From Candidatus Puniceispirillum sp. (lineage in GTDB: Bacteria; Pseudomonadota; Alphaproteobacteria; Puniceispirillales; Puniceispirillaceae), in the NCBI GenBank assembly GCA_016778895.1, contig JADHOR010000001.1, positions 124,001 to 188,000 of the forward strand: DNA of 64,000 nt, given 5' to 3'. Numbering within the stretch: position 1 is the stretch's first letter; every line of letters starts with the position of its first letter. The translations under genes and the position numbers were made by a program. Shown here piece by piece: positions 1-64,000 of the stretch. The notes beneath the pieces were generated by a model. It was not told where the DNA came from, did not search any database, and was given only the letters and a program-made list of their open reading frames with translations.

Positions 1-477
1 CCCTATCGCGGGGTTCTGTATGTTGGGTTGATGCTTACCGATGACGGCCCGCAGGTCATCGAATTTAACTGCCGCTTTGGCGATCCCGAGGCGCAGGTAA
101 TCCTGCCACGGCTAAAAACTGACATCGTCAGTGCGATGCTTGCGACAACAACCGCCAGCCTGCATCATTTTGATATGCGTTGGGATGCGCGTGCAGCAGT
201 CACTGTGGTAATGGCTAATAAGGGCTATCCAGGTAGCTATGAAAAAGGCAGTGTGATCATGGACGTAGACGCGGCTGAAACGGTTGCCGATTGCCACGTC
301 TTTCATGCCGGAACCGCGCTTGCGGATAATGGTGATCTGATTGCTGTTGGCGGGCGGGTGCTTGCTGTTACCGCGCTTGGTGATGATGCGGCATCGGCAC
401 GCCGCCATGCCTATGAGGCGGTCGCAAAGATCGATTGGCAAAACGGCTTTTACCGAAACGACATTGCCAAAATCTAG
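1..477 (+). CDS. purD: Phosphoribosylamine-glycine ligase, C-terminal part
   Basis: PurD joins phosphoribosylamine to glycine with ATP in purine synthesis. The reading frame is open from base 1, so the gene is cut by the window edge and only the last 158 residues are visible. They contain the ATP-grasp metal-binding segment EFNCRFGDPEAQ followed by the C-terminal GARS-C domain. The stop TAG (475-477) overlaps the stop of the convergent tadA gene. No oddities are seen in the visible part. Confidence 0.93.
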   Translation, partial: PYRGVLYVGLMLTDDGPQVIEFNCRFGDPEAQVILPRLKTDIVSAMLATTTASLHHFDMRWDARAAVTVVMANKGYPGSYEKGSVIMDVDAAETVADCHVFHAGTALADNGDLIAVGGRVLAVTALGDDAASARRHAYEAVAKIDWQNGFYRNDIAKI

Positions 478-923
478 CGGCGCACCGTAAAAAACGCCTT
501 TAGCATTTTACGCGCCTTAGCCGCACCAATACCGCCATAAATCTCTGGTCGGTGATGACAGGAAGCACTATTGAAAAACCGCACGCCGGATTCAACCGCC
601 CCGGCCTTTTCATCATGCGCGGCAAAATAGACCCGCCGCAGCCTTGCTTGTGCAATCGCTCCAGCACACATCGTGCAAGGCTCCAACGAAACCCAAAGAT
701 CATAACCATCAAGCCGCGCACGTCCGGTTGCTGCCATTGCGGCTTCAATTGCCAAAATTTCGGCATGATGAAGTGCATTGCCATCACGGATCATTCGGTT
801 TTCAGCAAGCGCGACAAGCACTCCATCAGCATCGGTAATTGCCGCTGCAACCGGCACTTCACCCACAGCAGCAGCAGCAGCAGCAGCAGCCAAAACCTGA
901 TCCATATAGCCTTTCATTTTCAT
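474..923 (-). CDS. tadA: tRNA-specific adenosine deaminase TadA
   Basis: TadA converts adenosine 34 of tRNA-Arg(ACG) to inosine. The cytidine-deaminase zinc site is present as HAE and PCTMCAGAI, followed by the usual RVYFAAHDEKAGA segment. The start at 923 was chosen because AAGGAAA lies just upstream; an in-frame ATG at 959 would add 12 residues. The N-terminal helix carries eight consecutive alanines encoded by a pure GCT repeat, which is unusual. The gene converges on purD and shares the CTAG tetranucleotide holding both stop codons. Length (149 aa) is typical. Confidence 0.93.
   Translation of the reverse strand: MKMKGYMDQVLAAAAAAAAVGEVPVAAAITDADGVLVALAENRMIRDGNALHHAEILAIEAAMAATGRARLDGYDLWVSLEPCTMCAGAIAQARLRRVYFAAHDEKAGAVESGVRFFNSASCHHRPEIYGGIGAAKARKMLKAFFTVRR
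866..889. repeat. (CAG)8 trinucleotide microsatellite inside tadA
   Basis: Eight perfect CAG units on the + strand read as GCT (alanine) codons in tadA. Slippage would add or remove alanines in the N-terminal helix without a frameshift. Such a pure repeat is not seen elsewhere in the window. Confidence 0.9.
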
Positions 924-1070
924 GCTTTCCTTGTTGGCATAGATGGCAGGCTTTACCAAGCAAAAATACTGCTCATACCCGGCCCAATCAATCGAGTGAC
1001 GCTTGCCGATTTAGCCCAGCCTGCAGATTGGCATTTGCCAAGCGCCGGATTTCCGGCTACATCCAAGTGC

Positions 1071-1958
1071 ATGACAAATCAAAGTTTTACTCTTGATCAG
1101 TTGGCCGAGTCCGAGCGCATTGCCAAACGCATTGCCCGGGCAGGCATCTGCTCGCGCCGTGAGGCCGAGGCCCGAATTCTTGATGGGCGCGTTAGCGTAA
1201 ATGGCACGGCGATCACCAGCCCGGCGCTAAATGTCAGCGCCAGTGATAAAATCACGATCGATGGTAAGCCGTTGCCCGCACGCGAGCCGGCTGGGTTGTG
1301 GCGTTACTATAAACCGCGCGGCCTTGTCGTTAGTGACCGCGACGAGGAGAACCGCGAGACGATCTTTGATCATTTACCAAGAAATTTACCGCGTCTGATG
1401 ACGGTTGGACGACTTGATCTGGATTCAGAAGGCTTGTTGCTGATGACTAATGATGGCGACCTCGCTCGCCATTTGGAATTGCCATCAACTGGCTGGAGCC
1501 GGAAATATCGTGTGCGTATTCAAGGCCATGTCAATGAAGACCAGCTTACCGCTCTTGCCAAAGGCGTGACCATTGAGGGGATTCGCTATGGAGAGGTTGT
1601 TGCGCGGTTGGATCGCCAGATGGCCAGCAATGCATGGCTTACTGTTGCCATTCGTGAGGGCAAAAACCGCGAAATTCGCCGCATCATGGAATATCTCGGA
1701 CATAAAGTCAGCCGCCTGATCCGCATTTCTTATGGCCCGTTCCAGCTTGGCGACCTTGAAGATGGCGCAATTGAACAGATTAAACCAAGGGTTCTGGCCG
1801 ACCAGCTTGGCCTTGGCGATGCAGCCCTTGCCGCCAGTGAAAAGCCAAAGCTTTCAATTAATAAACCAGCCCATAAATCAGGCCCAAAAAGAGGCAGATA
1901 TGCGAATCATAGCGGGAAGCCGTCGCGGGGCAGTCCTCACAAAACTGGACGCCATTAA
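1071..1958 (+). CDS. rluB: rRNA pseudouridine synthase, RluB/RsuA family
   Basis: The enzyme isomerises a uridine in ribosomal RNA. An S4 RNA-binding domain (AKRIARAGICSRREAEARI) is followed by the RsuA-type catalytic domain with the active-site motif GRLDLDSEGLLL and the downstream GKNREIRRIMEYLG segment. The C-terminus is a basic tail rich in Lys, Gly, Pro and Arg. The frame is open far upstream, but family similarity begins at the ATG at 1071, so that start was taken. The last 59 bases overlap the start of rsmD. RluB and the related RluE/RsuA cannot be told apart with certainty here. Confidence 0.88.
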   Translation: MTNQSFTLDQLAESERIAKRIARAGICSRREAEARILDGRVSVNGTAITSPALNVSASDKITIDGKPLPAREPAGLWRYYKPRGLVVSDRDEENRETIFDHLPRNLPRLMTVGRLDLDSEGLLLMTNDGDLARHLELPSTGWSRKYRVRIQGHVNEDQLTALAKGVTIEGIRYGEVVARLDRQMASNAWLTVAIREGKNREIRRIMEYLGHKVSRLIRISYGPFQLGDLEDGAIEQIKPRVLADQLGLGDAALAASEKPKLSINKPAHKSGPKRGRYANHSGKPSRGSPHKTGRH

Positions 1959-2469
1959 CACCCGGCCAACAGCAAATCGGGTTCGCGAGTCATTATTTAA
2001 CATTCTACAGTCAGGCCGGTTCAGTGGTTTGCTGGCTGGCAGTCAGGTTATTGATGCTTTTGCAGGCACCGGTGCGCTTGGGCTTGAGGCAATTTCGCGC
2101 GGGGCTGCCTTTGCAAGCTTTATCGAAAACGAGCCTGCCGCGCTTTCTGTTTTGCGCGCCAATATCAACAAATTGCGGTTTCAATCAGCAAGCGCGGTGC
2201 TGGCGGCTGATGCGTTGGGGCTGGTACATTGGCGTGGTGCGCCGGCTAATCTCGTTTTCGCTGATGCGCCTTATAAAACCGGCGGTGGTCAGACGGCGAT
2301 TACCGCGTTGGCAAAAATTGGTGCGCTTGCAAATGACGCGATTGCCATTATCGAAACTGATAAAAAAGAAACCTTGGCGAGCGCAGATCTTGCCAACGGT
2401 CTTCGCCTTATTGACCAGCGCAGCTACGGTAAAGCCCTCTTGCATTTTCTAGCCTACGAAGTGGTCTAG
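1900..2469 (+). CDS. rsmD: 16S rRNA (guanine(966)-N(2))-methyltransferase RsmD
   Basis: RsmD methylates G966 of 16S rRNA using S-adenosylmethionine. It begins MRIIAGSRRG, has the RPTANRVRESLFNIL segment and the SAM-binding FAGTGALGLEA (about residues 54-64). The catalytic motif, normally DPPY/F, reads DAPY at residues 122-125. The start overlaps the end of the pseudouridine synthase gene by 59 bases, so the two rRNA modification genes are probably co-transcribed. The stop shares CTAG with the convergent mutL stop. Length (189 aa) is normal. Confidence 0.9.
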   Translation: MRIIAGSRRGAVLTKLDAINTRPTANRVRESLFNILQSGRFSGLLAGSQVIDAFAGTGALGLEAISRGAAFASFIENEPAALSVLRANINKLRFQSASAVLAADALGLVHWRGAPANLVFADAPYKTGGGQTAITALAKIGALANDAIAIIETDKKETLASADLANGLRLIDQRSYGKALLHFLAYEVV

Positions 2470-4355
2470 CTGCGCCCGAACAGCCGTTCAATATCGGCCA
2501 GCGATAACTTCACCCATGTCGGCCGCCCATGATTGCATTGCCCTGATCGCGGCGTTATCTCCATGTCACGCAGCAACGCGTTCATCTCGCTGGCATTCAG
2601 CTGCCGGCCCGCGCGAACCGATCCATGACACGAGACAGTTGCCAAAACATGATTGATCCGGTCTTCAAGGCTGGTACTGCTTCCCAATTCAAACAGCTCT
2701 TCGGCAATGTCAGAGATCAGTGCCTTGACATCCGGCGTGCCAAGCAATGCTGGAACCGCCCGCACGACTACCGCACCAGCGCCAAAACCTTCAACCACCA
2801 GCCCCATATCCTCGAGAAGTTCCGCCTCCGCTACCACCGCCGCCGCCTGATCATCGGCAAGCGTAACAACTTCTGGCAATAGAAGGTTCTGCGATGGGAC
2901 GGCGCGCGCCGCCAGCGCCGCCTTCATCCGTTCCATCACCAGCCGCTCATGTGCAGCATGCTGGTCTATAATGGTCAAGCCGTCTTCGGTTTCGGCAACA
3001 ATATAGGTTTTATGAAGTTGCGCCTTGGCCGCCCCAAGTAAATGCCGGCGCTGGGCTTGTTCGGCTGTATCATCCTGATGCGCCTCAACGCGCGCCTGCG
3101 GCACCGCGTCATCACCCAGTAATGCCGCACTCGTCTCCAAACCCGAAGACCGGCTATGGGGATGTTCACCTCCACCTGGTTGATCAGGCCGGTAATAGTC
3201 ATGGGCAGAGGCTAGTTTCTGGCGTGACGGCGGCGCCAAATAGGGGCGTTGCAGCCCGCTGGCAACATTGTGGCTGACAGCTTCATGCAGCAGATTGCCT
3301 GGATCGATCGAAAATTTGCCTATCGCGGCCGCACCGCCAGCACTGGTCGCGTGAATACTGCCTTCGCGCAAACGCGCCATCAACCCACCAACCAAGAGGC
3401 TTCGCACTGCCGTTGCATCTTTAAACCTCACCTCCGCCTTTGCTGGATGCACATTCACATCAACATAGGCCGAAGGCATATCTAAAAACAGCACCGCCAT
3501 CGGGTGTCTGCCGCGCGGCAACGTATCGCCATAACCGGCCCGAACTGCGCCCAAAAGGCTTCGGTCATGGATCGGGCGTCCATTCACAAACAGATAAATA
3601 TTGGCCGGCGTTGGACGGTTCATGGTTGGTAAACCAACAAGGCCGGTCAAATGCACCTCATCTCGCGCCGCATCCAGCGCAATGGCCTCGGCGGCAAAAC
3701 CCTGCCCCATAATCGTCCCGATGCGCGTTTGCACACCCCCATGCCCGGGAAGACAGGCCGGCAAATCTAGTAACGACCGGTCATCTGCGTTCAGATGAAA
3801 GCCAACCTCGGGCCAGGCCATCGCCAGCCGTTTGATTATATCAACACATTGCCCTTGCTCGGTACGCTCGGTCTTCAGAAATTTCAGGCGCGCCGGGACC
3901 GCCTTAAATAACTGGGTGACCGAAATCATCGAGCCTTTTGCCAACGCTGCCGGATCAGGGCCGCTGCGACGCCCAGCATCAAGGACCAGCCGCCAGGCAT
4001 GGCCGAAATCAGCGGTAATCGACGTCAGCGCGAGACGCGAAACAGCGCCAATCGACGGTAGCGCCTCGCCGCGGAACCCAAGTGAATTGATCTGATCAAG
4101 TGTATCGTGCGGCAGCTTGGAGGTTGCATGACGCTCAACAGCAAGCACCATGTCATCGGGACTCATGCCGCAGCCATCATCGGTTACGGTAATCTCGTCA
4201 ATGCCGCCACGCCGCAAAGTTATGCTGATTCGGCGTGCCCCTGCATCCAGCGCATTTTCAACAAGTTCTTTTAGCGCACTGGCGGGCCGTTCAACAACTT
4301 CACCAGCCGCAATCTGGTTAATCAGTCGGTCTGGAAGCTGGCGAATAACGGCCAT
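2466..4355 (-). CDS. mutL: DNA mismatch repair protein MutL
   Basis: MutL couples mismatch recognition by MutS to strand incision. The N-terminal GHKL ATPase domain is clear (NQIAAGEVVERPASALKELV, then DDGCGM and GFRGEALPSIG). The C-terminal domain carries the nicking-endonuclease signature DQHAAHERLVME at about residue 463, SCHGSVRA, CNHGRP and a final FGR. These indicate an endonuclease-competent MutL, as expected for bacteria without MutH. It is the last gene of the ribF-ileS-lspA-DUF3035-mutL operon, 9 bases after the lipoprotein gene, and converges on rsmD. Confidence 0.97.
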   Translation of the reverse strand: MAVIRQLPDRLINQIAAGEVVERPASALKELVENALDAGARRISITLRRGGIDEITVTDDGCGMSPDDMVLAVERHATSKLPHDTLDQINSLGFRGEALPSIGAVSRLALTSITADFGHAWRLVLDAGRRSGPDPAALAKGSMISVTQLFKAVPARLKFLKTERTEQGQCVDIIKRLAMAWPEVGFHLNADDRSLLDLPACLPGHGGVQTRIGTIMGQGFAAEAIALDAARDEVHLTGLVGLPTMNRPTPANIYLFVNGRPIHDRSLLGAVRAGYGDTLPRGRHPMAVLFLDMPSAYVDVNVHPAKAEVRFKDATAVRSLLVGGLMARLREGSIHATSAGGAAAIGKFSIDPGNLLHEAVSHNVASGLQRPYLAPPSRQKLASAHDYYRPDQPGGGEHPHSRSSGLETSAALLGDDAVPQARVEAHQDDTAEQAQRRHLLGAAKAQLHKTYIVAETEDGLTIIDQHAAHERLVMERMKAALAARAVPSQNLLLPEVVTLADDQAAAVVAEAELLEDMGLVVEGFGAGAVVVRAVPALLGTPDVKALISDIAEELFELGSSTSLEDRINHVLATVSCHGSVRAGRQLNASEMNALLRDMEITPRSGQCNHGRPTWVKLSLADIERLFGRS

Positions 4356-4364
4356 AATTGCGGT

Positions 4365-4883
4365 CTAATTTATCGTAAGTGGCTGATTACTAGCAGGGTC
4401 AATGGCTTTACTGCCACCTTCGGTTGGCGCTTTTCCTTCGAGACGCGCTTTGCGAAGCCGCATGTCTTCTTCCATTTTATCAAGCACCGGCCCAACATCC
4501 GGCAGGCCACCAAACAGGACTTGCAATGGCAACCTGCTCTCAAGCTTAATCCCGTAGGTCTCTTCATCAACCTTGCTGCGGATATCTTCAGGAACGCCAG
4601 AAAAATCAAACAGGCCGGCAAATCCAGATCCATCCGCCGTTGCCGAACCAATCAAGTTAGCTGTTCTGGACTTTGCGTCACTGCCACTGGTTTGTGCCTG
4701 TTTCAGGACATCTTCAGGGCTATCGGAAAACCCGGGGGGAAGGGACAGCGGCGCCCGCACCACAACCTGAAACTCATCCGGCGTCGATTTTTCATCACCA
4801 ATGGCGCGGCGGAAATCAGAACAGGCAGTCAGCCCGGTCAACAGCAAGACTATCATGCTGATCTTCATAAATTGTCTGGTCAT
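4365..4883 (-). CDS. DUF3035 family lipoprotein
   Basis: The protein starts with a short signal peptide ending in the lipobox LTAC, so the mature N-terminal cysteine should be lipid-modified. The body contains the DUF3035 hallmark PDEFQVVVRAPLSLPP and a low-complexity acidic middle part. Its function is unknown; the family is widespread in Alphaproteobacteria. Its ATG overlaps the TGA of lspA by 4 bases (ATGA), so translation is probably coupled to that of the lipoprotein signal peptidase that would process it. Confidence 0.8.
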   Translation of the reverse strand: MTRQFMKISMIVLLLTGLTACSDFRRAIGDEKSTPDEFQVVVRAPLSLPPGFSDSPEDVLKQAQTSGSDAKSRTANLIGSATADGSGFAGLFDFSGVPEDIRSKVDEETYGIKLESRLPLQVLFGGLPDVGPVLDKMEEDMRLRKARLEGKAPTEGGSKAIDPASNQPLTIN

Positions 4884-5380
4884 GTCTCGTTTGTCTCCTG
4901 TCCAAACAAAATGCTATAGGCCCAAAGCCCCGCGCCAATAGTAATCGCCGCATCTGCGACATTAAATGCTGGCCAATGCCACGCGCCGATATGCAGATCT
5001 ATAAAATCAACAACCCGTCCAAAACGCAACCGGTCAATTGCATTTCCGATTGCACCGCCCGCAATCGCTGCACCAGCAAACCACTGCATCCGGTCAAGTT
5101 TAGGCAGCATCCAGACAAGCCAACCACTGACCAGAAACGCCAATATAGTCAGGCCAATCCGAACAGTCATCCCGCCATCGGCAAGCAATCCAAAACTCAT
5201 CCCGCTATTCCAAACTGGAACAATATTTAACAGAAAGCCAATTTCGATAAAACGCGGCGGATTAAACACCAGATCCAGCATAATTTCTTTACTGACCTGA
5301 TCGGCAAACAGCACGGCGGAAAATACCGGCAAAAATACACTTAACCCCTGCCATTTCTGTAACGGGGATAAACCGCTCAT
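4880..5380 (-). CDS. lspA: Lipoprotein signal peptidase (signal peptidase II)
   Basis: LspA cleaves signal peptides of prolipoproteins in the inner membrane. Four hydrophobic segments are visible, and the two catalytic aspartates lie in GNAIDR (D116) and FNVADAAI (D143). The NSGMSFG segment is also typical. It overlaps ileS upstream and the DUF3035 lipoprotein gene downstream by 4 bases each. The order ileS-lspA is conserved in many proteobacteria. Length (166 aa) is as expected. Confidence 0.96.
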   Translation of the reverse strand: MSGLSPLQKWQGLSVFLPVFSAVLFADQVSKEIMLDLVFNPPRFIEIGFLLNIVPVWNSGMSFGLLADGGMTVRIGLTILAFLVSGWLVWMLPKLDRMQWFAGAAIAGGAIGNAIDRLRFGRVVDFIDLHIGAWHWPAFNVADAAITIGAGLWAYSILFGQETNET

Positions 5381-8172
5381 GAGCCTGCCGAAATCGCATC
5401 ATGGCAGCGTCTGCAAATATCACGCTCGGCAGTCACTTCTGGGGTAATTTTCCAGCAGCGGGCGCATTTCTCACCATCAGCCACTGCGACAACGACCGCC
5501 ACATCGACCACCGCCTCAAGCCGGAAAGCATCAGCTGGCGCTGGCGCGTCACTGAGGCTGGCAGCTGAGGTAATAAACAAGCTGGCGGCATCCTGTTCGG
5601 CAAATTGAGACAACATCTCAGGCGGCATATATACCGTCGGCGTTGCCTGTAATGAGGCACCAATCTTACTGTCATTACGGGCAGCCTCAAGGGCACTCAT
5701 CACCACCTGACGCACTTTGCGGATCTGTGACCATTTTTCGGCAACTGCCGCATTATGCCAATGAGCCGGCACCGGATCATAGCTTCGTAGATGCACCGAA
5801 TTATTGATGTCAGCATGGCGTGATTGCCACGCTTCTTCGGCTGTAAAGCATAAAATTGGCGCAAGCCATGCGGTCAGCCGGTTAAAGATTTCATCCATCA
5901 CCGTCCGGCAGGCACGACGCGCAATATCATCCGGGCGATCACAATAGAGTGTATCTTTACGAATCTCGAAATAGAACGCTGATAGATCAGTATTACAAAA
6001 CTGATGAAGCTCGGAAAAAATACCATGGAAATCATAGGTTTCCGTCATTTTCCGAATGGCCATATCAATCGAAGCTAAACGGTGAAGAACCCATTTTTCC
6101 AGTTCGGGCATATCCGCATAGGCGGTTTTTTCGGCGGCATCAAACCCATCAAGCGCGCCAAGCAGATACCGAAGAGTGTTGCGGAACCGCCGGTAATTAT
6201 CGGTTGTACGCTTGATGATTTCCGGCCCAATCCGAAGATCATTATAATAGTCTGAGCTTACCACCCACAGGCGCAGAATATCGGCACCGTTCTGTTCCAT
6301 TACCTTTTGCGGCGTCACAACATTGCCAAGTGATTTCGACATTTTACGGCCCTGTTCATCCAGCACAAATCCATGTGTCAGAACGGCTTTATAAGGGGCT
6401 CTTGCGCGTGTTGCACATGATTGCAGCAATGATGAATGAAACCAGCCGCGATGCTGATCCGAGCCTTCAAGATACATATCTGCCGGGCTATCAAGGTCAT
6501 CACGGTCTTCAAGTACGAAGGAATGTGTTGATCCAGAATCAAACCAGACATCCAGAATATCGGTGATTTTTTCATAATCATCCGCATTGTAGGCATCCCC
6601 AAGGAAAAGCGCATTTTCAGACGCAAACCAGCAATCCGCACCTTCAACCTTCATCGCTGCGACAATCCGGGCATGAACCGCCGGATCGCGTAACGGCTCA
6701 CCCGTTTCCTTATGCACAAAAATGGTCAGTGGCACGCCCCATGCCCGTTGCCGGCTAAGACACCAGTCTGGGCGTTGGGCAATCATCGAGGTCAGGCGCT
6801 TTTGGCCGGCAGCCGGATAGAACTTCGTCTTGGCAAGCTCGGCAAGCGCCGTATCGCGCAGACCGTGCGATTCCATCGAGACAAACCATTGCGCCGTGTT
6901 GCGGTAAATCACCGGCGCTTTTGAGCGCCATGAATGCGGATAAGAATGCACCAGTTTGCCAATCCCGATCACACCTTTATGCGCTGCCATAATCTCGGCA
7001 ATCTTGGCATTGTCGCGCAGCACGTGCATACCACCAAAAACCGGCAAATGTGGCAAAATCACGCCATCTTCACCAACCGTGTCAGGAACCGCGATACCAT
7101 GTTTCAAATGAGCAAGCTCGTAATCCTCGACCCCGTGACCGGGGGCAATATGAACAAAACCAGTGCCCTGTTCGGTTGTCACATGGCTGCCAGCCAATAG
7201 AGGCACCTCATAATCATAGCCATGTCCGGCCATTGGGTGCACAGCGATCGAGCCCGCAATATCACGGCCTTTGATCTGCGCCCTTAGCTTGCTCTGGCTG
7301 GCACCAATTGCCGCCATGACACCAGACGCCAAATCATCGGCAATGACAATGACATCACCGACCGCACATAATGCGCCCTCGTCAGTGCCAAGCACCTCGG
7401 TTACCTGATAGCTGATGTCATCACCATAAGCGACAGCGCGGTTGCCCGGCATCGTCCAAGGTGTTGTTGTCCAGATGATGATGCTGGCCCCATCCAGCGA
7501 CGGGTGCGCCGCCTTGATCACCGGAAAGCGGGCGTAAATGGTAACTGAAGTGTGATCTTCATATTCGATTTCCGCCTCGGCCAGTGCGGTCTTCTCAACC
7601 GGTGACCACATCACCGGCTTGGCCCCGCGGTAAAGGCTACCATCCATCAGAATCCGGCCCAGCTCCTCGGCGATTTTAGCTTCGGCGGCATAGGCCATTG
7701 TGGTGTAGGGGTTTTGCCAGTCGCCCAACACCCCAAGGCGCTGAAACTCCTCGGATTGCACACCCAGCCAATACGCCGCAAAATCGCGGCATTCCTGACG
7801 AAATTCGGCAACCGGAATGGCGTCTTTATCTTTGCCTTTTTTACGATACTGCTCTTCGATTTTCCATTCGATCGGCAACCCATGACAATCCCAGCCCGGA
7901 ACATAATTTGCATTTTTCCCGAGCATTGATTGCGACCGGTTGACCACATCCTTCAAAATCTTATTCAGAGCATGGCCAATATGAAGCTGGCCGTTGGCAT
8001 AGGGCGGGCCGTCATGCAGGGTAAAGCTTGGTGCGTCTTTACGGGCATCGCGCAGCTTTTGATAGATATCAATATCACGCCAGTTTTGCAGAATTTGCGG
8101 CTCTTTTGTGGGCAAGCCACCCCGCATCGGGAAATCTGTTCGCGGCAGGAAAACTGTATCTTTGTAATTCAT
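5377..8172 (-). CDS. ileS: Isoleucine-tRNA ligase
   Basis: IleRS charges tRNA-Ile and edits misactivated valine. The class I signature HIGH is at residues 64-67 (GPPYANGQLHIGHALNK) and the second signature is GRKMSKSLGN. The editing-domain region includes IIWTTTPWTMPGNRA. The C-terminus has a zinc ribbon, CARCW followed by CRRCH. The length (931 aa) matches bacterial IleRS. The gene lies between ribF (54-base gap) and lspA (4-base overlap). Confidence 0.98.
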   Translation of the reverse strand: MNYKDTVFLPRTDFPMRGGLPTKEPQILQNWRDIDIYQKLRDARKDAPSFTLHDGPPYANGQLHIGHALNKILKDVVNRSQSMLGKNANYVPGWDCHGLPIEWKIEEQYRKKGKDKDAIPVAEFRQECRDFAAYWLGVQSEEFQRLGVLGDWQNPYTTMAYAAEAKIAEELGRILMDGSLYRGAKPVMWSPVEKTALAEAEIEYEDHTSVTIYARFPVIKAAHPSLDGASIIIWTTTPWTMPGNRAVAYGDDISYQVTEVLGTDEGALCAVGDVIVIADDLASGVMAAIGASQSKLRAQIKGRDIAGSIAVHPMAGHGYDYEVPLLAGSHVTTEQGTGFVHIAPGHGVEDYELAHLKHGIAVPDTVGEDGVILPHLPVFGGMHVLRDNAKIAEIMAAHKGVIGIGKLVHSYPHSWRSKAPVIYRNTAQWFVSMESHGLRDTALAELAKTKFYPAAGQKRLTSMIAQRPDWCLSRQRAWGVPLTIFVHKETGEPLRDPAVHARIVAAMKVEGADCWFASENALFLGDAYNADDYEKITDILDVWFDSGSTHSFVLEDRDDLDSPADMYLEGSDQHRGWFHSSLLQSCATRARAPYKAVLTHGFVLDEQGRKMSKSLGNVVTPQKVMEQNGADILRLWVVSSDYYNDLRIGPEIIKRTTDNYRRFRNTLRYLLGALDGFDAAEKTAYADMPELEKWVLHRLASIDMAIRKMTETYDFHGIFSELHQFCNTDLSAFYFEIRKDTLYCDRPDDIARRACRTVMDEIFNRLTAWLAPILCFTAEEAWQSRHADINNSVHLRSYDPVPAHWHNAAVAEKWSQIRKVRQVVMSALEAARNDSKIGASLQATPTVYMPPEMLSQFAEQDAASLFITSAASLSDAPAPADAFRLEAVVDVAVVVAVADGEKCARCWKITPEVTAERDICRRCHDAISAGS

Positions 8173-8226
8173 CTTTGGCTCGATCTATTATCTCGAATGA
8201 GGAGGCTGGTTAGTGAATCTAAAAGG

Positions 8227-9240
8227 TCACATCTGACCAAGGGCAAAAGGTGGCAAAAGCTGGCGCGCGGCTTCGGCATCCAGCGAAATCTGTTGTAGCA
8301 GTTCTTCAATACCAGAAAATTTCTGCTCCGGCCGCAAAAACGCCTTTAACCTGACCAATAAACGCCGGTCATAAAGGTCGATATCATGGTCAAACAGATG
8401 CGCCTCGCAGAGAACGCCACGGTTCTGCACTGTAGGCCTTACGCCGATATTGGCAACACCGTTGCCGATTTGGCGAACACGACCATCGTCCTCAATCAGG
8501 TCAATCTCGACCGCGTAAACACCAAAGGCCGGATGCTGCAGCGGCCCAAGCGCGATATTTGCTGTCGGGAAACCGAGGGTGCGGCCGCGCTGATCACCCT
8601 TGATCACGGTACCGGTTACCGCCCAGTCACGGCCAAGCATCGCCGCCGCCGCTTCAGGCGCGCCTGCCTGCAGCGCGGCACGAATACGGCTTGAGGAGAT
8701 TACCGCACTGTTCGCATCGACAAGCAACGGGACCGCGGTGGCACTAATGCCAATATTATTGCCAACCTGATTAATCGTCTGAATATCGCCGCCGCGCCCC
8801 TTGCCAAAAGCAAAATCGGTGCCGGCATAAAGTTGGCGCACTCCAAGTCTGGTAAGAATTTCCGAAACAAATTGGCTGGCATCCGTGCTACGCAGCGCAT
8901 TATCAAACCTGATATGGATTACCCTCGCTGGCCCTATCTTGCAGAGAAGGTTGGCAAGCAGCCGATCTTTTTCGCGCCGGTCTGCAAGGTGGAATGGCGC
9001 CTCATCTTGGCGAAAAAACTCGCGCGGATGCGGGTCAAAACTGATCACCGCGGGCAGCAGGCCATCACGTCTGGCCGCGGCACAGGCAGTCGCCACCACC
9101 TTTTGGTGACCGCGATGTACGCCATCAAAATTACCAATCGCCGCCGCCAGACCAGGCCCGGCAAATTCACTGCCTGCCAACGGCTTGTCGCCGACGGCCC
9201 AATCACTCAATTTGACCATATTTATCTGTTGGTTTTTCAT
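8227..9240 (-). CDS. ribF: Bifunctional riboflavin kinase / FMN adenylyltransferase
   Basis: RibF converts riboflavin to FMN and then FAD. The N-terminal nucleotidyltransferase domain has AIGNFDGVHRGHQ near residues 35-47 and the SSSRIRAAL element. The C-terminal kinase domain has GDQRGRTLGFPTANI and the NIGVRPT segment. It is the first gene of the ribF-ileS-lspA-DUF3035-mutL series, an ordering also seen in other proteobacteria. An ATG eight codons in (MVKLSDW) is an alternative start; neither has a strong ribosome-binding site. Confidence 0.95.
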   Translation of the reverse strand: MKNQQINMVKLSDWAVGDKPLAGSEFAGPGLAAAIGNFDGVHRGHQKVVATACAAARRDGLLPAVISFDPHPREFFRQDEAPFHLADRREKDRLLANLLCKIGPARVIHIRFDNALRSTDASQFVSEILTRLGVRQLYAGTDFAFGKGRGGDIQTINQVGNNIGISATAVPLLVDANSAVISSSRIRAALQAGAPEAAAAMLGRDWAVTGTVIKGDQRGRTLGFPTANIALGPLQHPAFGVYAVEIDLIEDDGRVRQIGNGVANIGVRPTVQNRGVLCEAHLFDHDIDLYDRRLLVRLKAFLRPEQKFSGIEELLQQISLDAEAARQLLPPFALGQM

Positions 9241-9498
9241 AGCGCGGCACTATATCGCCGAACGCCCCTCAATATCAATCGTTGATCACGAAATAAGATA
9301 TGCAGCGCTGACCATGGAGAGTTGGCCAGAATAGCACGCTAAAGGCAGCGCGGCTTTTTATGGTTCGGATAACGCGAATAGAATGTTTTTACATAACCAA
9401 GCGTATTTGGTACGGTTAACGCTGATCGCATGAAACCGCCAGCAGATGGCACCAGCCGACAAAATCCGCGCCAATCATGCGCTTTTTTGACATCAACC

Positions 9499-10389
9499 AT
9501 GATTGAAGATGATAGACACAATATGGAAACCCTAACAGACAGCCTGTTTTCATTGACCATGTTTGGCCCGGCAAGTGCCGATCTTTTTTTGGGTTTTGCC
9601 ACACAGATCCTTGCTGGCATCGTTACAATCATTGCGGGCTTTTGGCTAGCCGGAAAAGCCAGCCGCCTGGTTGTTGACTCAATCTCAAAAATAGAGCGGA
9701 TCGATATCACCATTGTGCCGATGATTGGCGCGCTTATCCGCTATGCCGGAATGACGCTTACATTGGTCGTTGCACTTGGCAAATTCGGCGTTGAGACAAC
9801 CTCGATCATTGCGGTTCTGGGTGCTGCCGGCCTTGCCATTGGCCTCGCCCTGCAAGGGACATTATCAAACGTTGCCGCCGGCTTGATGCTGGTGTTCCTG
9901 CGCCCGTTCAAGATTGGTGACTGGATTGAGGCCGCAGGCATGTCTGGCACGGTTCGTGAGATTGGCCTTTTCACGACGATCATTGACACTTTCGACCGGG
10001 TTTATATCAGCGTTCCCAATTCGGCGATTTGGTCGGCAAATATTATCAATCATTCACGTTACGAACAGCGGCGGCTAGACCTCGACATTGGCATCGCCTA
10101 CGAGAGCAATCTGGACGACGCCGAAGCCGCTCTGATGAGCCTTGCGCAAGACCCGCGCATCCTGCCCGATCCGGCACCGCGTTTTCTGGTGGTAAGCTAT
10201 GCTGACTCGGCGATTATCGTAAGGCTACGCGTCTATGCGAAATATGCAGATTTCTTTGATCTGGGCCATGATCTGCATCGCCAGTTAAAAGACGTCATGG
10301 CGGCGCACAACGTCTCAATTCCCTATCCACAGCGCGTTATTCGTTATGCCGATGATGACGGCTCGGACCAGGTTGATGGCGGGGTATGA
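9499..10389 (+). CDS. mscS: MscS family small-conductance mechanosensitive channel
   Basis: The protein should open under membrane tension to release osmolytes. Three hydrophobic segments precede the glycine/alanine-rich pore helix GAAGLAIGLALQGTLSN, then the beta domain with LRPFKIGDWIE and the VPNSAIW segment. Several starts are possible (9430, 9499, 9523); 9499 was chosen without a strong ribosome-binding site. The stop overlaps the next gene by 4 bases (ATGA), suggesting a two-gene operon with the ChaC-like protein. Confidence 0.9.
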   Translation: MIEDDRHNMETLTDSLFSLTMFGPASADLFLGFATQILAGIVTIIAGFWLAGKASRLVVDSISKIERIDITIVPMIGALIRYAGMTLTLVVALGKFGVETTSIIAVLGAAGLAIGLALQGTLSNVAAGLMLVFLRPFKIGDWIEAAGMSGTVREIGLFTTIIDTFDRVYISVPNSAIWSANIINHSRYEQRRLDLDIGIAYESNLDDAEAALMSLAQDPRILPDPAPRFLVVSYADSAIIVRLRVYAKYADFFDLGHDLHRQLKDVMAAHNVSIPYPQRVIRYADDDGSDQVDGGV

Positions 10390-11078
10390 TCAGCGAGCTC
10401 AAGACGACCAGGATCACCCGTGAGGCATTGCAAGACTGGCGTGTTGCAACAATGGCGCGCGAACAATACGGGGCTGATGCGCGTGTTGCCACCGAAGACC
10501 AATTGCTCGAATCGCGGCGCGCCATGGTACCTGATGATGCCGATTGCCGCGATTTATGGGTGTTTGGCTATGGCAGCCTGATTTTTAATCCAATTATCGC
10601 CCATGACCAGCGCCTGCTTGCCCGCACCCATGGCTATCACCGCCGGTTCTGTCTCTGGACAAAAATTGGTCGCGGTTCGCCGGAATGTCCGGGACTGGTA
10701 CTTTCGCTCGATCACGGCGGATCATGTGTTGGTGTTGGCTTTAGACTAAACCCTGAAACAGCAATTGCCGAGCTTGATTTATTGTGGCGACGAGAGATGC
10801 TGACACTTGCCTATAATGCGCGCTGGCTGCGGCTCCATACGGCCGAGGGAATTAAGCGCGGCCTGGCCTTTGTCGCCAATCCGGAGCGACCTGCTTATGC
10901 CCCACCAATGCCGTTTGAAGACACCGTAACAACAATCTCAACGGCCGCTGGCTTCAATGGTTATTGCCGTGATTACCTGTTTGAAACGCTTGCCGGCATG
11001 TACGAGTGCGGTATCCGTGACCGTGCGATGGAGAAACTCGCTAAAGCTGTATCCGAGAGGCTTGCGTCATCCGCATAA
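10386..11078 (+). CDS. ChaC-like gamma-glutamylcyclotransferase
   Basis: ChaC enzymes cleave glutathione to 5-oxoproline and Cys-Gly. The cyclotransferase glycine motif is visible as VFGYGSLIFNP, and a candidate catalytic glutamate lies in LDLLWRREM. The late GYCRDYLFET segment is also family-typical. It overlaps the mechanosensitive channel gene by 4 bases. A link between osmotic release and glutathione turnover is only suggested by the coupling. About 60 residues precede the catalytic domain, longer than in minimal ChaC proteins. Confidence 0.85.
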   Translation: MISELKTTRITREALQDWRVATMAREQYGADARVATEDQLLESRRAMVPDDADCRDLWVFGYGSLIFNPIIAHDQRLLARTHGYHRRFCLWTKIGRGSPECPGLVLSLDHGGSCVGVGFRLNPETAIAELDLLWRREMLTLAYNARWLRLHTAEGIKRGLAFVANPERPAYAPPMPFEDTVTTISTAAGFNGYCRDYLFETLAGMYECGIRDRAMEKLAKAVSERLASSA

Positions 11079-11109
11079 TTTGGGTAGGAACTGTTGTCTT
11101 GTTGGTAAC

Positions 11110-11195
11110 GCGGCTGTGGCGGAATGGTAGACGCGGCGGATTCAAAATCCGCTTCTGGTGACAGAGTGGGGGTTCAAGTCCCTTCAGCCGTACCA
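11110..11195 (+). tRNA. tRNA-Leu(CAA)
   Basis: A full cloverleaf can be drawn. The acceptor stem GCGGCTG pairs with CAGCCGT (G1-U72 wobble), and the anticodon stem-loop GCGGA-TTCAAAA-TCCGC gives anticodon CAA. There is a long variable arm, as in class II leucine tRNAs, a T-loop TTCAAGT, and a genome-encoded CCA end. It should read UUG codons. It lies 31 bases after the ChaC-like gene. No integrated element is seen next to it. Confidence 0.95.
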
Positions 11196-11275
11196 ACAAA
11201 AGACCTAATTGCGGCCTTGGTGCGCGAGGCCGAGCCATAGAGGCAAAAACCGCAAGGCCTGATCAACGGTGACCG

Positions 11276-11854
11276 ATGCCGCTTTGGCGATTTTTAAAAC
11301 AGCAATATGACTTTATCATCCGTGCCGCCGCGACAACACTGGCGGTTCGCGCGATGTATTTATTTGCCGCACTGGAATCAATTATCATTCCGGTACCGGT
11401 CGACCCGCTGCTGGTTGCGACGGTTCTGGCACGCCCTGCGCGCTGGCGACAACTCACCATTGGCTGCACGGCGGCATCAGTCATTGGCGGGGTTGGCGGC
11501 TGGGCCATCGGCGCATATTTCAGCGCGCACATCCAAGATTTACTTGCGCTATTGCCAGCCAAACTGGCGGCACCAGCTGCCTTTATGGCGGTTGAAGCAG
11601 GTTTTGCCGAATTTGGTATTTTCCTGGTTTTTTTGGGGGCTTTCTCGCCGCTTCCCTATAAGGTGATCGCTGTCAGCGCCGGCCTTGGCGGCTTCGGCTT
11701 GTTCCCGTTTATTCTGACCTCTATCATTGGTCGCGGACTGCGTTTTGCGATAGTCGCGGGTATTGCAAGACATAATGGCAACCCGAAAATAGTCATTATG
11801 CTGATAACCGTATTAGTCTGCTTGTTTGCCATTGCGATCAGGATGACACGATGA
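11276..11854 (+). CDS. YqaA family (DedA/SNARE-associated) membrane protein
   Basis: A small inner-membrane protein of the DedA-like VTT/YqaA group, whose members are linked to membrane homeostasis. Hydrophobic segments are separated by ESIIIPVPVDPLL near the N-terminus and by FLGAFSPLPYKVIAVSAG in the middle, both characteristic. The C-terminal segment has GRGLRFAIVAGIAR. It overlaps dsbB by 4 bases (ATGA), so the two membrane proteins are probably co-translated. The transported substrate, if any, cannot be told. Confidence 0.85.
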   Translation: MPLWRFLKQQYDFIIRAAATTLAVRAMYLFAALESIIIPVPVDPLLVATVLARPARWRQLTIGCTAASVIGGVGGWAIGAYFSAHIQDLLALLPAKLAAPAAFMAVEAGFAEFGIFLVFLGAFSPLPYKVIAVSAGLGGFGLFPFILTSIIGRGLRFAIVAGIARHNGNPKIVIMLITVLVCLFAIAIRMTR

Positions 11855-12336
11855 AAAATTATTTAATTCCGCCGATAAGCCAGCGCCTTGGTCTTTATCT
11901 TACGGGAGGCATTTCAACCAGTTTGCTTGGCGGCGCATTGTTGTTTCAATATGTCGGCGGACTGGCACCATGCAGCCTTTGCATCTGGCAACGCTGGCCG
12001 CATCTAGCTGTTATGATCCTTGCTGTTATTGGGCTTCGCGGCATTATGCCGCGGCTGATGCTGGGGTTAATCCTGATTGCCGGTCTAATCAGTGCAGTCC
12101 TTGGCAGTTATCATGCCGGTATCGAATGGGGCTTTTGGGCTGGGCCAAGTGGTTGCACATCAAACCTCGCCCTTGATGGTGATATTACCCAGATGACGCA
12201 GCAGCTGCTGGACACACCGCTGGTGCGTTGTGATGACGTCGCTTGGTCGCTGTTTGGCCTGTCGATGGCGGGGTGGAATGCGCTTATCAGCCTTGACATT
12301 ATTGCTGCGGCTCTTATCTCGTTAAGACGTATCTGA
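11851..12336 (+). CDS. dsbB: Disulfide bond formation protein DsbB
   Basis: DsbB reoxidises periplasmic DsbA and passes electrons to quinone. Four membrane segments are predicted. The first periplasmic loop has the redox pair C41-S-L-C44, and the second loop has C102 and C127 (GPSGCTSN and VRCDD). Length (161 aa) is standard. No dsbA is adjacent. The following gene, coq7, makes ubiquinone, the electron acceptor of DsbB; this may be coincidental. Confidence 0.92.
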   Translation: MKNYLIPPISQRLGLYLTGGISTSLLGGALLFQYVGGLAPCSLCIWQRWPHLAVMILAVIGLRGIMPRLMLGLILIAGLISAVLGSYHAGIEWGFWAGPSGCTSNLALDGDITQMTQQLLDTPLVRCDDVAWSLFGLSMAGWNALISLDIIAAALISLRRI

Positions 12337-12371
12337 ACCTTATTTTGTCAGTGACCGTCAAAGGATTTTCT

Positions 12372-12905
12372 ATGACTCCGTCAAAAGACACCACTAACCG
12401 GCGTGACCTTGAACGCTATATTCGTGTTGATCATGCTGGCGAACGTGCCGCCCAGCAAATCTATCGCGGGCAGCTTGTGGTTCTGGACAAACATCCGATG
12501 GGTGACGAAATCCGCCATATGATGGCACAAGAGGTCGAGCATCTTGAAGCTTTTGATAGCCTGATCAATGAACGCCGGGTACGCCCGTCTTTGCTGGATC
12601 CGCTGTGGGGCGCTGCCGGCTTTGCGCTTGGTGTTGTCACCGCGGCAATGGGGCCAAAGGCTGCGATGGCCTGCACGATCGCGGTTGAAGAGGTGATCGG
12701 CGAGCATTACCAAAAACAGGCCGAAAACCTTGGCAGTGACGAGGCCGCGCTGAAAGAAAAAATCGAACGGTTCCGGGATGAAGAGCTGGAACATCGGGAT
12801 ATTGCGGTGGATTACAAGGGGCGCGAGGCACGCCACTATAAATTGCTTCATGATGTTATTCAGACCGGATGCCGCACTGCCATCAAGATTGCCGAGAAAA
12901 TTTAA
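12372..12905 (+). CDS. coq7: Demethoxyubiquinone hydroxylase
   Basis: Coq7 is a di-iron monooxygenase that hydroxylates demethoxyubiquinone late in ubiquinone synthesis. Iron ligands are visible in the helical motifs VDHAGERAA, QEVEHLEAF, VEEVIGEHY and EELEHRDIA. The start at 12372 is preceded by AAGGA eight bases upstream; a TTG at 12345 in frame is less likely. Length is 177 aa, as usual for the alphaproteobacterial form. Confidence 0.95.
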   Translation: MTPSKDTTNRRDLERYIRVDHAGERAAQQIYRGQLVVLDKHPMGDEIRHMMAQEVEHLEAFDSLINERRVRPSLLDPLWGAAGFALGVVTAAMGPKAAMACTIAVEEVIGEHYQKQAENLGSDEAALKEKIERFRDEELEHRDIAVDYKGREARHYKLLHDVIQTGCRTAIKIAEKI

Positions 12906-12960
12906 CTGCCAGCGTCTCTCAAACAGCCATCCTATGGCCTTGGCCGGTTATCATCACCGG

Positions 12961-13524
12961 TTAATCATCGCTTTGCAGCTCACTATCCCAATAAAGATAA
13001 TCACGCCAAGACTCGTGCAGATAATTCGGCGCGAAGGCGCGGCCATTTTCCTGTAACTGCCATACGTTCGGCGCTGATGGTCGCGACAGCGGCTGCATAT
13101 TACACTGACTTGGCAGCTTGTTGGCTTTGCGCAAGTTACACGGGCTACACGCCGCTACGACATTTGTCCAGTTCGTTCGCCCGCCCTTGGACCGCGGCAC
13201 GACATGATCAAACGTCAGATCCGATGCTGAAAAACCATTGCCGCAATATTGACAAGAGAAACGATCCCGCAAGAACACATTAAAACGGGTAAATGCAGGA
13301 TTGCGATTTTGCGGCACATATTCCTTTAAAGCAATGACCGAGGGCAGATTGATAACCGTCGTTGGTGACGAGATTGATTGCTCATATTCCGAGATGATCG
13401 TGACCCGATCCAGACAGACAGCTTTGATCGCGTCCTGCCACGACCACAGCGATAGCGGAAAATAGTTCAACGGCCGAAAATCTGCATTCAAAACCAAAGC
13501 CGGTGCGAAACTACCTGCATTCAT
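12961..13524 (-). CDS. HNH family endonuclease
   Basis: The protein carries a complete HNH nuclease module: a zinc-knuckle CQYCG, then FDHVVPRSKGG, NWTNVVAACSPCN and LRKANK. The N-terminal segment ALVLNADFRPLNYFPLSLW is typical of a chromosomal HNH family common in Alphaproteobacteria that is not tied to a phage. The physiological role is not established. The start at 13524 has GGGAGA just upstream. It is transcribed alone and converges on coq7 with a 55-base gap. Confidence 0.88.
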   Translation of the reverse strand: MNAGSFAPALVLNADFRPLNYFPLSLWSWQDAIKAVCLDRVTIISEYEQSISSPTTVINLPSVIALKEYVPQNRNPAFTRFNVFLRDRFSCQYCGNGFSASDLTFDHVVPRSKGGRTNWTNVVAACSPCNLRKANKLPSQCNMQPLSRPSAPNVWQLQENGRAFAPNYLHESWRDYLYWDSELQSDD

Positions 13525-13719
13525 CAATGTCTCCCTGTCCTAAGACGAAAAGCCCTGCCAAATCTCAAATAAGATCTGTTCACTTTAACCAAAGAAAATC
13601 AGAACACGCCAGAGACCCAAAAACAACCCTCTGAAATCAATATATGGACAGATACTTTGACGCACCCCCTAAATATAGATTCTGCAACATGACGTCAGTG
13701 TTTTGACCAGTGCGCCTTG

Positions 13720-14370
13720 CTAGGCTGGCAGGTACTTGGCTAGAAACGCAATCGCTGCCGACAGGCCGTCAGGGTCAATGCCATGACCAAGCCGGTGACA
13801 GGCAATTGTCTCCACTCCGATTGACCGGCTTTGCATCACATCTCGCGACGCCGCCTGCAGCGAGAATGGTACAACCTGATCATCCGTGCCATGAACCAGC
13901 AGCACCGGCGGGTAGGCCGACCCATTGGCAAGGTCGTCATGCAATAAAAGCGCTCCAGAGAAACTGATGATCGCCGCCGCCGGTACCGGATGACGCAGCC
14001 CGCAATGAAGGCTCATCATGCCGCCTTGGGAAAATCCGGCCAAAGCAAATGCCGATGCGGGCAAATTTAAATCTGCCAGAGCCGCCGCAATCGCCGCATC
14101 AATTACCGGAGCAGCTGCAACCGGCCCGTTCACCCGATCATCAATATCGAACCATTCGCGTCCGGCTGGGTTCATTCTGCATGGCGCTGGCCCGTTGGGC
14201 ACAAAAAACGCTGCCCCGGGAAACCGCACCGCAATTGGACGGGCCAGATCAGCCAGATCATTACCATCTGCTCCCCAACCATGCAGTAGCACGATAAGAC
14301 TGCTGGCAAGCCCACCTCTGGCAGGCGGGATAAAAGGTCCAGACAGATCAGCATAACGACGAATTTCCAT
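13720..14370 (-). CDS. Phospholipase/carboxylesterase family alpha/beta hydrolase
   Basis: A small esterase of the acyl-protein-thioesterase-like family. The oxyanion region LLHGWGADGND, the nucleophile elbow GFSQGG, the acid GTDDQVVP and the final LGHGID supply the catalytic triad. No signal peptide is visible, so it should act in the cytoplasm. AGGAGAG lies upstream of the ATG. The true substrate is not predictable. It is divergent from gluQ, with about 120 bases between the two starts. Confidence 0.88.
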   Translation of the reverse strand: MEIRRYADLSGPFIPPARGGLASSLIVLLHGWGADGNDLADLARPIAVRFPGAAFFVPNGPAPCRMNPAGREWFDIDDRVNGPVAAAPVIDAAIAAALADLNLPASAFALAGFSQGGMMSLHCGLRHPVPAAAIISFSGALLLHDDLANGSAYPPVLLVHGTDDQVVPFSLQAASRDVMQSRSIGVETIACHRLGHGIDPDGLSAAIAFLAKYLPA

Positions 14371-14494
14371 TTTATCTCTCCTGTTGGGCGGTGTTTACGC
14401 AGCCGGCGCCTTATCCTAAACGCGCCTTATCCTGATTGACGAAATTGTTGCAAAGCGATAGGTCTGGGGCAAGTAGAACAGCGAGATTACCGAA

Positions 14495-15493
14495 ATGAAT
14501 CGTCCGTTTATCACCAGGTTTGCGCCAAGCCCTACCGGGCTTCTGCATCTCGGCCATGCTTATGCGGCAAAGGTGGCGCATGATTTGGCGGTGCAATCGG
14601 GTGGGAAAATGATCCTGCGGATTGATGATATTGATCACACGCGTTGCCGCGACAATTTCACAACAGAGATTTTTACCGATTTAGACTGGCTTGGGCTGGC
14701 ATGGCATGGCTCACCTACGGCCGATACAACCGGCCGCGATGCCCCACGCCAATCGCGGCGTATGCCCGCCTATCAAGCCGCACTGGAGACACTTCAGGAT
14801 ATGGGTCTTGTCTACCCATGCTATCTCAGTCGCCAGGAATTGAACGCGCTGCTTAGCGCGCCGCACACACCGCCAACGTCGTCAGATAGAACTGAGCCAG
14901 ATGGAGCTTTACCAAATGGAACCGGGCGCCCGTATGTTGACCCGCCGGCTCTATCAAGTGGCGACATCATCAGCAATACCGACCAGCTGTTGAGTGAGGC
15001 TGAAATTAATCGTCGCCGTGCAGCTGGCAATGGTGCCGCCTGGCGGTTGCGGATGGATGCCGCGCTTGAAATGGCGTCTAGCGGGCCAACTGACGGCACA
15101 ATTGGCTGGTTTGACTATCTGGCCGGATACCAAACTGCCAATCCGGCGCCATTTGGTGATGTGGTTATTGCTCGCGCCGATATTGCCGTCTCATATCATC
15201 TGTCAGTTGTGGTTGATGATATGCTTGACGGGGTAACGCTTGTAACCCGCGGCAATGATCTGGCGCCGTCAACACATCTTCACCGGCTTTTACAGGCGCT
15301 TTTGGGGCTTCACACGCCCGATTACTGCCATCACGCACTCATTCTTGACCAGACCGGCAACCGCCTTGCCAAGCGCGATTCTGCCCATAGTCTCCAGTCG
15401 ATGCGGCTAATTAATAACGATCCAGCACGAATTTTTTCCAAAATGCCGCCAATTCCAGTTATTCAGCCGCGCGAAAATCCTCAAAAAACCTGA
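14495..15493 (+). CDS. gluQ: Glutamyl-Q tRNA(Asp) synthetase
   Basis: GluQ attaches glutamate to queuosine in the anticodon of tRNA-Asp. It is a truncated GluRS paralogue lacking the anticodon-binding domain. The class I motif is HLGH at residues 18-21, followed by RIDDIDHTR. The KMSKS counterpart is LAKRDSAHSLQ. About 50 residues in the middle (residues 125-170) form an insert rich in Pro, Ser and Thr where the zinc-binding region usually lies. Length (332 aa) is slightly above the usual 290-310. Confidence 0.93.
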   Translation: MNRPFITRFAPSPTGLLHLGHAYAAKVAHDLAVQSGGKMILRIDDIDHTRCRDNFTTEIFTDLDWLGLAWHGSPTADTTGRDAPRQSRRMPAYQAALETLQDMGLVYPCYLSRQELNALLSAPHTPPTSSDRTEPDGALPNGTGRPYVDPPALSSGDIISNTDQLLSEAEINRRRAAGNGAAWRLRMDAALEMASSGPTDGTIGWFDYLAGYQTANPAPFGDVVIARADIAVSYHLSVVVDDMLDGVTLVTRGNDLAPSTHLHRLLQALLGLHTPDYCHHALILDQTGNRLAKRDSAHSLQSMRLINNDPARIFSKMPPIPVIQPRENPQKT

Positions 15494-15564
15494 TTTTTTC
15501 AGTCCTTATCACGTCTAGCTGCGCCCAGCATCCATTTTTATATCATTTAAATTAGTCAGTGGGG

Positions 15565-15595
15565 TTGACTTAAATTAGTATTAATTCCATATACT
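15565..15595 (+). promoter_or_regulatory. Candidate sigma-70 promoter for a small RNA
   Basis: TTGACT at 15565-15570 and TATACT at 15590-15595 are close to -35 and -10 consensus sequences, but the 19-base spacer is longer than optimal. Transcription would start near 15602, just before a hairpin and terminator. Confidence 0.5.
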
Positions 15596-15601
15596 GCATT
15601 G

Positions 15602-15668
15602 CACCAAACGCGAGTTTGTGTGTTTCCTCCCTAGACTCGGTCGTGAGCTTGCTCACGACCTTTTTTTT
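15602..15668 (+). ncRNA. Candidate trans-acting small RNA with a CCUCCC motif
   Basis: Two hairpins flank a single-stranded stretch. The first is CAAAC-GCGA-GTTTG (15605-15618), closed by a GNRA-type tetraloop and extendable by two pairs past a bulge. The second is the terminator at 15639-15668. Between them is TTTCCTCCCTAG, which carries an anti-Shine-Dalgarno CCTCCC. This layout resembles alphaproteobacterial sRNAs that use C/U-rich anti-SD motifs (CcsR, alpha-r14 types), which is family knowledge. The assignment is an inference; no homologue search was run. Confidence 0.45.
15639..15668 (+). terminator. Strong rho-independent terminator
   Basis: GGTCGTGAG-CTTG-CTCACGACC forms a perfect 9-bp stem with a 4-base loop and is followed directly by eight T residues. 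It lies 146 bases beyond the gluQ stop and ends the candidate small RNA. Confidence 0.92.
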
Positions 15669-15874
15669 GGCTTGTTTCTTTATAAAATCTGATTTGAAAA
15701 TTTATTGTTTCCATTTCGTGTTTAATTAAATCAGTCATTTTCTTATGCTGCAACGCAATATTAGTGTTTTTGCAGAAAAATAATCACGCCATTCATCGCA
15801 GCAAGTCTTCAGCCCAGATGAGTTTTATGATGACGCAGCACGCCCGATGCCTGCCTTCATGCCAGCACTTATGC

Positions 15875-17050
15875 CTACGCGGAGCGGCGTGATAAAATCA
15901 GCCAAGCGAGTGATATGGCGATGATCAGAACCGGTCCTAATGCTGATAAAACCATGGCCTCCCAGCCGAACTGGCTGTGCAGCGCACCAGCCACCAGCGA
16001 CGCTGTTGCAACTGAGGCTGTTGTGACCAGATCAGCGATGCCCTGCACCCGCCCACGTTCCTCGGGGCTGGCGACACTCGCGATCAAGGAGCTACCGCCG
16101 ATATAAAGAAAATTCCAGCCCAGTCCCATCAGTGCCAGCGAGACAAAATACCACCAAAAACCCATGCCTAGCACTGCACTGGCAATTGCCACAAGATAAG
16201 TTAGAACACCTGAGGTTAAAATCACCGGCGCCCCAAATCGGCTGATCAGGTTACTGGTGAAAAAAGCGGGCGCAAACATCGCAACAACATGCCACTGGAT
16301 AATCGTCGCATTTGCTGACGTGCCAAGCTTGGCGACATTTACCACCTGAAGCGGTGTTGCTGTCATCATATAGCTCATCATCGCATAGCCAATAGCCGCG
16401 CTGATCGTCCCCACCACAAAAACTGGCATCTTAAAAAAAGCGCCAATCGGGCGCCCACCTGACCCGGTCAGCGTTGGCTTTGGAATTTTAACCCCAGATA
16501 AAAATCCAAGCGAAACAAGCTGCACTGCAGCAACGCTGAAAAAACATCCGGCATAGAGGTGTCCCGGCACAAAATCGACCATATTTCGTGCAATTTCCGG
16601 CCCCATGAAGGCAGCGAGCAACCCGCCCGCCAGCACATAGGAGATAGCCTTTGGTTTTTGCGATTCGTCGGCGCTGTCAGCCGCGGCATAACGATAAAAA
16701 CCAGCACATCCATGCGCAATGCCAAGCGCCATTGATGCCGCGCAAAACAAATAGAAGTTTGAAATAAGAATAGCGACACCTTGGGTAAATGCAGACATTG
16801 CGGCAATCATCACCCCGCCCATGAAGACCGGACGCCGGCCAAAGCGCACCATCAGCAATGAAGCCGGCAATGTTGTTAACATTGATGTAACAAATTGCAG
16901 TGATAGCCCAAGGGTTGCCAACCATGGAACTGGCGATAAAAGACTGCCAACAAGCGCAGTATTGATGATATTGACGTTCATCGTCGTCATCGACAGGGCC
17001 TGCGCCGCCGCAAGCCTGATCACATTGCCGGTGTTGCTTGTCGCCTGCAT
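15875..17050 (-). CDS. Major facilitator superfamily transporter
   Basis: A membrane protein with about twelve hydrophobic segments in two halves. The first intracellular loop has the MFS-A signature variant LLMVRFGRRPVF, and the second half has the ASPEERGRVQGIADL loop. The substrate is not predictable; sequence style is closest to drug or sugar exporters. The start at 17050 (MQATSNTG) is taken because the 35 residues possible upstream (to 17155) do not look like transporter sequence. It is a single gene with no clear partner. Confidence 0.82.
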   Translation of the reverse strand: MQATSNTGNVIRLAAAQALSMTTMNVNIINTALVGSLLSPVPWLATLGLSLQFVTSMLTTLPASLLMVRFGRRPVFMGGVMIAAMSAFTQGVAILISNFYLFCAASMALGIAHGCAGFYRYAAADSADESQKPKAISYVLAGGLLAAFMGPEIARNMVDFVPGHLYAGCFFSVAAVQLVSLGFLSGVKIPKPTLTGSGGRPIGAFFKMPVFVVGTISAAIGYAMMSYMMTATPLQVVNVAKLGTSANATIIQWHVVAMFAPAFFTSNLISRFGAPVILTSGVLTYLVAIASAVLGMGFWWYFVSLALMGLGWNFLYIGGSSLIASVASPEERGRVQGIADLVTTASVATASLVAGALHSQFGWEAMVLSALGPVLIIAISLAWLILSRRSA

Positions 17051-17266
17051 CGAGGTGATTTCCAGAATAATGGCCAGCTGCCCTGTCAAAAGCCAGCTAG
17101 ACACATGAAGGTCAATAGTTTCAATTTCTATAACTAGTTTCTGGCAAGAGTACAATCAGCGCGACGCTAACGGCCAAAAACAACAGCAGCATCCAGCAAA
17201 GAGACACGCCCAACCAATTACTGGGCGCGTCAGGAGCGGCTTATTTCTATCAACTTTCTTTTTAAC

Positions 17267-17674
17267 CTAGGATTTCAGCTTTCGGCCGAATAGCTCAAGC
17301 CGGTGATCAACCAGCTCATACCCCATCTCGCGGGCAATCTGCTCCTTCAGGGCCTCTAACTCGGCATGGTAAAACTCGGTTACCTCACCGGTTTCAACAT
17401 CAACAAGATGCTCATGATGCTCGCCGGACTCCTCATAGCGAGCGCGGCCATCGCCAAATTCCAAACGGTCAATAACCCCCGCTTCTTCGAGCAATTTCAC
17501 CGTACGATAAACAGTCGCAATCGAGATTGTATGGTCTTGCTCAACCGCACGCCGGTATAGCTGATCAACATCGGGATGGTCTTCCGACCCTTCAATAACG
17601 CCCAGAATAATCTGCCGTTGGCTGGTCATGCGAATACCATTATTAAGGCATTTTTCAATCAGCCCGCTTGTCAT
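17267..17674 (-). CDS. fur: Fur family metalloregulator
   Basis: A ferric-uptake-type DNA-binding repressor. The winged-helix part has the recognition helix TVYRTVKLLEEAGVI, and the metal/dimer domain starts with GEHHEHLVDVETGEV. It lacks the C-terminal CxxC zinc pair found in E. coli Fur, as do many alphaproteobacterial Fur/Mur proteins. Whether it senses iron or manganese (Mur) cannot be decided from sequence alone. It is divergent from the EamA transporter gene. Confidence 0.9.
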   Translation of the reverse strand: MTSGLIEKCLNNGIRMTSQRQIILGVIEGSEDHPDVDQLYRRAVEQDHTISIATVYRTVKLLEEAGVIDRLEFGDGRARYEESGEHHEHLVDVETGEVTEFYHAELEALKEQIAREMGYELVDHRLELFGRKLKS

Positions 17675-17840
17675 GGCACCGCCCGTTTGAACTGTTGGTT
17701 GTAACTTTCCCCAACTATAAGCCGGATGAGAAAAGCAATCTAGCCCCCAGCATTATTTTCGTCTCACCGATCGCCATCGACGAATTCACCATCACCGAAT
17801 TCAATTGACCTTTGGGCTTATTGCAGGAACTGTTTTGGCC

Positions 17841-18779
17841 ATGATACCGGCAGCTTCAAATCATCATCGCACAAGCAGCAAAAGCACAACAACAGGCATC
17901 CTGCAACTTTGCGCTGCGATGCTGTTCATTCCGGGGCTTGATGTTTTTGCCAAGCTTCTAGGCCAGGGCCTTGACCCGGTAGAAGTAACCTTTATGCGGT
18001 TTGTCATGCAGATTTTACTGATGGCACCGCTGGTCATCTGGGCGCGTCAATGGCATGTCCCGACAGGCACCCTGATGATGCAATTCGCCCGCGGCATTCT
18101 TTTGGCAATTGCCACGGTCTGCTTCTTTGCCGCGCTTCAGCATTTACCAATGGCCGAGGCTATTTCGATCTATTTTGTCCAGCCGCTGATCCTGACCGCC
18201 CTGTCGGCAATTTTTCTTGGCGAACAAATTCGCCAGCGCAGGATCATCGCGATTATCATCGGGCTATTTGGTGTGATGGTAATTTTGCAACCAAGCCTGG
18301 TGATTTTTGGCACGCCCGCCCTCTACCCACTGGCAACGGCGCTTGCAATGGCTGGTTATGTAACCATTACCCGACAGCTTGCGGGCAAGGCGCACCCCTA
18401 TCAGATGCAGTTTATCGTCGGCGTAACGGCCGCGTTCGCTCTTGGCATGACAATGATTATCGGACAGATGTTCAATATTGTCGGCACCGGTTTCATTATG
18501 CCGGATACACAGCAGTTTGAATGGATCATCTATATGGGATTAATCGCCACGATCGGACATATTTTCATCGTCTGGGCAGCAAATAATGCACCGGCAAGTG
18601 TACTCGCACCGTTTCAATATATGGAAATCATTTCATCGGTAATTCTTGGCTATCTGGTCTTTGGTGATCTTCCTGCCAAAAGCACAGTTCTTGGTGTCAT
18701 TATCATTGTTGCTTGTGGGATTTATCTGTTTCATCGTGAGCGTATCGCCGCCCAGAAAGATAATGAACAAGACCGCTAG
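17841..18779 (+). CDS. DMT superfamily (EamA) transporter
   Basis: Ten hydrophobic segments arranged as two EamA repeats. The first repeat has FAALQHLPMAEAISIYFVQPL and the second NAPASVLAPFQYMEII, the usual paired positions. Such proteins move metabolites or amino acids across the inner membrane; the substrate is not predictable. The ATG at 17841 was chosen; a TTG at 17805 would add twelve residues. The stop shares CTAG with the convergent pssA stop. Confidence 0.87.
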   Translation: MIPAASNHHRTSSKSTTTGILQLCAAMLFIPGLDVFAKLLGQGLDPVEVTFMRFVMQILLMAPLVIWARQWHVPTGTLMMQFARGILLAIATVCFFAALQHLPMAEAISIYFVQPLILTALSAIFLGEQIRQRRIIAIIIGLFGVMVILQPSLVIFGTPALYPLATALAMAGYVTITRQLAGKAHPYQMQFIVGVTAAFALGMTMIIGQMFNIVGTGFIMPDTQQFEWIIYMGLIATIGHIFIVWAANNAPASVLAPFQYMEIISSVILGYLVFGDLPAKSTVLGVIIIVACGIYLFHRERIAAQKDNEQDR

Positions 18780-19543
18780 CTATCGCTAAATTCATATTGG
18801 CGGCGTTCACGCATGAAGCGCAATGCCGATAATGGCAGGCTCAGGGCATAAATCACTACCACCGCCATGTAGGTCAGCCACGGTTCGGTTACGACCGCCG
18901 CGCCAAGCAAACCGATGACAGCCAACACCGGCAATACCGATTCAACCGGTAATTTCAGTCGTTTTCCAGCAAAGGTTGGCAACGCACTGACCGCCCCCGC
19001 GCCAACGAGCACAAGCCATGCTGAAACCCATTTTGCATCACGCGCGATTTCCAGGCCAAATTGCAAATCGATAACAATCGGCAGCAATACCAGAAAGCCT
19101 GACGCTGGTGCCGGAATGCCGGTGAAATAAGCTCGCGCAAATTCAGGCGGATCGGGCAGTTCCGAGTCAAATCGCGCCAGACGCAAAGCGATAGAGACTG
19201 CATAAAACAAGGTTGCCCACCAGGCGATCGTGCCAGCCCCCTGCAGCGCCCATATATAAAGACATAACGCGGGAACCACACCAAACACAACCAGATCGGA
19301 CAGGCTATCAAGCGCTGCACCAAAGGCACTGGATGTTTGGAACCGGCGCGCCGTGCGGCCGTCCAGCGCGTCAAACACTGCTGCTACACTGATTAGCACG
19401 ATAACACCGGCCCAACGCCCATCCATAGCAAACCGCAGTGCAGTCAACCCTGACACAAAACCGGCGACGGTCAATATATTCGGCAAAAGCCAGTAAATAG
19501 AAACCGACCGGAACCGCCGTTTCCTTTGCGGGCGTTCGCCCAT
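18776..19543 (-). CDS. pssA: CDP-diacylglycerol-serine O-phosphatidyltransferase
   Basis: PssA makes phosphatidylserine from CDP-diacylglycerol and serine in the membrane. The CDP-alcohol phosphotransferase motif is complete, with aspartates at residues 58, 61, 79 and 83 (FDALDGRTAR, then GAALDSLSD). Several hydrophobic segments follow. The ATG at 19543 shares one base with the psd stop (TAATG), so the pair is translationally coupled and psd comes first. The two enzymes act in sequence to make phosphatidylethanolamine. Confidence 0.94.
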   Translation of the reverse strand: MGERPQRKRRFRSVSIYWLLPNILTVAGFVSGLTALRFAMDGRWAGVIVLISVAAVFDALDGRTARRFQTSSAFGAALDSLSDLVVFGVVPALCLYIWALQGAGTIAWWATLFYAVSIALRLARFDSELPDPPEFARAYFTGIPAPASGFLVLLPIVIDLQFGLEIARDAKWVSAWLVLVGAGAVSALPTFAGKRLKLPVESVLPVLAVIGLLGAAVVTEPWLTYMAVVVIYALSLPLSALRFMRERRQYEFSDS

Positions 19544-20250
19544 TATCGGCAAATCCCGTCGGTGATTTCAGTCAAAGCGCCAGAAAAATCAGCCAGAATT
19601 GTCTCGCCAGCTACCGCGGTTTGGCCCGCCAGAACCGCCACCGGGATTGACGCCGGAAGCCAAACATCAACCCGGCTTCCAAAACGAATAATACCATATT
19701 GCTGCCCAATATTCAGGTGGTCACCAACAGCAGCTTCCAGCAAGATACGGCGTGCCACCAGACCGGCAATCTGCACAACCCCGACAGCCTGACCTGAAGC
19801 CATTTCCAGAACCATATTCTGTCGCTCATTCTGCTCGGACGCCTTATCCAGGCTTGCGTTCAAAAACGCGCCTTTATGATAGGATGTGGCAATAACCTTG
19901 CCAGCAACCGGTGCCCGGTTCACATGAACATCAAACACATTCATAAAAATCGAGATACGCCGCCACTTCCCTTTTGGTAGATCAAGATCATCCGGTACCG
20001 GCATAATTCCGGTAGACAGAACCCGCCCATCCGCGGGCGAGATCACCAGATGGTCGCTTACCGGCGTTGTGCGCTTGGGATTGCGGAAAAAATAGATGCA
20101 CCACAGGCTCAAGAAGCTACCGGGCAAGACAAACCATGACCAGAAATAGGTCGCAACCGCCGATACAAGAATGAACAGAAAAATAAACGGCCAACCAGCA
20201 GGATGGATTGGCACCAAAACTTCATCCTTGACGCTCTTATAGATATTCAT
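19543..20250 (-). CDS. psd: Phosphatidylserine decarboxylase proenzyme
   Basis: Psd decarboxylates phosphatidylserine to phosphatidylethanolamine. It is the short, archaeal/alphaproteobacterial-type proenzyme. The self-cleavage site lies in IIRFGSRVDVW, where the Gly-Ser bond is cut to form the pyruvoyl group. Two hydrophobic segments lie near the N-terminus. The conserved SPADGRVLS segment is also present. It is the upstream partner of pssA. Confidence 0.95.
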   Translation of the reverse strand: MNIYKSVKDEVLVPIHPAGWPFIFLFILVSAVATYFWSWFVLPGSFLSLWCIYFFRNPKRTTPVSDHLVISPADGRVLSTGIMPVPDDLDLPKGKWRRISIFMNVFDVHVNRAPVAGKVIATSYHKGAFLNASLDKASEQNERQNMVLEMASGQAVGVVQIAGLVARRILLEAAVGDHLNIGQQYGIIRFGSRVDVWLPASIPVAVLAGQTAVAGETILADFSGALTEITDGICR

Positions 20251-20440
20251 GGTTTAAACCTATTTCACGACGACCCTTGCCAGTGGCCAGATGGAATCTG
20301 CGAGAGGGCTCAGATCAATTGCGTTCAACCATATCCATTTGCAGCGCAAAGGTCATCAAATAATTCATAATCAAAGAATTCAATGCCGGATAATTCAGCC
20401 ACGCAAGAGCCGTATCTCAATTGAGTCAGGCTGCGCCAGG

Positions 20441-21541
20441 CTATGGCTTGCGACGATAACGATCATCAGCAAGGCGCATTGCGGCTCGGGCGGACTCTCT
20501 GGCGATAAGGCCGCGCTCCAGAAGGTCATTCAGCTTGCCATGAAAGGCACCGCTATTCAGCCGCCGCGCCATACCAAGTGCCGGCACGTCAACAAAAATG
20601 ACAAATTCTGCCGTCTGTGGCGGATCAACCGGCACAATGGCCGCAGCGGGTGGCTGTGCGGGCAGCAACTGCCGACCGTGCTCGACCATATCGTCATTGC
20701 TCGCCGTAGCCTGATCACGTGCCGGATGATTTGGTGCCGGATGATTTGGCGCCTGACTATGTAACGCCGCAAATTCGGCCAGTTGCAACACCGGATCAGA
20801 CCCGTTAGCTGTCACCGGATCAACGCGCGAGGCGCGCAATGCTGGTGCGTCCTCTGCCGCTGGCGACCATGCCGCATCATCGATTTGATCACCCCACCCC
20901 TGCTGATCAACCCAGACCTGGCTCGAAGCCGGCATCACAATTCTGGCTGGGCGCACCCGATATAGGCCGATTTTATTGCCTTTGGGACGTTGGCGGGGAA
21001 CCGTTTGAATACGGCCAGATGACCAGGCCAAAAACTCCCCAACCAGCTGTTGCGCGATCATTTCGGCCTCAGCCACCCATGCCCGTTCTGCCTTTGGCAC
21101 GGTATCTATAAATACCGCCCGACTGCCTAGCCAGCGGGACTTTAATGCGATCTCACGCTGGCCGTCAATTTTGCGTTTTTTGGCAAAGATTTGCAGACGC
21201 CGACTCATTAGCTGCGTAATGTAAACCATCTCAACAGCAACTGCCTCCAGCGCCGCGCGCATCCCCGCAGCCGATGAGACCGTCATCTCAAATAGACGCG
21301 GTGGACGAAATCCGAACAAGCCTAATTTGCCAGCCATCATCTCAAGATTGATTGGCCCCCGAACGGGATAAGCGGTAAATTCGATCAGAAAAGTCAGCTG
21401 TCTCTGCTGCTTGCGCGTCAATAGACGATTTGCAAAGAAATCTGTCGCTGCAACCAATAATTCCACCTTTCCAGCAGATGTCCCGGCATCAGATCCGCTG
21501 TTGCCCTGTTTGGTTTGTGGGGCTGGAATTACTTCGATCAT
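20441..21541 (-). CDS. SprT-like fold protein lacking the zinc-site histidines
   Basis: The product is not confidently recognised. Residues 35-175 are laid out like SprT-type metalloproteases: FFANRLLTRKQQRQLTFLIEF at the front, a helix LEAVAVEMVYITQ where family members have HEMVHxxQ, then SRWLGSRA and AERAWVAEAE where they have RWKGK and PWExEA. The HExxH motif is thus VEMVY (residues 103-107), with both histidines lost. A disordered linker with a duplicated APNHP unit leads to a conserved-looking C-terminal domain. It may be a structural or binding protein. The fold assignment is an inference from memory of the family. Confidence 0.5.
   Translation of the reverse strand: MIEVIPAPQTKQGNSGSDAGTSAGKVELLVAATDFFANRLLTRKQQRQLTFLIEFTAYPVRGPINLEMMAGKLGLFGFRPPRLFEMTVSSAAGMRAALEAVAVEMVYITQLMSRRLQIFAKKRKIDGQREIALKSRWLGSRAVFIDTVPKAERAWVAEAEMIAQQLVGEFLAWSSGRIQTVPRQRPKGNKIGLYRVRPARIVMPASSQVWVDQQGWGDQIDDAAWSPAAEDAPALRASRVDPVTANGSDPVLQLAEFAALHSQAPNHPAPNHPARDQATASNDDMVEHGRQLLPAQPPAAAIVPVDPPQTAEFVIFVDVPALGMARRLNSGAFHGKLNDLLERGLIARESARAAMRLADDRYRRKP
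20721..20750. repeat. Two 15-base tandem repeats in the SprT-like gene
   Basis: GCCGGATGATTTGGT is repeated once with a single change at its last base. On the coding strand it duplicates the pentapeptide APNHP in the linker between the two domains. Confidence 0.85.
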
Positions 21542-21887
21542 CTTCGCATCATTACCTTTGTCACATCCTGTGTTATTTCCGGTGTTTTATCCGGCACATT
21601 TTCCTAGGTTTTGACAAATCCCAAGCAAAACATGGCCTTAATTATACCCTGCTGTCAGGTTAAGGCCAATTTGCTAATTAAAGTTTTTTGAATTTAAAAA
21701 AACTGGGCATAATCCTTCATCAGGGCGGTGAATCCTACCAGGCGGTAAAGTTACCGGATAAACCCTATTGACTGGTTGGCGCGCGATCCGCAGTCTTGAC
21801 CGATTGTCATGTCCGACAATACACGAACGAAATAACAAAATACGGCTTTTTTACGCCGTTAACCTTTGAGAACAGAATGGAAATCCC
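21542..21887. other. Structured intergenic region, possible leader RNA
   Basis: This 346-base stretch separates the SprT-like gene from the downstream decarboxylase-family gene. It holds an AT-rich inverted repeat (21682-21703), a GC-rich segment (21721-21756) resembling part of an FMN-riboswitch core, and a hairpin ACGGC-N8-GCCGT at 21842-21859 in front of the start. No open reading frame is convincing. A structured 5' leader is an inference. Confidence 0.4.
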
Positions 21888-22262
21888 ATGGATAAAGATC
21901 TATTTGAAACTGGCCTAAAAAAGCGCAAAGCAACTCTAGGTGACGAATATGTTCAAAAGTCACTGGACGGCGCGGATGATTTCTCGCGCCCGTTCCAAGA
22001 GGCAATTACCGCTTGGTGCTGGGGCTTTGGCTGGGGTGATGAGGCGATTGACGTTAAGACACGATCAATGATGAATTTAAGCATGATTGGCGCGCTTGGC
22101 AAAATGACCGAGTGGGAATTACATTGCCGCGGCGCAATCAAAAACGGTGTCACACGCGAAGAGTTGCGTGCGATCATCCATGTTATCGGCATTTATTGTG
22201 GTGTGCCGCAGGCGCTGGAATGTATGCGTGCTGCCCGCAAGGTGCTGGACGAGGCTGAATAA
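21888..22262 (+). CDS. Carboxymuconolactone decarboxylase family protein
   Basis: A small helical protein of the CMD/AhpD superfamily. The family segments TRSMMNLSMIGALGK, WELHCRGAIKNGVTREEL and HVIGIYCGVPQALE are all present. It lacks the CxxC pair of AhpD, so it is closer to gamma-carboxymuconolactone decarboxylase itself. No other beta-ketoadipate genes are nearby, so a role in aromatic breakdown is not supported. Length (124 aa) is usual. Confidence 0.88.
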   Translation: MDKDLFETGLKKRKATLGDEYVQKSLDGADDFSRPFQEAITAWCWGFGWGDEAIDVKTRSMMNLSMIGALGKMTEWELHCRGAIKNGVTREELRAIIHVIGIYCGVPQALECMRAARKVLDEAE

Positions 22263-22601
22263 ACCCCATTACTGGTTCGACGGCATGAATTAATCCGGGC
22301 TGCGCAAGGGCAGAACCGCCTTGTGCAGCCTTCCTCAAAGGCACAAATCACCGGTAGAATTGCTGCGGGCCTCAGGCTAAAATCATCACCAGCATTCAAA
22401 AATTTTGCGTTTTTCGCGTTTTTCGCATTTTTCACTTTCCCCATAGCGAAAATCAAGACACACTATATCTCGTATGGAACAGGCAAGATTAGATCAATTT
22501 GTTGATTCACGGCGTGAGCAACGCCCATCCCAATATTTAACTCTTGACCAACCCAGCAACCACCCACCCCAACAACATTCCTTCGCCAATGGAGTATTGT
22601 C
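22263..22601. other. Intergenic region with hairpin and short tandem repeat
   Basis: A stable hairpin lies at 22299-22329 (GCTGCGCAAGG pairing with CCTTGTGCAGC around a short loop), without a T-run, soon after the upstream stop. Further on is a triplicated 9-base unit at 22407-22433. A GGAG ribosome-binding site for the next gene is at 22591-22594. No convincing protein gene was found. Confidence 0.6.
22407..22433. repeat. Triplicated 9-base unit GCGTTTTTC
   Basis: GCGTTTTTC occurs three times head to tail, the third copy with one substitution (GCATTTTTC). It lies in non-coding sequence. Confidence 0.85.
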
Positions 22602-22895
22602 ATGCGCATGACCGATCATGACTCACGGCAAGATTGCCGCGTCATTCCTTTCGTAAGGCCTGCCAGTAATGAGGATAATGTCGCCACAAGTAGCATCGCT
22701 GCAGTTATCGCGGTCACGATCCTGCATCATGAGGGGGAGTCGCCCGAAGAGCGCCTGCTCGAAATTATTGAAGCATCTGGTGAAGCAGAGGTTCTCGATA
22801 TTGCTGACGCGCTGGATGAGTTTGAGACGCTAGGCCATGCGCCGCTGCCTTGTGAGGGTCCGGCAAATGACAATAAGTTTCTGACCAGCCTGTGA
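22602..22895 (+). CDS. Small hypothetical acidic protein
   Basis: A 97-residue protein of unknown function. It has a good start (GGAG seven bases upstream), an Ala/Val/Ile-rich stretch near residues 30-42 that is too short to be a clear membrane segment, then an acidic helical region (SPEERLLEIIEASGEAEVLD). It ends directly at a strong terminator, which supports it being a transcribed unit. No family is recognised. Confidence 0.6.
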   Translation: MRMTDHDSRQDCRVIPFVRPASNEDNVATSSIAAVIAVTILHHEGESPEERLLEIIEASGEAEVLDIADALDEFETLGHAPLPCEGPANDNKFLTSL

Positions 22896-22897
22896 TA

Positions 22898-22932
22898 AAA
22901 AAGCTCTGGCAAACGCCGGGGCTTTTTCTTTT
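22898..22932. terminator. Bidirectional rho-independent terminator
   Basis: A 13-bp hairpin (22898-22910 with 22915-22927, loop AAAC) is flanked by an A-run on the left and a T-rich run on the right. It can therefore stop transcription from both the small gene on + and bioY on -. Three pairs are G-T on the + transcript. Confidence 0.88.
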
Positions 22933-22965
22933 GTCCTTGAGCGCATTAGTGACGCTTTTAGAGTC

Positions 22966-23586
22966 CTACTTCTGGGCACCTTTCACAAACCGCCACGCGG
23001 CCGGCATCATGCAGGCCGCCACAGCCAGCTTTAACGCATCACCATAGAGAAATGGCAACACACCTGCTGCCACTGCTTTTTCAAAACCGATGAAAGTCGT
23101 CAACCAAGAGACCCCCATCGCATAAATGACCGCATTACCGATCAGCATTGCAGCAATGGTGCTAATCATGCCGCGACCCATACCGCGCTCAGCCAGAAAG
23201 CCCATAACAACCGCTGCAACCAAAAATCCTGCCAAATAACCGCCGGTTGGTCCCAGCAATGCGGCCATGCCAATGGCACTACCCGCAAACACTGGCAGCC
23301 CCATCGCTCCTTGCAATAGATAGGCGGCAACAGTAGCACCGCCAAGCCGCATGCCATAGGTCATGCCAATCAGCAGCACCACTAGCGTCTGACCTGTTAC
23401 CGGTACAGGATAAAACGGGATTTTAACCTGTGCCGATACCGCCAATAGCAGGCTGCCGACCACAATGAGAAAGGCCTTTGCCACGGGTATAGACATCGCC
23501 TTTGACGCAAACGGGCCATAAAGGATGGCGTCGGTTAGCACGTCCTGGCGCATAGTTGCTGCAACTGATGACGATGGTCTGTGCAT
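22966..23586 (-). CDS. bioY: Biotin transporter BioY
   Basis: BioY is the substrate-binding membrane component of biotin ECF transport. Six hydrophobic segments are visible, with the family motif PFYPVPVTGQTL and the GPTGGYLAGF segment. The ATG at 23586 has AGGAGA six bases upstream and is preferred over a frame extension to 23613. No bioM/bioN is adjacent, so BioY must act alone or with a shared energising module. Biotin synthesis genes are not seen in this window. Confidence 0.93.
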   Translation of the reverse strand: MHRPSSSVAATMRQDVLTDAILYGPFASKAMSIPVAKAFLIVVGSLLLAVSAQVKIPFYPVPVTGQTLVVLLIGMTYGMRLGGATVAAYLLQGAMGLPVFAGSAIGMAALLGPTGGYLAGFLVAAVVMGFLAERGMGRGMISTIAAMLIGNAVIYAMGVSWLTTFIGFEKAVAAGVLPFLYGDALKLAVAACMMPAAWRFVKGAQK

Positions 23587-23730
23587 TGAATGTCTCCTGC
23601 AAGTAAATCTCAACAGGTCAGACTATAGGGCCAGCACTAGCACAAAGCAATAAAGACAATCTGAAATCAAACGACGACGCGCCTGCCGGTGATTACGTCC
23701 TAAAAGGCAACAGGATTGATGATGACATCA

Positions 23731-24429
23731 TCACCGCGTTACCGCAGCAATCCGCATTGCGGCATCCAACATTAGAGCAAACACTTCAAAAGGGGCAATA
23801 ACCGCATAGCCATCGCCATTAGCCGGCTGAATTGAAACCGATTGATCGATCACCCTGTTTGAGGTGCCGGTGCGCGTGCCAACCGCCATGGTAATATCAT
23901 CAAGCGGCCATTCAAGCCCGGCCGAGGCCTGAAAATGCTGGCGTCCAAGCGGCCAGACCGACAACCGGCTAGCAAGTGGCAAAGTTGCGGTAAAATCACC
24001 TCGCAGCCTCAGGAGCACGTCGTGATCGCCAATCAGCAATACTGGCCGGTCATCGGGTAGCCGCGCCAGCGTATCAAGCACTGCCAGCGCATGGTCAAAC
24101 CGGCCGCCTAAAAAGCCGATACCAACAATCAATGGCGCTGAGATGATGTGAAGTGACTTTTCAAAATCAGTGTCATCTTGTCCAGTCAGTAAAATCCGGT
24201 GAACCGAGGCTGGCAGCTGATCCAGATCGCTTGCCGAGTCCATATCACCGATTACTACCTCTGGAAGCAAACCGCAATTACGAGCGTTTGCCAGTCCACC
24301 ATCCGCCGCCAGAACCGGCCAGCCTGCCATGTGTTCGACCGACTCCATTGTTGACTGCATTACCGGCGCCGCACCAAACAACAGAACCGGTGAGGCAAAT
24401 GCCAGTTGATTATCTTGCTGTTGCGTCAT
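23731..24429 (-). CDS. thiN: Thiamine pyrophosphokinase
   Basis: This enzyme makes thiamine diphosphate directly from thiamine and ATP. The catalytic and metal-binding motifs are visible as VIGDMDSAS, DDTDFEKSLH and GGRFDHALA. The C-terminal beta domain ends in a region typical of the bacterial YloS-type enzyme. It lies next to bioY, so two vitamin-related genes sit together, although 144 bases separate them. Having TPK instead of ThiL points to use of salvaged thiamine, which is an inference. Confidence 0.92.
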   Translation of the reverse strand: MTQQQDNQLAFASPVLLFGAAPVMQSTMESVEHMAGWPVLAADGGLANARNCGLLPEVVIGDMDSASDLDQLPASVHRILLTGQDDTDFEKSLHIISAPLIVGIGFLGGRFDHALAVLDTLARLPDDRPVLLIGDHDVLLRLRGDFTATLPLASRLSVWPLGRQHFQASAGLEWPLDDITMAVGTRTGTSNRVIDQSVSIQPANGDGYAVIAPFEVFALMLDAAMRIAAVTR

Positions 24430-24664
24430 GCTGACCCCTTAATCTTGTCACCGGCGCCGCTAAAGTCATCTTGAGGCAGGCCAATGTAGCGCCTGCAGTG
24501 GGAGATAACATAACGCCACAGTTCTTTATAGCAGCTTGCTGCATGGTTGGCGTGACGTAAAGTACCATCCCGCAGCGTCGGAGCTAACCCATTTGACCAG
24601 CAAACAATTATCAATTGCGATATTAGGCATTGTGAGTAAAGTTAGAAAGTGCTAAATTTATATA

Positions 24665-25852
24665 ATGGAGCAGAATATTTCACCAGCGACGGACCAGGGA
24701 ATGGCAACGGGCGGCCTACAAAGCCGCGCGAATATTAAACATTGCCTGTTTATTATGGTGCCAGTTTTGCTTGCTGGCTATCTGATGACTAATACCGAGT
24801 CGAAACTTGCCGATATTCTGTTCACGGCAATTGCCGACTCATACCTCCAGGTCAGCACATTTGTTGCGGCCACGTTTTTACTTTTCTACGGTGTTGAAAA
24901 GCTGCTCAACATCGATGCAACAGCCGCGCTTCGCAAAGCAACTGTCTGGCAAGTTCCTGTGGCGGCGGCGCTTGGCGCGATGCCGGGTTGTGGCGGTGCG
25001 ATTATCGTTGTGACACAATATGTTTCGGGGCGGCTTAGTTTTGGCAGCGTTGTCGCCGTCTTGACAGCAACGATGGGTGATGCCGCATTCCTGCTAATCG
25101 CGCAGGAACCAATGACCGGCCTTGCGATGGTACTACTCGGCTTTGTTATCGGAACGGTAAGTGGCTGGATCGTCAATTTTATCCACGGTCGCGATTTCCT
25201 ACGCGGAGAAACCGGCAAAGAGACCGATATCGAACATATCAACGAAGATGCCAGCACACCGTTTTTGGATGGTATCTGGCTTGTTATAATGCTTCCAGGT
25301 TTTATTCTGGCTGGGTTGCTGGCATTTCAGATTGATGCTGACGCGCTGTTGGCTAATGACTATTTAGATAAACCAGCGAGCTTGCTTGGTGTATTAGGCG
25401 GCGTTCTGGCGATTACAATGCGGCTTGCACCACAATTTGGTATTAAGGGTGATCTGGCTTTTAGCGGCTGCGGCTCGATTTTGCGGCGCACGATTGCCGA
25501 TACTAATTTCGTCACAGTCTGGGTTGTTGGGGCGTATCTGGCGTTTGATTTATCAGTCTATTTCTTTGCAATTGATCTCAAACAGGTCTTTAGCGGCTAT
25601 ACGATTTTTAGCCCAATGATCGCTATTCTGATCGGGTTTTTGCCCGGGTGCGGCCCGCAAGTTCTAGTTACAACCATGTATCTTGCCGGTATTCTGCCAC
25701 TATCCGCACAAATCGGTAATGCCATTAGCAATGACGGTGATGCGCTATTTCCTGCGATTGCGATTGCCCCAAAAGTGGCGGTGGTCGCCACCCTCTATTC
25801 TGCAGTGCCTGCGGTCATTGTTTCATATGGCTGGATGTTTCTGGTCGAATAA
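24665..25852 (+). CDS. Predicted manganese transporter (PF11449-type)
   Basis: A membrane protein with about ten hydrophobic segments in two similar halves. Each half has a Pro-Gly-Cys-Gly element, ALGAMPGCGGAIIV in the first and LIGFLPGCGPQVLV in the second, followed by a D-containing helix (TMGDAAFLL, NDGDALFP). This layout matches a family annotated as putative manganese transporters. The two halves suggest an internal duplication. Neither a manganese riboswitch nor an obvious Mur site was seen in the 235 bases upstream. Confidence 0.8.
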   Translation: MEQNISPATDQGMATGGLQSRANIKHCLFIMVPVLLAGYLMTNTESKLADILFTAIADSYLQVSTFVAATFLLFYGVEKLLNIDATAALRKATVWQVPVAAALGAMPGCGGAIIVVTQYVSGRLSFGSVVAVLTATMGDAAFLLIAQEPMTGLAMVLLGFVIGTVSGWIVNFIHGRDFLRGETGKETDIEHINEDASTPFLDGIWLVIMLPGFILAGLLAFQIDADALLANDYLDKPASLLGVLGGVLAITMRLAPQFGIKGDLAFSGCGSILRRTIADTNFVTVWVVGAYLAFDLSVYFFAIDLKQVFSGYTIFSPMIAILIGFLPGCGPQVLVTTMYLAGILPLSAQIGNAISNDGDALFPAIAIAPKVAVVATLYSAVPAVIVSYGWMFLVE

Positions 25853-26161
25853 TCTGCCATATCAACCCGCCACAGGGATTGTCTCGCAATCACAACTTCT
25901 GGTATCGGGTTATGGCTACTGCCGGCCTATTTTTCACGAAGCGCGGCTTTCCACAATTTTTCAATCGGCTTAATAAAGTAACTCATCACCGTGCGTTTAT
26001 CGCCCAAAATATGGATAGTTGACGGCATTCCAGTCGAAACATTGGGCGTTATATTCGGCTTGGTTCGCGGGCTTGGTTCGCCAGTGCTAATCCCTTATGA
26101 TTTGAACCATGCGGTGTTCCGCCATCATTAACCCCAAGCTCACGTCGAAGGCTTTCATCTG
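25853..26161. other. Intergenic region holding a decayed gene end
   Basis: This 309-base stretch between the manganese transporter and trmL contains no intact gene. Its middle, read on the reverse strand, encodes the C-terminal end of an HlyD-type protein, listed separately as a pseudogene fragment. Confidence 0.7.
25927..26094 (-). pseudogene. Remnant of an HlyD-family type I secretion adaptor (C-terminal end)
   Basis: Reading the reverse strand gives about 55 codons ending in TAG at 25927-25929. The final part, GMPSTIHILGDKRTVMSYFI followed by KPIEKLWKAALREK, matches the C-terminus of HlyD/PrtE membrane fusion proteins, which typically read like GMPVxVxIKTGxRTxLSYLLKP. An in-frame stop at 26095-26097 and the neighbouring trmL gene leave no room for the rest. 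No ABC transporter partner remains nearby. It is interpreted as a deletion relic; identification is from family memory. Confidence 0.7.
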
Positions 26162-26629
26162 ATGTTCGAGATCATCCTTTTTGCGCCGCAGATTCCGCCG
26201 AATACTGGCAATATAATCCGGCTTTCGGCAAATAGCGGTAACCGCCTGCATTTGATCGAGCCGCTTGGGTTTAGCTTGGATGAAAAATCCTGTCGGCGCG
26301 CCGGACTGGATTATCACGCCTTAAGCGATGTTCACATACACAAGGATTTGAGCGCCTGCCTCGGCTGGCTGGGACAGCCACGTCTATTTGCCATCACCAC
26401 ACGCGGCAAGAACAGTCTTTTTGAACGCGCCTTTTTACCCGGCGACGCTTTTTTATTTGGTTCAGAGATATCTGGTTTGCCAGCAAATATTCATGCTAGC
26501 ATTGCTGAAACTCAAAAACTGCGACTGCCAATGATGGCTGATAATCGCTCGCTAAACCTTGCCAATGCCGTTTCAATCGTGATTTATGAAGCATGGCGCC
26601 AGCACGGATTTACCGGTGCCAACCAATAG
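26162..26629 (+). CDS. trmL: tRNA (cytidine/uridine(34)-2'-O)-methyltransferase TrmL
   Basis: TrmL 2'-O-methylates the wobble base of certain leucine tRNAs. It is a minimal SPOUT methyltransferase with PQIPPNTGNIIRL at the N-terminus, FGSEISGLP in the middle and LPMMADNRSLNLANAV at the knot. Length (155 aa) is standard. The only tRNA gene in this window, tRNA-Leu(CAA), is of the kind TrmL modifies in E. coli. It is followed 26 bases later by a hydrolase gene. Confidence 0.95.
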   Translation: MFEIILFAPQIPPNTGNIIRLSANSGNRLHLIEPLGFSLDEKSCRRAGLDYHALSDVHIHKDLSACLGWLGQPRLFAITTRGKNSLFERAFLPGDAFLFGSEISGLPANIHASIAETQKLRLPMMADNRSLNLANAVSIVIYEAWRQHGFTGANQ

Positions 26630-26655
26630 GCGACCATTATAACAGAGCCAATCCC

Positions 26656-27723
26656 ATGTCAGACAGATTTATGCCCCCTCACGCCGTGCCCCCTCATGCC
26701 ACAGATGAAGTCATGACCCCACTTGCAATTGATCCACCCAAAGCAGGCGAGATGGTGGCGCTGGCCGATGATCTCTACTGGATGCGCTTTGCCTTACCGT
26801 TCCGGCTAAATCATATCAATCTCTATGCTTTTGACACGCGAGATGGCTGGCTATTGCTTGATTGCGGTATCAACAGCGAGGCGATTGCCAATCAATGGCA
26901 GGCCATGCTGGACGGGCCGCTATCTGGAAAGCCAGTTTGTGGCATCATCGTATCGCATTATCATGCTGATCATGTTGGGTATGCGGGCATGCTCGCAGAA
27001 ATCACCGGTGCTCCGGTTTATATGGGAGCGATTGAATATGGTCAAGCAAGCTGGAGCTTGGCACAAACTGATGCCGGTTATGGGGACATCATGGGTAACA
27101 CCTATGCCCGCTTTGGGCTGCCCGACGGCGTGGTGGCGCGAATCAGGGCACAAGGCAATTATTTCCGCAAGTTATCACGCGACCTGCCGGCGGTGACGAT
27201 TATCGACGAAAATCACCAGTTTTACACTAAATCAGGTGTCTGGACGCCACGCTTTGATACTGGTCATTCACCCGGCCATATGAGCCTCTTCGATGCTGAT
27301 CGCAAACTATATGTTTGTGTTGATTTCCTGTTGCCACGCATATCTCCGAATATCTCCGTCAGCCTGCGCGCGATGGAGGTGGATATGCTTGGGCATTATT
27401 ACCAGTATCTTGAGGAGATGCGTCAGCTTGATAATCGCTGGCTGGTAATCCCCGGACATGACTGGCCGTATTTTGGCGGCGGCATTCGGGCTGCTGATTT
27501 GATCGAACATCATAATGCAAGGCTGCAGCAATTGCGGGATGCGGCAACAACCGGGCCAATGACAACCGCCAATGCCATGGCAACGCTGTTTGCCTTTGAG
27601 CTAACTGACCATGAATTATTCTTTGCCAGCTGCGAGGCGCGCGCGCATTTAAACCATCTTGCAGCGCGCGGCGAAATGCGTATCGTGCAAAAGGCGGAGA
27701 TTGATTATTTCAACCTGTGCTGA
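26656..27723 (+). CDS. Metallo-beta-lactamase fold hydrolase
   Basis: The metal-binding motif is complete: SHYHADHVGY (HxHxDH), then DTGHSPGHMSL and the late PGHDWPYFGG. A C-terminal winged-helix-like region follows, as in the LACTB2-type subgroup of hydrolases. Substrates in this group range from thioesters to nucleic acids; none can be assigned here. The ATG at 26656 was chosen, since the upstream extension overlaps trmL in a different frame. Confidence 0.87.
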   Translation: MSDRFMPPHAVPPHATDEVMTPLAIDPPKAGEMVALADDLYWMRFALPFRLNHINLYAFDTRDGWLLLDCGINSEAIANQWQAMLDGPLSGKPVCGIIVSHYHADHVGYAGMLAEITGAPVYMGAIEYGQASWSLAQTDAGYGDIMGNTYARFGLPDGVVARIRAQGNYFRKLSRDLPAVTIIDENHQFYTKSGVWTPRFDTGHSPGHMSLFDADRKLYVCVDFLLPRISPNISVSLRAMEVDMLGHYYQYLEEMRQLDNRWLVIPGHDWPYFGGGIRAADLIEHHNARLQQLRDAATTGPMTTANAMATLFAFELTDHELFFASCEARAHLNHLAARGEMRIVQKAEIDYFNLC

Positions 27724-27862
27724 CCGCGGCAGCATCAGCGATCGTGCATCCCAACACCCGCCCATCTAGCTTCTGCCAGACATCGGCCAGTGGCTTTATT
27801 GACTTGGTTTCATGAAGCAGGCAGAAAGGGGTATTGGGACAAGCAATAAAAGGCAAAAGACA

Positions 27863-29167
27863 ATGAGCGGTGATTATAAATTCGATACGCTAAGTCTGCA
27901 TGCAGGGCACGTTCCCGACGAGCGTCATGGTTCGCGCGCAGTGCCCATCCACCAGACGACATCCTATGTTTTTCAAAATACTGAACACGCTGCCGCGCTC
28001 TATAATCAGGAACTTGGCGGGCATCTCTATACGCGCATTTCAAACCCTACTGTTGCCGTATTAGAACAGCGCATTGCCGCCCTTGAAGGCGGGGTTGCTG
28101 CAACGGCAACCGCATCTGGCATGGCCGCGCTTGCAACCGCTGTTCTGGTGTTATGCTCACAAGACGACCATATCGTTTCATCATCGCGGATGTATGGCGC
28201 CAATATTAATTTACTGGAAAACACCCTGCCGCGCTTTGGCATCACCACAAGTTTTGTTGACCCGTCAGATCTCGCCGGTATCGAAAAGGCAATCAAGCCC
28301 AACACCAAGATGATCTTCGGCGAGGTTATCGGTAATCCGGGCCTTGATATTATGGATGTCGAGGCGGTCGCAAAGATTGCTGACAAGGCCGGTATCCCGC
28401 TAATGCTGGACTGTACTTTTAATACGCCCTGGCTGCTAAAGCCCTTTACGCTTGGTGCCAATATCATCATCCATTCCCTAACCAAATGGATTGGCGGCCA
28501 TGGTGTTGCCATTGGCGGCGCTGTAGTTGATGGTGGCAATTTTGATTGGGGACAGAACGATAAATTCCCCACCATCGCGGGGCCGCATTACGCCATGGAC
28601 GGGATTAATTTTTACGAAGAATTTGGTCCAGCCGCCTTTACCGCCAAGTTTCGCGCTGAAGGAATGTATAATTTTGGCCCCTCACTATCACCAACAAATG
28701 CGTTTCATATTCTTCAAGGCATGGAAACCCTGCCATTGAGGATGCAGCGTCACATGGACAATACCGCCAAGATGCTCGCGTTTTTGAGCGGGCATGATCA
28801 AGTCGCATGGGTTCGCCATCCAAGCCTTGCTGATCATCCAGGACATGAACTGGCAAAACGCATGATGCCGCGCGGTGCCGGCTCAATCATCGTCTTTGGA
28901 CTAAAGGGAGGCCGCGATGCTGGTCGCACCTTTATTGAGTCGGTTGAACTTGCCTCGCATCTTGCCAATGTTGGCGATGCAAAAACCCTTGTCATCCATC
29001 CGGCAAGCACGACCCATTCGCATATTTCCGCCGAGGCCATGATCGAGGGCGGCCTGTCTGACGACATGATCCGGCTGTCGGTCGGGCTGGAAGATTTTGA
29101 CGATATCAAAGCTGATTTCGAGATGGCATTCCGCGCCGCGGCCAAACAGCAAAAAGCCAGGGGATAA
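27863..29167 (+). CDS. metY: O-acetylhomoserine sulfhydrylase (MetY-type)
   Basis: A pyridoxal-phosphate enzyme of the Cys/Met metabolism family that makes homocysteine from O-acetylhomoserine and sulfide. It has FDTLSLHAG at the start, YTRISNPTVAVLE, the PLP-binding lysine in IHSLTKWIGGHG, and the C-terminal RLSVGLEDFDDI. Length (434 aa) fits MetY rather than the shorter MetB/MetC proteins. The start at 27863 has AAAGG about ten bases upstream. A cystathionine-related activity cannot be excluded. Confidence 0.92.
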   Translation: MSGDYKFDTLSLHAGHVPDERHGSRAVPIHQTTSYVFQNTEHAAALYNQELGGHLYTRISNPTVAVLEQRIAALEGGVAATATASGMAALATAVLVLCSQDDHIVSSSRMYGANINLLENTLPRFGITTSFVDPSDLAGIEKAIKPNTKMIFGEVIGNPGLDIMDVEAVAKIADKAGIPLMLDCTFNTPWLLKPFTLGANIIIHSLTKWIGGHGVAIGGAVVDGGNFDWGQNDKFPTIAGPHYAMDGINFYEEFGPAAFTAKFRAEGMYNFGPSLSPTNAFHILQGMETLPLRMQRHMDNTAKMLAFLSGHDQVAWVRHPSLADHPGHELAKRMMPRGAGSIIVFGLKGGRDAGRTFIESVELASHLANVGDAKTLVIHPASTTHSHISAEAMIEGGLSDDMIRLSVGLEDFDDIKADFEMAFRAAAKQQKARG

Positions 29168-29209
29168 TGCAAGAGTTGGTCCGAGGGATATGATCAAAGG
29201 ATAATTGTT

Positions 29210-30004
29210 ATGAAACATCAGCTATTTGACACATCGATCCATATCGCCACCGGTGGGCGCCCGTTTGCGAATGACGGCCAGGCTCTTGTTCTCCTTCATG
29301 GCAGCGGCCAAAACCATCTGACATGGGTATTACAAAGCCGGTATTTTGCCTATCGCGGCTTTCCAGTCCTGGCGCCTGATTTTCCCGGACATGGTCTTTC
29401 TGGCGGCACCCCTTTAGACTCGATTGAGGCGATGGCTGCCTGGCTGATTGCGTTACTGGATAGCCTTGAGGTCAAAACCGCCTGTCTTGTCGGCCATTCA
29501 CAAGGCTGTCTCGTCGCAATCGATGCGGCGGCACGATATCCAAGCCGCATTACCCGGCTCGGGCTGATTGCCGGAGCATTGGCAATTCCGGTAAATGACC
29601 AGCTATTGACGATGTCGGACAAGGCCTTGGCCAAGGCCATTAGCGTGATGACAAGCTGGGGCCATGGGCCGATGGCGCATATGCACGACAATACCCAGCC
29701 CGGCCACTCCTTTCTTGGCTATGGCAACCGACTGATGGCGAGCAATAATGAAATGGCACTCCGTAATGATCTGATGGCCTGCAACCAATATTCAGCCGGC
29801 CAGGATGCCGCCACAAAAATTACCCAGCCAGTCATATGTATACTTGCTGGTGCCGACCGCATGACACCGTTGAAACACGGTATCGCAATGGCAAATAGTC
29901 TGGTTAACAGCCAAAAAATCATTCTTGCCGGCGCTGGTCATATGCTGCCTGCAGAACGGCCGGCCGAAGTCAATCACGCGCTGCGCGGATTTCTGGCCAC
30001 CTAG
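29210..30004 (+). CDS. Alpha/beta hydrolase
   Basis: A classic alpha/beta hydrolase fold: the oxyanion region LLHGSGQNHL, then DFPGHGLS, the nucleophile elbow GHSQG, an acid near ILAGADRMTP and the catalytic histidine in GAGHMLPAE. No signal peptide or membrane segment is visible. The ribosome-binding site AAGGA is close to the ATG. It sits between metY and a beta-oxidation gene, so hydrolysis of an acyl ester or thioester is plausible but unproven. Confidence 0.87.
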   Translation: MKHQLFDTSIHIATGGRPFANDGQALVLLHGSGQNHLTWVLQSRYFAYRGFPVLAPDFPGHGLSGGTPLDSIEAMAAWLIALLDSLEVKTACLVGHSQGCLVAIDAAARYPSRITRLGLIAGALAIPVNDQLLTMSDKALAKAISVMTSWGHGPMAHMHDNTQPGHSFLGYGNRLMASNNEMALRNDLMACNQYSAGQDAATKITQPVICILAGADRMTPLKHGIAMANSLVNSQKIILAGAGHMLPAERPAEVNHALRGFLAT

Positions 30005-30071
30005 ACCGCAGGGGGTTTAGACGTCCCAATTAGTCGTCCCAACACAGAGTTCTGATCAAGAGGAACATAAA

Positions 30072-32399
30072 ATGAAGGCTGCAAATTTCAAAAATATTGC
30101 TGTGATAGGCGCGGGCACAATGGGAAGCGGTATTGCCGCGCAAATTGCCAATGCTGGCCATAATGTTCTTCTGCTTGATCTTAGTGCTCAATCTGCGGGG
30201 GACAAAACACCGGCAGAAATTGCGATTGACCGGTTGTTGGCATCTGATCCACCACAATTAATGTCAAAGAAAAATACCGCACGCATTAGCACCGGCGTGA
30301 TTGACGATGATTTTGACAAGCTGGCTGAATGCGACTGGATTATCGAGGCAATTGTTGAACGGTTAGATATCAAAAAGGCATTATATCGCCGACTTGATGC
30401 CGTTATCAGGCCAGATTGTATCGTCAGTTCGAACACGTCAACCATCCCGATCAAGCTGCTTGTCGAGGATATGCCAACCGCGTTTCGTCAACGATTTGCC
30501 ATCACTCATTATTTCAATCCAGTGCGCTATATGCGGCTCCTAGAACTGGTGACTGGCGCTGATACCAACGCTGATGTTATCGATCGTCTGGCCGACTTTA
30601 ATGACCGCGTTCTTGGCAAGGGTGTGGTGCGCTGCGCCGATACGCCGGGTTTTCTCGGTAACCGTGTCGGGGTTTTTGCGCTTCAGGTTGGCATTGATGA
30701 AACCCTGAAATGCGGCCTTTCGATTGAAGATACAGACGCACTGTTTGGCCGTCCGATGGGCATTCCAAAAACTGGTGTTTTCGGGCTTTATGATTTAATC
30801 GGCATCGATCTCATGGCCGATGTTGTGGTTTCACTTGGCAATATTCTTCCCGCCGACGATGCCTTTCACGGCGTTGGCGGTGCTAATCCGGCAATCGCCG
30901 CAATGATTGCCGCAGGCTTTACTGGCGATAAGGGCAAGGGCGGTTTTTACGGTCATGACGGCGTGCGTATAGCGCGCCAGTTTGCCGGATTTGACGGCGA
31001 CGGTATACCGCCTTACAAAGCTGCCAAAACGACACTTCCTCCAGCAGCAATCGCCGCCGCCGAGGCCGCTGCACGGCAGGATGAACCATTGTTTCCGCTG
31101 CTTGACGGCAATGACAACCAGGCTAGATTTTGCCGTAGAGTCCTCGGACGGATTCTGCATTATGCCGCAAGCCTGGTACCATCAGTCACTTCCACACCGC
31201 AGGATATCGACGATGCGATGAAGCTTGGTTTCAACTGGCAGCGCGGGCCATTTGAGATGATCGACGCAATCGGCGCACAACGTTTTACCACGCTGCTTGA
31301 CGAATGCGGTCTAGATACCCCGCCATTTTTGCAGGATGGAGCGCCAAACTATACCGTTCAGGCCGGTAATTTGATGGTGCGTCACGCTGACGGTCATCGT
31401 TATCCAGTTAATTTACCCGATGGTGCTATGCGCTTTCATATGACGCGGCGAACCTTGCACCCTATTGCAAGCAATGATGCTGCCAGCCTATTTGCCCTTG
31501 ATGGAGATCTGCGGCTGGTTGAATTTCATTCCAAAGCGAACGCGCTAACCGACGAATCGATGGAAATTGTTGCTGCTGCGGCCAAGGATCATGGTGCGGG
31601 GATCATTATACATAATGATGCACAGCATTTTTCCGCAGGAGTGGATCTAAATGCGTTTCGCCGTATGATCGAAGCCGGGCAATGGGATGAAATAGATGCG
31701 TTTCTGTGGCGATTTCAACGTGCCGTTGCGGCACTGAAATATACGCCAGTTCCGGTTGTGGGCGCGCCGTCAGGTCTCGCAGCTGGTGGTGGATTTGAGG
31801 TGCTAACGCATTGCGACCGCCTCGTCGCTCACACCAATTCGGTGCTTGGCCTTGTCGAGGCGGCGGTGGGTGTTGTGCCGAGTGGCGGCGGGGTAAAAGA
31901 GAGCTATCTGCGCTGGCATCACCACCTTGGTGACTGGGAACAGGCCGCATGGAAGGCATGGATGAATCTTGGCTATGCGGCCACCGGTTCATCGCCCGAG
32001 CTGGCGGCGCGAATGCAGTATTTCCTTGCTGACCGCGATGATACGGTAATGAACCGTGACCGGCTATTACCGCGCGCGATCCAGCTGGTAACCGAAATGG
32101 CACATAATTATTCACCGCCGCGCCCGCCAGAAGCCGAACTTGCGCCCCAAGCACTTGCCGAAAAGATGGACGCATTTATGCAGGATGGTGTTGATCGCGG
32201 CGATTTCATGCCGCATGACAAAACCGTTGCCATGCAGATCGCCAGCATCATGGTGCAAGGCGCAGGCGAAGGTCAAACCATTGATGAAGATGGTTTGTTT
32301 GCCCGAGAAAGAGCGGCTTTTATCCGGCTTGTAAAAACCCCGGAAACCCATGCACGCATTGCTGCTATGCTAGATGATGGCGCCCCAATCCGAAATTAA
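30072..32399 (+). CDS. 3-hydroxyacyl-CoA dehydrogenase / enoyl-CoA hydratase (FadN-like)
   Basis: A bifunctional fatty-acid beta-oxidation protein. The N-terminal NAD-binding domain has IGAGTMGSGIAAQIANAG, followed by SSNTSTIPI, HYFNPV and the dehydrogenase C-terminal domains. An enoyl-CoA hydratase domain follows, with SAGVDLNAFR and VEAAVGVVPSGGG. The domain order (dehydrogenase first) and the length (775 aa) match FadN/YusL rather than FadB/FadJ, where the hydratase is first. AGAGGA precedes the ATG. No thiolase is adjacent. Confidence 0.93.
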   Translation: MKAANFKNIAVIGAGTMGSGIAAQIANAGHNVLLLDLSAQSAGDKTPAEIAIDRLLASDPPQLMSKKNTARISTGVIDDDFDKLAECDWIIEAIVERLDIKKALYRRLDAVIRPDCIVSSNTSTIPIKLLVEDMPTAFRQRFAITHYFNPVRYMRLLELVTGADTNADVIDRLADFNDRVLGKGVVRCADTPGFLGNRVGVFALQVGIDETLKCGLSIEDTDALFGRPMGIPKTGVFGLYDLIGIDLMADVVVSLGNILPADDAFHGVGGANPAIAAMIAAGFTGDKGKGGFYGHDGVRIARQFAGFDGDGIPPYKAAKTTLPPAAIAAAEAAARQDEPLFPLLDGNDNQARFCRRVLGRILHYAASLVPSVTSTPQDIDDAMKLGFNWQRGPFEMIDAIGAQRFTTLLDECGLDTPPFLQDGAPNYTVQAGNLMVRHADGHRYPVNLPDGAMRFHMTRRTLHPIASNDAASLFALDGDLRLVEFHSKANALTDESMEIVAAAAKDHGAGIIIHNDAQHFSAGVDLNAFRRMIEAGQWDEIDAFLWRFQRAVAALKYTPVPVVGAPSGLAAGGGFEVLTHCDRLVAHTNSVLGLVEAAVGVVPSGGGVKESYLRWHHHLGDWEQAAWKAWMNLGYAATGSSPELAARMQYFLADRDDTVMNRDRLLPRAIQLVTEMAHNYSPPRPPEAELAPQALAEKMDAFMQDGVDRGDFMPHDKTVAMQIASIMVQGAGEGQTIDEDGLFARERAAFIRLVKTPETHARIAAMLDDGAPIRN

Positions 32400-32444
32400 C
32401 CATCGCTTTAAAGAGAAAAAGAGACGGGTGATTTACGCCGGGGA

Positions 32445-33992
32445 TTAAAGCAAGACATTAAAACGAGCCCGCAAATCCTGATCAAGCGCATCTGGAATAT
32501 GCAGCGGATGTGGGCTTTCCAAAATTTCCTCTTTGCGCTTTCTTGCCGTATCCAGAAGATTGGGCTTGCCCAATTCTTCCCATTCTTTGGGGCTGGAACG
32601 ATCAGCAATCGCCGGATAGATGTATTCGGTCTGCATTAATTTAATCGTTTGGTCATGACCAAGATAATGGCCGGGGCCACCCATGCACACATCCTTCATC
32701 ACCTGTACGCCCAAGGTTGTTTCATTCACCTCGATGCCGCGCACACACCGCATACATTGACCGAGCATATCATTATCAATGATCAGGCTATCCAGACAAA
32801 ACCCCAGCAAAGAGGCGTGCATACCGGCGGCTTCATAAACCATATTCAATCCTGACAATCCCGCCATGACAAGGGTACTGCCCTTTTCATAGCCGGACTG
32901 CGCATCTGGCATTTTCGCATCAGCCATACCGGCGGCTGCACCACCCGGCAAATCATAATATTGCAGCATCTGCGCGCAGGCTGAAGTCAACAGCCCCTGC
33001 TCGCCCGATCCGCCCGACATCGCACCAGTACGCAAATCCGAAACAAACGGCCAAGTGCCACAAATACATGGATGACCCGGCTTCATCGCATTCACATAGA
33101 TAAGCCCGGCAACCACCTCGGCAAGCGCCTGTGCAACCGCGCCAGCGATACTGGCCGGTGCCGTGGCCCCTGCCTGCCCTGCAGATAATAGCAAAACCGG
33201 CATACCGTTTCGCACGGCTTCTTCCATCACCAAACAGGATTCGGTGGCAAATCGCAATGGCGGCACAACAAAGCAATTACTGTTAGACACAAACGGACGC
33301 GCGCGCCATTTATCCTCGCCACCAGCAACCATATGCAGCATTTCAAAAACCGGCTTCATATATTCAGCCTCGGTAAAGCTGACCCCAACATGTTTGGTCG
33401 TGCCCTTGATCGCCGCATAGACAGTATTGAAATCAAGGTCGGCCGGATCGGGGATATCGCGGGCCACCATCGGGCGCTGGAAAAAATGGATATTATCCAT
33501 CTGTTCGACGATACGCGCCGCATCATAAATATCGGCCAGATAGGATTCGCGATATTCATTCTTGACAACATCAACAACATGAACCGCGGCACCCGCCGTG
33601 CCATAATGCACGCGCGACCCTGATAGTAACAAATCATGCTTCGGATTTTGTCCATAAAGGGTGATGTGCCGACCACAAATCGCCAGCGTATGTTCAACCA
33701 GTGCACGGGGAAACCGGAGGCGGCCGTCATCACCCAAAACAGCCCCAGCTTCAGTCATATATTTAATGCCGGTATCAGGTGCCTGACTAAGGCCTATCTC
33801 TTCTAGAATTTGATAGACTGTTGCATCCACAGCCTTGACCGCGGCAGCATTGAGCGGTTTAAAATTACCGCCCTCAAGCCCTGCCCGTACTGGACGCAAA
33901 TCTTCGGCCAATGGTGCAGCGCGCAATGTGCGCCTAGCCTCACGACCACCACTACGGCGTGACGAATGAGGGATTGTTCTATTCTGGTTCAT
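32445..33992 (-). CDS. MttB-family (trimethylamine-methyltransferase-like) protein, non-pyrrolysine
   Basis: A corrinoid-dependent methyltransferase family member. Family segments are LEEIGLSQAPDTG near residue 65, a central TIM-barrel region and DMLGQCMRCVRGIEV late. The frame has no internal amber codon, so pyrrolysine is absent. Family knowledge: non-pyrrolysine members use quaternary amines such as glycine betaine. No corrinoid protein (MttC/MtgC) or reductive activator is seen in this window. GGGGAGA precedes the ATG. It is the last gene of the block with the two dimethylglycine-dehydrogenase-like genes, 29 bases downstream, which suggests a joint role in methylated-amine breakdown. Confidence 0.85.
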   Translation of the reverse strand: MNQNRTIPHSSRRSGGREARRTLRAAPLAEDLRPVRAGLEGGNFKPLNAAAVKAVDATVYQILEEIGLSQAPDTGIKYMTEAGAVLGDDGRLRFPRALVEHTLAICGRHITLYGQNPKHDLLLSGSRVHYGTAGAAVHVVDVVKNEYRESYLADIYDAARIVEQMDNIHFFQRPMVARDIPDPADLDFNTVYAAIKGTTKHVGVSFTEAEYMKPVFEMLHMVAGGEDKWRARPFVSNSNCFVVPPLRFATESCLVMEEAVRNGMPVLLLSAGQAGATAPASIAGAVAQALAEVVAGLIYVNAMKPGHPCICGTWPFVSDLRTGAMSGGSGEQGLLTSACAQMLQYYDLPGGAAAGMADAKMPDAQSGYEKGSTLVMAGLSGLNMVYEAAGMHASLLGFCLDSLIIDNDMLGQCMRCVRGIEVNETTLGVQVMKDVCMGGPGHYLGHDQTIKLMQTEYIYPAIADRSSPKEWEELGKPNLLDTARKRKEEILESPHPLHIPDALDQDLRARFNVLL

Positions 33993-34021
33993 GGATATTT
34001 CTCCCCACCAAGAGCCAATAA

Positions 34022-36493
34022 CTAGATTTTTACCTGTAGAGCCTTTGGATCATAAACTGGACGCAAACTCACTTCGGCGTCCACCAGCCTGCCAGCCACA
34101 TCAATCTGATAATACGAACTTAATTGCGATTCAGTACTCTCACCAACTTCATTGCATTTGACATAGCCAAGCCCGATTGCGGCACCAATATGATGGCCGT
34201 AATTACCGCTTGTCAGATACCCGATCAGCGCACCGTCTCGGTAAATCGATTCATTGTGATATAACAATGGCTCAGGGTCGGTCAGGCGAAACTGAACCAG
34301 CCGGCGTGACAGACCATCATTTCGTTTGGCCTTGACCGCATCAGCCCCAATCATCCCGCCGAATTTACCAACAGGCTTATTTTCCTTCACCACGAAACCG
34401 AGCCCAGCCTCAAGCACATGATCCTCGTTTGAGATATCATGACCAAAATGGCGAAACCCCTTTTCGATGCGGCAGCTATCAAGAGCATGAAGGCCGCACA
34501 TTGCGATGGCATGATCGTCTCGGCGTTCGGCAATCGCCTCAAACACATGCGCCGCCATATCGCTTGGCACATAAAGTTCCCAGCCAAGCTCTCCAACATA
34601 AGTAACACGATGCGCACGGGCAATTGCATGACCAATTTCAACCGTCTGCATAGTCCCAAACGGGAAATCTTCATTGGCAAGGCTTTGCGGAATCATTGGC
34701 TGAAGAAAATCTCGAGCCTTAGGCCCCATCACGACAAGCACTGCCTCTGACACGGTAACATCTACCGCGATGGCGTGCGCATTTTCGGGAATATGCCGGT
34801 TAATCCAATTCAGATCGCGGCGGATTGTGGCGGCTGGCGTAATGATGATAAACGCGTCCATGCTAAGGCGGGTAATCGTGACATCAGCCTCAATATGACC
34901 ATCTGAATTGAGGAACTGGGTATAGACGATCTTACCAACTGGAACGGCAACATCATTTGCCGCGATCATTTGCAGCACCGCTTCGGCATCACGGCCAATC
35001 AGCTTTATCTTACCAAAGCTGGACATATCGAACATGCCAACCTTTTGCCGCACTGCCATATGTTCAGCCGCGCTATAGTCAAACCAGTTCTGACGGCGCC
35101 AGCTATAGACATATTCGGCTTTTTTACCGGCATCACGTTCGGCTTGTGGCAAGAACCAGTTGGCACGCTCCCAGCCAGAAACCTCGCCAAAACAGGCACC
35201 TTCAGCCTCGAGGTAATGATGAACAGGTGAGCGCCGCACGCCACGTGCCGATGCAAATTGACGATAAGGGAAATGGTCTGCATAGAGCAGGCCTAGCGTT
35301 TCCGTCACACGCGCCTTTAGATAACTGCGATTGGCCTGAAACGGTTGCATTCGCCGGATATCAACATCCCACAGATCAAACGGCTGTTTGCCGCTATCCA
35401 TCCATTCAGCAAGTGCCATACCGGCACCACCCGCCGAGGCGATCCCGACCGAATTAAATCCGGCCGCCACATAAAAATGATCAAGCTCAGGTGCCTCGCC
35501 AAGGATATAGCGATCATCGGGGGTAAAGCTCTCCGGCCCGTTAAAGAAGGTCTGGATTCCCGCCGTTGCCAGCATTGGGAAACGCTCGACCGCGCGCTCA
35601 AGAATTGGTTCAAAATGATCAAAATCTTCGGGCAGAGAGTCAAATTCGAAATCTTCGGGGATGCCATCCATCCCCCAGGGTTTTGCCACCGGCTCAAATG
35701 CGCCCAGCAGCATCTTGCCAGCGTCCTCTTTAAAGTAACAACATTCATCTGGCACCCGCAACACTGGCAGATTTGGTGTAATATCAGGCATAGGCTCGGT
35801 TACGATATAAAAATGCTCACAGGCATGAAGCGGAACCGAAACGCCAGCCATAGCGCCAATTTCACGGCCCCACATGCCGCCAGCATTGACCACATATTCA
35901 GCCTCAATCGGCCCAAAGTCAGTATCAACACCGCTCACCCGGCCATTTGCCTGATGAATGGCTGTGACCTTGACACCTTGCAGGATCGACACGCCAAAAT
36001 TACGCGCACCCTTGGCCAGCGCTTGGGTGATATTAACCGGATCTGCCTGTCCGTCCTTTGGCAACCACACCCCGCCAACCGCATCCTTTGTTGCAAGCCC
36101 CGGATAGCGGTTTGTGATATCGCTGGGGCCAATCTCGTCGATCTCGACCCCAAATGCCCGCGCCATGGCTGCCAGACGGCGCAATTCCTCCATCCGCTCG
36201 TCATTCAGCGCCATGGTGATCGATCCGTTGCGCTTAAAACCGGTTGCGACACCCGTTTCCGCCTCAAGGCCGAAATAGAGTTCTTGTGAATATTTCGCCA
36301 GCCGCGTCATATTCTGGGTGTTGCGTAACTGTGCGACCAAGCCTGCCGCGTGCCATGTGGTACCACAAGTCAGCTGTTTGCGTTCGAGCAGAACAACATC
36401 CTTCCAGCCCAGTTTCCCGAGATGATAGGCAATCGAACAGCCAATAACACCGCCACCGATGATAACCGCACGCGCTTTTGACGGAATCTGCAT
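34022..36493 (-). CDS. Dimethylglycine/sarcosine dehydrogenase-like flavoprotein (DAO-GcvT)
   Basis: A two-domain protein. The N-terminal FAD-binding oxidoreductase domain has IIGGGVIGCSIAYHLG and TTWHAAG, where H48 is the position that carries covalent FAD in mammalian dimethylglycine dehydrogenase. The C-terminal half (from about residue 430) is GcvT-like and would bind folate to capture the released one-carbon unit; YVGELGWELYVP and GLHALDSCRIEKGF are its markers. Length (823 aa) fits the family. It starts 3 bases after the stop of a paralogue and precedes the MttB-family gene. The exact substrate is not determined. Confidence 0.88.
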   Translation of the reverse strand: MQIPSKARAVIIGGGVIGCSIAYHLGKLGWKDVVLLERKQLTCGTTWHAAGLVAQLRNTQNMTRLAKYSQELYFGLEAETGVATGFKRNGSITMALNDERMEELRRLAAMARAFGVEIDEIGPSDITNRYPGLATKDAVGGVWLPKDGQADPVNITQALAKGARNFGVSILQGVKVTAIHQANGRVSGVDTDFGPIEAEYVVNAGGMWGREIGAMAGVSVPLHACEHFYIVTEPMPDITPNLPVLRVPDECCYFKEDAGKMLLGAFEPVAKPWGMDGIPEDFEFDSLPEDFDHFEPILERAVERFPMLATAGIQTFFNGPESFTPDDRYILGEAPELDHFYVAAGFNSVGIASAGGAGMALAEWMDSGKQPFDLWDVDIRRMQPFQANRSYLKARVTETLGLLYADHFPYRQFASARGVRRSPVHHYLEAEGACFGEVSGWERANWFLPQAERDAGKKAEYVYSWRRQNWFDYSAAEHMAVRQKVGMFDMSSFGKIKLIGRDAEAVLQMIAANDVAVPVGKIVYTQFLNSDGHIEADVTITRLSMDAFIIITPAATIRRDLNWINRHIPENAHAIAVDVTVSEAVLVVMGPKARDFLQPMIPQSLANEDFPFGTMQTVEIGHAIARAHRVTYVGELGWELYVPSDMAAHVFEAIAERRDDHAIAMCGLHALDSCRIEKGFRHFGHDISNEDHVLEAGLGFVVKENKPVGKFGGMIGADAVKAKRNDGLSRRLVQFRLTDPEPLLYHNESIYRDGALIGYLTSGNYGHHIGAAIGLGYVKCNEVGESTESQLSSYYQIDVAGRLVDAEVSLRPVYDPKALQVKI

Positions 36494-36496
36494 CTA

Positions 36497-38992
36497 TCAG
36501 CCCTTCATCTTTATATTTTCTGGATCATATAAAACATGGCCATCGACCAGTACGGCGCGGCGCGATCGCCCAAGAACCAGAACTGAAATATCCTTTGCCG
36601 CCCGCAACGCACCACAATCGACAACCGCCATCGCAATCGATGCGCCAACCCGATGCCCGTATCCACCTGACAAAACCAATCCGGCAACATTTCCATCAAT
36701 CACAACGCTGCTAAGATAGACAGCGTCGCCAAACGGCTCGCCATCATCCGGATCATCTAGCACGAGGGTCACAAACTCATTTTTGCTACCCGCCTGCTGT
36801 TCAGCTTGCAGGGCAGTCCGGCCAACAAAATCGTCTTTGTTGAAATTCACCCAGCGCCCAAGCCCGGTTTCCAGCATCGTATAATCTGACGTCAAATCCG
36901 ATTTCCATGAACGATAGCCTTTTTCAAGGCGCATCGAGTCCAATGCCAACATTCCAAATGGGGCGAGTTCATAAGCCGCACCCGCGGCAGTAATCGCATC
37001 ATAAACAGCGACGATATTATCCATCTTGCAATGGATTTCAAATCCGGCTTCACCGGCAAATGACACGCGAATGGCGGTTACCTCATCGCCAGCCATTTCA
37101 ATCTTACGGCACTCTAACCAGGCAAAATCATCATTTACCATTGAGTGGCCGGTCAGATCAGCAAGAATTGCCGGTGCCTTAGGCCCGGTCACCAGCAAGG
37201 TTGCCAGATCATACGTCACATCGGTGATTTGCACCGAGCCGTCCGAGGGCAGGGTCGCCATCAACAAATCACGGTCATGCCAATAGGCACCCGCGCCACT
37301 CATCAACAGAAAATCATTTTCGGCACAGCGCGTGACGGTCATCTCGCTTAGCATCTTGCCTTTTGGTGACGCAAAATAGACTAGCCCTATGCGGCCAACA
37401 CGCGGCAGATTACCAGTAATCTGACGGGTCAGCCACGCGTCAGCACCAGCGCCACTCGCATGAAACCGCGAAAATCCTGTAAGCTCCAGAATCCCGGCAT
37501 GGGCTGCGACGTGGCGGCATTCCTGCCCGACGGCATCAAACCAGTGCTGGCGGTCATAGCTATCGGCCGGCCGCCGGTCGGCATCATCCGACGGAAACCA
37601 GTCAGCGCGTTCCCATCCCCCATAACTGCCAAATTCAGCACCCGCTGCCGCCAGCCGGTCATAAAGCGGCGAAGATTTTGCCTTGCGGCCAGCCGGCCAC
37701 TGAATCTGCGGGAAATGCATCGCATATTCATGGCTATAGGTCTCGATCGCCTTGGCCGCTGTATAAGCCTTATCGACATGGTCGGTAAAGCGGCGCGGAT
37801 CAACAGCCCAGCTATCGCTGTCGGCCTCGCCTTCAATGATAATCTCGGCCAGCAGCTTGCCAGCACCACCAGCCTGAACAATCCCAAAGGTAAAGACACA
37901 CGCCTCAAACGCGTTCGGCACACCGGGCATCGGCCCAATCAACGGCAGACCATCGGGCGTATAGGGGATTGGCCCGTTCACCACCCGCGTAATGCCAGCG
38001 GTACCAAGAATTGGCACCCGCGCACACGCATCCTCAATATACCATTCCAGCCGTTCCAGATCGTCGTTATAGAGCTGGAAAGAAAAATCATCTGGCATCG
38101 GATCACTGGCATCCAGCCAATGCGCACGGCAGTTTTTCTCATAAGGGCCAAGCAGCAACCCGTCCTTTTCCTGCCGCAGATAATATGAGCTGTCAGGATC
38201 ACGAAGCAGCGGCAATTTTTTATCCCGCGCCGTCAATTCGGCAATCGGCTCAGTGATCAGATATTGATGCGCCAGCGAAACACACGGCACATCACGCCCA
38301 AACATCTTGCCAAGTTCACCTGCCCGATACCCGGCCGCATTCACGACATATTCGGCTCTGATCTCACCGTTTGGGGTGGTGATTTTCCATTCATCGTTAA
38401 TACGCTTAACCCCGGTCACCGGACAAAATCGGATAATCTTTGCGCCCATATCGCGCGCGCCCTTGGCCAATGCTTGGGTCAATTGCGCCGGATCAATATC
38501 GCCATCTAATGGATCCCACTGGCCGCCATAAAGATCATGGGTTTCAAGAAACGGATAGATCGCCTGCATATCGGCATTCGCCATTTCTTCAAATTCGACC
38601 CCCATATGGCGGCCCATTGCCTGTACATGACGAAATTCTTCCATGCGTTGGCGGCTATGCGCTAATCGAATGGCTCCGGTGACATGATAATTCATCGGAT
38701 AGTCGACCAGATCCCCCAGCTTGCGATAGAGCGCGGTTGAATAGGATTGGATCTTCATCATTGTCCATGACCCGACATAATTCGGGCAATTGCCCGCGGC
38801 GTGCCACGTCGAGCCTGATGTCAGCTCATTCTTTTCCAGCAAAACGCAATCTGACCAGCCCATTTCCGCCAGATGGTAAAGCACCGAGCACCCAACAGCC
38901 CCGCCGCCAATCACCACCACACGCGCAGTTGCGGGAAGATTGGCCGATGCCTGTAATTCGGTCTCTTTTGAAGTCACAGTTGCTTGCGTCAT
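36497..38992 (-). CDS. Dimethylglycine/sarcosine dehydrogenase-like flavoprotein, second copy
   Basis: A paralogue of the next gene with the same layout. The FAD domain has VVIGGGAVGCSVLYHLAEMG and STWHAAG (H64 as candidate FAD attachment site), then LPLIGPMPGVP. The GcvT-like half has SFAGEAGFEIHC and GMLALDSMRLEKGYRSW. Both paralogues share the junction element GWERA(D/N)WF but have diverged strongly, so different substrates or steps (for example dimethylglycine versus sarcosine) are plausible. It lies downstream of an XRE-cupin regulator and an 18-base direct repeat. Confidence 0.88.
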   Translation of the reverse strand: MTQATVTSKETELQASANLPATARVVVIGGGAVGCSVLYHLAEMGWSDCVLLEKNELTSGSTWHAAGNCPNYVGSWTMMKIQSYSTALYRKLGDLVDYPMNYHVTGAIRLAHSRQRMEEFRHVQAMGRHMGVEFEEMANADMQAIYPFLETHDLYGGQWDPLDGDIDPAQLTQALAKGARDMGAKIIRFCPVTGVKRINDEWKITTPNGEIRAEYVVNAAGYRAGELGKMFGRDVPCVSLAHQYLITEPIAELTARDKKLPLLRDPDSSYYLRQEKDGLLLGPYEKNCRAHWLDASDPMPDDFSFQLYNDDLERLEWYIEDACARVPILGTAGITRVVNGPIPYTPDGLPLIGPMPGVPNAFEACVFTFGIVQAGGAGKLLAEIIIEGEADSDSWAVDPRRFTDHVDKAYTAAKAIETYSHEYAMHFPQIQWPAGRKAKSSPLYDRLAAAGAEFGSYGGWERADWFPSDDADRRPADSYDRQHWFDAVGQECRHVAAHAGILELTGFSRFHASGAGADAWLTRQITGNLPRVGRIGLVYFASPKGKMLSEMTVTRCAENDFLLMSGAGAYWHDRDLLMATLPSDGSVQITDVTYDLATLLVTGPKAPAILADLTGHSMVNDDFAWLECRKIEMAGDEVTAIRVSFAGEAGFEIHCKMDNIVAVYDAITAAGAAYELAPFGMLALDSMRLEKGYRSWKSDLTSDYTMLETGLGRWVNFNKDDFVGRTALQAEQQAGSKNEFVTLVLDDPDDGEPFGDAVYLSSVVIDGNVAGLVLSGGYGHRVGASIAMAVVDCGALRAAKDISVLVLGRSRRAVLVDGHVLYDPENIKMKG

Positions 38993-39022
38993 GTTCTAAT
39001 CTCCGCGTCCAGATCGCTTATT

Positions 39023-39058
39023 TTACTTTCCCGTCAGGTCTTACTTTCCCGTCAGGTT
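39023..39058. repeat. Two tandem 18-base repeats upstream of the flavoprotein operon
   Basis: TTACTTTCCCGTCAGGTC is followed directly by a copy differing only at the last base. It lies between the regulator gene and the first flavoprotein gene, 30-65 bases upstream of that start. It could be an operator or a simple duplication. Confidence 0.85.
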
Positions 39059-39160
39059 CTTCTTTGTGCCCGATGTCTTATTCGTCCGGTTTCAGTAACC
39101 TGATTTTTCGGGTCTCGTCTTAATGCCGTCTTTGCCGTTCTCTTTTGGATGGGTCACACA

Positions 39161-39769
39161 TTAATAAACCGGCGGTGCAATCACCCATATCAAAACCGCG
39201 TTAGTCTTGCCCTCGTTGATCCAAGTGATCTCTTCGCCGGCAAACCGAAACGAGTCACCCGGATTAAGCTCAAACCGGACGCCATCGATAAACAGCACAA
39301 GGCTGCCCTCAATCACATAGCCAGCTTCTTCGGTTGGGCGGATAAATGGCTCAGGGCAGCTTGCCCCCGGTGCAAAGACCGAATGCACAATCTCAAAAGC
39401 GCCGCCAAGATCCGGCGATAGCAAACTTTCGGCCAAGCCCTTTGATGCGTCACTCATAACCCGCCTTGACCCGGCGCGCACAATATAGGCTGTCTCGTCA
39501 CCATGGCCGCCATCGGTAAAGAAGAAACTAACCGGCAGCGAGAATAGACTGGCAACTTTGCGAATATCATCAAGCGTCGGCTCAGAAACATTACGCTCAA
39601 CCTGTGATAGCCAGCCAACCGACCGGTCAAGCTGTTCCGCAAGATCGGTTAACGTCCAATTGCGCGACCGGCGCAACGCACGAATATCACTGCCAATCTT
39701 GCCGCTTGACCTTAAGGGGGCTTTTGACCCAGTGCCTGCTTTGGCATCTTGTTTTAAATCAATTAGCAT
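39161..39769 (-). CDS. XRE-cupin transcriptional regulator
   Basis: An N-terminal helix-turn-helix domain (SDIRALRRSRNWTLTDLAEQ, then VGWLSQVERNVSEPTL) is joined to a C-terminal cupin sensor domain (EEAGYVIEGSLVLFIDG, LNPGDSFRF). Such proteins often control amine and betaine catabolic genes lying next to them, which fits the two flavoprotein genes and MttB downstream. The ATG at 39769 has GGGGGA five bases upstream; a longer frame to 39886 is less likely. The ligand is unknown. Confidence 0.9.
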   Translation of the reverse strand: MLIDLKQDAKAGTGSKAPLRSSGKIGSDIRALRRSRNWTLTDLAEQLDRSVGWLSQVERNVSEPTLDDIRKVASLFSLPVSFFFTDGGHGDETAYIVRAGSRRVMSDASKGLAESLLSPDLGGAFEIVHSVFAPGASCPEPFIRPTEEAGYVIEGSLVLFIDGVRFELNPGDSFRFAGEEITWINEGKTNAVLIWVIAPPVY

Positions 39770-39973
39770 CGATCCCCCGCGCCTGATGATTTCATCCTGA
39801 ACCGAAGTAAATGAAAATTTCAATGTTTTTTTCACTGCTGTATAATTTTCATGGTTTTTTTTCATCAGGGCACGCAGAAACCTCACGAAAGGTCACGCGA
39901 TTGACGGAGAATATAATCGGGGTATTTGACGGTTAGGATTGATGAGCGATCGGCGGTATCGCCTTATCTGCAC

Positions 39974-40444
39974 TTACTGATCAGCAGGCCAGTCTGATGT
40001 TTCCTGATCGGCGGTGAACATATCTTGTCCAGTTGCACCGGTTAGCCATATCAACGCAATGAAAACGCCTTTTGCGCGCGGTAGAACAAAATAGACACCG
40101 ACAAGCGTGACCAGAGCCAGAATGGCAATTGCCAATATCGGCGATATCGTTGCATCGCGCCCAAAAACAATCATCAATGGTACCACCGCATGACCGATCA
40201 CAAGCAAGGTCAGCCAGGCCGGCCCATCATCCGCGCTGATGTGGCGGAAATCTTCATTGCAATGCGCACAGCAAGGGTTTGGCGCAAGATAGCCAGATAG
40301 AACGGGCCCAATTCCGCATTGTGGACAGCGCTGTGCGATCCCCCGCCATAAAAGTGCAAAAGAGAACTGACGTGCCGGCGCGTGGTCAGCACCCGCTTGA
40401 TCGGCATTAAATATGCGTGATGCTGGTGATTTTGTCGGATCCAT
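39974..40444 (-). CDS. DUF983 family zinc-ribbon membrane protein
   Basis: A cytoplasmic zinc ribbon (CPQCG, then CCAHC) is followed by DDGPAW and two hydrophobic segments, the standard DUF983 layout. The function is not established; in Alphaproteobacteria it is often found near cytochrome-oxidase assembly genes, but none are nearby here. The start MDPTKSP at 40444 is preferred over a 20-residue extension. It is divergent from the spermidine-synthase-like gene. Confidence 0.85.
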   Translation of the reverse strand: MDPTKSPASRIFNADQAGADHAPARQFSFALLWRGIAQRCPQCGIGPVLSGYLAPNPCCAHCNEDFRHISADDGPAWLTLLVIGHAVVPLMIVFGRDATISPILAIAILALVTLVGVYFVLPRAKGVFIALIWLTGATGQDMFTADQETSDWPADQ

Positions 40445-40550
40445 GGTTGTTTTACTAACACGCAAACCGAATAATTGAAATGCGACAGACGCGCACGCCC
40501 TCAATTACCCGTAAATGACTAGACACCAAAAAAGTGACGAAAGATTTGCC

Positions 40551-41276
40551 ATGAGCCGCTATTTCGAAGAACTCGATTACCAGCCCACTGCCATTGGCCC
40601 CATATCGCTGCGGCGGCGGCGCGAATTACGCCTTGATGTTGATGTGCTGGAAATCATGCTTGGCGATGAACATTTGATGTCCGATCTGTTTACGACATCT
40701 GAGGTAGCGCTTGCCGAACACGGCCTTGCTGCAATTTCGGATAACCGGCGATTGTCAGTTGTTGTTGGCGGGCTCGGCATGGGTTTTACTGCGGATGCGG
40801 CATTGAATGACAGTCGGATTGATGATCTGCTGATCATCGAAAAACTGGCCCCAGTAATTGGGTGGCATGAAACGGGGATGATCCCCCTGGGCAAACGCCT
40901 TGTCGGTGATCCCAAATGCCACTTTGTTGAGGGCGATTTTTTTCAGATGGCAGCGGGGCATAACGGATTCGATCCAGCGCAGCCCGAGCGCCGTTTTGAT
41001 GCCATATTGCTGGATATTGATCATGCGCCAGATTTTCACCTTGCACCTGCCCATGCCGGATTTTACCAGCCCGAAGGCCTGATGAAGCTGCAGCATCACC
41101 TCAAGAATGGCGGCATCTTTGCGCTTTGGTCAAACGACCCGCCTGATGATGATTTTACCCGCCGGCTGCTATCGGTATTTAGCGAGGCGAGCGCGGTTGC
41201 GGTGCCGTTCCATAACCCGCTTCAAGATCGCGATTTTTTGCAAAGCATCTATCTGGCACGGCGCGAATTGGCTTAA
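40551..41276 (+). CDS. Spermidine-synthase-like methyltransferase-fold protein
   Basis: A Rossmann-fold protein similar to polyamine synthases. It has VVVGGLGMGFTADAAL in place of the usual GGGDGG, an acidic EKLAPVIGWHE after strand 2, and FDAILLDIDHAPDFHL where the synthase has its catalytic aspartate. Because the glycine loop is altered, putrescine aminopropyl transfer is uncertain and a related transferase role is possible. It ends just before a hairpin shared with the convergent zinc-finger gene. Confidence 0.72.
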   Translation: MSRYFEELDYQPTAIGPISLRRRRELRLDVDVLEIMLGDEHLMSDLFTTSEVALAEHGLAAISDNRRLSVVVGGLGMGFTADAALNDSRIDDLLIIEKLAPVIGWHETGMIPLGKRLVGDPKCHFVEGDFFQMAAGHNGFDPAQPERRFDAILLDIDHAPDFHLAPAHAGFYQPEGLMKLQHHLKNGGIFALWSNDPPDDDFTRRLLSVFSEASAVAVPFHNPLQDRDFLQSIYLARRELA

Positions 41277-41279
41277 CCC

Positions 41280-41304
41280 AAAAAAACCCCCCAACCATTG
41301 GGGG
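41280..41304 (-). terminator. Rho-independent terminator for the DksA/TraR-type gene
   Basis: On the reverse strand CCCCCAA-TGG-TTGGGGG (41288-41304) is followed by a run of seven T residues. It lies 16 bases past the zinc-finger gene stop. In the forward direction the same hairpin lacks a proper T-run, so it would be weak for the convergent gene. Confidence 0.85.
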
Positions 41305-41319
41305 TGCTTTAGGGGGGCG

Positions 41320-41652
41320 CTAGGCACAATCAATACACAGCGTTACCGCCGGATCAACTGCCAGCCGCCCGGATGCAATATCACCGTCACATTTCAAACA
41401 AAACCCGTAATCGCCTGCCTCGATCCGGCGCAATGCAGCGGTAAGTGCTAAAAGGCGCTGCTGGCGGCGTTCTTCGGTTGCCAATTCCATAGATTGCTGC
41501 TGCATTGCATCCATGCGTGATAGGCGGCCAACTGATTGCTGATCAAGCATCACCGGCGCACGGCTAGGTTTGGCCGTTTCACTCAGCTGTTTTAAGGCAT
41601 CGATCTCGCGCTGGATGATCGCTGTCATGTGATCAAGGTCTATGCTGGTCAT
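41320..41652 (-). CDS. DksA/TraR-type zinc finger protein
   Basis: A 110-residue protein with a helical N-terminal part and a four-cysteine zinc finger (C85, C88, C106, C109; FCLKCDGDIASGRL and LCIDCA). Proteins of this kind can bind RNA polymerase through the secondary channel and modify the response to ppGpp. It is shorter than classical DksA, so a TraR/YbiI-like role is possible. The ATG at 41652 was chosen; the frame extends upstream but without family similarity. Confidence 0.85.
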   Translation of the reverse strand: MTSIDLDHMTAIIQREIDALKQLSETAKPSRAPVMLDQQSVGRLSRMDAMQQQSMELATEERRQQRLLALTAALRRIEAGDYGFCLKCDGDIASGRLAVDPAVTLCIDCA

Positions 41653-41815
41653 TACCTGCCTATATTTCTGTTTTGGGTCAATCTGCCAGCATAAGACTTG
41701 TTCCCTGCAACAGAATAACCACATAGTTTGCGTATAACTCACTATTGGGGGCAAAATAGTACTAGTATGTTTTGGATTAAATTTGCCGAACCACTCGCAA
41801 GGGCTTTTTTCAACG

Positions 41816-43033
41816 ATGCCTCATTTTTATCTGATTAAATCTATTCGGCAAGGAAGCGGCCGCCTGATCACTGCTGCGGCTTGCCATAATCTCATGCTTG
41901 CTTGGGCAATCTTTGGGTGGCTGTTTTTTGGCGGAATAGGCGCTATCGGGATGGTAACGCCAGCAATCTCCGCCCCCTTAATTCAGCAGATCGGCGCGCC
42001 GCTATCGCACCCGTGGGGCATGGATTTTCTGGATAAACGGCAATTATTTGTTACCGAGCGTGATGGCAATCTTTTTCTTGTCGATCTTTTGACCGGCGAT
42101 CGCAAAACCATCGGCAATTTGCCCGCTGTTTCGGCGAACCGGCAGGGCGGGCTGCTAGATGTCGCGGTGAAAGCGCCAGCTGGCATGATTTCGGGAAATA
42201 TCTCCGGCACTGATTCAAGCGATGATGCTGCCACTATCTATCTTTGTTATAGCCTGCAAATTGGCAATGAAACCGTTACCGCGATTGATCGTGCCGGATT
42301 TGACGGCAATAACCTGACCGACCGAACAACGATTTTCCGCGCAAATAATCCGACGCGTAATGCGATTCATTATGGCTGCCGCATTGTGCTTGATGAAACC
42401 TATTTATATGCCAGCCTTGGCGAACGAGGTGATCGCCATGATGCACAGGCCCCCTCCCTCCACGCCGGCGCGATCATCCGGCTTTTCCATGATGGCAGCA
42501 CGCCGCCCGACAATCCAAGGCTGGACGGCTGGGCCCCTGAACTATGGACCAAGGGGCATCGCAACCCGCAAGGCCTAGCAATCAACCCGTCAAATGGCGA
42601 AATCTGGGCGCATGAGCATGGCCCACGCGGCGGTGATGAAATAAACATCATTGAGGCCGGCCACAATTACGGCTGGCCCAAAGTCAGCCATGGCAAGGAA
42701 TATATCGGCGGCAGTATTGGCAGCGGTACAAGCGCTCCCGGCCTTAGCGACCCTGTTTGGGTTTGGACCCCGTCAATCGCCCCGTCAGGCATGACTTTTT
42801 ATCAAGGCGAGATGTTTCCCTATTTAAACGGGCATCTACTGGTTGGCTCGCTAAAATTCGAGCGGCTCTATCTTGTAATAATTGAAAACGGTCGACCGGT
42901 TCGAGAATCCGTCATGCTGGACGGCGCTATCGGGCGGGTGCGTGATGTTGCGGTTGCGTTTGACGGCAGCGTCCTTCTGCTTAGTGACGAGGGCAAAGGC
43001 GGTCTTTACCGGATTGCCGAAGCCGGGCAATAG
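41816..43033 (+). CDS. PQQ-dependent sugar (aldose) dehydrogenase family protein
   Basis: A soluble six-bladed beta-propeller dehydrogenase of the GSDH/YliI family. Markers are LSHPWGMDFL, HRNPQGLAI and EIWAHEHGPRGGDEIN, with the later TPSIAPSGM segment. A hydrophobic stretch near residues 27-53 ending in AISA looks like a signal peptide, so it should be periplasmic. Family members use pyrroloquinoline quinone; no pqq synthesis genes are seen in this window. The ATG at 41816 was preferred over a TTG at 41783. Confidence 0.85.
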   Translation: MPHFYLIKSIRQGSGRLITAAACHNLMLAWAIFGWLFFGGIGAIGMVTPAISAPLIQQIGAPLSHPWGMDFLDKRQLFVTERDGNLFLVDLLTGDRKTIGNLPAVSANRQGGLLDVAVKAPAGMISGNISGTDSSDDAATIYLCYSLQIGNETVTAIDRAGFDGNNLTDRTTIFRANNPTRNAIHYGCRIVLDETYLYASLGERGDRHDAQAPSLHAGAIIRLFHDGSTPPDNPRLDGWAPELWTKGHRNPQGLAINPSNGEIWAHEHGPRGGDEINIIEAGHNYGWPKVSHGKEYIGGSIGSGTSAPGLSDPVWVWTPSIAPSGMTFYQGEMFPYLNGHLLVGSLKFERLYLVIIENGRPVRESVMLDGAIGRVRDVAVAFDGSVLLLSDEGKGGLYRIAEAGQ

Positions 43034-43141
43034 CAGCCTCGATTTCTCTATAAGCCCGCCCCCCATCTGGATTGCCCCATCTGGATGCCAGAAGCCTATG
43101 TACAGGATGATTGCGCCGATAAAGGCGTCGGCGACCCGGCT

Positions 43142-43369
43142 TTAGAAGCGGTTTATTAACCAGCGCAGCATAAACACCCCAATGGCAATCAGCATCATCG
43201 GGCCACCAATCATTTTTAACAATGTGGCAAGTGGCGCGTTTGTATCTTTCTTTGCGGCCTTCTTGGCGAGGCTTTCGCCCGAGATGTAGAGCGCATAACC
43301 GGCACCAGCAACAGCCATCAGAATGATTGTCTGTGAACTCAGCCCATCCATGATACCGGTACCAAACAT
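43142..43369 (-). CDS. Small two-helix membrane protein, function unknown
   Basis: A 75-residue protein with two hydrophobic segments (about residues 13-30 and 52-70) separated by a lysine-rich loop (SLAKKAAKKD). No family is recognised. It lies between the sugar dehydrogenase and the MATE gene on the opposite strand. The coherent hydrophobic pattern argues for a real gene. Confidence 0.55.
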   Translation of the reverse strand: MFGTGIMDGLSSQTIILMAVAGAGYALYISGESLAKKAAKKDTNAPLATLLKMIGGPMMLIAIGVFMLRWLINRF

Positions 43370-43489
43370 ATATTTTTCGCCCTTTTAAGATGATGATGAT
43401 CCTAGCTGCGGGCAACCTATCGCGAAAGCGCCGACGACCGCAACAAAAAGACGATTGAAACCACCGTGAATGAAGCGTAAGCAATCGGA

Positions 43490-44902
43490 ATGACAAAAAC
43501 GCATGACCTTACCAAAGGATCACTGGCCGGACATTTCCTGCGGCTTGCCTTGCCTGCCGCCATTGGCATGGTATTTTCAACCCTTTATAATGTAGTCGAT
43601 GTGTTTTTTGCTGGCTTGATCAGCACCGATGCACAGGCCGGTCTGGCAATTTCCTTTCAGGCCTTTTTCATTTTTGTTACCGTGGGCTTTGGTCTTGGCT
43701 CGGCGATGACCGCGCTTGTTGGCAACGCCATTGGCGCCAAAAATGACCATGACGCCAGCTTGGTTGCAACCCAAGGTGTAGGGTTTGCCATTGTTGCATC
43801 TGGCTTGTTAATGGCAGCGGCCTATTTCATTGGCCCCCATTTGCTGAGCTTTATTTCGACCGAAGGCGCTTACCGCGATGCTGGTGCGGCCTATTTCACA
43901 ATATTGCTGCTCAGTCTTCCGGGCTTTGTTACTGGCTATGGACTAAACGGATTATTGCAGGCGCAAGGTGATTCCGTGTCAATGCAATATGCGCTAATTG
44001 GTGCTTTTTTTGCAAATATCGGACTGAACCCACTGATGATGTTCGGCATCCCCGGCATATGGAACGGTCTGGGCTTTGATGGCATTGCCGCGGCAACGGT
44101 AATCAGCCAAACCGGGGTGATGATTTTCATCGGGATCAGGTTGTCTCGCTCGTCCCTTTTGGCGCAGAAAACGATTACCAATATCTTGCCTAACCTTGCG
44201 GTATACCGACAAATTATGGCGCAGCTTCTGCCAACAACATTCACCATGCTGGTGATGTTTTCTGCTGGCTTTATCGTGCAGTTCTATCTCAAATCATTTG
44301 GCACGTCAGCAGTCGCTGCTTACGGCGTCGCCTTGCGTGTTGAACAGTTATTTTTGCTGCCGGTGTTTGGCCTGACCGGCGCATTATTGCCCATTGCGGC
44401 ACAAAATTTTGGCGCTGGCGAGCGTGATCGCGTCCGCATCGCCTTATTTACCTGTTGGAAATTTGGCTGGCTGTTCATGCTAGTGGCGTGCCCAACGCTT
44501 TATTTTGCGGCACCGTTACTGATGCGCAGCTTTACCACCGACCCTGACGTGATTGCTATCGGCGTCAGCTATCTGCGGGTGGACGGCTTTATCCTGCCAA
44601 TCTATATGATGCTTTTTGCGATCAATTCATTTTTGCAGGCATTGAAAAAGCCGATTTGGACATTGCTAATTGGCATTTATCGTCAGGCCTTTGGCGTGGC
44701 TTTTTTCAGCTATATTTTTGTTCATATCTTGGGATTTGGCGTCGTTGGCGTCTGGTATGGCATTGCCACAAGTGTTCTTTCTGGCTTGATCCTATCGCTA
44801 TTCCTTGCGCATCACGCATCAATCCCACTGATTGGCGGTGTTTTTCTCGGTCTAAACTCCGCTGATTTCAACTCTGCTCATGAAAAATCGAAACAAAAAT
44901 AG
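43490..44902 (+). CDS. MATE family efflux transporter
   Basis: A twelve-helix membrane protein of the multidrug and toxic compound extrusion family. Both halves show the family pattern, for example LALPAAIGMVFSTLYNVVDVFF at the start and PVFGLTGALLPIAAQNFGAG in the second half. Transport is driven by sodium or protons; the substrate is unknown. Length (470 aa) is normal. It converges on the mocA gene of the cox maturation operon, with a 17-base gap. Confidence 0.92.
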   Translation: MTKTHDLTKGSLAGHFLRLALPAAIGMVFSTLYNVVDVFFAGLISTDAQAGLAISFQAFFIFVTVGFGLGSAMTALVGNAIGAKNDHDASLVATQGVGFAIVASGLLMAAAYFIGPHLLSFISTEGAYRDAGAAYFTILLLSLPGFVTGYGLNGLLQAQGDSVSMQYALIGAFFANIGLNPLMMFGIPGIWNGLGFDGIAAATVISQTGVMIFIGIRLSRSSLLAQKTITNILPNLAVYRQIMAQLLPTTFTMLVMFSAGFIVQFYLKSFGTSAVAAYGVALRVEQLFLLPVFGLTGALLPIAAQNFGAGERDRVRIALFTCWKFGWLFMLVACPTLYFAAPLLMRSFTTDPDVIAIGVSYLRVDGFILPIYMMLFAINSFLQALKKPIWTLLIGIYRQAFGVAFFSYIFVHILGFGVVGVWYGIATSVLSGLILSLFLAHHASIPLIGGVFLGLNSADFNSAHEKSKQK

Positions 44903-44919
44903 CCGTTTTAGGGCAGATG

Positions 44920-46593
44920 CTAATGCTGACCCTTTTCAACATCACGCGTCATTGCGGCAAGCGCCTCGGCCGTATCGACGTCTTGGAAAATAGCTGGATC
45001 ATCACAATTTACCAGATTTTGGGCGGCCAGATGATCATCCAGCAATTGCCGACCACCGCTATCTCCAGTTAGAGCCGATAATTCGGGGAAAAATGCCCGT
45101 CCCCACAATACCGGATTACCGCGCTTGCCAGCCTTCGTCGGCAAGGTGATGCAGCGCTGATGATCATCGAGTTGCAGATGGTTTTGCACCAGCAATTCAA
45201 GCACCTCTGGCGATACCAATGGCATATCACCAAGCGCGATCACGACATCGGTTACATCTGCATCAAGCACGCCAACGCCGACCCCAACCGAGGCTGCCTG
45301 ACCGCGGGCATGATCAGGATTAAACACAAGGGTCACCGGCAAGCCTTTGAGCGCGGCCGCGACCTTGTCTGCCTCATGGCCAATTACAATAATTAACGGC
45401 GATAGCGCAGCCGCAACCATCGCTTCGGCGGCGTGCCTGATAAGCGGCTTTCCAGCAATCGGCGCCAGTAATTTATTGACCGACCCCATGCGCCGCGACT
45501 GACCTGCAGCCAGAAGAATACCAGCCATTTTATCTTCGCTCGGCGGGATTGTCGCAAGTGCGCGCGGCATCGGCCGTGAGGCAATTTCCATCAACAAACC
45601 ACCCGCCGCCATCTCGGCAAGCTCATGGCGACTAAGTGGTATATCCGCCAGCACCAATTGCAGAACCCAATCCAGCCCGTTGAGTTTCGGCGAGCGCGCA
45701 CAGCCTGGCATTCCAATCACATGATGATGACCCTGCCCGGCGACGTTCTCGGCAAATCTGGTAGGTTTGGCAATTTTGGCAACCATCAACAGATTACCCG
45801 GATCAACCGCAAGGCCAAATTGATCGATCTGCCCGCCTGCAAGAATGACTGCCTGCGGCACCTCATCCTGACGGTCAATTATTGCCGATCCGCCGCAGAT
45901 CAGAATCATCTCGACACCGGCCGCCACCATAATGCTGATTTCGGCCGCAACGACCTCGCGGTCATGCGCACAAATACTGCACTCTACAAGATCACAGCCA
46001 AGCTGGTTGAGGCGTGTCCGTGTAACAGTTTCCGTGGCCTTAAACAGCCGATCTTTCTGTCCCGGAAGCCGCGTTTGGATCAGCCCAACACTAGCCTCGC
46101 GCAAGCCGTAAAAGGCAAAGGCTTTTCGTTCAAAAAGCAGGTTTTCAATCGCCAAAATTGACGCCTCGGCGACAAAAAACGGGATAATTTTCAAGGTTGC
46201 TGCCATCTGACCAGATTCAAGAAACTGATTATGCTGCACCAGCGCAAAGGTGATCGCCTCATCAACCTCGTTCAGCTGACGGATAAGGTCGCGGTCATAG
46301 CGGATGATGCCGCGTTGTTGCGTGCGGATATTAACCCGTCCTGTCGCAGCGCGGGTAAAATCAACCGCGCTCGGCGACAAGGCCTTGGCCAGCCGTTCAG
46401 CCGCAACATCCTCATGTACATCATCCAGATCAGGCTTTGCGCAGACAAGCGATGAGATGCCCTCGGCACGCAGCCGTTCAAGCATCGCCCTATCCAGTAA
46501 TGTTCCCTTTGATAGAGTGCCGTGAGAGCTGGTGTGTCGATGCGCTAATAAAAGCCCCTCACAATCATCAAGCGGGAATCTTGCCAGCTTCAT
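44920..46593 (-). CDS. Fusion of MoeA-like and MocA-like (molybdopterin cytidylyltransferase) domains
   Basis: Residues 1 to about 345 form a molybdopterin-binding domain related to MoeA/MogA (ILICGGSAIIDRQDEVP, VIGMPGCARSPKLN). From residue 356 follows a MobA-like NTP transferase with LLAAGQSRRMGSVNKLL, VIALGDMPLV and GKRGNPVLW. Together they should insert molybdenum and attach CMP to form molybdenum cytosine dinucleotide, the cofactor of the CoxL-type hydroxylase encoded divergently. Its ATG shares a base with the xdhC stop (TAATG). It is the last gene of the coxD-coxE-xdhC series. Confidence 0.88.
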   Translation of the reverse strand: MKLARFPLDDCEGLLLAHRHTSSHGTLSKGTLLDRAMLERLRAEGISSLVCAKPDLDDVHEDVAAERLAKALSPSAVDFTRAATGRVNIRTQQRGIIRYDRDLIRQLNEVDEAITFALVQHNQFLESGQMAATLKIIPFFVAEASILAIENLLFERKAFAFYGLREASVGLIQTRLPGQKDRLFKATETVTRTRLNQLGCDLVECSICAHDREVVAAEISIMVAAGVEMILICGGSAIIDRQDEVPQAVILAGGQIDQFGLAVDPGNLLMVAKIAKPTRFAENVAGQGHHHVIGMPGCARSPKLNGLDWVLQLVLADIPLSRHELAEMAAGGLLMEIASRPMPRALATIPPSEDKMAGILLAAGQSRRMGSVNKLLAPIAGKPLIRHAAEAMVAAALSPLIIVIGHEADKVAAALKGLPVTLVFNPDHARGQAASVGVGVGVLDADVTDVVIALGDMPLVSPEVLELLVQNHLQLDDHQRCITLPTKAGKRGNPVLWGRAFFPELSALTGDSGGRQLLDDHLAAQNLVNCDDPAIFQDVDTAEALAAMTRDVEKGQH

Positions 46594-47582
46594 TACACCG
46601 GCTTCCCACGAAAGGCTGCCACCAGTTCAGCCAGAACCGAAATAGCAATTTCGGCTGGTGTCTTGGCACCAATATCCAAACCGGCCGGCCCTTTAATTCG
46701 CCCAATATCAGCATCACTAAAACCGGCATCGCCAAGCCGTTGCAGCCGTGCCGCATGGGTTCGTTTACTGCCAAGGCAGGCAATGTGAAATAATGGTTTG
46801 CCGAGCACCATATGCAACGCCGCATCATCAATCTTGGGGTCATGCGTCAATGCAACGAGCGCGGTTTCCTGATCAAGCCCGATCTCACCAAGAACACGGT
46901 CCGGCCAATCAAACACAACATCAATGCCCGGAAATCTGTCAGCTGTGGCAAATGTCCGCCTCGGATCGATCACTGTCACGACAAAACCGGCCTGCGATGC
47001 CATAGAGGCCAGATGCTGGCTGATATGAACCGCGCCGACAATGATAATGTGCGGGCGCGGTGTCTGCACAAACCAGAATTCATCATCGATCAATTCGCTT
47101 TTTGGCGGCAATGATTTAGCGCGCCGTGCACCACCACCGGAAACCGAAAGACAAAACCCAACCGGCACACGTTGTGCCAGAGATTTTGCCGCATCGTCGA
47201 GCAAAGCCGGGGCAAATCCGGTTTTTGAAACCGCCATAACAAGAATGGAAATCTGTCCACCGCATGAAAGGCCAACCTCCCACGCAGTCGAATCGGCAAC
47301 GCCAAAATCCAGCCGCTGGCTGCCGCCGGCTTCAATCATCTCCAGCGCGGCGTCAATAACCGCCCCTTCAACACAACCACCTGACACCGAACCGGCGACC
47401 TGTCCGTCACCACGCACCAGCATCAGACTGCCAACCTGACGCGGCGATGATCCCCAAGTCTGGATCACAAACGCCAACGCAAGCTTATGGCCCGTATTCT
47501 GCCAGCGTGACGCCTGAAGCAACAACTCATCATCGGCAAGCATCAAACGACGATCAAGATGTTCACTGGGCTGATCAGTCAT
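46593..47582 (-). CDS. xdhC: XdhC/CoxI family molybdenum hydroxylase maturation protein
   Basis: XdhC-type chaperones bind the molybdenum cofactor and help its sulfuration and insertion into hydroxylases. The N-terminal domain has WGSSPRQVGSLMLV, SGGCVEGAVI and GLSCGGQI. The C-terminal NAD-like domain begins at PHIIIVGAVHISQHLA and contains VIDPRRTFA and LTHDPKIDD. It overlaps coxE by 4 bases and the mocA fusion by 1 base, so the maturation genes are translationally coupled. Confidence 0.92.
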   Translation of the reverse strand: MTDQPSEHLDRRLMLADDELLLQASRWQNTGHKLALAFVIQTWGSSPRQVGSLMLVRGDGQVAGSVSGGCVEGAVIDAALEMIEAGGSQRLDFGVADSTAWEVGLSCGGQISILVMAVSKTGFAPALLDDAAKSLAQRVPVGFCLSVSGGGARRAKSLPPKSELIDDEFWFVQTPRPHIIIVGAVHISQHLASMASQAGFVVTVIDPRRTFATADRFPGIDVVFDWPDRVLGEIGLDQETALVALTHDPKIDDAALHMVLGKPLFHIACLGSKRTHAARLQRLGDAGFSDADIGRIKGPAGLDIGAKTPAEIAISVLAELVAAFRGKPV

Positions 47583-48880
47583 CGCGAAAAAGACCCTTTT
47601 TCCTGGGTGTAAGACAGCACCGTCCGATCAGTAAATCCGGCACGGCGCGCCGCATCTTGCCATTCGCTCAGTCTGACGTCACGCTGATTCTGGATCGTTG
47701 CGAGACTTGCAGTCAAATCACTCATCGCCTGCAAAGAATGGATTGGCAGAAAATGGTCAACATGCTGGATCATCATCTTCACCGAATGTGCCTTCGGCGC
47801 AAACCCATCAAACCGCAATAGCGGGTTCAGCCAAACCAGTGCCGACGTTGATTTATGCAGCCTTGCCATATGGGTGCCAAACCCGGGGTCTGTGGTGCGA
47901 TCAAGCCCGTCTGTAATCAGCAGGGTTATTGCCCCCTGCCCCATGACGCGGCGCGACCATTCCTGATTAAACTGTTTGAGGCAACTGCTGATACGGGTAC
48001 CACCTGACCAATCTTCAACAAGATGCGATACCGCTTGCACTGCCTCATCAACGTCACGGTTTTGCATTTGCCGGCTGATATTTGTCAGGCGCGTGCCGAA
48101 CAGAAAACTCGAAACCGCCGGATGACTGCGGGTCAGCGCATGGATAAAATGCAGCATGATGCGGCTATATTGTTCCATCGAGCCAGAAATATCACACAAG
48201 ATGACCAGCGGCCGCGGCTTGGTTACGATTGTCTGAAATTGTGGAAAGACGATGCCGAATTGTTTAACCCCACGCTGTAGGGCAACACGCATGGCAATCT
48301 GCTGGCCGCGGGGTGATAATTTTGACCGACGCGCCAGGCGCCGGGGCAGACAGGGCCGCAGGCTGGCAATTGCCTGTTCGGCAAGCCGCATTTCCGCAGC
48401 TGACATCATTTCAAAATCCTTATGTTTAAGCCGGTCACGGTCGGTGGAGGTCCCTGCGGCATCCAGCTCAATTTTGACATCGTCATTGGCGCTTAGCTGG
48501 ACCTTGGGTGGTACGGCTACCGCGTCCGACAAGCGGCGGAGCATCGCCTCGGCATCATCATGCTCGTCAACAGATGATTTAATCTTTGGCAACAAAAGAT
48601 CACGGATACGTTCGTGAAATTTTGGGTTTTGCCAAAACATATAAAAGGCCTGATCAAAAAGCGGCTTATCCTCGCGCCGTTTGATCAGACAGCTTGCTAG
48701 GGCGTGATACAAAAATTTCTTCTTTGCAACACCAACCGTTTCTGCCGCATCGACTGCGTCCAGCATATCCGCCGATCCCAGCTTCATACCACTGGTCCGA
48801 AGCAGCCGCACAAACAGCATGATATTCTGATCGAGTTTTGGCGTGACCATTTTCGGCGGCGGTTTCAGCGACCTGGTCAT
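47579..48880 (-). CDS. coxE: CoxE-type von Willebrand factor A domain protein
   Basis: CoxE works with the AAA+ protein CoxD in maturing the CO-dehydrogenase-type active site. The N-terminal half is charged and helical. The VWA domain holds a metal-ion-dependent adhesion motif CDISGSMEQYSR at about residue 230, followed by RISSCLKQFNQEW and LLITDGLDRTTD. It overlaps coxD and xdhC by 4 bases on either side. Confidence 0.92.
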   Translation of the reverse strand: MTRSLKPPPKMVTPKLDQNIMLFVRLLRTSGMKLGSADMLDAVDAAETVGVAKKKFLYHALASCLIKRREDKPLFDQAFYMFWQNPKFHERIRDLLLPKIKSSVDEHDDAEAMLRRLSDAVAVPPKVQLSANDDVKIELDAAGTSTDRDRLKHKDFEMMSAAEMRLAEQAIASLRPCLPRRLARRSKLSPRGQQIAMRVALQRGVKQFGIVFPQFQTIVTKPRPLVILCDISGSMEQYSRIMLHFIHALTRSHPAVSSFLFGTRLTNISRQMQNRDVDEAVQAVSHLVEDWSGGTRISSCLKQFNQEWSRRVMGQGAITLLITDGLDRTTDPGFGTHMARLHKSTSALVWLNPLLRFDGFAPKAHSVKMMIQHVDHFLPIHSLQAMSDLTASLATIQNQRDVRLSEWQDAARRAGFTDRTVLSYTQEKGSFSR

Positions 48881-49824
48881 AACCGTGACAGCTCGCCCTG
48901 AACCATAGCGCGTTGCACTTCAGATAAGATACGCGCCGCTTCAGTTCCCTGAATACGGCTGATATCATCCTGATATTTCAACAGCACGCCCATCGTCGAA
49001 TCAACGGTTTGGGGATCGAGCGCAACACAGTTCAATTCCACCAGCGCCTGCGCCCAGTCAATGGTTTCGGCAACACCTGGTGATTTGAATAATTGCTGGC
49101 CGCGAAGTGCCTGCACAAAATCTACCACCTGTGCCTGCAGCATGGCGCCTGCATCGGGCGCCTTCTTGGCGAGAATCTGCAATTCAACTTCACGGCTTGG
49201 GTAATCAACCCAATGATAAAAACAGCGCCGTTTTAACGCATCGTGGATCTCGCGCGTGCGGTTTGATGTGATAATCACAATCGGCGGCGTTGACGCGGTG
49301 ATTGTTCCCAGCTCAGGGATAGTGATCTGCCAGTCCGAGAGCAGTTCAAGCAAATAGGCTTCAAATGCTTCATCGGCGCGGTCAATTTCATCAATCAGCA
49401 ATATAGGCGCGCCAGCCGGATTTGCCCTCAACGCCCGCAACAACGGACGTTCGACTAAAAATGCCTCCCGAAACAGATTATCGGCACCGCTGTTAATCGT
49501 ATCTGCCGGGTTATCTACATGCTTGTAATCGACGCTTCTTTGGGACTGAATTTCAATTAACTGCCGCGCATAATTCCATTCATAGGCAGCCTGGTTAATA
49601 TCAAGCCCTCCATAACATTGAAGCCGGATCAAATCGCGCCCAAGAACCCTCGCAAGGACTTTGGCAATTTCGGTTTTGCCAACACCCGCCTCGCCCTCAA
49701 GAAAAAATGCGCGTTGCTTTGCCAAGGCCAGAAACAGGCTAACAGCCAAACCGTCATTGACAATATAGCTTGCAGAAACAAGCCCTTGCTGAACGGCCTC
49801 GACTGTGTCAAACGCCCGCGCCAT
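48877..49824 (-). CDS. coxD: CoxD-type MoxR AAA+ ATPase
   Basis: A MoxR-family AAA+ chaperone. Walker A is EGEAGVGKT (residues 43-51), Walker B is ILLIDEIDRAD, and sensor 1 is IVIITSNRTRE. In Oligotropha carboxidovorans CoxD is needed to build the copper-sulfur site of CO dehydrogenase. Its role with a form II enzyme is an inference. The ATG at 49824 was preferred over a TTG at 49833. It is the first gene of the reverse operon and is divergent from coxS. Confidence 0.92.
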   Translation of the reverse strand: MARAFDTVEAVQQGLVSASYIVNDGLAVSLFLALAKQRAFFLEGEAGVGKTEIAKVLARVLGRDLIRLQCYGGLDINQAAYEWNYARQLIEIQSQRSVDYKHVDNPADTINSGADNLFREAFLVERPLLRALRANPAGAPILLIDEIDRADEAFEAYLLELLSDWQITIPELGTITASTPPIVIITSNRTREIHDALKRRCFYHWVDYPSREVELQILAKKAPDAGAMLQAQVVDFVQALRGQQLFKSPGVAETIDWAQALVELNCVALDPQTVDSTMGVLLKYQDDISRIQGTEAARILSEVQRAMVQGELSRL

Positions 49825-49927
49825 CACCGCCAATCCCCTTGCCCTGTTTCAATGCTACCATTTCTATGTTTACAAATACCGCGGATCCATACAACCTTTT
49901 CCTCTTGTGAATGATTTCTGCCAAACG

Positions 49928-49951
49928 ATTTCATTCATAAAAAAATGAAAT
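49928..49951. promoter_or_regulatory. Palindrome in the divergent cox intergenic region
   Basis: ATTTCATT and AATGAAAT form perfect 8-base inverted arms around an 8-base AT-rich spacer. It lies 22 bases upstream of coxS, between the two divergent cox operons, so it could be an operator for both or a leader hairpin of coxS. AAGGAGAG follows as the coxS ribosome-binding site. Confidence 0.55.
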
Positions 49952-49972
49952 TATCAGCCAAAGGAGAGATCA

Positions 49973-50440
49973 ATGCCAACCGTAGCAATGAAGGTGAACG
50001 GGGCGAATGTAGTTCATGATATCCCGGATAATACGTTGCTGGTTTCATTTTTGCGCGAAACCATGGGGCTAACCGGAACACATGTTGGGTGCGACACTAG
50101 CCAGTGCGGCGCCTGTATTGTCCATGTGAATGGCGAGTCGATCAAATCATGCAGCATTTTAGCAGCGCAGCTTGACGGCGCCGACGTCACGACGATTGAG
50201 GGTATCGCCAATGGTGATGAGCTGCATCCGATGCAGCAGGCGTTTCATGAGAATCATGGTCTGCAATGCGGGTTTTGCACACCGGGGATGGTGATGAGCG
50301 CGATTGAGCTTGTAGAGAAAAACAAGAACCTGTCCGAGCGTGAAATCCGTGAAGGATTAGAGGGAAATATCTGCCGCTGCACCGGCTATCACAACATTGT
50401 CAAGTCAGTACAGGACGCAGCTACAAGAATGGGAGGGTAA
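49973..50440 (+). CDS. coxS: CO-dehydrogenase-type small subunit (2Fe-2S)
   Basis: The iron-sulfur subunit of a molybdenum hydroxylase. The plant-ferredoxin-type cluster ligands are C40, C45, C48 and C60 ([12 protein letters not shown]), and the helical-domain cluster ligands are C99, C102, C134 and C136 ([20 protein letters not shown]). It transfers electrons from the molybdenum centre to the FAD subunit. Length (155 aa) is standard. It is first in the S-L-M order, typical of form II clusters. AAGGAGAG precedes the start. Confidence 0.96.
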
Positions 50441-50441
50441 A

Positions 50442-52826
50442 ATGCCAGAGGGTATCGCAAGCCAAGGTATTGGCGCATCCGTTCGCCGCAAGGAAGACCG
50501 AAGGTTTTTAATTGGAAAAGGGAAATACACGGACGATATTAATCGGGCAGGTCAGCTTCACGTTTACTTCCTCCGCTCGCCTGTTGCTTTTGCCGATATT
50601 GTGTCCATTGACAAGGAGAGGGCAGAAAAAGCTTCTGGAGTCATAGCAATTTTGACTGGTGAAGATGTAGCAGCCGACAATCTAGGCGGCCCTATTTGTG
50701 GATGGGCGCCGACAAACAAGGACGGTTCAGCCCCTTCCGAGCCTCCACACCCCATCCTTGCCAATGGCAGGGTGCGGTATGTCGGAGACCACGTTGCAGC
50801 GGTGTTTGCCGAAACGCTGGAAGAAGCCACCTCTGCTGCTGAGCTGATCGATGTGGTTTATTCGGAAATGCCAGCGATAACAGATTTAAAAACTGCAATG
50901 GATCAACCTCAGATCCATGACGGTATGGAACAAAATACCTATTTCGATTGGGAACTTGGCAACGAGGCTGCCGTCAATGATGCATTTGACAGGGCTGAAA
51001 CAATTGTAAACGTCCATATTCGCAACAATAGGGTTATACCAAACGCTATGGAGCCTCGCGCTGCCGTGGCTGAATACGACAAGGGCGATGCACGTTATAC
51101 ACTTTTCACCACATCACAAAACCCCCAGCTGACCCGCCTAGTAATTGGTGCGTTCATGCTGAACATTCCCGAGTCAAAACTTCGTGTTGTGGCTCCAGAT
51201 GTTGGCGGGGGATTTGGATCAAAAATTTATGTATATCCTGAAGAGGCCGTTTGTGTGTGGGCTTCAAAAAAACTTGGGCGTGCGATTAAGTGGACGGCTG
51301 ACAGAACACAAGCCTTCCTTGGGGACGCGCATGGCCGCGACCACATAAGTGAAGTAAAGCTTGCACTCGACAAAAACAAAAAGATAATTGGGCTCAGGGT
51401 CGATACATTGGCAAATCTGGGAGCTTATCTGTCCGCGTTTGCAATGGTTACACCAACCTATCTTCATGGAACGCTGCTTTCTGGTGTTTATGACATTCCG
51501 GCCATCTACACAAACGTCAAAGGCATCTGCACCAACACAGTTAATGTTGACGCCTATAGAGGTGCCGGTAGACCTGAAGCAACCTACCTTCTTGAACGGA
51601 CAATGGACGTAGCCGCAAAGCAGGTCGGAATGGATCCTGCAGAATTTCGGCGTTTAAACTTCATTCCAAAAGATGCATTTCCATATCAAACAGCGTTAGC
51701 TCTTCAGTATGATGTTGGCGATTATGAGCCATTGCTAGATCGTGCTATGGCGATGATAGATTACAAAAATTTTGAGAGCCGGCGTGCAAAGTCCGCAAAA
51801 GACGGAAAATGCAGGGGCATCGGAATTAGCACATACATTGAAGCATGCGGCATTGCGCCATCAGCTGTGGTTGGCGCACTTGGCGGACGCGTTGGTCTAT
51901 ATGAAAGCGCTATTGTCCGAGTAGAGCCAACAGGCACAATTTCAGTGCTTACCGGCACTCACAGTCATGGTCAGGGTCACGACACCACATTTGCGCAACT
52001 CGTCTGTGACAAGCTAGGCGTGGATATAGAGGCAGTCGAAATTGTCCATGGCGACTCCGATCGCACAGCGTTTGGCATGGGTACATACGGCTCCAGATCA
52101 CTCGCCGTCGGTGGCACCGCCATATCGAAAGCATTAGATAAAGTCATTGCGAAGGGCAAAATAATAGCTGCCCACATGCTTGAGGCCGATGATGCCGACA
52201 TAGAGTTCAAAGACGGTAAATTCACCGTTGCCGGCACCGACAGGGAAAAGTCCTTTGGCGAGATTGCTCTATCTGCCTATGTGCCGCACAATTTCCCTCA
52301 TGATCGGCTAGAACCGGGGCTGGAAGAAACCGCGTTTTATGATCCAGCAAACTTCACCTATCCGGCCGGCACACATATTGCCGAGGTAGAAATTGATCCT
52401 TCAACCGGCGTAGTGGAATTGGTTGATTGGGTGTGTTGTGACGACTTTGGAAATTTAATTAACCCAATGGTCGTCGAAGGGCAGGTTCATGGAGGCATTG
52501 CGCAAGGTGTAGGCCAGGCATTATATGAAGAAGCAGCTTATGATGATAATGGACAATTACTATCAGCGTCCTATATGGACTATTGTATGCCGCGGGCTGA
52601 CAACTTTCCAAGTCTCAAGGTTCAAAACTTGGTGACTGCCTGCACTCACAATGATTTGGGCGTAAAAGGATGCGGCGAAGCGGGGGCAATTGCCTCACCA
52701 CCTGCATTGATCAATGCAGTTGTTAACGCGTTATCGCCGCTTGGTGTCACTGATATAACGATGCCGGCGACGCCGGAAAAAGTTTGGCGGGCCATCCAAG
52801 ACGCCCAGACCAAAGCAGCCGAATAG
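50442..52826 (+). CDS. coxL: Form II CO-dehydrogenase-type large subunit (molybdenum hydroxylase)
   Basis: The catalytic molybdenum-binding subunit. It shows GIGASVRRKEDRRFLIGKGKY at the start, VVAPDVGGGFGSKI and the active-site loop AYRGAGR (residues 371-377). Form I CO dehydrogenases have AYxCSFR there, with a copper-binding cysteine; AYRGAGR marks form II, whose ability to oxidise CO is doubtful in several marine bacteria (family knowledge). The substrate is thus open. Codon choice is unlike the flanking genes: many Arg codons are AGA/AGG. The start has GGGAGGG upstream, one base after the coxS stop. Confidence 0.94.
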   Translation: MPEGIASQGIGASVRRKEDRRFLIGKGKYTDDINRAGQLHVYFLRSPVAFADIVSIDKERAEKASGVIAILTGEDVAADNLGGPICGWAPTNKDGSAPSEPPHPILANGRVRYVGDHVAAVFAETLEEATSAAELIDVVYSEMPAITDLKTAMDQPQIHDGMEQNTYFDWELGNEAAVNDAFDRAETIVNVHIRNNRVIPNAMEPRAAVAEYDKGDARYTLFTTSQNPQLTRLVIGAFMLNIPESKLRVVAPDVGGGFGSKIYVYPEEAVCVWASKKLGRAIKWTADRTQAFLGDAHGRDHISEVKLALDKNKKIIGLRVDTLANLGAYLSAFAMVTPTYLHGTLLSGVYDIPAIYTNVKGICTNTVNVDAYRGAGRPEATYLLERTMDVAAKQVGMDPAEFRRLNFIPKDAFPYQTALALQYDVGDYEPLLDRAMAMIDYKNFESRRAKSAKDGKCRGIGISTYIEACGIAPSAVVGALGGRVGLYESAIVRVEPTGTISVLTGTHSHGQGHDTTFAQLVCDKLGVDIEAVEIVHGDSDRTAFGMGTYGSRSLAVGGTAISKALDKVIAKGKIIAAHMLEADDADIEFKDGKFTVAGTDREKSFGEIALSAYVPHNFPHDRLEPGLEETAFYDPANFTYPAGTHIAEVEIDPSTGVVELVDWVCCDDFGNLINPMVVEGQVHGGIAQGVGQALYEEAAYDDNGQLLSASYMDYCMPRADNFPSLKVQNLVTACTHNDLGVKGCGEAGAIASPPALINAVVNALSPLGVTDITMPATPEKVWRAIQDAQTKAAE

Positions 52827-52836
52827 GGGAACGAAA

Positions 52837-53631
52837 ATGTATTCAACAAAATATGTCAAAGCGCGTGATATTGACGATGCGGTGAAAGCCCTGAAATCAG
52901 CCGATGATGGCAAGTTTCTGGCTGGTGGCATGACCTTGATACCCACTTTGAAGCAGCGGCTGGCCAATCCTGATTGTCTGGTTGATCTGTCTGCTTGCGG
53001 TCTATCCTCAATAGATGATGAGGGCAGTGCGATCCGGATTGGGGCGATGACGCGTCATGTTGATGTTGCGGAATCTGCGCTGGTGCAAAAGGCCATTCCA
53101 GCTCTCACGCATCTGGCCGCACATATCGGCGACCGGCAGGTCCGCAATCGCGGCACGATAGGTGGCTCGCTGGCGAATAATGATCCGGCGGCTTGTTATC
53201 CGGCGGCGCTATTGGCGCTTGGGGGTACGGTTCATACGCAAAGCCGGTCAATTGCGGCTGAGGATTATTTTGACGGTATGTTTGAGACCGCATTGGAGGA
53301 AGATGAGATCATTCACGCTGTTAGTTTGCCGAAACCTGAAAAGGCCGCCTATGTCAAATTTCCAAACCCTGCGTCGCGTTATGCAATGGTTGGGGTGTTC
53401 GTGGCAAAATTTGCCGATGGTGTGCGTGTTGCCGTTACCGGTGCGGGTGAGGATGGCGTGTTCCGGGCGCATGATCTAGAAGCGGCGCTTAATGCAAATT
53501 TCAGTGCTGATGCGATTGCTGATGGGATGGTCTCGTCTGATGGGCTGATGAGTGATATTCATGCCTCGGCGGATTATCGGGCGCATCTTATTGGCGAGAT
53601 GACCCGCCGCGCCGTTAATGCCTGCACCTGA
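52837..53631 (+). CDS. coxM: CO-dehydrogenase-type FAD-binding medium subunit
   Basis: The flavoprotein subunit that passes electrons from the iron-sulfur clusters to an acceptor. FAD-binding motifs AGGMTLIPTLK (near residue 29) and TIGGSLANNDPAACYPA are present, as in the CoxM/CutM family. The C-terminal CO_deh_flav_C region is present but somewhat short (264 aa in total). AGGGGA lies upstream of the ATG. It ends the coxSLM operon and is followed by a clear terminator. Confidence 0.94.
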   Translation: MYSTKYVKARDIDDAVKALKSADDGKFLAGGMTLIPTLKQRLANPDCLVDLSACGLSSIDDEGSAIRIGAMTRHVDVAESALVQKAIPALTHLAAHIGDRQVRNRGTIGGSLANNDPAACYPAALLALGGTVHTQSRSIAAEDYFDGMFETALEEDEIIHAVSLPKPEKAAYVKFPNPASRYAMVGVFVAKFADGVRVAVTGAGEDGVFRAHDLEAALNANFSADAIADGMVSSDGLMSDIHASADYRAHLIGEMTRRAVNACT

Positions 53632-53651
53632 TCAACGGCTAAAGTGATATC

Positions 53652-53678
53652 AAAGGGGCCATTTACTGGCCCCTTTTT
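53652..53678 (+). terminator. Rho-independent terminator after coxM
   Basis: GGGGCCA-TTTAC-TGGCCCC (53655-53673) can be extended by A-T pairs and is followed by five T residues. It ends the coxSLM transcript. Confidence 0.9.
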
Positions 53679-53886
53679 GCTGCGCATAAGCAATCTTGCG
53701 CCCCTAATTGTTATATTAATGGCATATTCTTGGTGCAGTATAGGAGTGGCAAAATGTCAAATTTTTTTCAAATCGAGTAATTGATCATTTCGCGTTTTTG
53801 GCTAGTCTTTGTGGGGTAAATTGCGCAACCGTCTAAACTCCAAATCCTTCACCCGCGCAAATTTCCCGCCACCGAAAGGTCGTCTT

Positions 53887-55047
53887 ATGTTTCATTACCC
53901 TCATGATCATGTCGAAATCCGCGATGCTGTTGCTAAATTATGTAACGATTTTGATAGTAAATACTGGCAATCCTGCGATGCGGATCGCGCCTACCCGGCC
54001 GAGTTTGTGCAGGCACTGACCGATGCGGGTTACCTGTCTGCGCTTATCCCCGAAGAATTTGGCGGTCTTAGCCTACCGATTTCAGCTGGCGCGGCGATTT
54101 TAGAGGAAATTCATCGCTCCGGCGGTAATGCGGCGGCCTGTCATGCCCAGATGTATACGATGGGCACGGTTCTGCGGCATGGCTCAGACCAACAGAAGCA
54201 ACAATATTTGCCGTCAATTGCCGATGGTAGCCTGCGGCTTCAGGCATTTGGCGTAACCGAGCCAACCAGTGGCACAGACACCACAGCGCTTCGTACTACG
54301 GCGCGTCGTGAAGGTGATGAATATGTTGTAAATGGCCAAAAGGTCTGGACCTCGCGCGCCGAATATTCCGATTTGATGCTGTTATTGGCGCGAACAATGC
54401 CGCTTGATCAATGCGCGAAGAAAACCGATGGCCTGTCGGTATTCTTGGTCGATATGCGGGAGGTGCGCGGCAAATCACTGACGATCACCCCAATCCGCAC
54501 AATGATGAATCACTCCTCAACCCAGCTGTTTTTCGACGATATGCGAATTCCGGCAAGCAGCTTAGTCGGCGAGGAAGGCACAGGCTTTCGCTATATCCTG
54601 TCGGGTATGAATGCCGAGCGGATTCTAATCGCGGCCGAATGTATCGGTGATGCAAAATGGTTTATCCAGCAGGCCTCATCCTATTCGGGTGAACGCAGTG
54701 TCTTTGGCCGGCCAATTGGCCAAAATCAGGGAATTCAATTTCCAATTGCACGGGCTTACAGCCAGATGCGCGCCGCTGAGCTGATGTTGCAGGAAGCAAT
54801 CCGTCTCTATGAAGCTGGTGAAAATCCGGGCGAAGAGGCCAATCTTGCAAAGCTGTTATGCGCCGACGCATCCTGGGCCGCTGCTGAGATGTGCGTTCAG
54901 ACCTACGGCGGGTTCGGATTCGCCGAGGAATATGATGTTGAACGAAAGTTTCGCGAGGCGCGGCTTTATCAGGTTGCGCCTATTTCAACCAACCTGATCT
55001 TGAGCTATGTCGCCGAGCATGTGCTGAAACTGCCAAGATCATATTAA
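53887..55047 (+). CDS. Acyl-CoA dehydrogenase
   Basis: A flavin-dependent acyl-CoA dehydrogenase. It has the FAD-binding FGVTEPTSGTDTTAL, VNGQKVWTSRA, GRPIGQNQGIQF and the C-terminal QTYGGFGFAEEYDVER region, where the glutamate-containing segment is typical. The chain-length specificity is not predictable. The ATG at 53887 has AAAGG upstream at good spacing; the frame extends further but without similarity. It is not linked to other fatty-acid genes here. Confidence 0.92.
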   Translation: MFHYPHDHVEIRDAVAKLCNDFDSKYWQSCDADRAYPAEFVQALTDAGYLSALIPEEFGGLSLPISAGAAILEEIHRSGGNAAACHAQMYTMGTVLRHGSDQQKQQYLPSIADGSLRLQAFGVTEPTSGTDTTALRTTARREGDEYVVNGQKVWTSRAEYSDLMLLLARTMPLDQCAKKTDGLSVFLVDMREVRGKSLTITPIRTMMNHSSTQLFFDDMRIPASSLVGEEGTGFRYILSGMNAERILIAAECIGDAKWFIQQASSYSGERSVFGRPIGQNQGIQFPIARAYSQMRAAELMLQEAIRLYEAGENPGEEANLAKLLCADASWAAAEMCVQTYGGFGFAEEYDVERKFREARLYQVAPISTNLILSYVAEHVLKLPRSY

Positions 55048-55070
55048 TTCATTATTAAATACAGGGTAAA

Positions 55071-55832
55071 TCATGAGGCTAAAAAGCCGTTAATACCGGC
55101 CCAAATTAAGCGCAAAGCAGCCAAAAACAAGATAGTGTTCAGAATAGGTTTAAAATAATGCCCACCGGCGCGAACGAGAAAATTACGGCCAACCACAGTG
55201 CCAATGAACCCACTAATCAACATCCCTATGATAAGCGGCACGTAAGGCATGAACTGAAAGCCGACAATTCCAAAAATTAGCACTTTTATAAAATGCTGAA
55301 ACGTCATCATCAATGAATGTGTTGCCACATGAGGTACAGGTTCAAGGTTCATGCTTTTAACCATAGCGGCGATAAAATTCCCTGTAGCACCAAAAAACAT
55401 AGTCAAAAAACTGGAGATAACGCCACCAATAAGAATAAAACTCTGGCGGATTGGAGGGATTTTTGCGAAGACCACCCAAATAATAAAGATGCCAAGCGCC
55501 AATTGAACTACCCAAGGTGGCAATTGGACTACCACCAAGCCGCCGATACTGGCACCAATAATAGCGCCAAACACAAACGGTAGAATTGGTCGCCAAACCA
55601 CGTCCTTTGCCATAATCGCAACCCGCCCACCATTCGAGCCAAGTTGAACGACACCATGAACTGGAATTAGCGCCGCTGGGGGAAGCAACAACGCTAAAAG
55701 AGCAATAAGAATAACCCCTCCCCCAATTCCGAACGCTGCTGTTATAAATGATGTGGCAAAGCTGGCCAAAACAAGCAAGCCAGCATCAAGCAAAGGCATC
55801 GCGGGCGGTAACAACATCATCAGATCGTTCAT
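55071..55832 (-). CDS. TauE/SafE family sulfite/sulfonate-type permease
   Basis: About eight hydrophobic segments with the family motif ATSFITAAFGIGGGVILIALL near the N-terminus and its counterpart FFGATGNFIAAMV in the second half. Members export or import sulfonates, sulfoacetate or sulfite; the substrate is not known here. The ATG at 55832 has GGAGA upstream. It converges on the acyl-CoA dehydrogenase gene with a 23-base gap. Confidence 0.88.
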   Translation of the reverse strand: MNDLMMLLPPAMPLLDAGLLVLASFATSFITAAFGIGGGVILIALLALLLPPAALIPVHGVVQLGSNGGRVAIMAKDVVWRPILPFVFGAIIGASIGGLVVVQLPPWVVQLALGIFIIWVVFAKIPPIRQSFILIGGVISSFLTMFFGATGNFIAAMVKSMNLEPVPHVATHSLMMTFQHFIKVLIFGIVGFQFMPYVPLIIGMLISGFIGTVVGRNFLVRAGGHYFKPILNTILFLAALRLIWAGINGFLAS

Positions 55833-56087
55833 AAACTTATTCTCCGGTGCGTTGATCAATGATCAATTGAAAATGGCGCTGATAGCCAAGACGATTGCCA
55901 GCTTTGATTGGAACAATTGAAACCGGTGGGACTGCAATAATTGAAGACCCTAATCAAAACAATCCGATCTGACAATTGCTTCCAATTGCTGCACATACTA
56001 TTTTGATAAAAGAGACCGTCGGCAAAATCATAAAGCCAGCCTGCGGTCAGTTATGGTCGTCGCATATTAGATAAGGTAGTACAGGTA

Positions 56088-56948
56088 ATGAAACCAACTA
56101 TCCCACCAAAAGGTCCATCAGACGCCGAAATACGGCGCCAAATTCGTCCGGTTATCTGCTATCCAACCACTAGCCTGCCACATCCTGATATGAGTATACT
56201 GGCGGCTGCGCGAACCGCACTGGTGAAAACCTTCGAAGTAGTTGTGCCACCCCGAGAAGCCCGTTGTTTTGACGTGCCAAAAGGGCATTTTTTCCGCATA
56301 TCCAGTATCGACGGCCCACAGGTCGGTGATTTAAATCTGTGGTCATCAGATGATTTGCGTGAACATTTCTATTCGGGAAAAACCCGCGCCTTAAATGGAA
56401 CGCATTTGTCAACCGGCGATCGCATGTGGTCGAGCTTTCCACACCTTCGCCCCCTTGCCACAATCAGTTATGACACACTGGACTGGTATGGCTGGGATGA
56501 TGACGGCGGTTCAGTGCATGATGTGATCGGGACGAGATGCGACCCCTACACCGCCAAATTGCTAGGCAATGTCGACTATCATCACTGCTGTCACTCAAAC
56601 CTGATCCGCGCGCTGGCAGCATATCGCCAACTTAATTATGAAACCGCGGAGCCTCTTGTTCATGACGTTCTGAATGTTTTTATGTGCACCGGTTTTACCA
56701 AGGACACGCATCAATATTTCATGAAGGCTAGTCCAGTGCGACCGGGCGATTATATTGAGTTTTTTGCCGAGACCAACCTGATTGGCGGCCTGTCTGCCTG
56801 TCCGGGCGGTGACTGCTCGGCTGAACATTCATCCGACCATGCAGCCTGTTTTCCACTGCTTGTCGAGATTTTTAAATCGGCAGACCACAGTCTTGATCGA
56901 TTCCCCTACATCGCTAAATCGCACTATAGCCGTTCGCACCAGGATTAA
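56088..56948 (+). CDS. DUF1989 (urea-carboxylase-associated) family protein
   Basis: A protein of the family found beside urea carboxylase/allophanate genes. It has FEVVVPPREARCFDVPKGH, VGDLNLWSSDD, LIGGLSACPGGDCS and a conserved HHCCHSN cluster, which together suggest metal binding. The usual urea carboxylase partners are not in this window, so it acts alone or with distant genes. Some family members have been linked to degradation of guanidine-type compounds. It lies just upstream of the opsin region. Confidence 0.82.
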   Translation: MKPTIPPKGPSDAEIRRQIRPVICYPTTSLPHPDMSILAAARTALVKTFEVVVPPREARCFDVPKGHFFRISSIDGPQVGDLNLWSSDDLREHFYSGKTRALNGTHLSTGDRMWSSFPHLRPLATISYDTLDWYGWDDDGGSVHDVIGTRCDPYTAKLLGNVDYHHCCHSNLIRALAAYRQLNYETAEPLVHDVLNVFMCTGFTKDTHQYFMKASPVRPGDYIEFFAETNLIGGLSACPGGDCSAEHSSDHAACFPLLVEIFKSADHSLDRFPYIAKSHYSRSHQD

Positions 56949-57046
56949 CCTGATCTGACCGGGAGAACCACAGACGGCCACGCGACCCAAACGAAAATTA
57001 GACCCTTATTCCAAAAAACAAGAATAAACTTCAAACAACCTGCTAT

Positions 57047-57065
57047 TTTTGCGAAAATCGCAAAA
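57047..57065. promoter_or_regulatory. Perfect palindrome upstream of the proteorhodopsin promoter
   Basis: TTTTGCG-AAAAT-CGCAAAA forms 7-base inverted arms around a 5-base spacer, ending 5 bases before the putative -35 box. Its position suits an activator or repressor site. It is not followed by a T-run, so it is unlikely to be a terminator. Confidence 0.55.
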
Positions 57066-57070
57066 TAAAT

Positions 57071-57098
57071 TTGATATCGCTTAATTATTTGATATAAA
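57071..57098 (+). promoter_or_regulatory. Candidate sigma-70 promoter of the proteorhodopsin operon
   Basis: TTGATA (57071-57076) and TATAAA (57093-57098) are separated by 16 bases. They sit within two copies of ATTTGATAT spaced 18 bases apart. Transcription would begin near 57105, giving a leader of about 144 bases. Confidence 0.6.
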
Positions 57099-57248
57099 TA
57101 GGTAAATCTTACGCTGGTACAGAGGGCCAGATTTTCAACTTGATTTCAACTCCGAAAAAACTCGTAATCACTAAGTCGAAGCGTCAATTTGCCACAGGCA
57201 GTATGGCGGTTCGTCGGGGGTGAGTATTATGTTAACGGAGGTACTCCA

Positions 57249-58028
57249 ATGAGTTCGATTACAACTAAGGGCGTGAAAGCGGCCCTGATGACGGCGGCAT
57301 TAGCTTTGGCGCCAGTTGCTGCCAATGCAGCCGACGCTTTGACTTTAAAAGCTGACGATTATGTGGGCATTTCTTTCTGGCTCATTTCGATGGCCCTAGT
57401 CGCTTCAACGGCTTTCTTCTTCATCGAAACAACTCGTGTGCAAGGTAAGTGGAAAACATCACTGACGGTATCAGGCTTGGTCACTCTTGTTGCAGCAGTG
57501 CACTACTTCTACATGCGTGACGTATGGGTTGCAACCGGCGAAACACCAACTGTCTATCGTTACATCGATTGGCTGATTACAGTGCCATTGCTGATGGTGG
57601 AATTCTATCTGATCCTGCGCGCCATCACGGCCGTATCAGGTGGTATTTTCTGGCGCCTCATGATTGGTACATTTGTGATGCTTATCGGCGGTTACGCTGG
57701 CGAGATTGGTTATATCGGCGCTTGGCCAGGTTTCATCATCGGAATGCTCGGTTGGGCATATATCCTTTATGAGATCTTTGCCGGTGAAGCCAGCCGTGTT
57801 GCTGCTGAAAAGGCGCCAGCGTCTGTACAATCAGCATTTTCAACCATGCGTTGGATTGTTACGATTGGTTGGGCAATTTACCCGATTGGCTATTTCATGG
57901 GTTACCTCAACGGCGCCGTCAGCGACGAGTCACTTAACGTGATCTATAACATCGCAGACGTGTGGAACAAGATCGCATTTGGTGTGATCATCTGGAACGT
58001 TGCGGTCACTGAATCAGAAGCAAAGTAA
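57249..58028 (+). CDS. Proteorhodopsin, green-absorbing light-driven proton pump
   Basis: A seven-helix retinal protein of the inner membrane. The signal peptide (to about residue 27, VAANA) is as in marine proteorhodopsins. Key residues are visible: H85 (VHYFYMR), proton acceptor D107, T111, spectral-tuning L115, proton donor E118 (RYIDWLITVPLL then MVEFYLIL) and the retinal-binding K241 (NIADVWNKIAFG). Leucine at the tuning site predicts green absorption. GGAGGT lies six bases upstream of the ATG, so strong translation is expected. It heads the retinal-biosynthesis operon. Confidence 0.98.
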   Translation: MSSITTKGVKAALMTAALALAPVAANAADALTLKADDYVGISFWLISMALVASTAFFFIETTRVQGKWKTSLTVSGLVTLVAAVHYFYMRDVWVATGETPTVYRYIDWLITVPLLMVEFYLILRAITAVSGGIFWRLMIGTFVMLIGGYAGEIGYIGAWPGFIIGMLGWAYILYEIFAGEASRVAAEKAPASVQSAFSTMRWIVTIGWAIYPIGYFMGYLNGAVSDESLNVIYNIADVWNKIAFGVIIWNVAVTESEAK

Positions 58029-58034
58029 AGCTCG

Positions 58035-58069
58035 ATAGGAGCAGTCGGCAAACTGGCTGCTCCTATTTT
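58035..58069 (+). terminator. Terminator-like hairpin between proteorhodopsin and crtE
   Basis: ATAGGAGCAG and CTGCTCCTAT form perfect 10-base arms around a 12-base loop, followed by TTTTC. The short T-run suggests partial termination or mRNA stabilisation, which would give more opsin than carotenoid transcript. Confidence 0.7.
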
Positions 58070-58104
58070 CCTCGAGGCCGAAAAAGACTTACCGGAGGCA
58101 GTCG

Positions 58105-59127
58105 ATGAATGAACTATGGGCATTGCGAAACACTGCTTTCCAAAAGACAATCAACGCCGAAACACTGCGCCCGTCCGACAAGGATATTGTTCATAATCTA
58201 ATTCTCAGCAGGCTACCAACACATAACCAGCCTCTGGCAAGAGCCGCGGCTCATCACTTTAATAATCCGGGCAAAATGCTGCGAGCAACGATGGCGATGC
58301 GCGGCGCTCATGTCTTGAATGTCAGCCATGCCGCGGCGACGCGCTGGGCGGCGGCAATTGAGGTTTTACACAATGCATCTTTGATCCATGATGATATCTG
58401 CGATGGCGATAAGCAGCGTCGCGGTCATCAGGCTATCTGGACAAAATTCGGAAGAAATGTTGCGCTGACACTTGGGGACTGGCTGATTGCGCTTTCATTT
58501 GAGCTAGCTGCCGAAGCCGCCGAAATTGCAAATACGCCGCGCTTGCTTCGCATCCTTACCAAACATATGGCGCAAACGACTGCTGGTGAGGCCATGGAAT
58601 TTGAATGGGACGGTAACCTTAACTGGGATGCGTATCTTACCATTGCCGCGGACAAAACCGCTCCTTTGCTAACAGCGCCACTTCAGGGTGTTGTGATCAT
58701 GGTTGGCGACTATCCTGCCGAGCAAACCATCGCCAGCTATTTCCGTAGCCTTGGCGAGGCGTATCAGATTGCGAATGACATCTCGAATTTCAATGGCAGT
58801 GATGGCGCTAAACTGATTGCTGGCGACCTTGCCCGCCGCGCACCAAACGCCGTTACCATATCCTTTTTTGATGGTTTGCAATCAGCCGAACAAGCAAGGT
58901 TCAACGACTGGTACAAAAGTGGTGACACAGCTGAACTTACATATTGGCGAGGGAAGGTCCTTAACTCAAAGGCGATAAACACCGCTTCGGTGCGAATGTT
59001 TGCGACGTTAGAACGTGCGGCCAGTCAGGCGCGCGATTTATCAGCCGAAATTTCTGAGGTCATTATGCCAGTTCACGGGCTCATCATGCGGGTTTGTGAA
59101 ACTGCCAGCAAAAATGGCGGGGCCTGA
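58105..59127 (+). CDS. crtE: Geranylgeranyl diphosphate synthase (CrtE-type)
   Basis: A trans-isoprenyl diphosphate synthase that supplies GGPP for carotenoids. The first aspartate-rich motif is DDICD (residues 96-100, followed by KQRRG), and the KTAPL element is present. The second aspartate-rich motif, usually DDxxD, is NDISN at residues 224-228, which is degenerate. The start has GGAGG six bases upstream. It follows proteorhodopsin after a hairpin and a 76-base gap. Confidence 0.92.
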   Translation: MNELWALRNTAFQKTINAETLRPSDKDIVHNLILSRLPTHNQPLARAAAHHFNNPGKMLRATMAMRGAHVLNVSHAAATRWAAAIEVLHNASLIHDDICDGDKQRRGHQAIWTKFGRNVALTLGDWLIALSFELAAEAAEIANTPRLLRILTKHMAQTTAGEAMEFEWDGNLNWDAYLTIAADKTAPLLTAPLQGVVIMVGDYPAEQTIASYFRSLGEAYQIANDISNFNGSDGAKLIAGDLARRAPNAVTISFFDGLQSAEQARFNDWYKSGDTAELTYWRGKVLNSKAINTASVRMFATLERAASQARDLSAEISEVIMPVHGLIMRVCETASKNGGA

Positions 59128-59178
59128 TTTTGATTTGATGAGAAAACCGTCCCGCCTTCCCCAAAGCTGGAATAACTC

Positions 59179-60705
59179 ATGTCACTAACCAAAGGCGGTA
59201 GGGTTGTTGTAATTGGCGCTGGATTTGGCGGTATTGCCTCTGCCTTGCGCATGCGGGCCCGCGGCTATGATGTAACCCTGCTCGACCGGCTGCCTGCAAT
59301 TGGTGGCCGCGCGCAGGTATTTGAACGCGGTGGGTTTCGCCATGATGCTGGCCCAACGGTGATTACTGCACCATTTCTGTTTGACGAGCTATTTAGCTTG
59401 TTTGGTGAAAAGCGCGAAGACCATGTCGAGTTTCGCGCACTCGACCCATGGTACCGCTTTTATTTTCACACCGGCGAACAATTTGATTACCGCCCATCGG
59501 TCGAGGATACGAACGATGAGATTAGCAGATTTTCACCCGATGACGTCACCGGCTATGCCAAACTGCTGCGCGCCTCACAGGCTATTTTCGAAGTCGGCTT
59601 TGAAAAATTGGCGGATAAGCCATTTTCCAAATTCACCTCAATGTTGGCGCAAATCCCAAGCCTGTTGAGACTTCAAAGCTATTTTTCCGTGGCTGGCATT
59701 GTGAATAGATACATAAAGCATCCACTTTTACGACAAGCCTTTTCAATTCATCCGTTGTTGGTGGGCGGTAATCCGTTCAGCACAACATCCATCTATGCGC
59801 TGATCCATTATCTAGAAAGACGGTGGGGGGTATTTTTTGCCATGGGTGGCACTGGCCAGCTTGTTGCCGCGCTGGATGCGTTGTTACGCCGGGCTGGTGT
59901 AACAATTGTACTAAATACCGATATTACCCGGATTGAAATAAAAGAAGGCAGGGCGATTGGCGCCACCACCGCAGATGGAAACCATTTTCCCGCCGATCGA
60001 ATCATCTGCAACGGCGACCCCCCAACCGTTTATACCCAGATGCTGCCCCGCGAGCACGCCAGCAGGAAACGCCTTTTACCCGAGTCTCTTACACAATATT
60101 CGATGGGGCTGTTTGTGTTGTTTTTCGGCACCCATAAGACCTATGACAATATTGCGCATCATACGATCTGGATGGGGCCGCGTTACAAAGAATTATTGGC
60201 AGACATTTTTGACCGAAAAATCCTTGCTGATGATTTTTCACTTTACCTGCACCGCCCGACAGCAACGGATAAGAGCTTTGCACCGGAGGGCTGTGACAGC
60301 TTTTATGTCTTGTGCCCGGTTCCGAATTTACGCGCTGATATTGACTGGGCAAAAACCGGCCCAGATTTACAGCAACGCATAATTAGCGCACTGTCTGAAA
60401 CCATTTTGCCCGACTTGGAAACGGCCATTAGTGATCCATTTTTCATGACACCGGAAGATTTTAAAAATGACTACCGGTCGATGCATGGCGCTGGCTTTTC
60501 GATTGCGCCCATCTTCATGCAATCCGCATGGTTTCGGTTCCATAATCGTGATCCGCATATTCCAAATCTTTATTTCGCTGCAGCAGGTGCCCATCCCGGC
60601 GCTGGCATCCCCGGTGTTCTATGCTCGGCCAAAGTCGTTGAACGCCTGGTTGCAGAAGATGAAGAAAAACAGAGCATCGCCATAACCCCCGTTGCTGCGC
60701 TATGA
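59179..60705 (+). CDS. crtI: Phytoene desaturase
   Basis: CrtI converts phytoene to lycopene by successive dehydrogenations. The N-terminal dinucleotide-binding motif is VVVIGAGFGGIASALRMRARG, followed by GGRAQVFERGGFRHDAGP. The C-terminal flavoprotein signature is GAHPGAGIPGVLCSAKVV. Length (508 aa) matches bacterial CrtI. It sits between crtE and crtB, 33 bases before crtB. Confidence 0.96.
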   Translation: MSLTKGGRVVVIGAGFGGIASALRMRARGYDVTLLDRLPAIGGRAQVFERGGFRHDAGPTVITAPFLFDELFSLFGEKREDHVEFRALDPWYRFYFHTGEQFDYRPSVEDTNDEISRFSPDDVTGYAKLLRASQAIFEVGFEKLADKPFSKFTSMLAQIPSLLRLQSYFSVAGIVNRYIKHPLLRQAFSIHPLLVGGNPFSTTSIYALIHYLERRWGVFFAMGGTGQLVAALDALLRRAGVTIVLNTDITRIEIKEGRAIGATTADGNHFPADRIICNGDPPTVYTQMLPREHASRKRLLPESLTQYSMGLFVLFFGTHKTYDNIAHHTIWMGPRYKELLADIFDRKILADDFSLYLHRPTATDKSFAPEGCDSFYVLCPVPNLRADIDWAKTGPDLQQRIISALSETILPDLETAISDPFFMTPEDFKNDYRSMHGAGFSIAPIFMQSAWFRFHNRDPHIPNLYFAAAGAHPGAGIPGVLCSAKVVERLVAEDEEKQSIAITPVAAL

Positions 60706-60738
60706 TGGTGATCCAATCATCCCAGAAATCGGTAGACC

Positions 60739-61671
60739 ATGGTGACCACAGGCGATAGCGAGACATTGACAGCCGACAAAGCGCTTGCGGTCTATGGCAA
60801 GAGTTTTCACTGGGCGCGGCGCTTCCTCGGTGCAAAGATGGGCGCACAGGCAACGCAACTTTATCAGTTTTGCCGTGTGCTCGATGATATGGCTGACGGA
60901 GACATTGGACATGGCCCAACACGCCTTCGCTATATCCGCAAAGATTTACAGACAGCAAAAGCCTTAGGAACCACCGGCGACCCTGCCCTCATTCAATTTC
61001 AGCCCTTCCTGACCAAACATAATCCGTCGACCTTAGTGGTTGTCGCCCTGATTGACGGTCTGTTGGCCGATCAGCAACGCGTTCTCCTCAAAACGGAGGC
61101 CGAGCTGCTGACATATGCCTACCATGTTGCCGGAACTGTCGGGATTTTGATGTGTAATGCGCTCGATTGTTCAGACGAACTGGCGCTGCCTCATGCGATT
61201 GATCTTGGCATTGCGATGCAGCTTACAAATATTGCCCGCGACGTTCTTGAGGATGCTGGCATGGGCCGGCGCTACCTACCCGCAAGCTGGGTCGGTAATA
61301 TTGAACCTGAACGGATTGTGGCACTGGCCAGAACGCCACAAGATGCAGCCGCCAAGCGCATAGCAGCAGGCGTCGCCCAGCTGCTTGATCTGGCCGACAG
61401 CTATTACAAAAGTGGTATCGCCGGGCTTTCCTATCTGCCCTTTAGAGCGCATATGTCGATTGCTGTCGCGGCCTATATCTATCGCCAGATTGGTGTCCAG
61501 CTTGCGTTGAAAAACCACTCCTGGCATGACGGACGTCAGGTTACCAGCACAGCGGTTAAAATAGCCTGTAGTCTTCGCGCATTTACTACATTGGCGCGGC
61601 GCCTTCACCCGACCACACCGCATAATCCAGCATTGCATGATGCGATAAGAGGGTTGCCGCATGTCAGATAG
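60739..61671 (+). CDS. crtB: Phytoene synthase
   Basis: CrtB condenses two GGPP to phytoene. Both aspartate-rich motifs are present: DDMAD (residues 49-53) and DVLED (168-172), the latter continuing AGMGRRYLP as in all phytoene synthases. Its end overlaps the crtY start by 11 bases. Length (310 aa) is normal. Confidence 0.96.
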   Translation: MVTTGDSETLTADKALAVYGKSFHWARRFLGAKMGAQATQLYQFCRVLDDMADGDIGHGPTRLRYIRKDLQTAKALGTTGDPALIQFQPFLTKHNPSTLVVVALIDGLLADQQRVLLKTEAELLTYAYHVAGTVGILMCNALDCSDELALPHAIDLGIAMQLTNIARDVLEDAGMGRRYLPASWVGNIEPERIVALARTPQDAAAKRIAAGVAQLLDLADSYYKSGIAGLSYLPFRAHMSIAVAAYIYRQIGVQLALKNHSWHDGRQVTSTAVKIACSLRAFTTLARRLHPTTPHNPALHDAIRGLPHVR

Positions 61672-62746
61672 CACAGAAGACCGGGTTGCCGTTACGGTGC
61701 TTGGTGCGGGTTGCGCCGCCTTATCCCTTGCGGCGAGGGCAGCTGAGTTTGACAGCCATGATTTCACTATTATCGACCCGGAAACGCATAAAGCAGGCGA
61801 TCACATTTGGGGGTTCTGGGCAATGCCTTGGCTGGGCGAGGCCAGTGCCATAGCACGCAAAAAATGGTTCAAATGGCGCATTATCAGCCCCGACCGAATG
61901 GTTGAACGCACGTCGGAAAACCATCCCTATTTAGCCCTCAATCGCCATGACTGGCTTGGCAAGTGTCGCAAAAAGGCCGTTGCCGCCGGCGTTCGCTTCC
62001 TGCGTGAGGTAGCGTCCAGCGGCACAGCGCAAATTCTTGATAGCCGCCCACCGCCAATGCCACGCGGCGTGATGCTACAGCATTTTTCTGGCTATGAGAT
62101 CACCACAGATGATGATGCGTTTGACAGTGACACGGCAATCTTGATGGATTTCCGTTGCGATCAAAGTCGTGGCATACATTTCATTTACTGCCTACCCTTT
62201 ACCGCCCGCAGCGCCCTAATCGAATCCACATTGTTCTCGACCGAAGTTGCACCAAAGTCCTTTTACGACATGGCCATCCGACGCTATCTAAGCGGCATCG
62301 TCGGGGTTAAGACCTTTCACATCACACGCCATGAGCAGGGCGTGATTCCGATGGCAAGCCTGGCCCAACGTGACCCATCATTAACCGGCATTGGCGCAAA
62401 TGGCGGGGCCATCCGGCCGTCGAGCGGTTACGCATTCAGCTTTATCCAGAAGCAGATTGACCAGATGAAAACAAGCGCAAGAAAACACAAGCCTTTATGG
62501 GTCAGCGTGCCACATAGCCGGTTTGAACTTTTCATGGACAGTATTTTTCTGCGTGTCATCAGAGACCGCCCGGCGCTTGCGCCGCAGATTTTTACCGCGA
62601 TGGCAGCCCGTTTGACAGGGGATGAGTTTGCCCTGTTCCTTAGCGGCGAGGCAGGCCCAAGACTGTGGCTTAAAATTGTCCTGGCCATGCCAAAATGGCC
62701 GTTTCTATTCGCAGTCTTTCAAAGTGACCAGGCAGGTAAATCATGA
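61661..62746 (+). CDS. crtY: Lycopene beta-cyclase
   Basis: CrtY closes both ends of lycopene into beta-rings, giving beta-carotene. The N-terminal nucleotide-binding motif is VLGAGCAALSLA, the middle has ILMDFRC where the enzyme has its conserved acidic segment, and the GGAIRPSSGYAFSF motif is typical. The start overlaps crtB by 11 bases and the end overlaps blh by 4 bases (ATGA), so the three are translationally coupled. The length (361 aa) is slightly below that of enterobacterial CrtY. Confidence 0.94.
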   Translation: MSDSTEDRVAVTVLGAGCAALSLAARAAEFDSHDFTIIDPETHKAGDHIWGFWAMPWLGEASAIARKKWFKWRIISPDRMVERTSENHPYLALNRHDWLGKCRKKAVAAGVRFLREVASSGTAQILDSRPPPMPRGVMLQHFSGYEITTDDDAFDSDTAILMDFRCDQSRGIHFIYCLPFTARSALIESTLFSTEVAPKSFYDMAIRRYLSGIVGVKTFHITRHEQGVIPMASLAQRDPSLTGIGANGGAIRPSSGYAFSFIQKQIDQMKTSARKHKPLWVSVPHSRFELFMDSIFLRVIRDRPALAPQIFTAMAARLTGDEFALFLSGEAGPRLWLKIVLAMPKWPFLFAVFQSDQAGKS

Positions 62747-63618
62747 TGACAAATCTTGTTTTACTCGATACGGCCAGTCTCATTGCCCTGCTGTTTGTCG
62801 TTTTGATTGGCCTTCCGCACGGCGCCTTTGATGGAGCAATTGCCAATCACCTTGGCGCAGGCCGGTCGCTTGCGGCCGGGATGAAATTCATTGCCATTTA
62901 TTGCGCCGCCGCCCTAATGGTTATAGCAATTTGGCTGATAGCACCGAGTCTGACGCTGACGCTATTTCTAATCATCTCAATGATACATTTTGGCCGCGGC
63001 GATGCCGCGGCGGAATCGCAACCCGCTCTTTTAATTCAGATTCTGCTCCATGGCGGCCTACCCATATTCGGAATCATCTATTTGCAGCAAGACAGCGTAA
63101 CCCCGCTATTCAATGCGCTCACGGATGGCTCTTCAGAGCTTGCCCTATCCCTTGCCGAAATCATCGCACCCCTTATGACGGCGATGACAGCCCTATATGC
63201 TCTATTGGCATTTCGTGACTCGTCACTTCGCCCACGATTTGCCGAGTTTATACTGCTCGCAATCGCTTTTGCCGCCCTGCCTCCACTTATCGGTTTTGCT
63301 GTCTATTTTTGCATTATCCATACTGGCAGGCATATGCGCCGGATTTGGCATATGCTATCGTCTTCCGCGTCACCAAGAGGGGTTTTCTCCCAGGCAGCAG
63401 GCTTTACCATCGCCAGTTGGCTTGTTGGCGCCGCAGTGTTTTTCGGGATTGATAGCAGTAATCCGGAGGCTGAATTATTGAAGATCATTTTCATAGGCCT
63501 TGCTGCGCTGACCGTACCGCATATGATTCTAGTCGATGGTTTTTTCCCGCGCACAACTGTTAGTAAGATTGCACGACAGGCAATCAGAGTTAAGGTAACA
63601 CAGCAGGATGACGAATAA
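62743..63618 (+). CDS. blh: Beta-carotene 15,15'-dioxygenase Blh
   Basis: Blh cleaves beta-carotene into two retinal molecules, the chromophore of proteorhodopsin. It is an integral membrane protein with several hydrophobic segments and the conserved iron-binding histidines H26 (PHGAFD), H82 (IHFGRGD), H193/H197 (IIHTGRHM) and H260 (VPHMILVD). It overlaps crtY by 4 bases and idi by 11 bases. Its presence makes the opsin self-sufficient for retinal. Confidence 0.95.
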   Translation: MMTNLVLLDTASLIALLFVVLIGLPHGAFDGAIANHLGAGRSLAAGMKFIAIYCAAALMVIAIWLIAPSLTLTLFLIISMIHFGRGDAAAESQPALLIQILLHGGLPIFGIIYLQQDSVTPLFNALTDGSSELALSLAEIIAPLMTAMTALYALLAFRDSSLRPRFAEFILLAIAFAALPPLIGFAVYFCIIHTGRHMRRIWHMLSSSASPRGVFSQAAGFTIASWLVGAAVFFGIDSSNPEAELLKIIFIGLAALTVPHMILVDGFFPRTTVSKIARQAIRVKVTQQDDE

Positions 63619-64000
63619 CGAAAGCAATCAGATCGCGGGTGGCAACATCACCGCAGCATCACGAAAAGATGCGCATATTGATCTTGCGCTTGACCCGCAA
63701 ACCCGGTCTGACGGCAGCAATGGCTTTGACCGGGTAAATTTTGAACATTGTGCCATGCCTGAAATGGCACTGCCTCACATTGACCTTTCGACGGAGTTTT
63801 TGTGCAAACATCTTGATGCGCCTATAATGATTGGCGCAATGACCGGCGGCACACCGCGTGCCGAGGCCATTAACCGCGCTCTAGCCCATGTTGCGCAGGA
63901 TCAGAAAATCGCGTTTGCCATTGGCTCGCAGCGTGCCGCCTTAGAACTTGGGCACAGCGCTGGCTATCTTCGCGATATTGCGCCCGATATTCCGATCATT
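63608..64000 (+). CDS. fni: Type 2 isopentenyl-diphosphate delta-isomerase, N-terminal part
   Basis: An FMN-dependent isomerase interconverting isopentenyl and dimethylallyl diphosphate. The visible 131 residues include RKDAHIDLAL, IDLSTEFLCKHLDAPIMIGA and MTGGTPRAEAINRALA, then AIGSQRAALE. The gene is cut by the window end. It starts within the last 11 bases of blh. It feeds the five-carbon units into the carotenoid pathway, so the cluster covers every step from IPP to retinal. Confidence 0.94.
   Translation, partial: MTNNESNQIAGGNITAASRKDAHIDLALDPQTRSDGSNGFDRVNFEHCAMPEMALPHIDLSTEFLCKHLDAPIMIGAMTGGTPRAEAINRALAHVAQDQKIAFAIGSQRAALELGHSAGYLRDIAPDIPII

Follow-up and report, generated by a model that had tools for sequence, protein, structure and literature searches.

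A candidate second corrinoid-dependent quaternary-amine demethylation module, with two paired flavoproteins, in SAR116

The closest described counterpart of the locus reported here is a corrinoid route of aerobic marine bacteria. The part of PMC12478193 on which we draw describes aerobic glycine-betaine demethylation through MtgC, MtgD and PF06253 proteins, on the evidence of proteomics and of mtgC and mtgD mutants; in Ruegeria pomeroyi, MtgC and MtgD function in methionine synthesis as well as in glycine-betaine demethylation, and two PF06253 proteins, RamA, DUF1638 and MetF2 increased on N-osmolytes. By the same account, SAR116 has mtgC homologues and a single genome may carry as many as seven PF06253 genes, the extra ones being suggested to act on other methylated compounds, which it does not name. 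The residues proposed by docking for glycine betaine in MtgB are Y94, N199, R309 and H345 (PMC6855144, used in part). In a literature search judged by title or abstract start, no paper assigned a substrate to another such PF06253 paralogue in an aerobe.

We analyzed a window of 64,000 nucleotides (contig C11, positions 124001–188000) from a 2.17 Mb, 61-contig host genome that is 99.6% complete. Four intact minus-strand frames occupy positions 32445–39769. The first in the direction of transcription encodes a 202-residue XRE-cupin protein with HTH_3 and Cupin_2 domains (39161–39769), proposed to control the block. After 168 bases it is followed by two DMGDH-like FAD/folate flavoproteins separated by 3 bases, DHB (36497–38992; 831 aa) and DHA (34022–36493; 823 aa), proposed to carry out the second and the last N-demethylation, respectively. 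After a further 29 bases comes W (32445–33992; 515 aa), an MttB-superfamily gene without pyrrolysine, proposed to encode a quaternary-amine:corrinoid methyltransferase. An earlier note on this DNA had described the same four same-strand genes with gaps of 3 and 29 bases, and our recomputed gaps agree. We used the ATG at 39769 as the start of the XRE-cupin gene, the open frame of which extends to a GTG at 39886; its product scores 41.8 bits against the PuuR model, under the cut-off of 211. An XRE-cupin gene precedes DHB in 12 of 20 SAR116 loci, and also in Neomegalonema and Hoeflea loci (gene calls at fetched loci are mechanical, with starts as predicted and some unnamed genes spurious). Elsewhere in the window, positions 44920–53631 contain a cluster for a molybdenum hydroxylase that resembles aerobic CO dehydrogenase, with large, FAD-binding and iron-sulfur subunits and CoxE-like, XdhC/CoxI, AAA and MobA-like genes. 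Its large subunit scores 625.5 bits, under the CO-dehydrogenase cut-off of 991.15, and contains AYRGAGR, which we take to be a form II-type motif.

W matches PF06253 (Pfam) at 371.8 bits (cut-off 25) over positions 1–490 of 500, which places it in the superfamily, and scores 353.5 bits against the pyrrolysine-MttB equivalog, below the cut-off of 525. It contains no in-frame stop; Met356 aligns with Pyl334 of MttB, and this column holds Met in 47, Ile in 11 and Ala in one of the 59 W rows of our alignment. Gly134 and Tyr386, the equivalents of Gly110 and Tyr364 of pyrrolysine MttB, are invariant in all 59 rows, as is Glu387 next to Tyr386, and Thr111 of pyrrolysine MttB is replaced by Ala in W. 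The four docking-proposed MtgB residues (the chain numbering is offset by one relative to the residue numbers of PMC6855144, as given in the part used) align with G134, F241, G351 and E387 of W. Across the W rows, N199 is replaced by Phe (58) or His (1), R309 by Gly (56) or Ala (3) and H345 by Glu (59). Asn, Arg and His are kept in all three MtgB-type rows, the Y94 column of which reads T, A and Y. The replacement of the proposed carboxylate-holding His by Glu argues against glycine betaine as the substrate of W, and the substrate of the block is probably, as judged from these residues, another quaternary amine.

W shares 26% identity with the MtgB-type protein of the genome and 40% with a further paralogue on contig C25. 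Among 136 genomes of the order, the lowest W match is at 65% identity (one fragment is at 62%), and no other match exceeds 46%. In a 79-row tree, which has some long branches, all 59 W rows group together (95/76), and the three MtgB-type rows are separate (100/100); a 54% match with an in-frame stop, from one of 12 control loci (L139), is counted as W in this tree. On sequence grounds, W is a paralogue group distinct from MtgB.

The host genome has four places with PF06253 matches. The MtgB-type gene, at C11:41.9 kb, scores 738 bits against 4yyc and 398 against 2qne, and at C11:38–46 kb it adjoins a DMGDH-like gene, a SoxG-domain gene and one read by eye as sarcosine-oxidase alpha. We rejected W and the C25 paralogue as the genome's MtgB-type protein; W reaches only 180 bits, against both 2qne and 9yce, and the C25 protein 165. 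As the earlier note had stated, the window contains no corrinoid protein or activase: the only PF02607 (B12-binding_2) and PF14574 (RACo) proteins in the genome are encoded outside it, at C11:71.9 kb and C11:66.4 kb. They belong to a hub at C11:66.3–72.2 kb, on the same contig and about 84 kb from the block, that reads RACo activase, Pterin_bind, MTHFR-like, PF13769, DUF1638 and B12 protein. The Pterin_bind protein scores 371.2 bits against the methyl-THF:corrinoid/iron-sulfur protein methyltransferase model, over the cut-off of 259. The B12 protein contains DIHDIG and is nearest to the MtgC models, yet falls under both cut-offs (211.8 versus 370 and 175.3 versus 310). The genome thus holds a corrinoid acceptor and an activase, with an MtgD-type protein adjoining them, and the hub matches the MtgBCD hub of aerobic marine bacteria published in 2025 (PMC12478193, in the part used). 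The genome-wide search for MttC/MtgC and RamA homologues that the earlier note had proposed therefore finds both a corrinoid protein and an activase; that they also pair with W, the other half of what that note had named as refuting its reading, we infer. The same publication, as far as the part used describes it, largely overtakes the note's view of an undescribed route. Because the corrinoid route of aerobic marine bacteria is published, the module is of an ordinary general kind, and we regard the W block as a widespread variant of it.

Several further MttB genes came to light. In the host genome, a third paralogue (C25, 653–6902) lies with a peptidase S51, an FMN hydroxyacid dehydrogenase-like protein and a TPP enzyme, a set that recurs in two other genomes (G083 and G078). 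A fourth (C56, 2–4300), cut by the contig end, is divergent to cobU- and cobT-type genes and a CobS-like gene that is below its cut-offs, a cobalamin assembly set. In genome G124 (C1, 7061–10604), an MttB gene nearest to the host's MtgB-type protein (51%) lies 55 bases from an xsc frame on the same strand. Two Ruegeria plasmids (L094, 13929–23249; L107, 11040–20349) carry a LysR-linked cassette with an MttB protein 47–48% identical to W, a HemL-like aminotransferase, two DMGDH-like flavoproteins and a TPP enzyme that is Xsc-like and, in R. pomeroyi, under the Xsc cut-off; this appears to be another uncharacterized module.

DHA and DHB each contain DAO, FAO_M, GCV_T and GCV_T_C domains over their Pfam cut-offs, the arrangement of dimethylglycine and sarcosine dehydrogenases, and are 35% identical to each other. 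For both, the closest solved structure is a dimethylglycine dehydrogenase: 4pab for DHA (454.8 bits) and the mitochondrial enzyme 5l46 for DHB (562.6 bits), presumably from rat and human, respectively. The motif TWHAAG, which we take to carry the FAD-linking His, starts at position 46 of DHA and position 62 of DHB. Relatives of the DHB–DHA pair on Rhizobium, Agrobacterium and Paracoccus plasmids adjoin genes for electron-transfer flavoprotein (ETF) subunits, FolD and PurU, and three of four such loci also contain an ETF-ubiquinone oxidoreductase gene. This set would pass electrons to quinone and convert methylene-tetrahydrofolate (methylene-THF) to formate. The neighboring ETF genes suggest that the flavoproteins are dehydrogenases rather than oxygen-using oxidases, which makes the oxygen-using demethylation of the earlier note doubtful; by analogy with the plasmid relatives, we infer that this may extend to SAR116. 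On two Rhizobium-group plasmids, a Rieske oxygenase takes the place of W after DHB–DHA. The Neorhizobium protein scores 257 bits against GbcA (cut-off 670) and 218.7 against 4qup, deposited as a demethylase; on the other plasmid, the DHB match is in two pieces without an annotated gene. This replacement suggests that the first demethylation, before DHB–DHA, is done by differing enzymes, as a three-step model predicts. Two irregular DHA-like genes were also seen: in Sinorhizobium meliloti Ak57 (L093, 11418–13749), DHA is present as two overlapping, unannotated frames where Sinorhizobium sp. K101 has one long frame, and the host genome contains a further DHA-like gene (C10, 3964–6357; 44% identity) with an in-frame TAA.

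We found W in 53 of the 136 genomes of the order searched, a carrier being defined by a best match of at least 60% identity (partial matches in G070, G075 and G121 included), and in scattered Rhizobiales and Roseobacteraceae. Relatives at 84–99% identity are from SAR116, from Candidatus Puniceispirillum, or from Alphaproteobacteria or Proteobacteria without a finer name. Outside the order, 36 genomes had a W match of at least 52%, and 28 of these loci were fetched. Among the 29 W genomes of the order that are at least 90% complete, 29 encode MtgC, 28 RACo and 29 both DHA and DHB. Across all 53, RACo is present in 47, MtgC in 47, either in 50, DHA in 51 and DHB in 52 (the carrier lists behind the hub, flavoprotein and Xsc counts were compiled by hand, and because co-occurrence was counted among related genomes, the Fisher value overstates independence). 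Conversely, nine genomes at least 90% complete have the hub without W, which fits the W block as an optional add-on.

W and the flavoproteins share loci more often than expected by chance. In the 20 SAR116 loci and 28 wider alphaproteobacterial loci, all chosen for having W, both DHA and DHB lie with W in 17 of the former; in the latter, DHB is found in 17 and DHA in 11, with at least one flavoprotein in 17. Among six named W loci outside SAR116, four contain DHB and two DHA. The view that the genes of this methylated-amine block belong together, also taken in the earlier note, is thus borne out by the co-location of W with at least one flavoprotein in 17 of 20 and 17 of 28 loci. The order is DHB–DHA–W in SAR116 and Sinorhizobium and W–DHB–DHA in other families. 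An ABC binding protein encoded directly upstream of the lone W in SAR116 genome G067 shares 45% identity with a binding protein encoded upstream of DHB–DHA in Paracoccus seriniphilus. In six genomes of the order, DHA and DHB are present but W is not; DHA is at a contig end in two of these (G120 and G132), and in G088 (99% complete) and G081, the order is XRE–DHB–DHA, with neither W nor a replacement between DHA and the next gene.

On balance, and judging from sequence, we favor reading the block as a second SAR116 module for corrinoid-dependent demethylation of quaternary amines, parallel to the glycine-betaine one, which removes three methyls stepwise from a substrate that is probably not glycine betaine. 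In this scheme, W would transfer a single methyl group of a trimethylammonium compound onto the MtgC-type corrinoid protein, from which the MtgD-type protein would pass it to tetrahydrofolate, and the MTHFR-like protein would oxidize methyl-THF to methylene-THF; the RACo/RamA-type protein would re-reduce inactive cobalamin. The remaining tertiary amine would be demethylated twice, by DHB and DHA, to a primary amine through FAD oxidation, with THF taking up the methyl carbon to form methylene-THF and electrons probably going to ETF. The XRE-cupin protein would regulate the operon. The order of the steps is our proposal. The block singles out one widespread PF06253 paralogue group, tied to two flavoproteins and a regulator; the residue evidence narrows the substrate question, the substrate of W can be sought directly by experiment, and the module could prove to be a further B12-dependent route by which a marine osmolyte is consumed.

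We weighed three other readings against this one. The block might be a redundant second glycine-betaine route, with W acting on glycine betaine, DHB on dimethylglycine and DHA on sarcosine. The closeness of both flavoproteins to dimethylglycine dehydrogenase among solved structures is consistent with this, as are two Rhizobium-group loci in which DHB–DHA is accompanied by a Rieske oxygenase related to GbcA and by carnitine 3-dehydrogenase, an enzyme on the way to glycine betaine, and an Agrobacterium plasmid on which ABC transporter genes for glycine betaine and a short gene with an MttB-family annotation lie close to DHA. However, the genome already has its MtgB-type gene beside DMGDH-like and sarcosine-oxidase-like genes at C11:38–46 kb, and W, at 26% identity to MtgB, has Gly or Ala at 351 and Glu at 387 where MtgB has Arg309 and His345; we think a redundant route unlikely. 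If anything slightly less likely is that W and the flavoproteins share only a regulator, W acting on one compound and DHB/DHA on dimethylglycine, sarcosine or another tertiary amine. DHB–DHA loci with no W in the fetched stretch do exist, and neither flavoprotein lies within the fetched stretch around W in 3 of 20 SAR116 and 11 of 28 wider loci. Yet the three SAR116 genomes in which W stands alone (G064, G067 and G095) keep DHB–DHA 12–14 kb away on the same contig, and both flavoproteins are present in every W genome of the order that is at least 90% complete.

The earlier note had instead proposed that the MttB protein works with an unusual, non-corrinoid methyl acceptor. The window's lack of a corrinoid gene fits this idea, and 3 of the 53 W genomes (G004, G077 and G090) show neither MtgC nor RACo, but these are 88%, 65% and 72% complete, and MtgC is found in all 29 of the W genomes that are at least 90% complete. 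Because the same genome has the corrinoid hub, on the block's own contig at a distance of about 84 kb, we reject this reading as very improbable. A corrinoid-dependent module for a quaternary amine other than glycine betaine is the reading we retain.

Neighboring genes point several ways as to the substrate, with carnitine genes, an AptA-type aminotransferase and, in a few lineages, taurine-type genes. One reading, formed after the fact, is methylated-taurine demethylation: N,N,N-trimethyltaurine (taurobetaine) would lose its first methyl to W and the second and third to DHB and DHA, and an AptA-like transaminase, Xsc and a Pta-like protein would then process the taurine formed. In keeping with such a substrate, the residues proposed to bind the carboxylate in MtgB are absent from W. 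In Hoeflea poritis, xsc (972.5 bits, over the cut-off of 676.4) and a MocR-type regulator gene lie between W and DHA. In SAR116 genome G067, xsc (930.8 bits, also over the cut-off) and a pta-like gene (242.1 bits, under the cut-off of 282) adjoin the DHA side, and xsc is likewise beside DHA in G066 and G094. Pta-like and xsc genes thus adjoin DHA at three loci in two SAR116 genera, with an AptA-like gene at two and DHA alone at one. The last is G066, whose fetched stretch contains DHA and lacks DHB; a last-step role for DHA would predict this, although the genome is only 76% complete. Next to W in SAR116 genome G124 are aptA, a pta-like gene and a MocR-type gene. In P. seriniphilus, DHB–DHA is flanked by xsc and by the gene for a binding protein of taurine-ABC-like type (165.8 bits, under the cut-off of 304), and an AptA-type omega-aminotransferase gene adjoins DHA in Rhizobium, two Agrobacterium and NGR234 loci. 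Xsc is found in 26 of the 29 W genomes versus two of the nine hub-only genomes (all at least 90% complete), six of those nine being from one genus.

A TauR identity of the MocR-type regulators beside W or DHA is doubtful: that of G124 passes the PdxR cut-off (352.7 versus 320). The 28 wider W loci contained no xsc, pta, MocR-type or aptA matches, and the 12 control loci no taurine-type matches. The host genome's own xsc is on a different contig from the block. Judged by title or abstract start, open-licence PMC papers named no genes for the catabolism of taurobetaine, N-methyltaurine or related compounds. Because the wider and control loci are without taurine-type matches and the G124 regulator passes PdxR, we keep methylated taurine low and consider it distinctly doubtful, below the redundant-route and shared-regulator readings. 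Other candidate hints were set aside because they are not conserved between lineages: genes for sulfatase and acyl-CoA dehydrogenase following W (some SAR116 loci only), LysE exporters (L045 and L086 only), an ABC transporter run (type read by eye) with an MtgB-type gene downstream of W (L111), molybdopterin-oxidoreductase genes (SAR116 f4), a TsoY-family gene after DHB–DHA (Rhodobacteraceae SC52) and a glutamine-synthetase-like and amine-oxidase-like run after DHB–DHA (G107).

Among known systems, Eubacterium has, to our knowledge, no flavoprotein demethylases in its MttB modules. Its MttB paralogues for other quaternary amines, such as MtyB for γ-butyrobetaine (PMC8604678, in part; further ones through PMC12478193), resemble the present genome in combining several non-pyrrolysine paralogues with one corrinoid protein and, unlike the host of W, are anaerobic. 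W is of the same family as pyrrolysine MttB and keeps the Gly110 and Tyr364 positions, but its group has Met, Ile or Ala at Pyl334, and W has Ala for Thr111 (PMC9842639, in part). DHA and DHB resemble mitochondrial dimethylglycine dehydrogenase (5l46 and 4pab) over their whole length, in the folate domain and in TWHAAG; unlike it, they are two bacterial tandem paralogues. The nearest system is MtgB–MtgC–MtgD with its split methionine synthase, likewise from aerobic marine bacteria including SAR116, which, by the part of PMC12478193 used, shares with the host genome a PF06253 donor enzyme, an MtgC-type protein, an MtgD-type pterin methyltransferase, a RamA-type activase, DUF1638 and a MetF2-like protein. 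The W block differs from it in that W forms a separate group without the proposed glycine-betaine residues and comes with two dedicated DMGDH-like flavoproteins.
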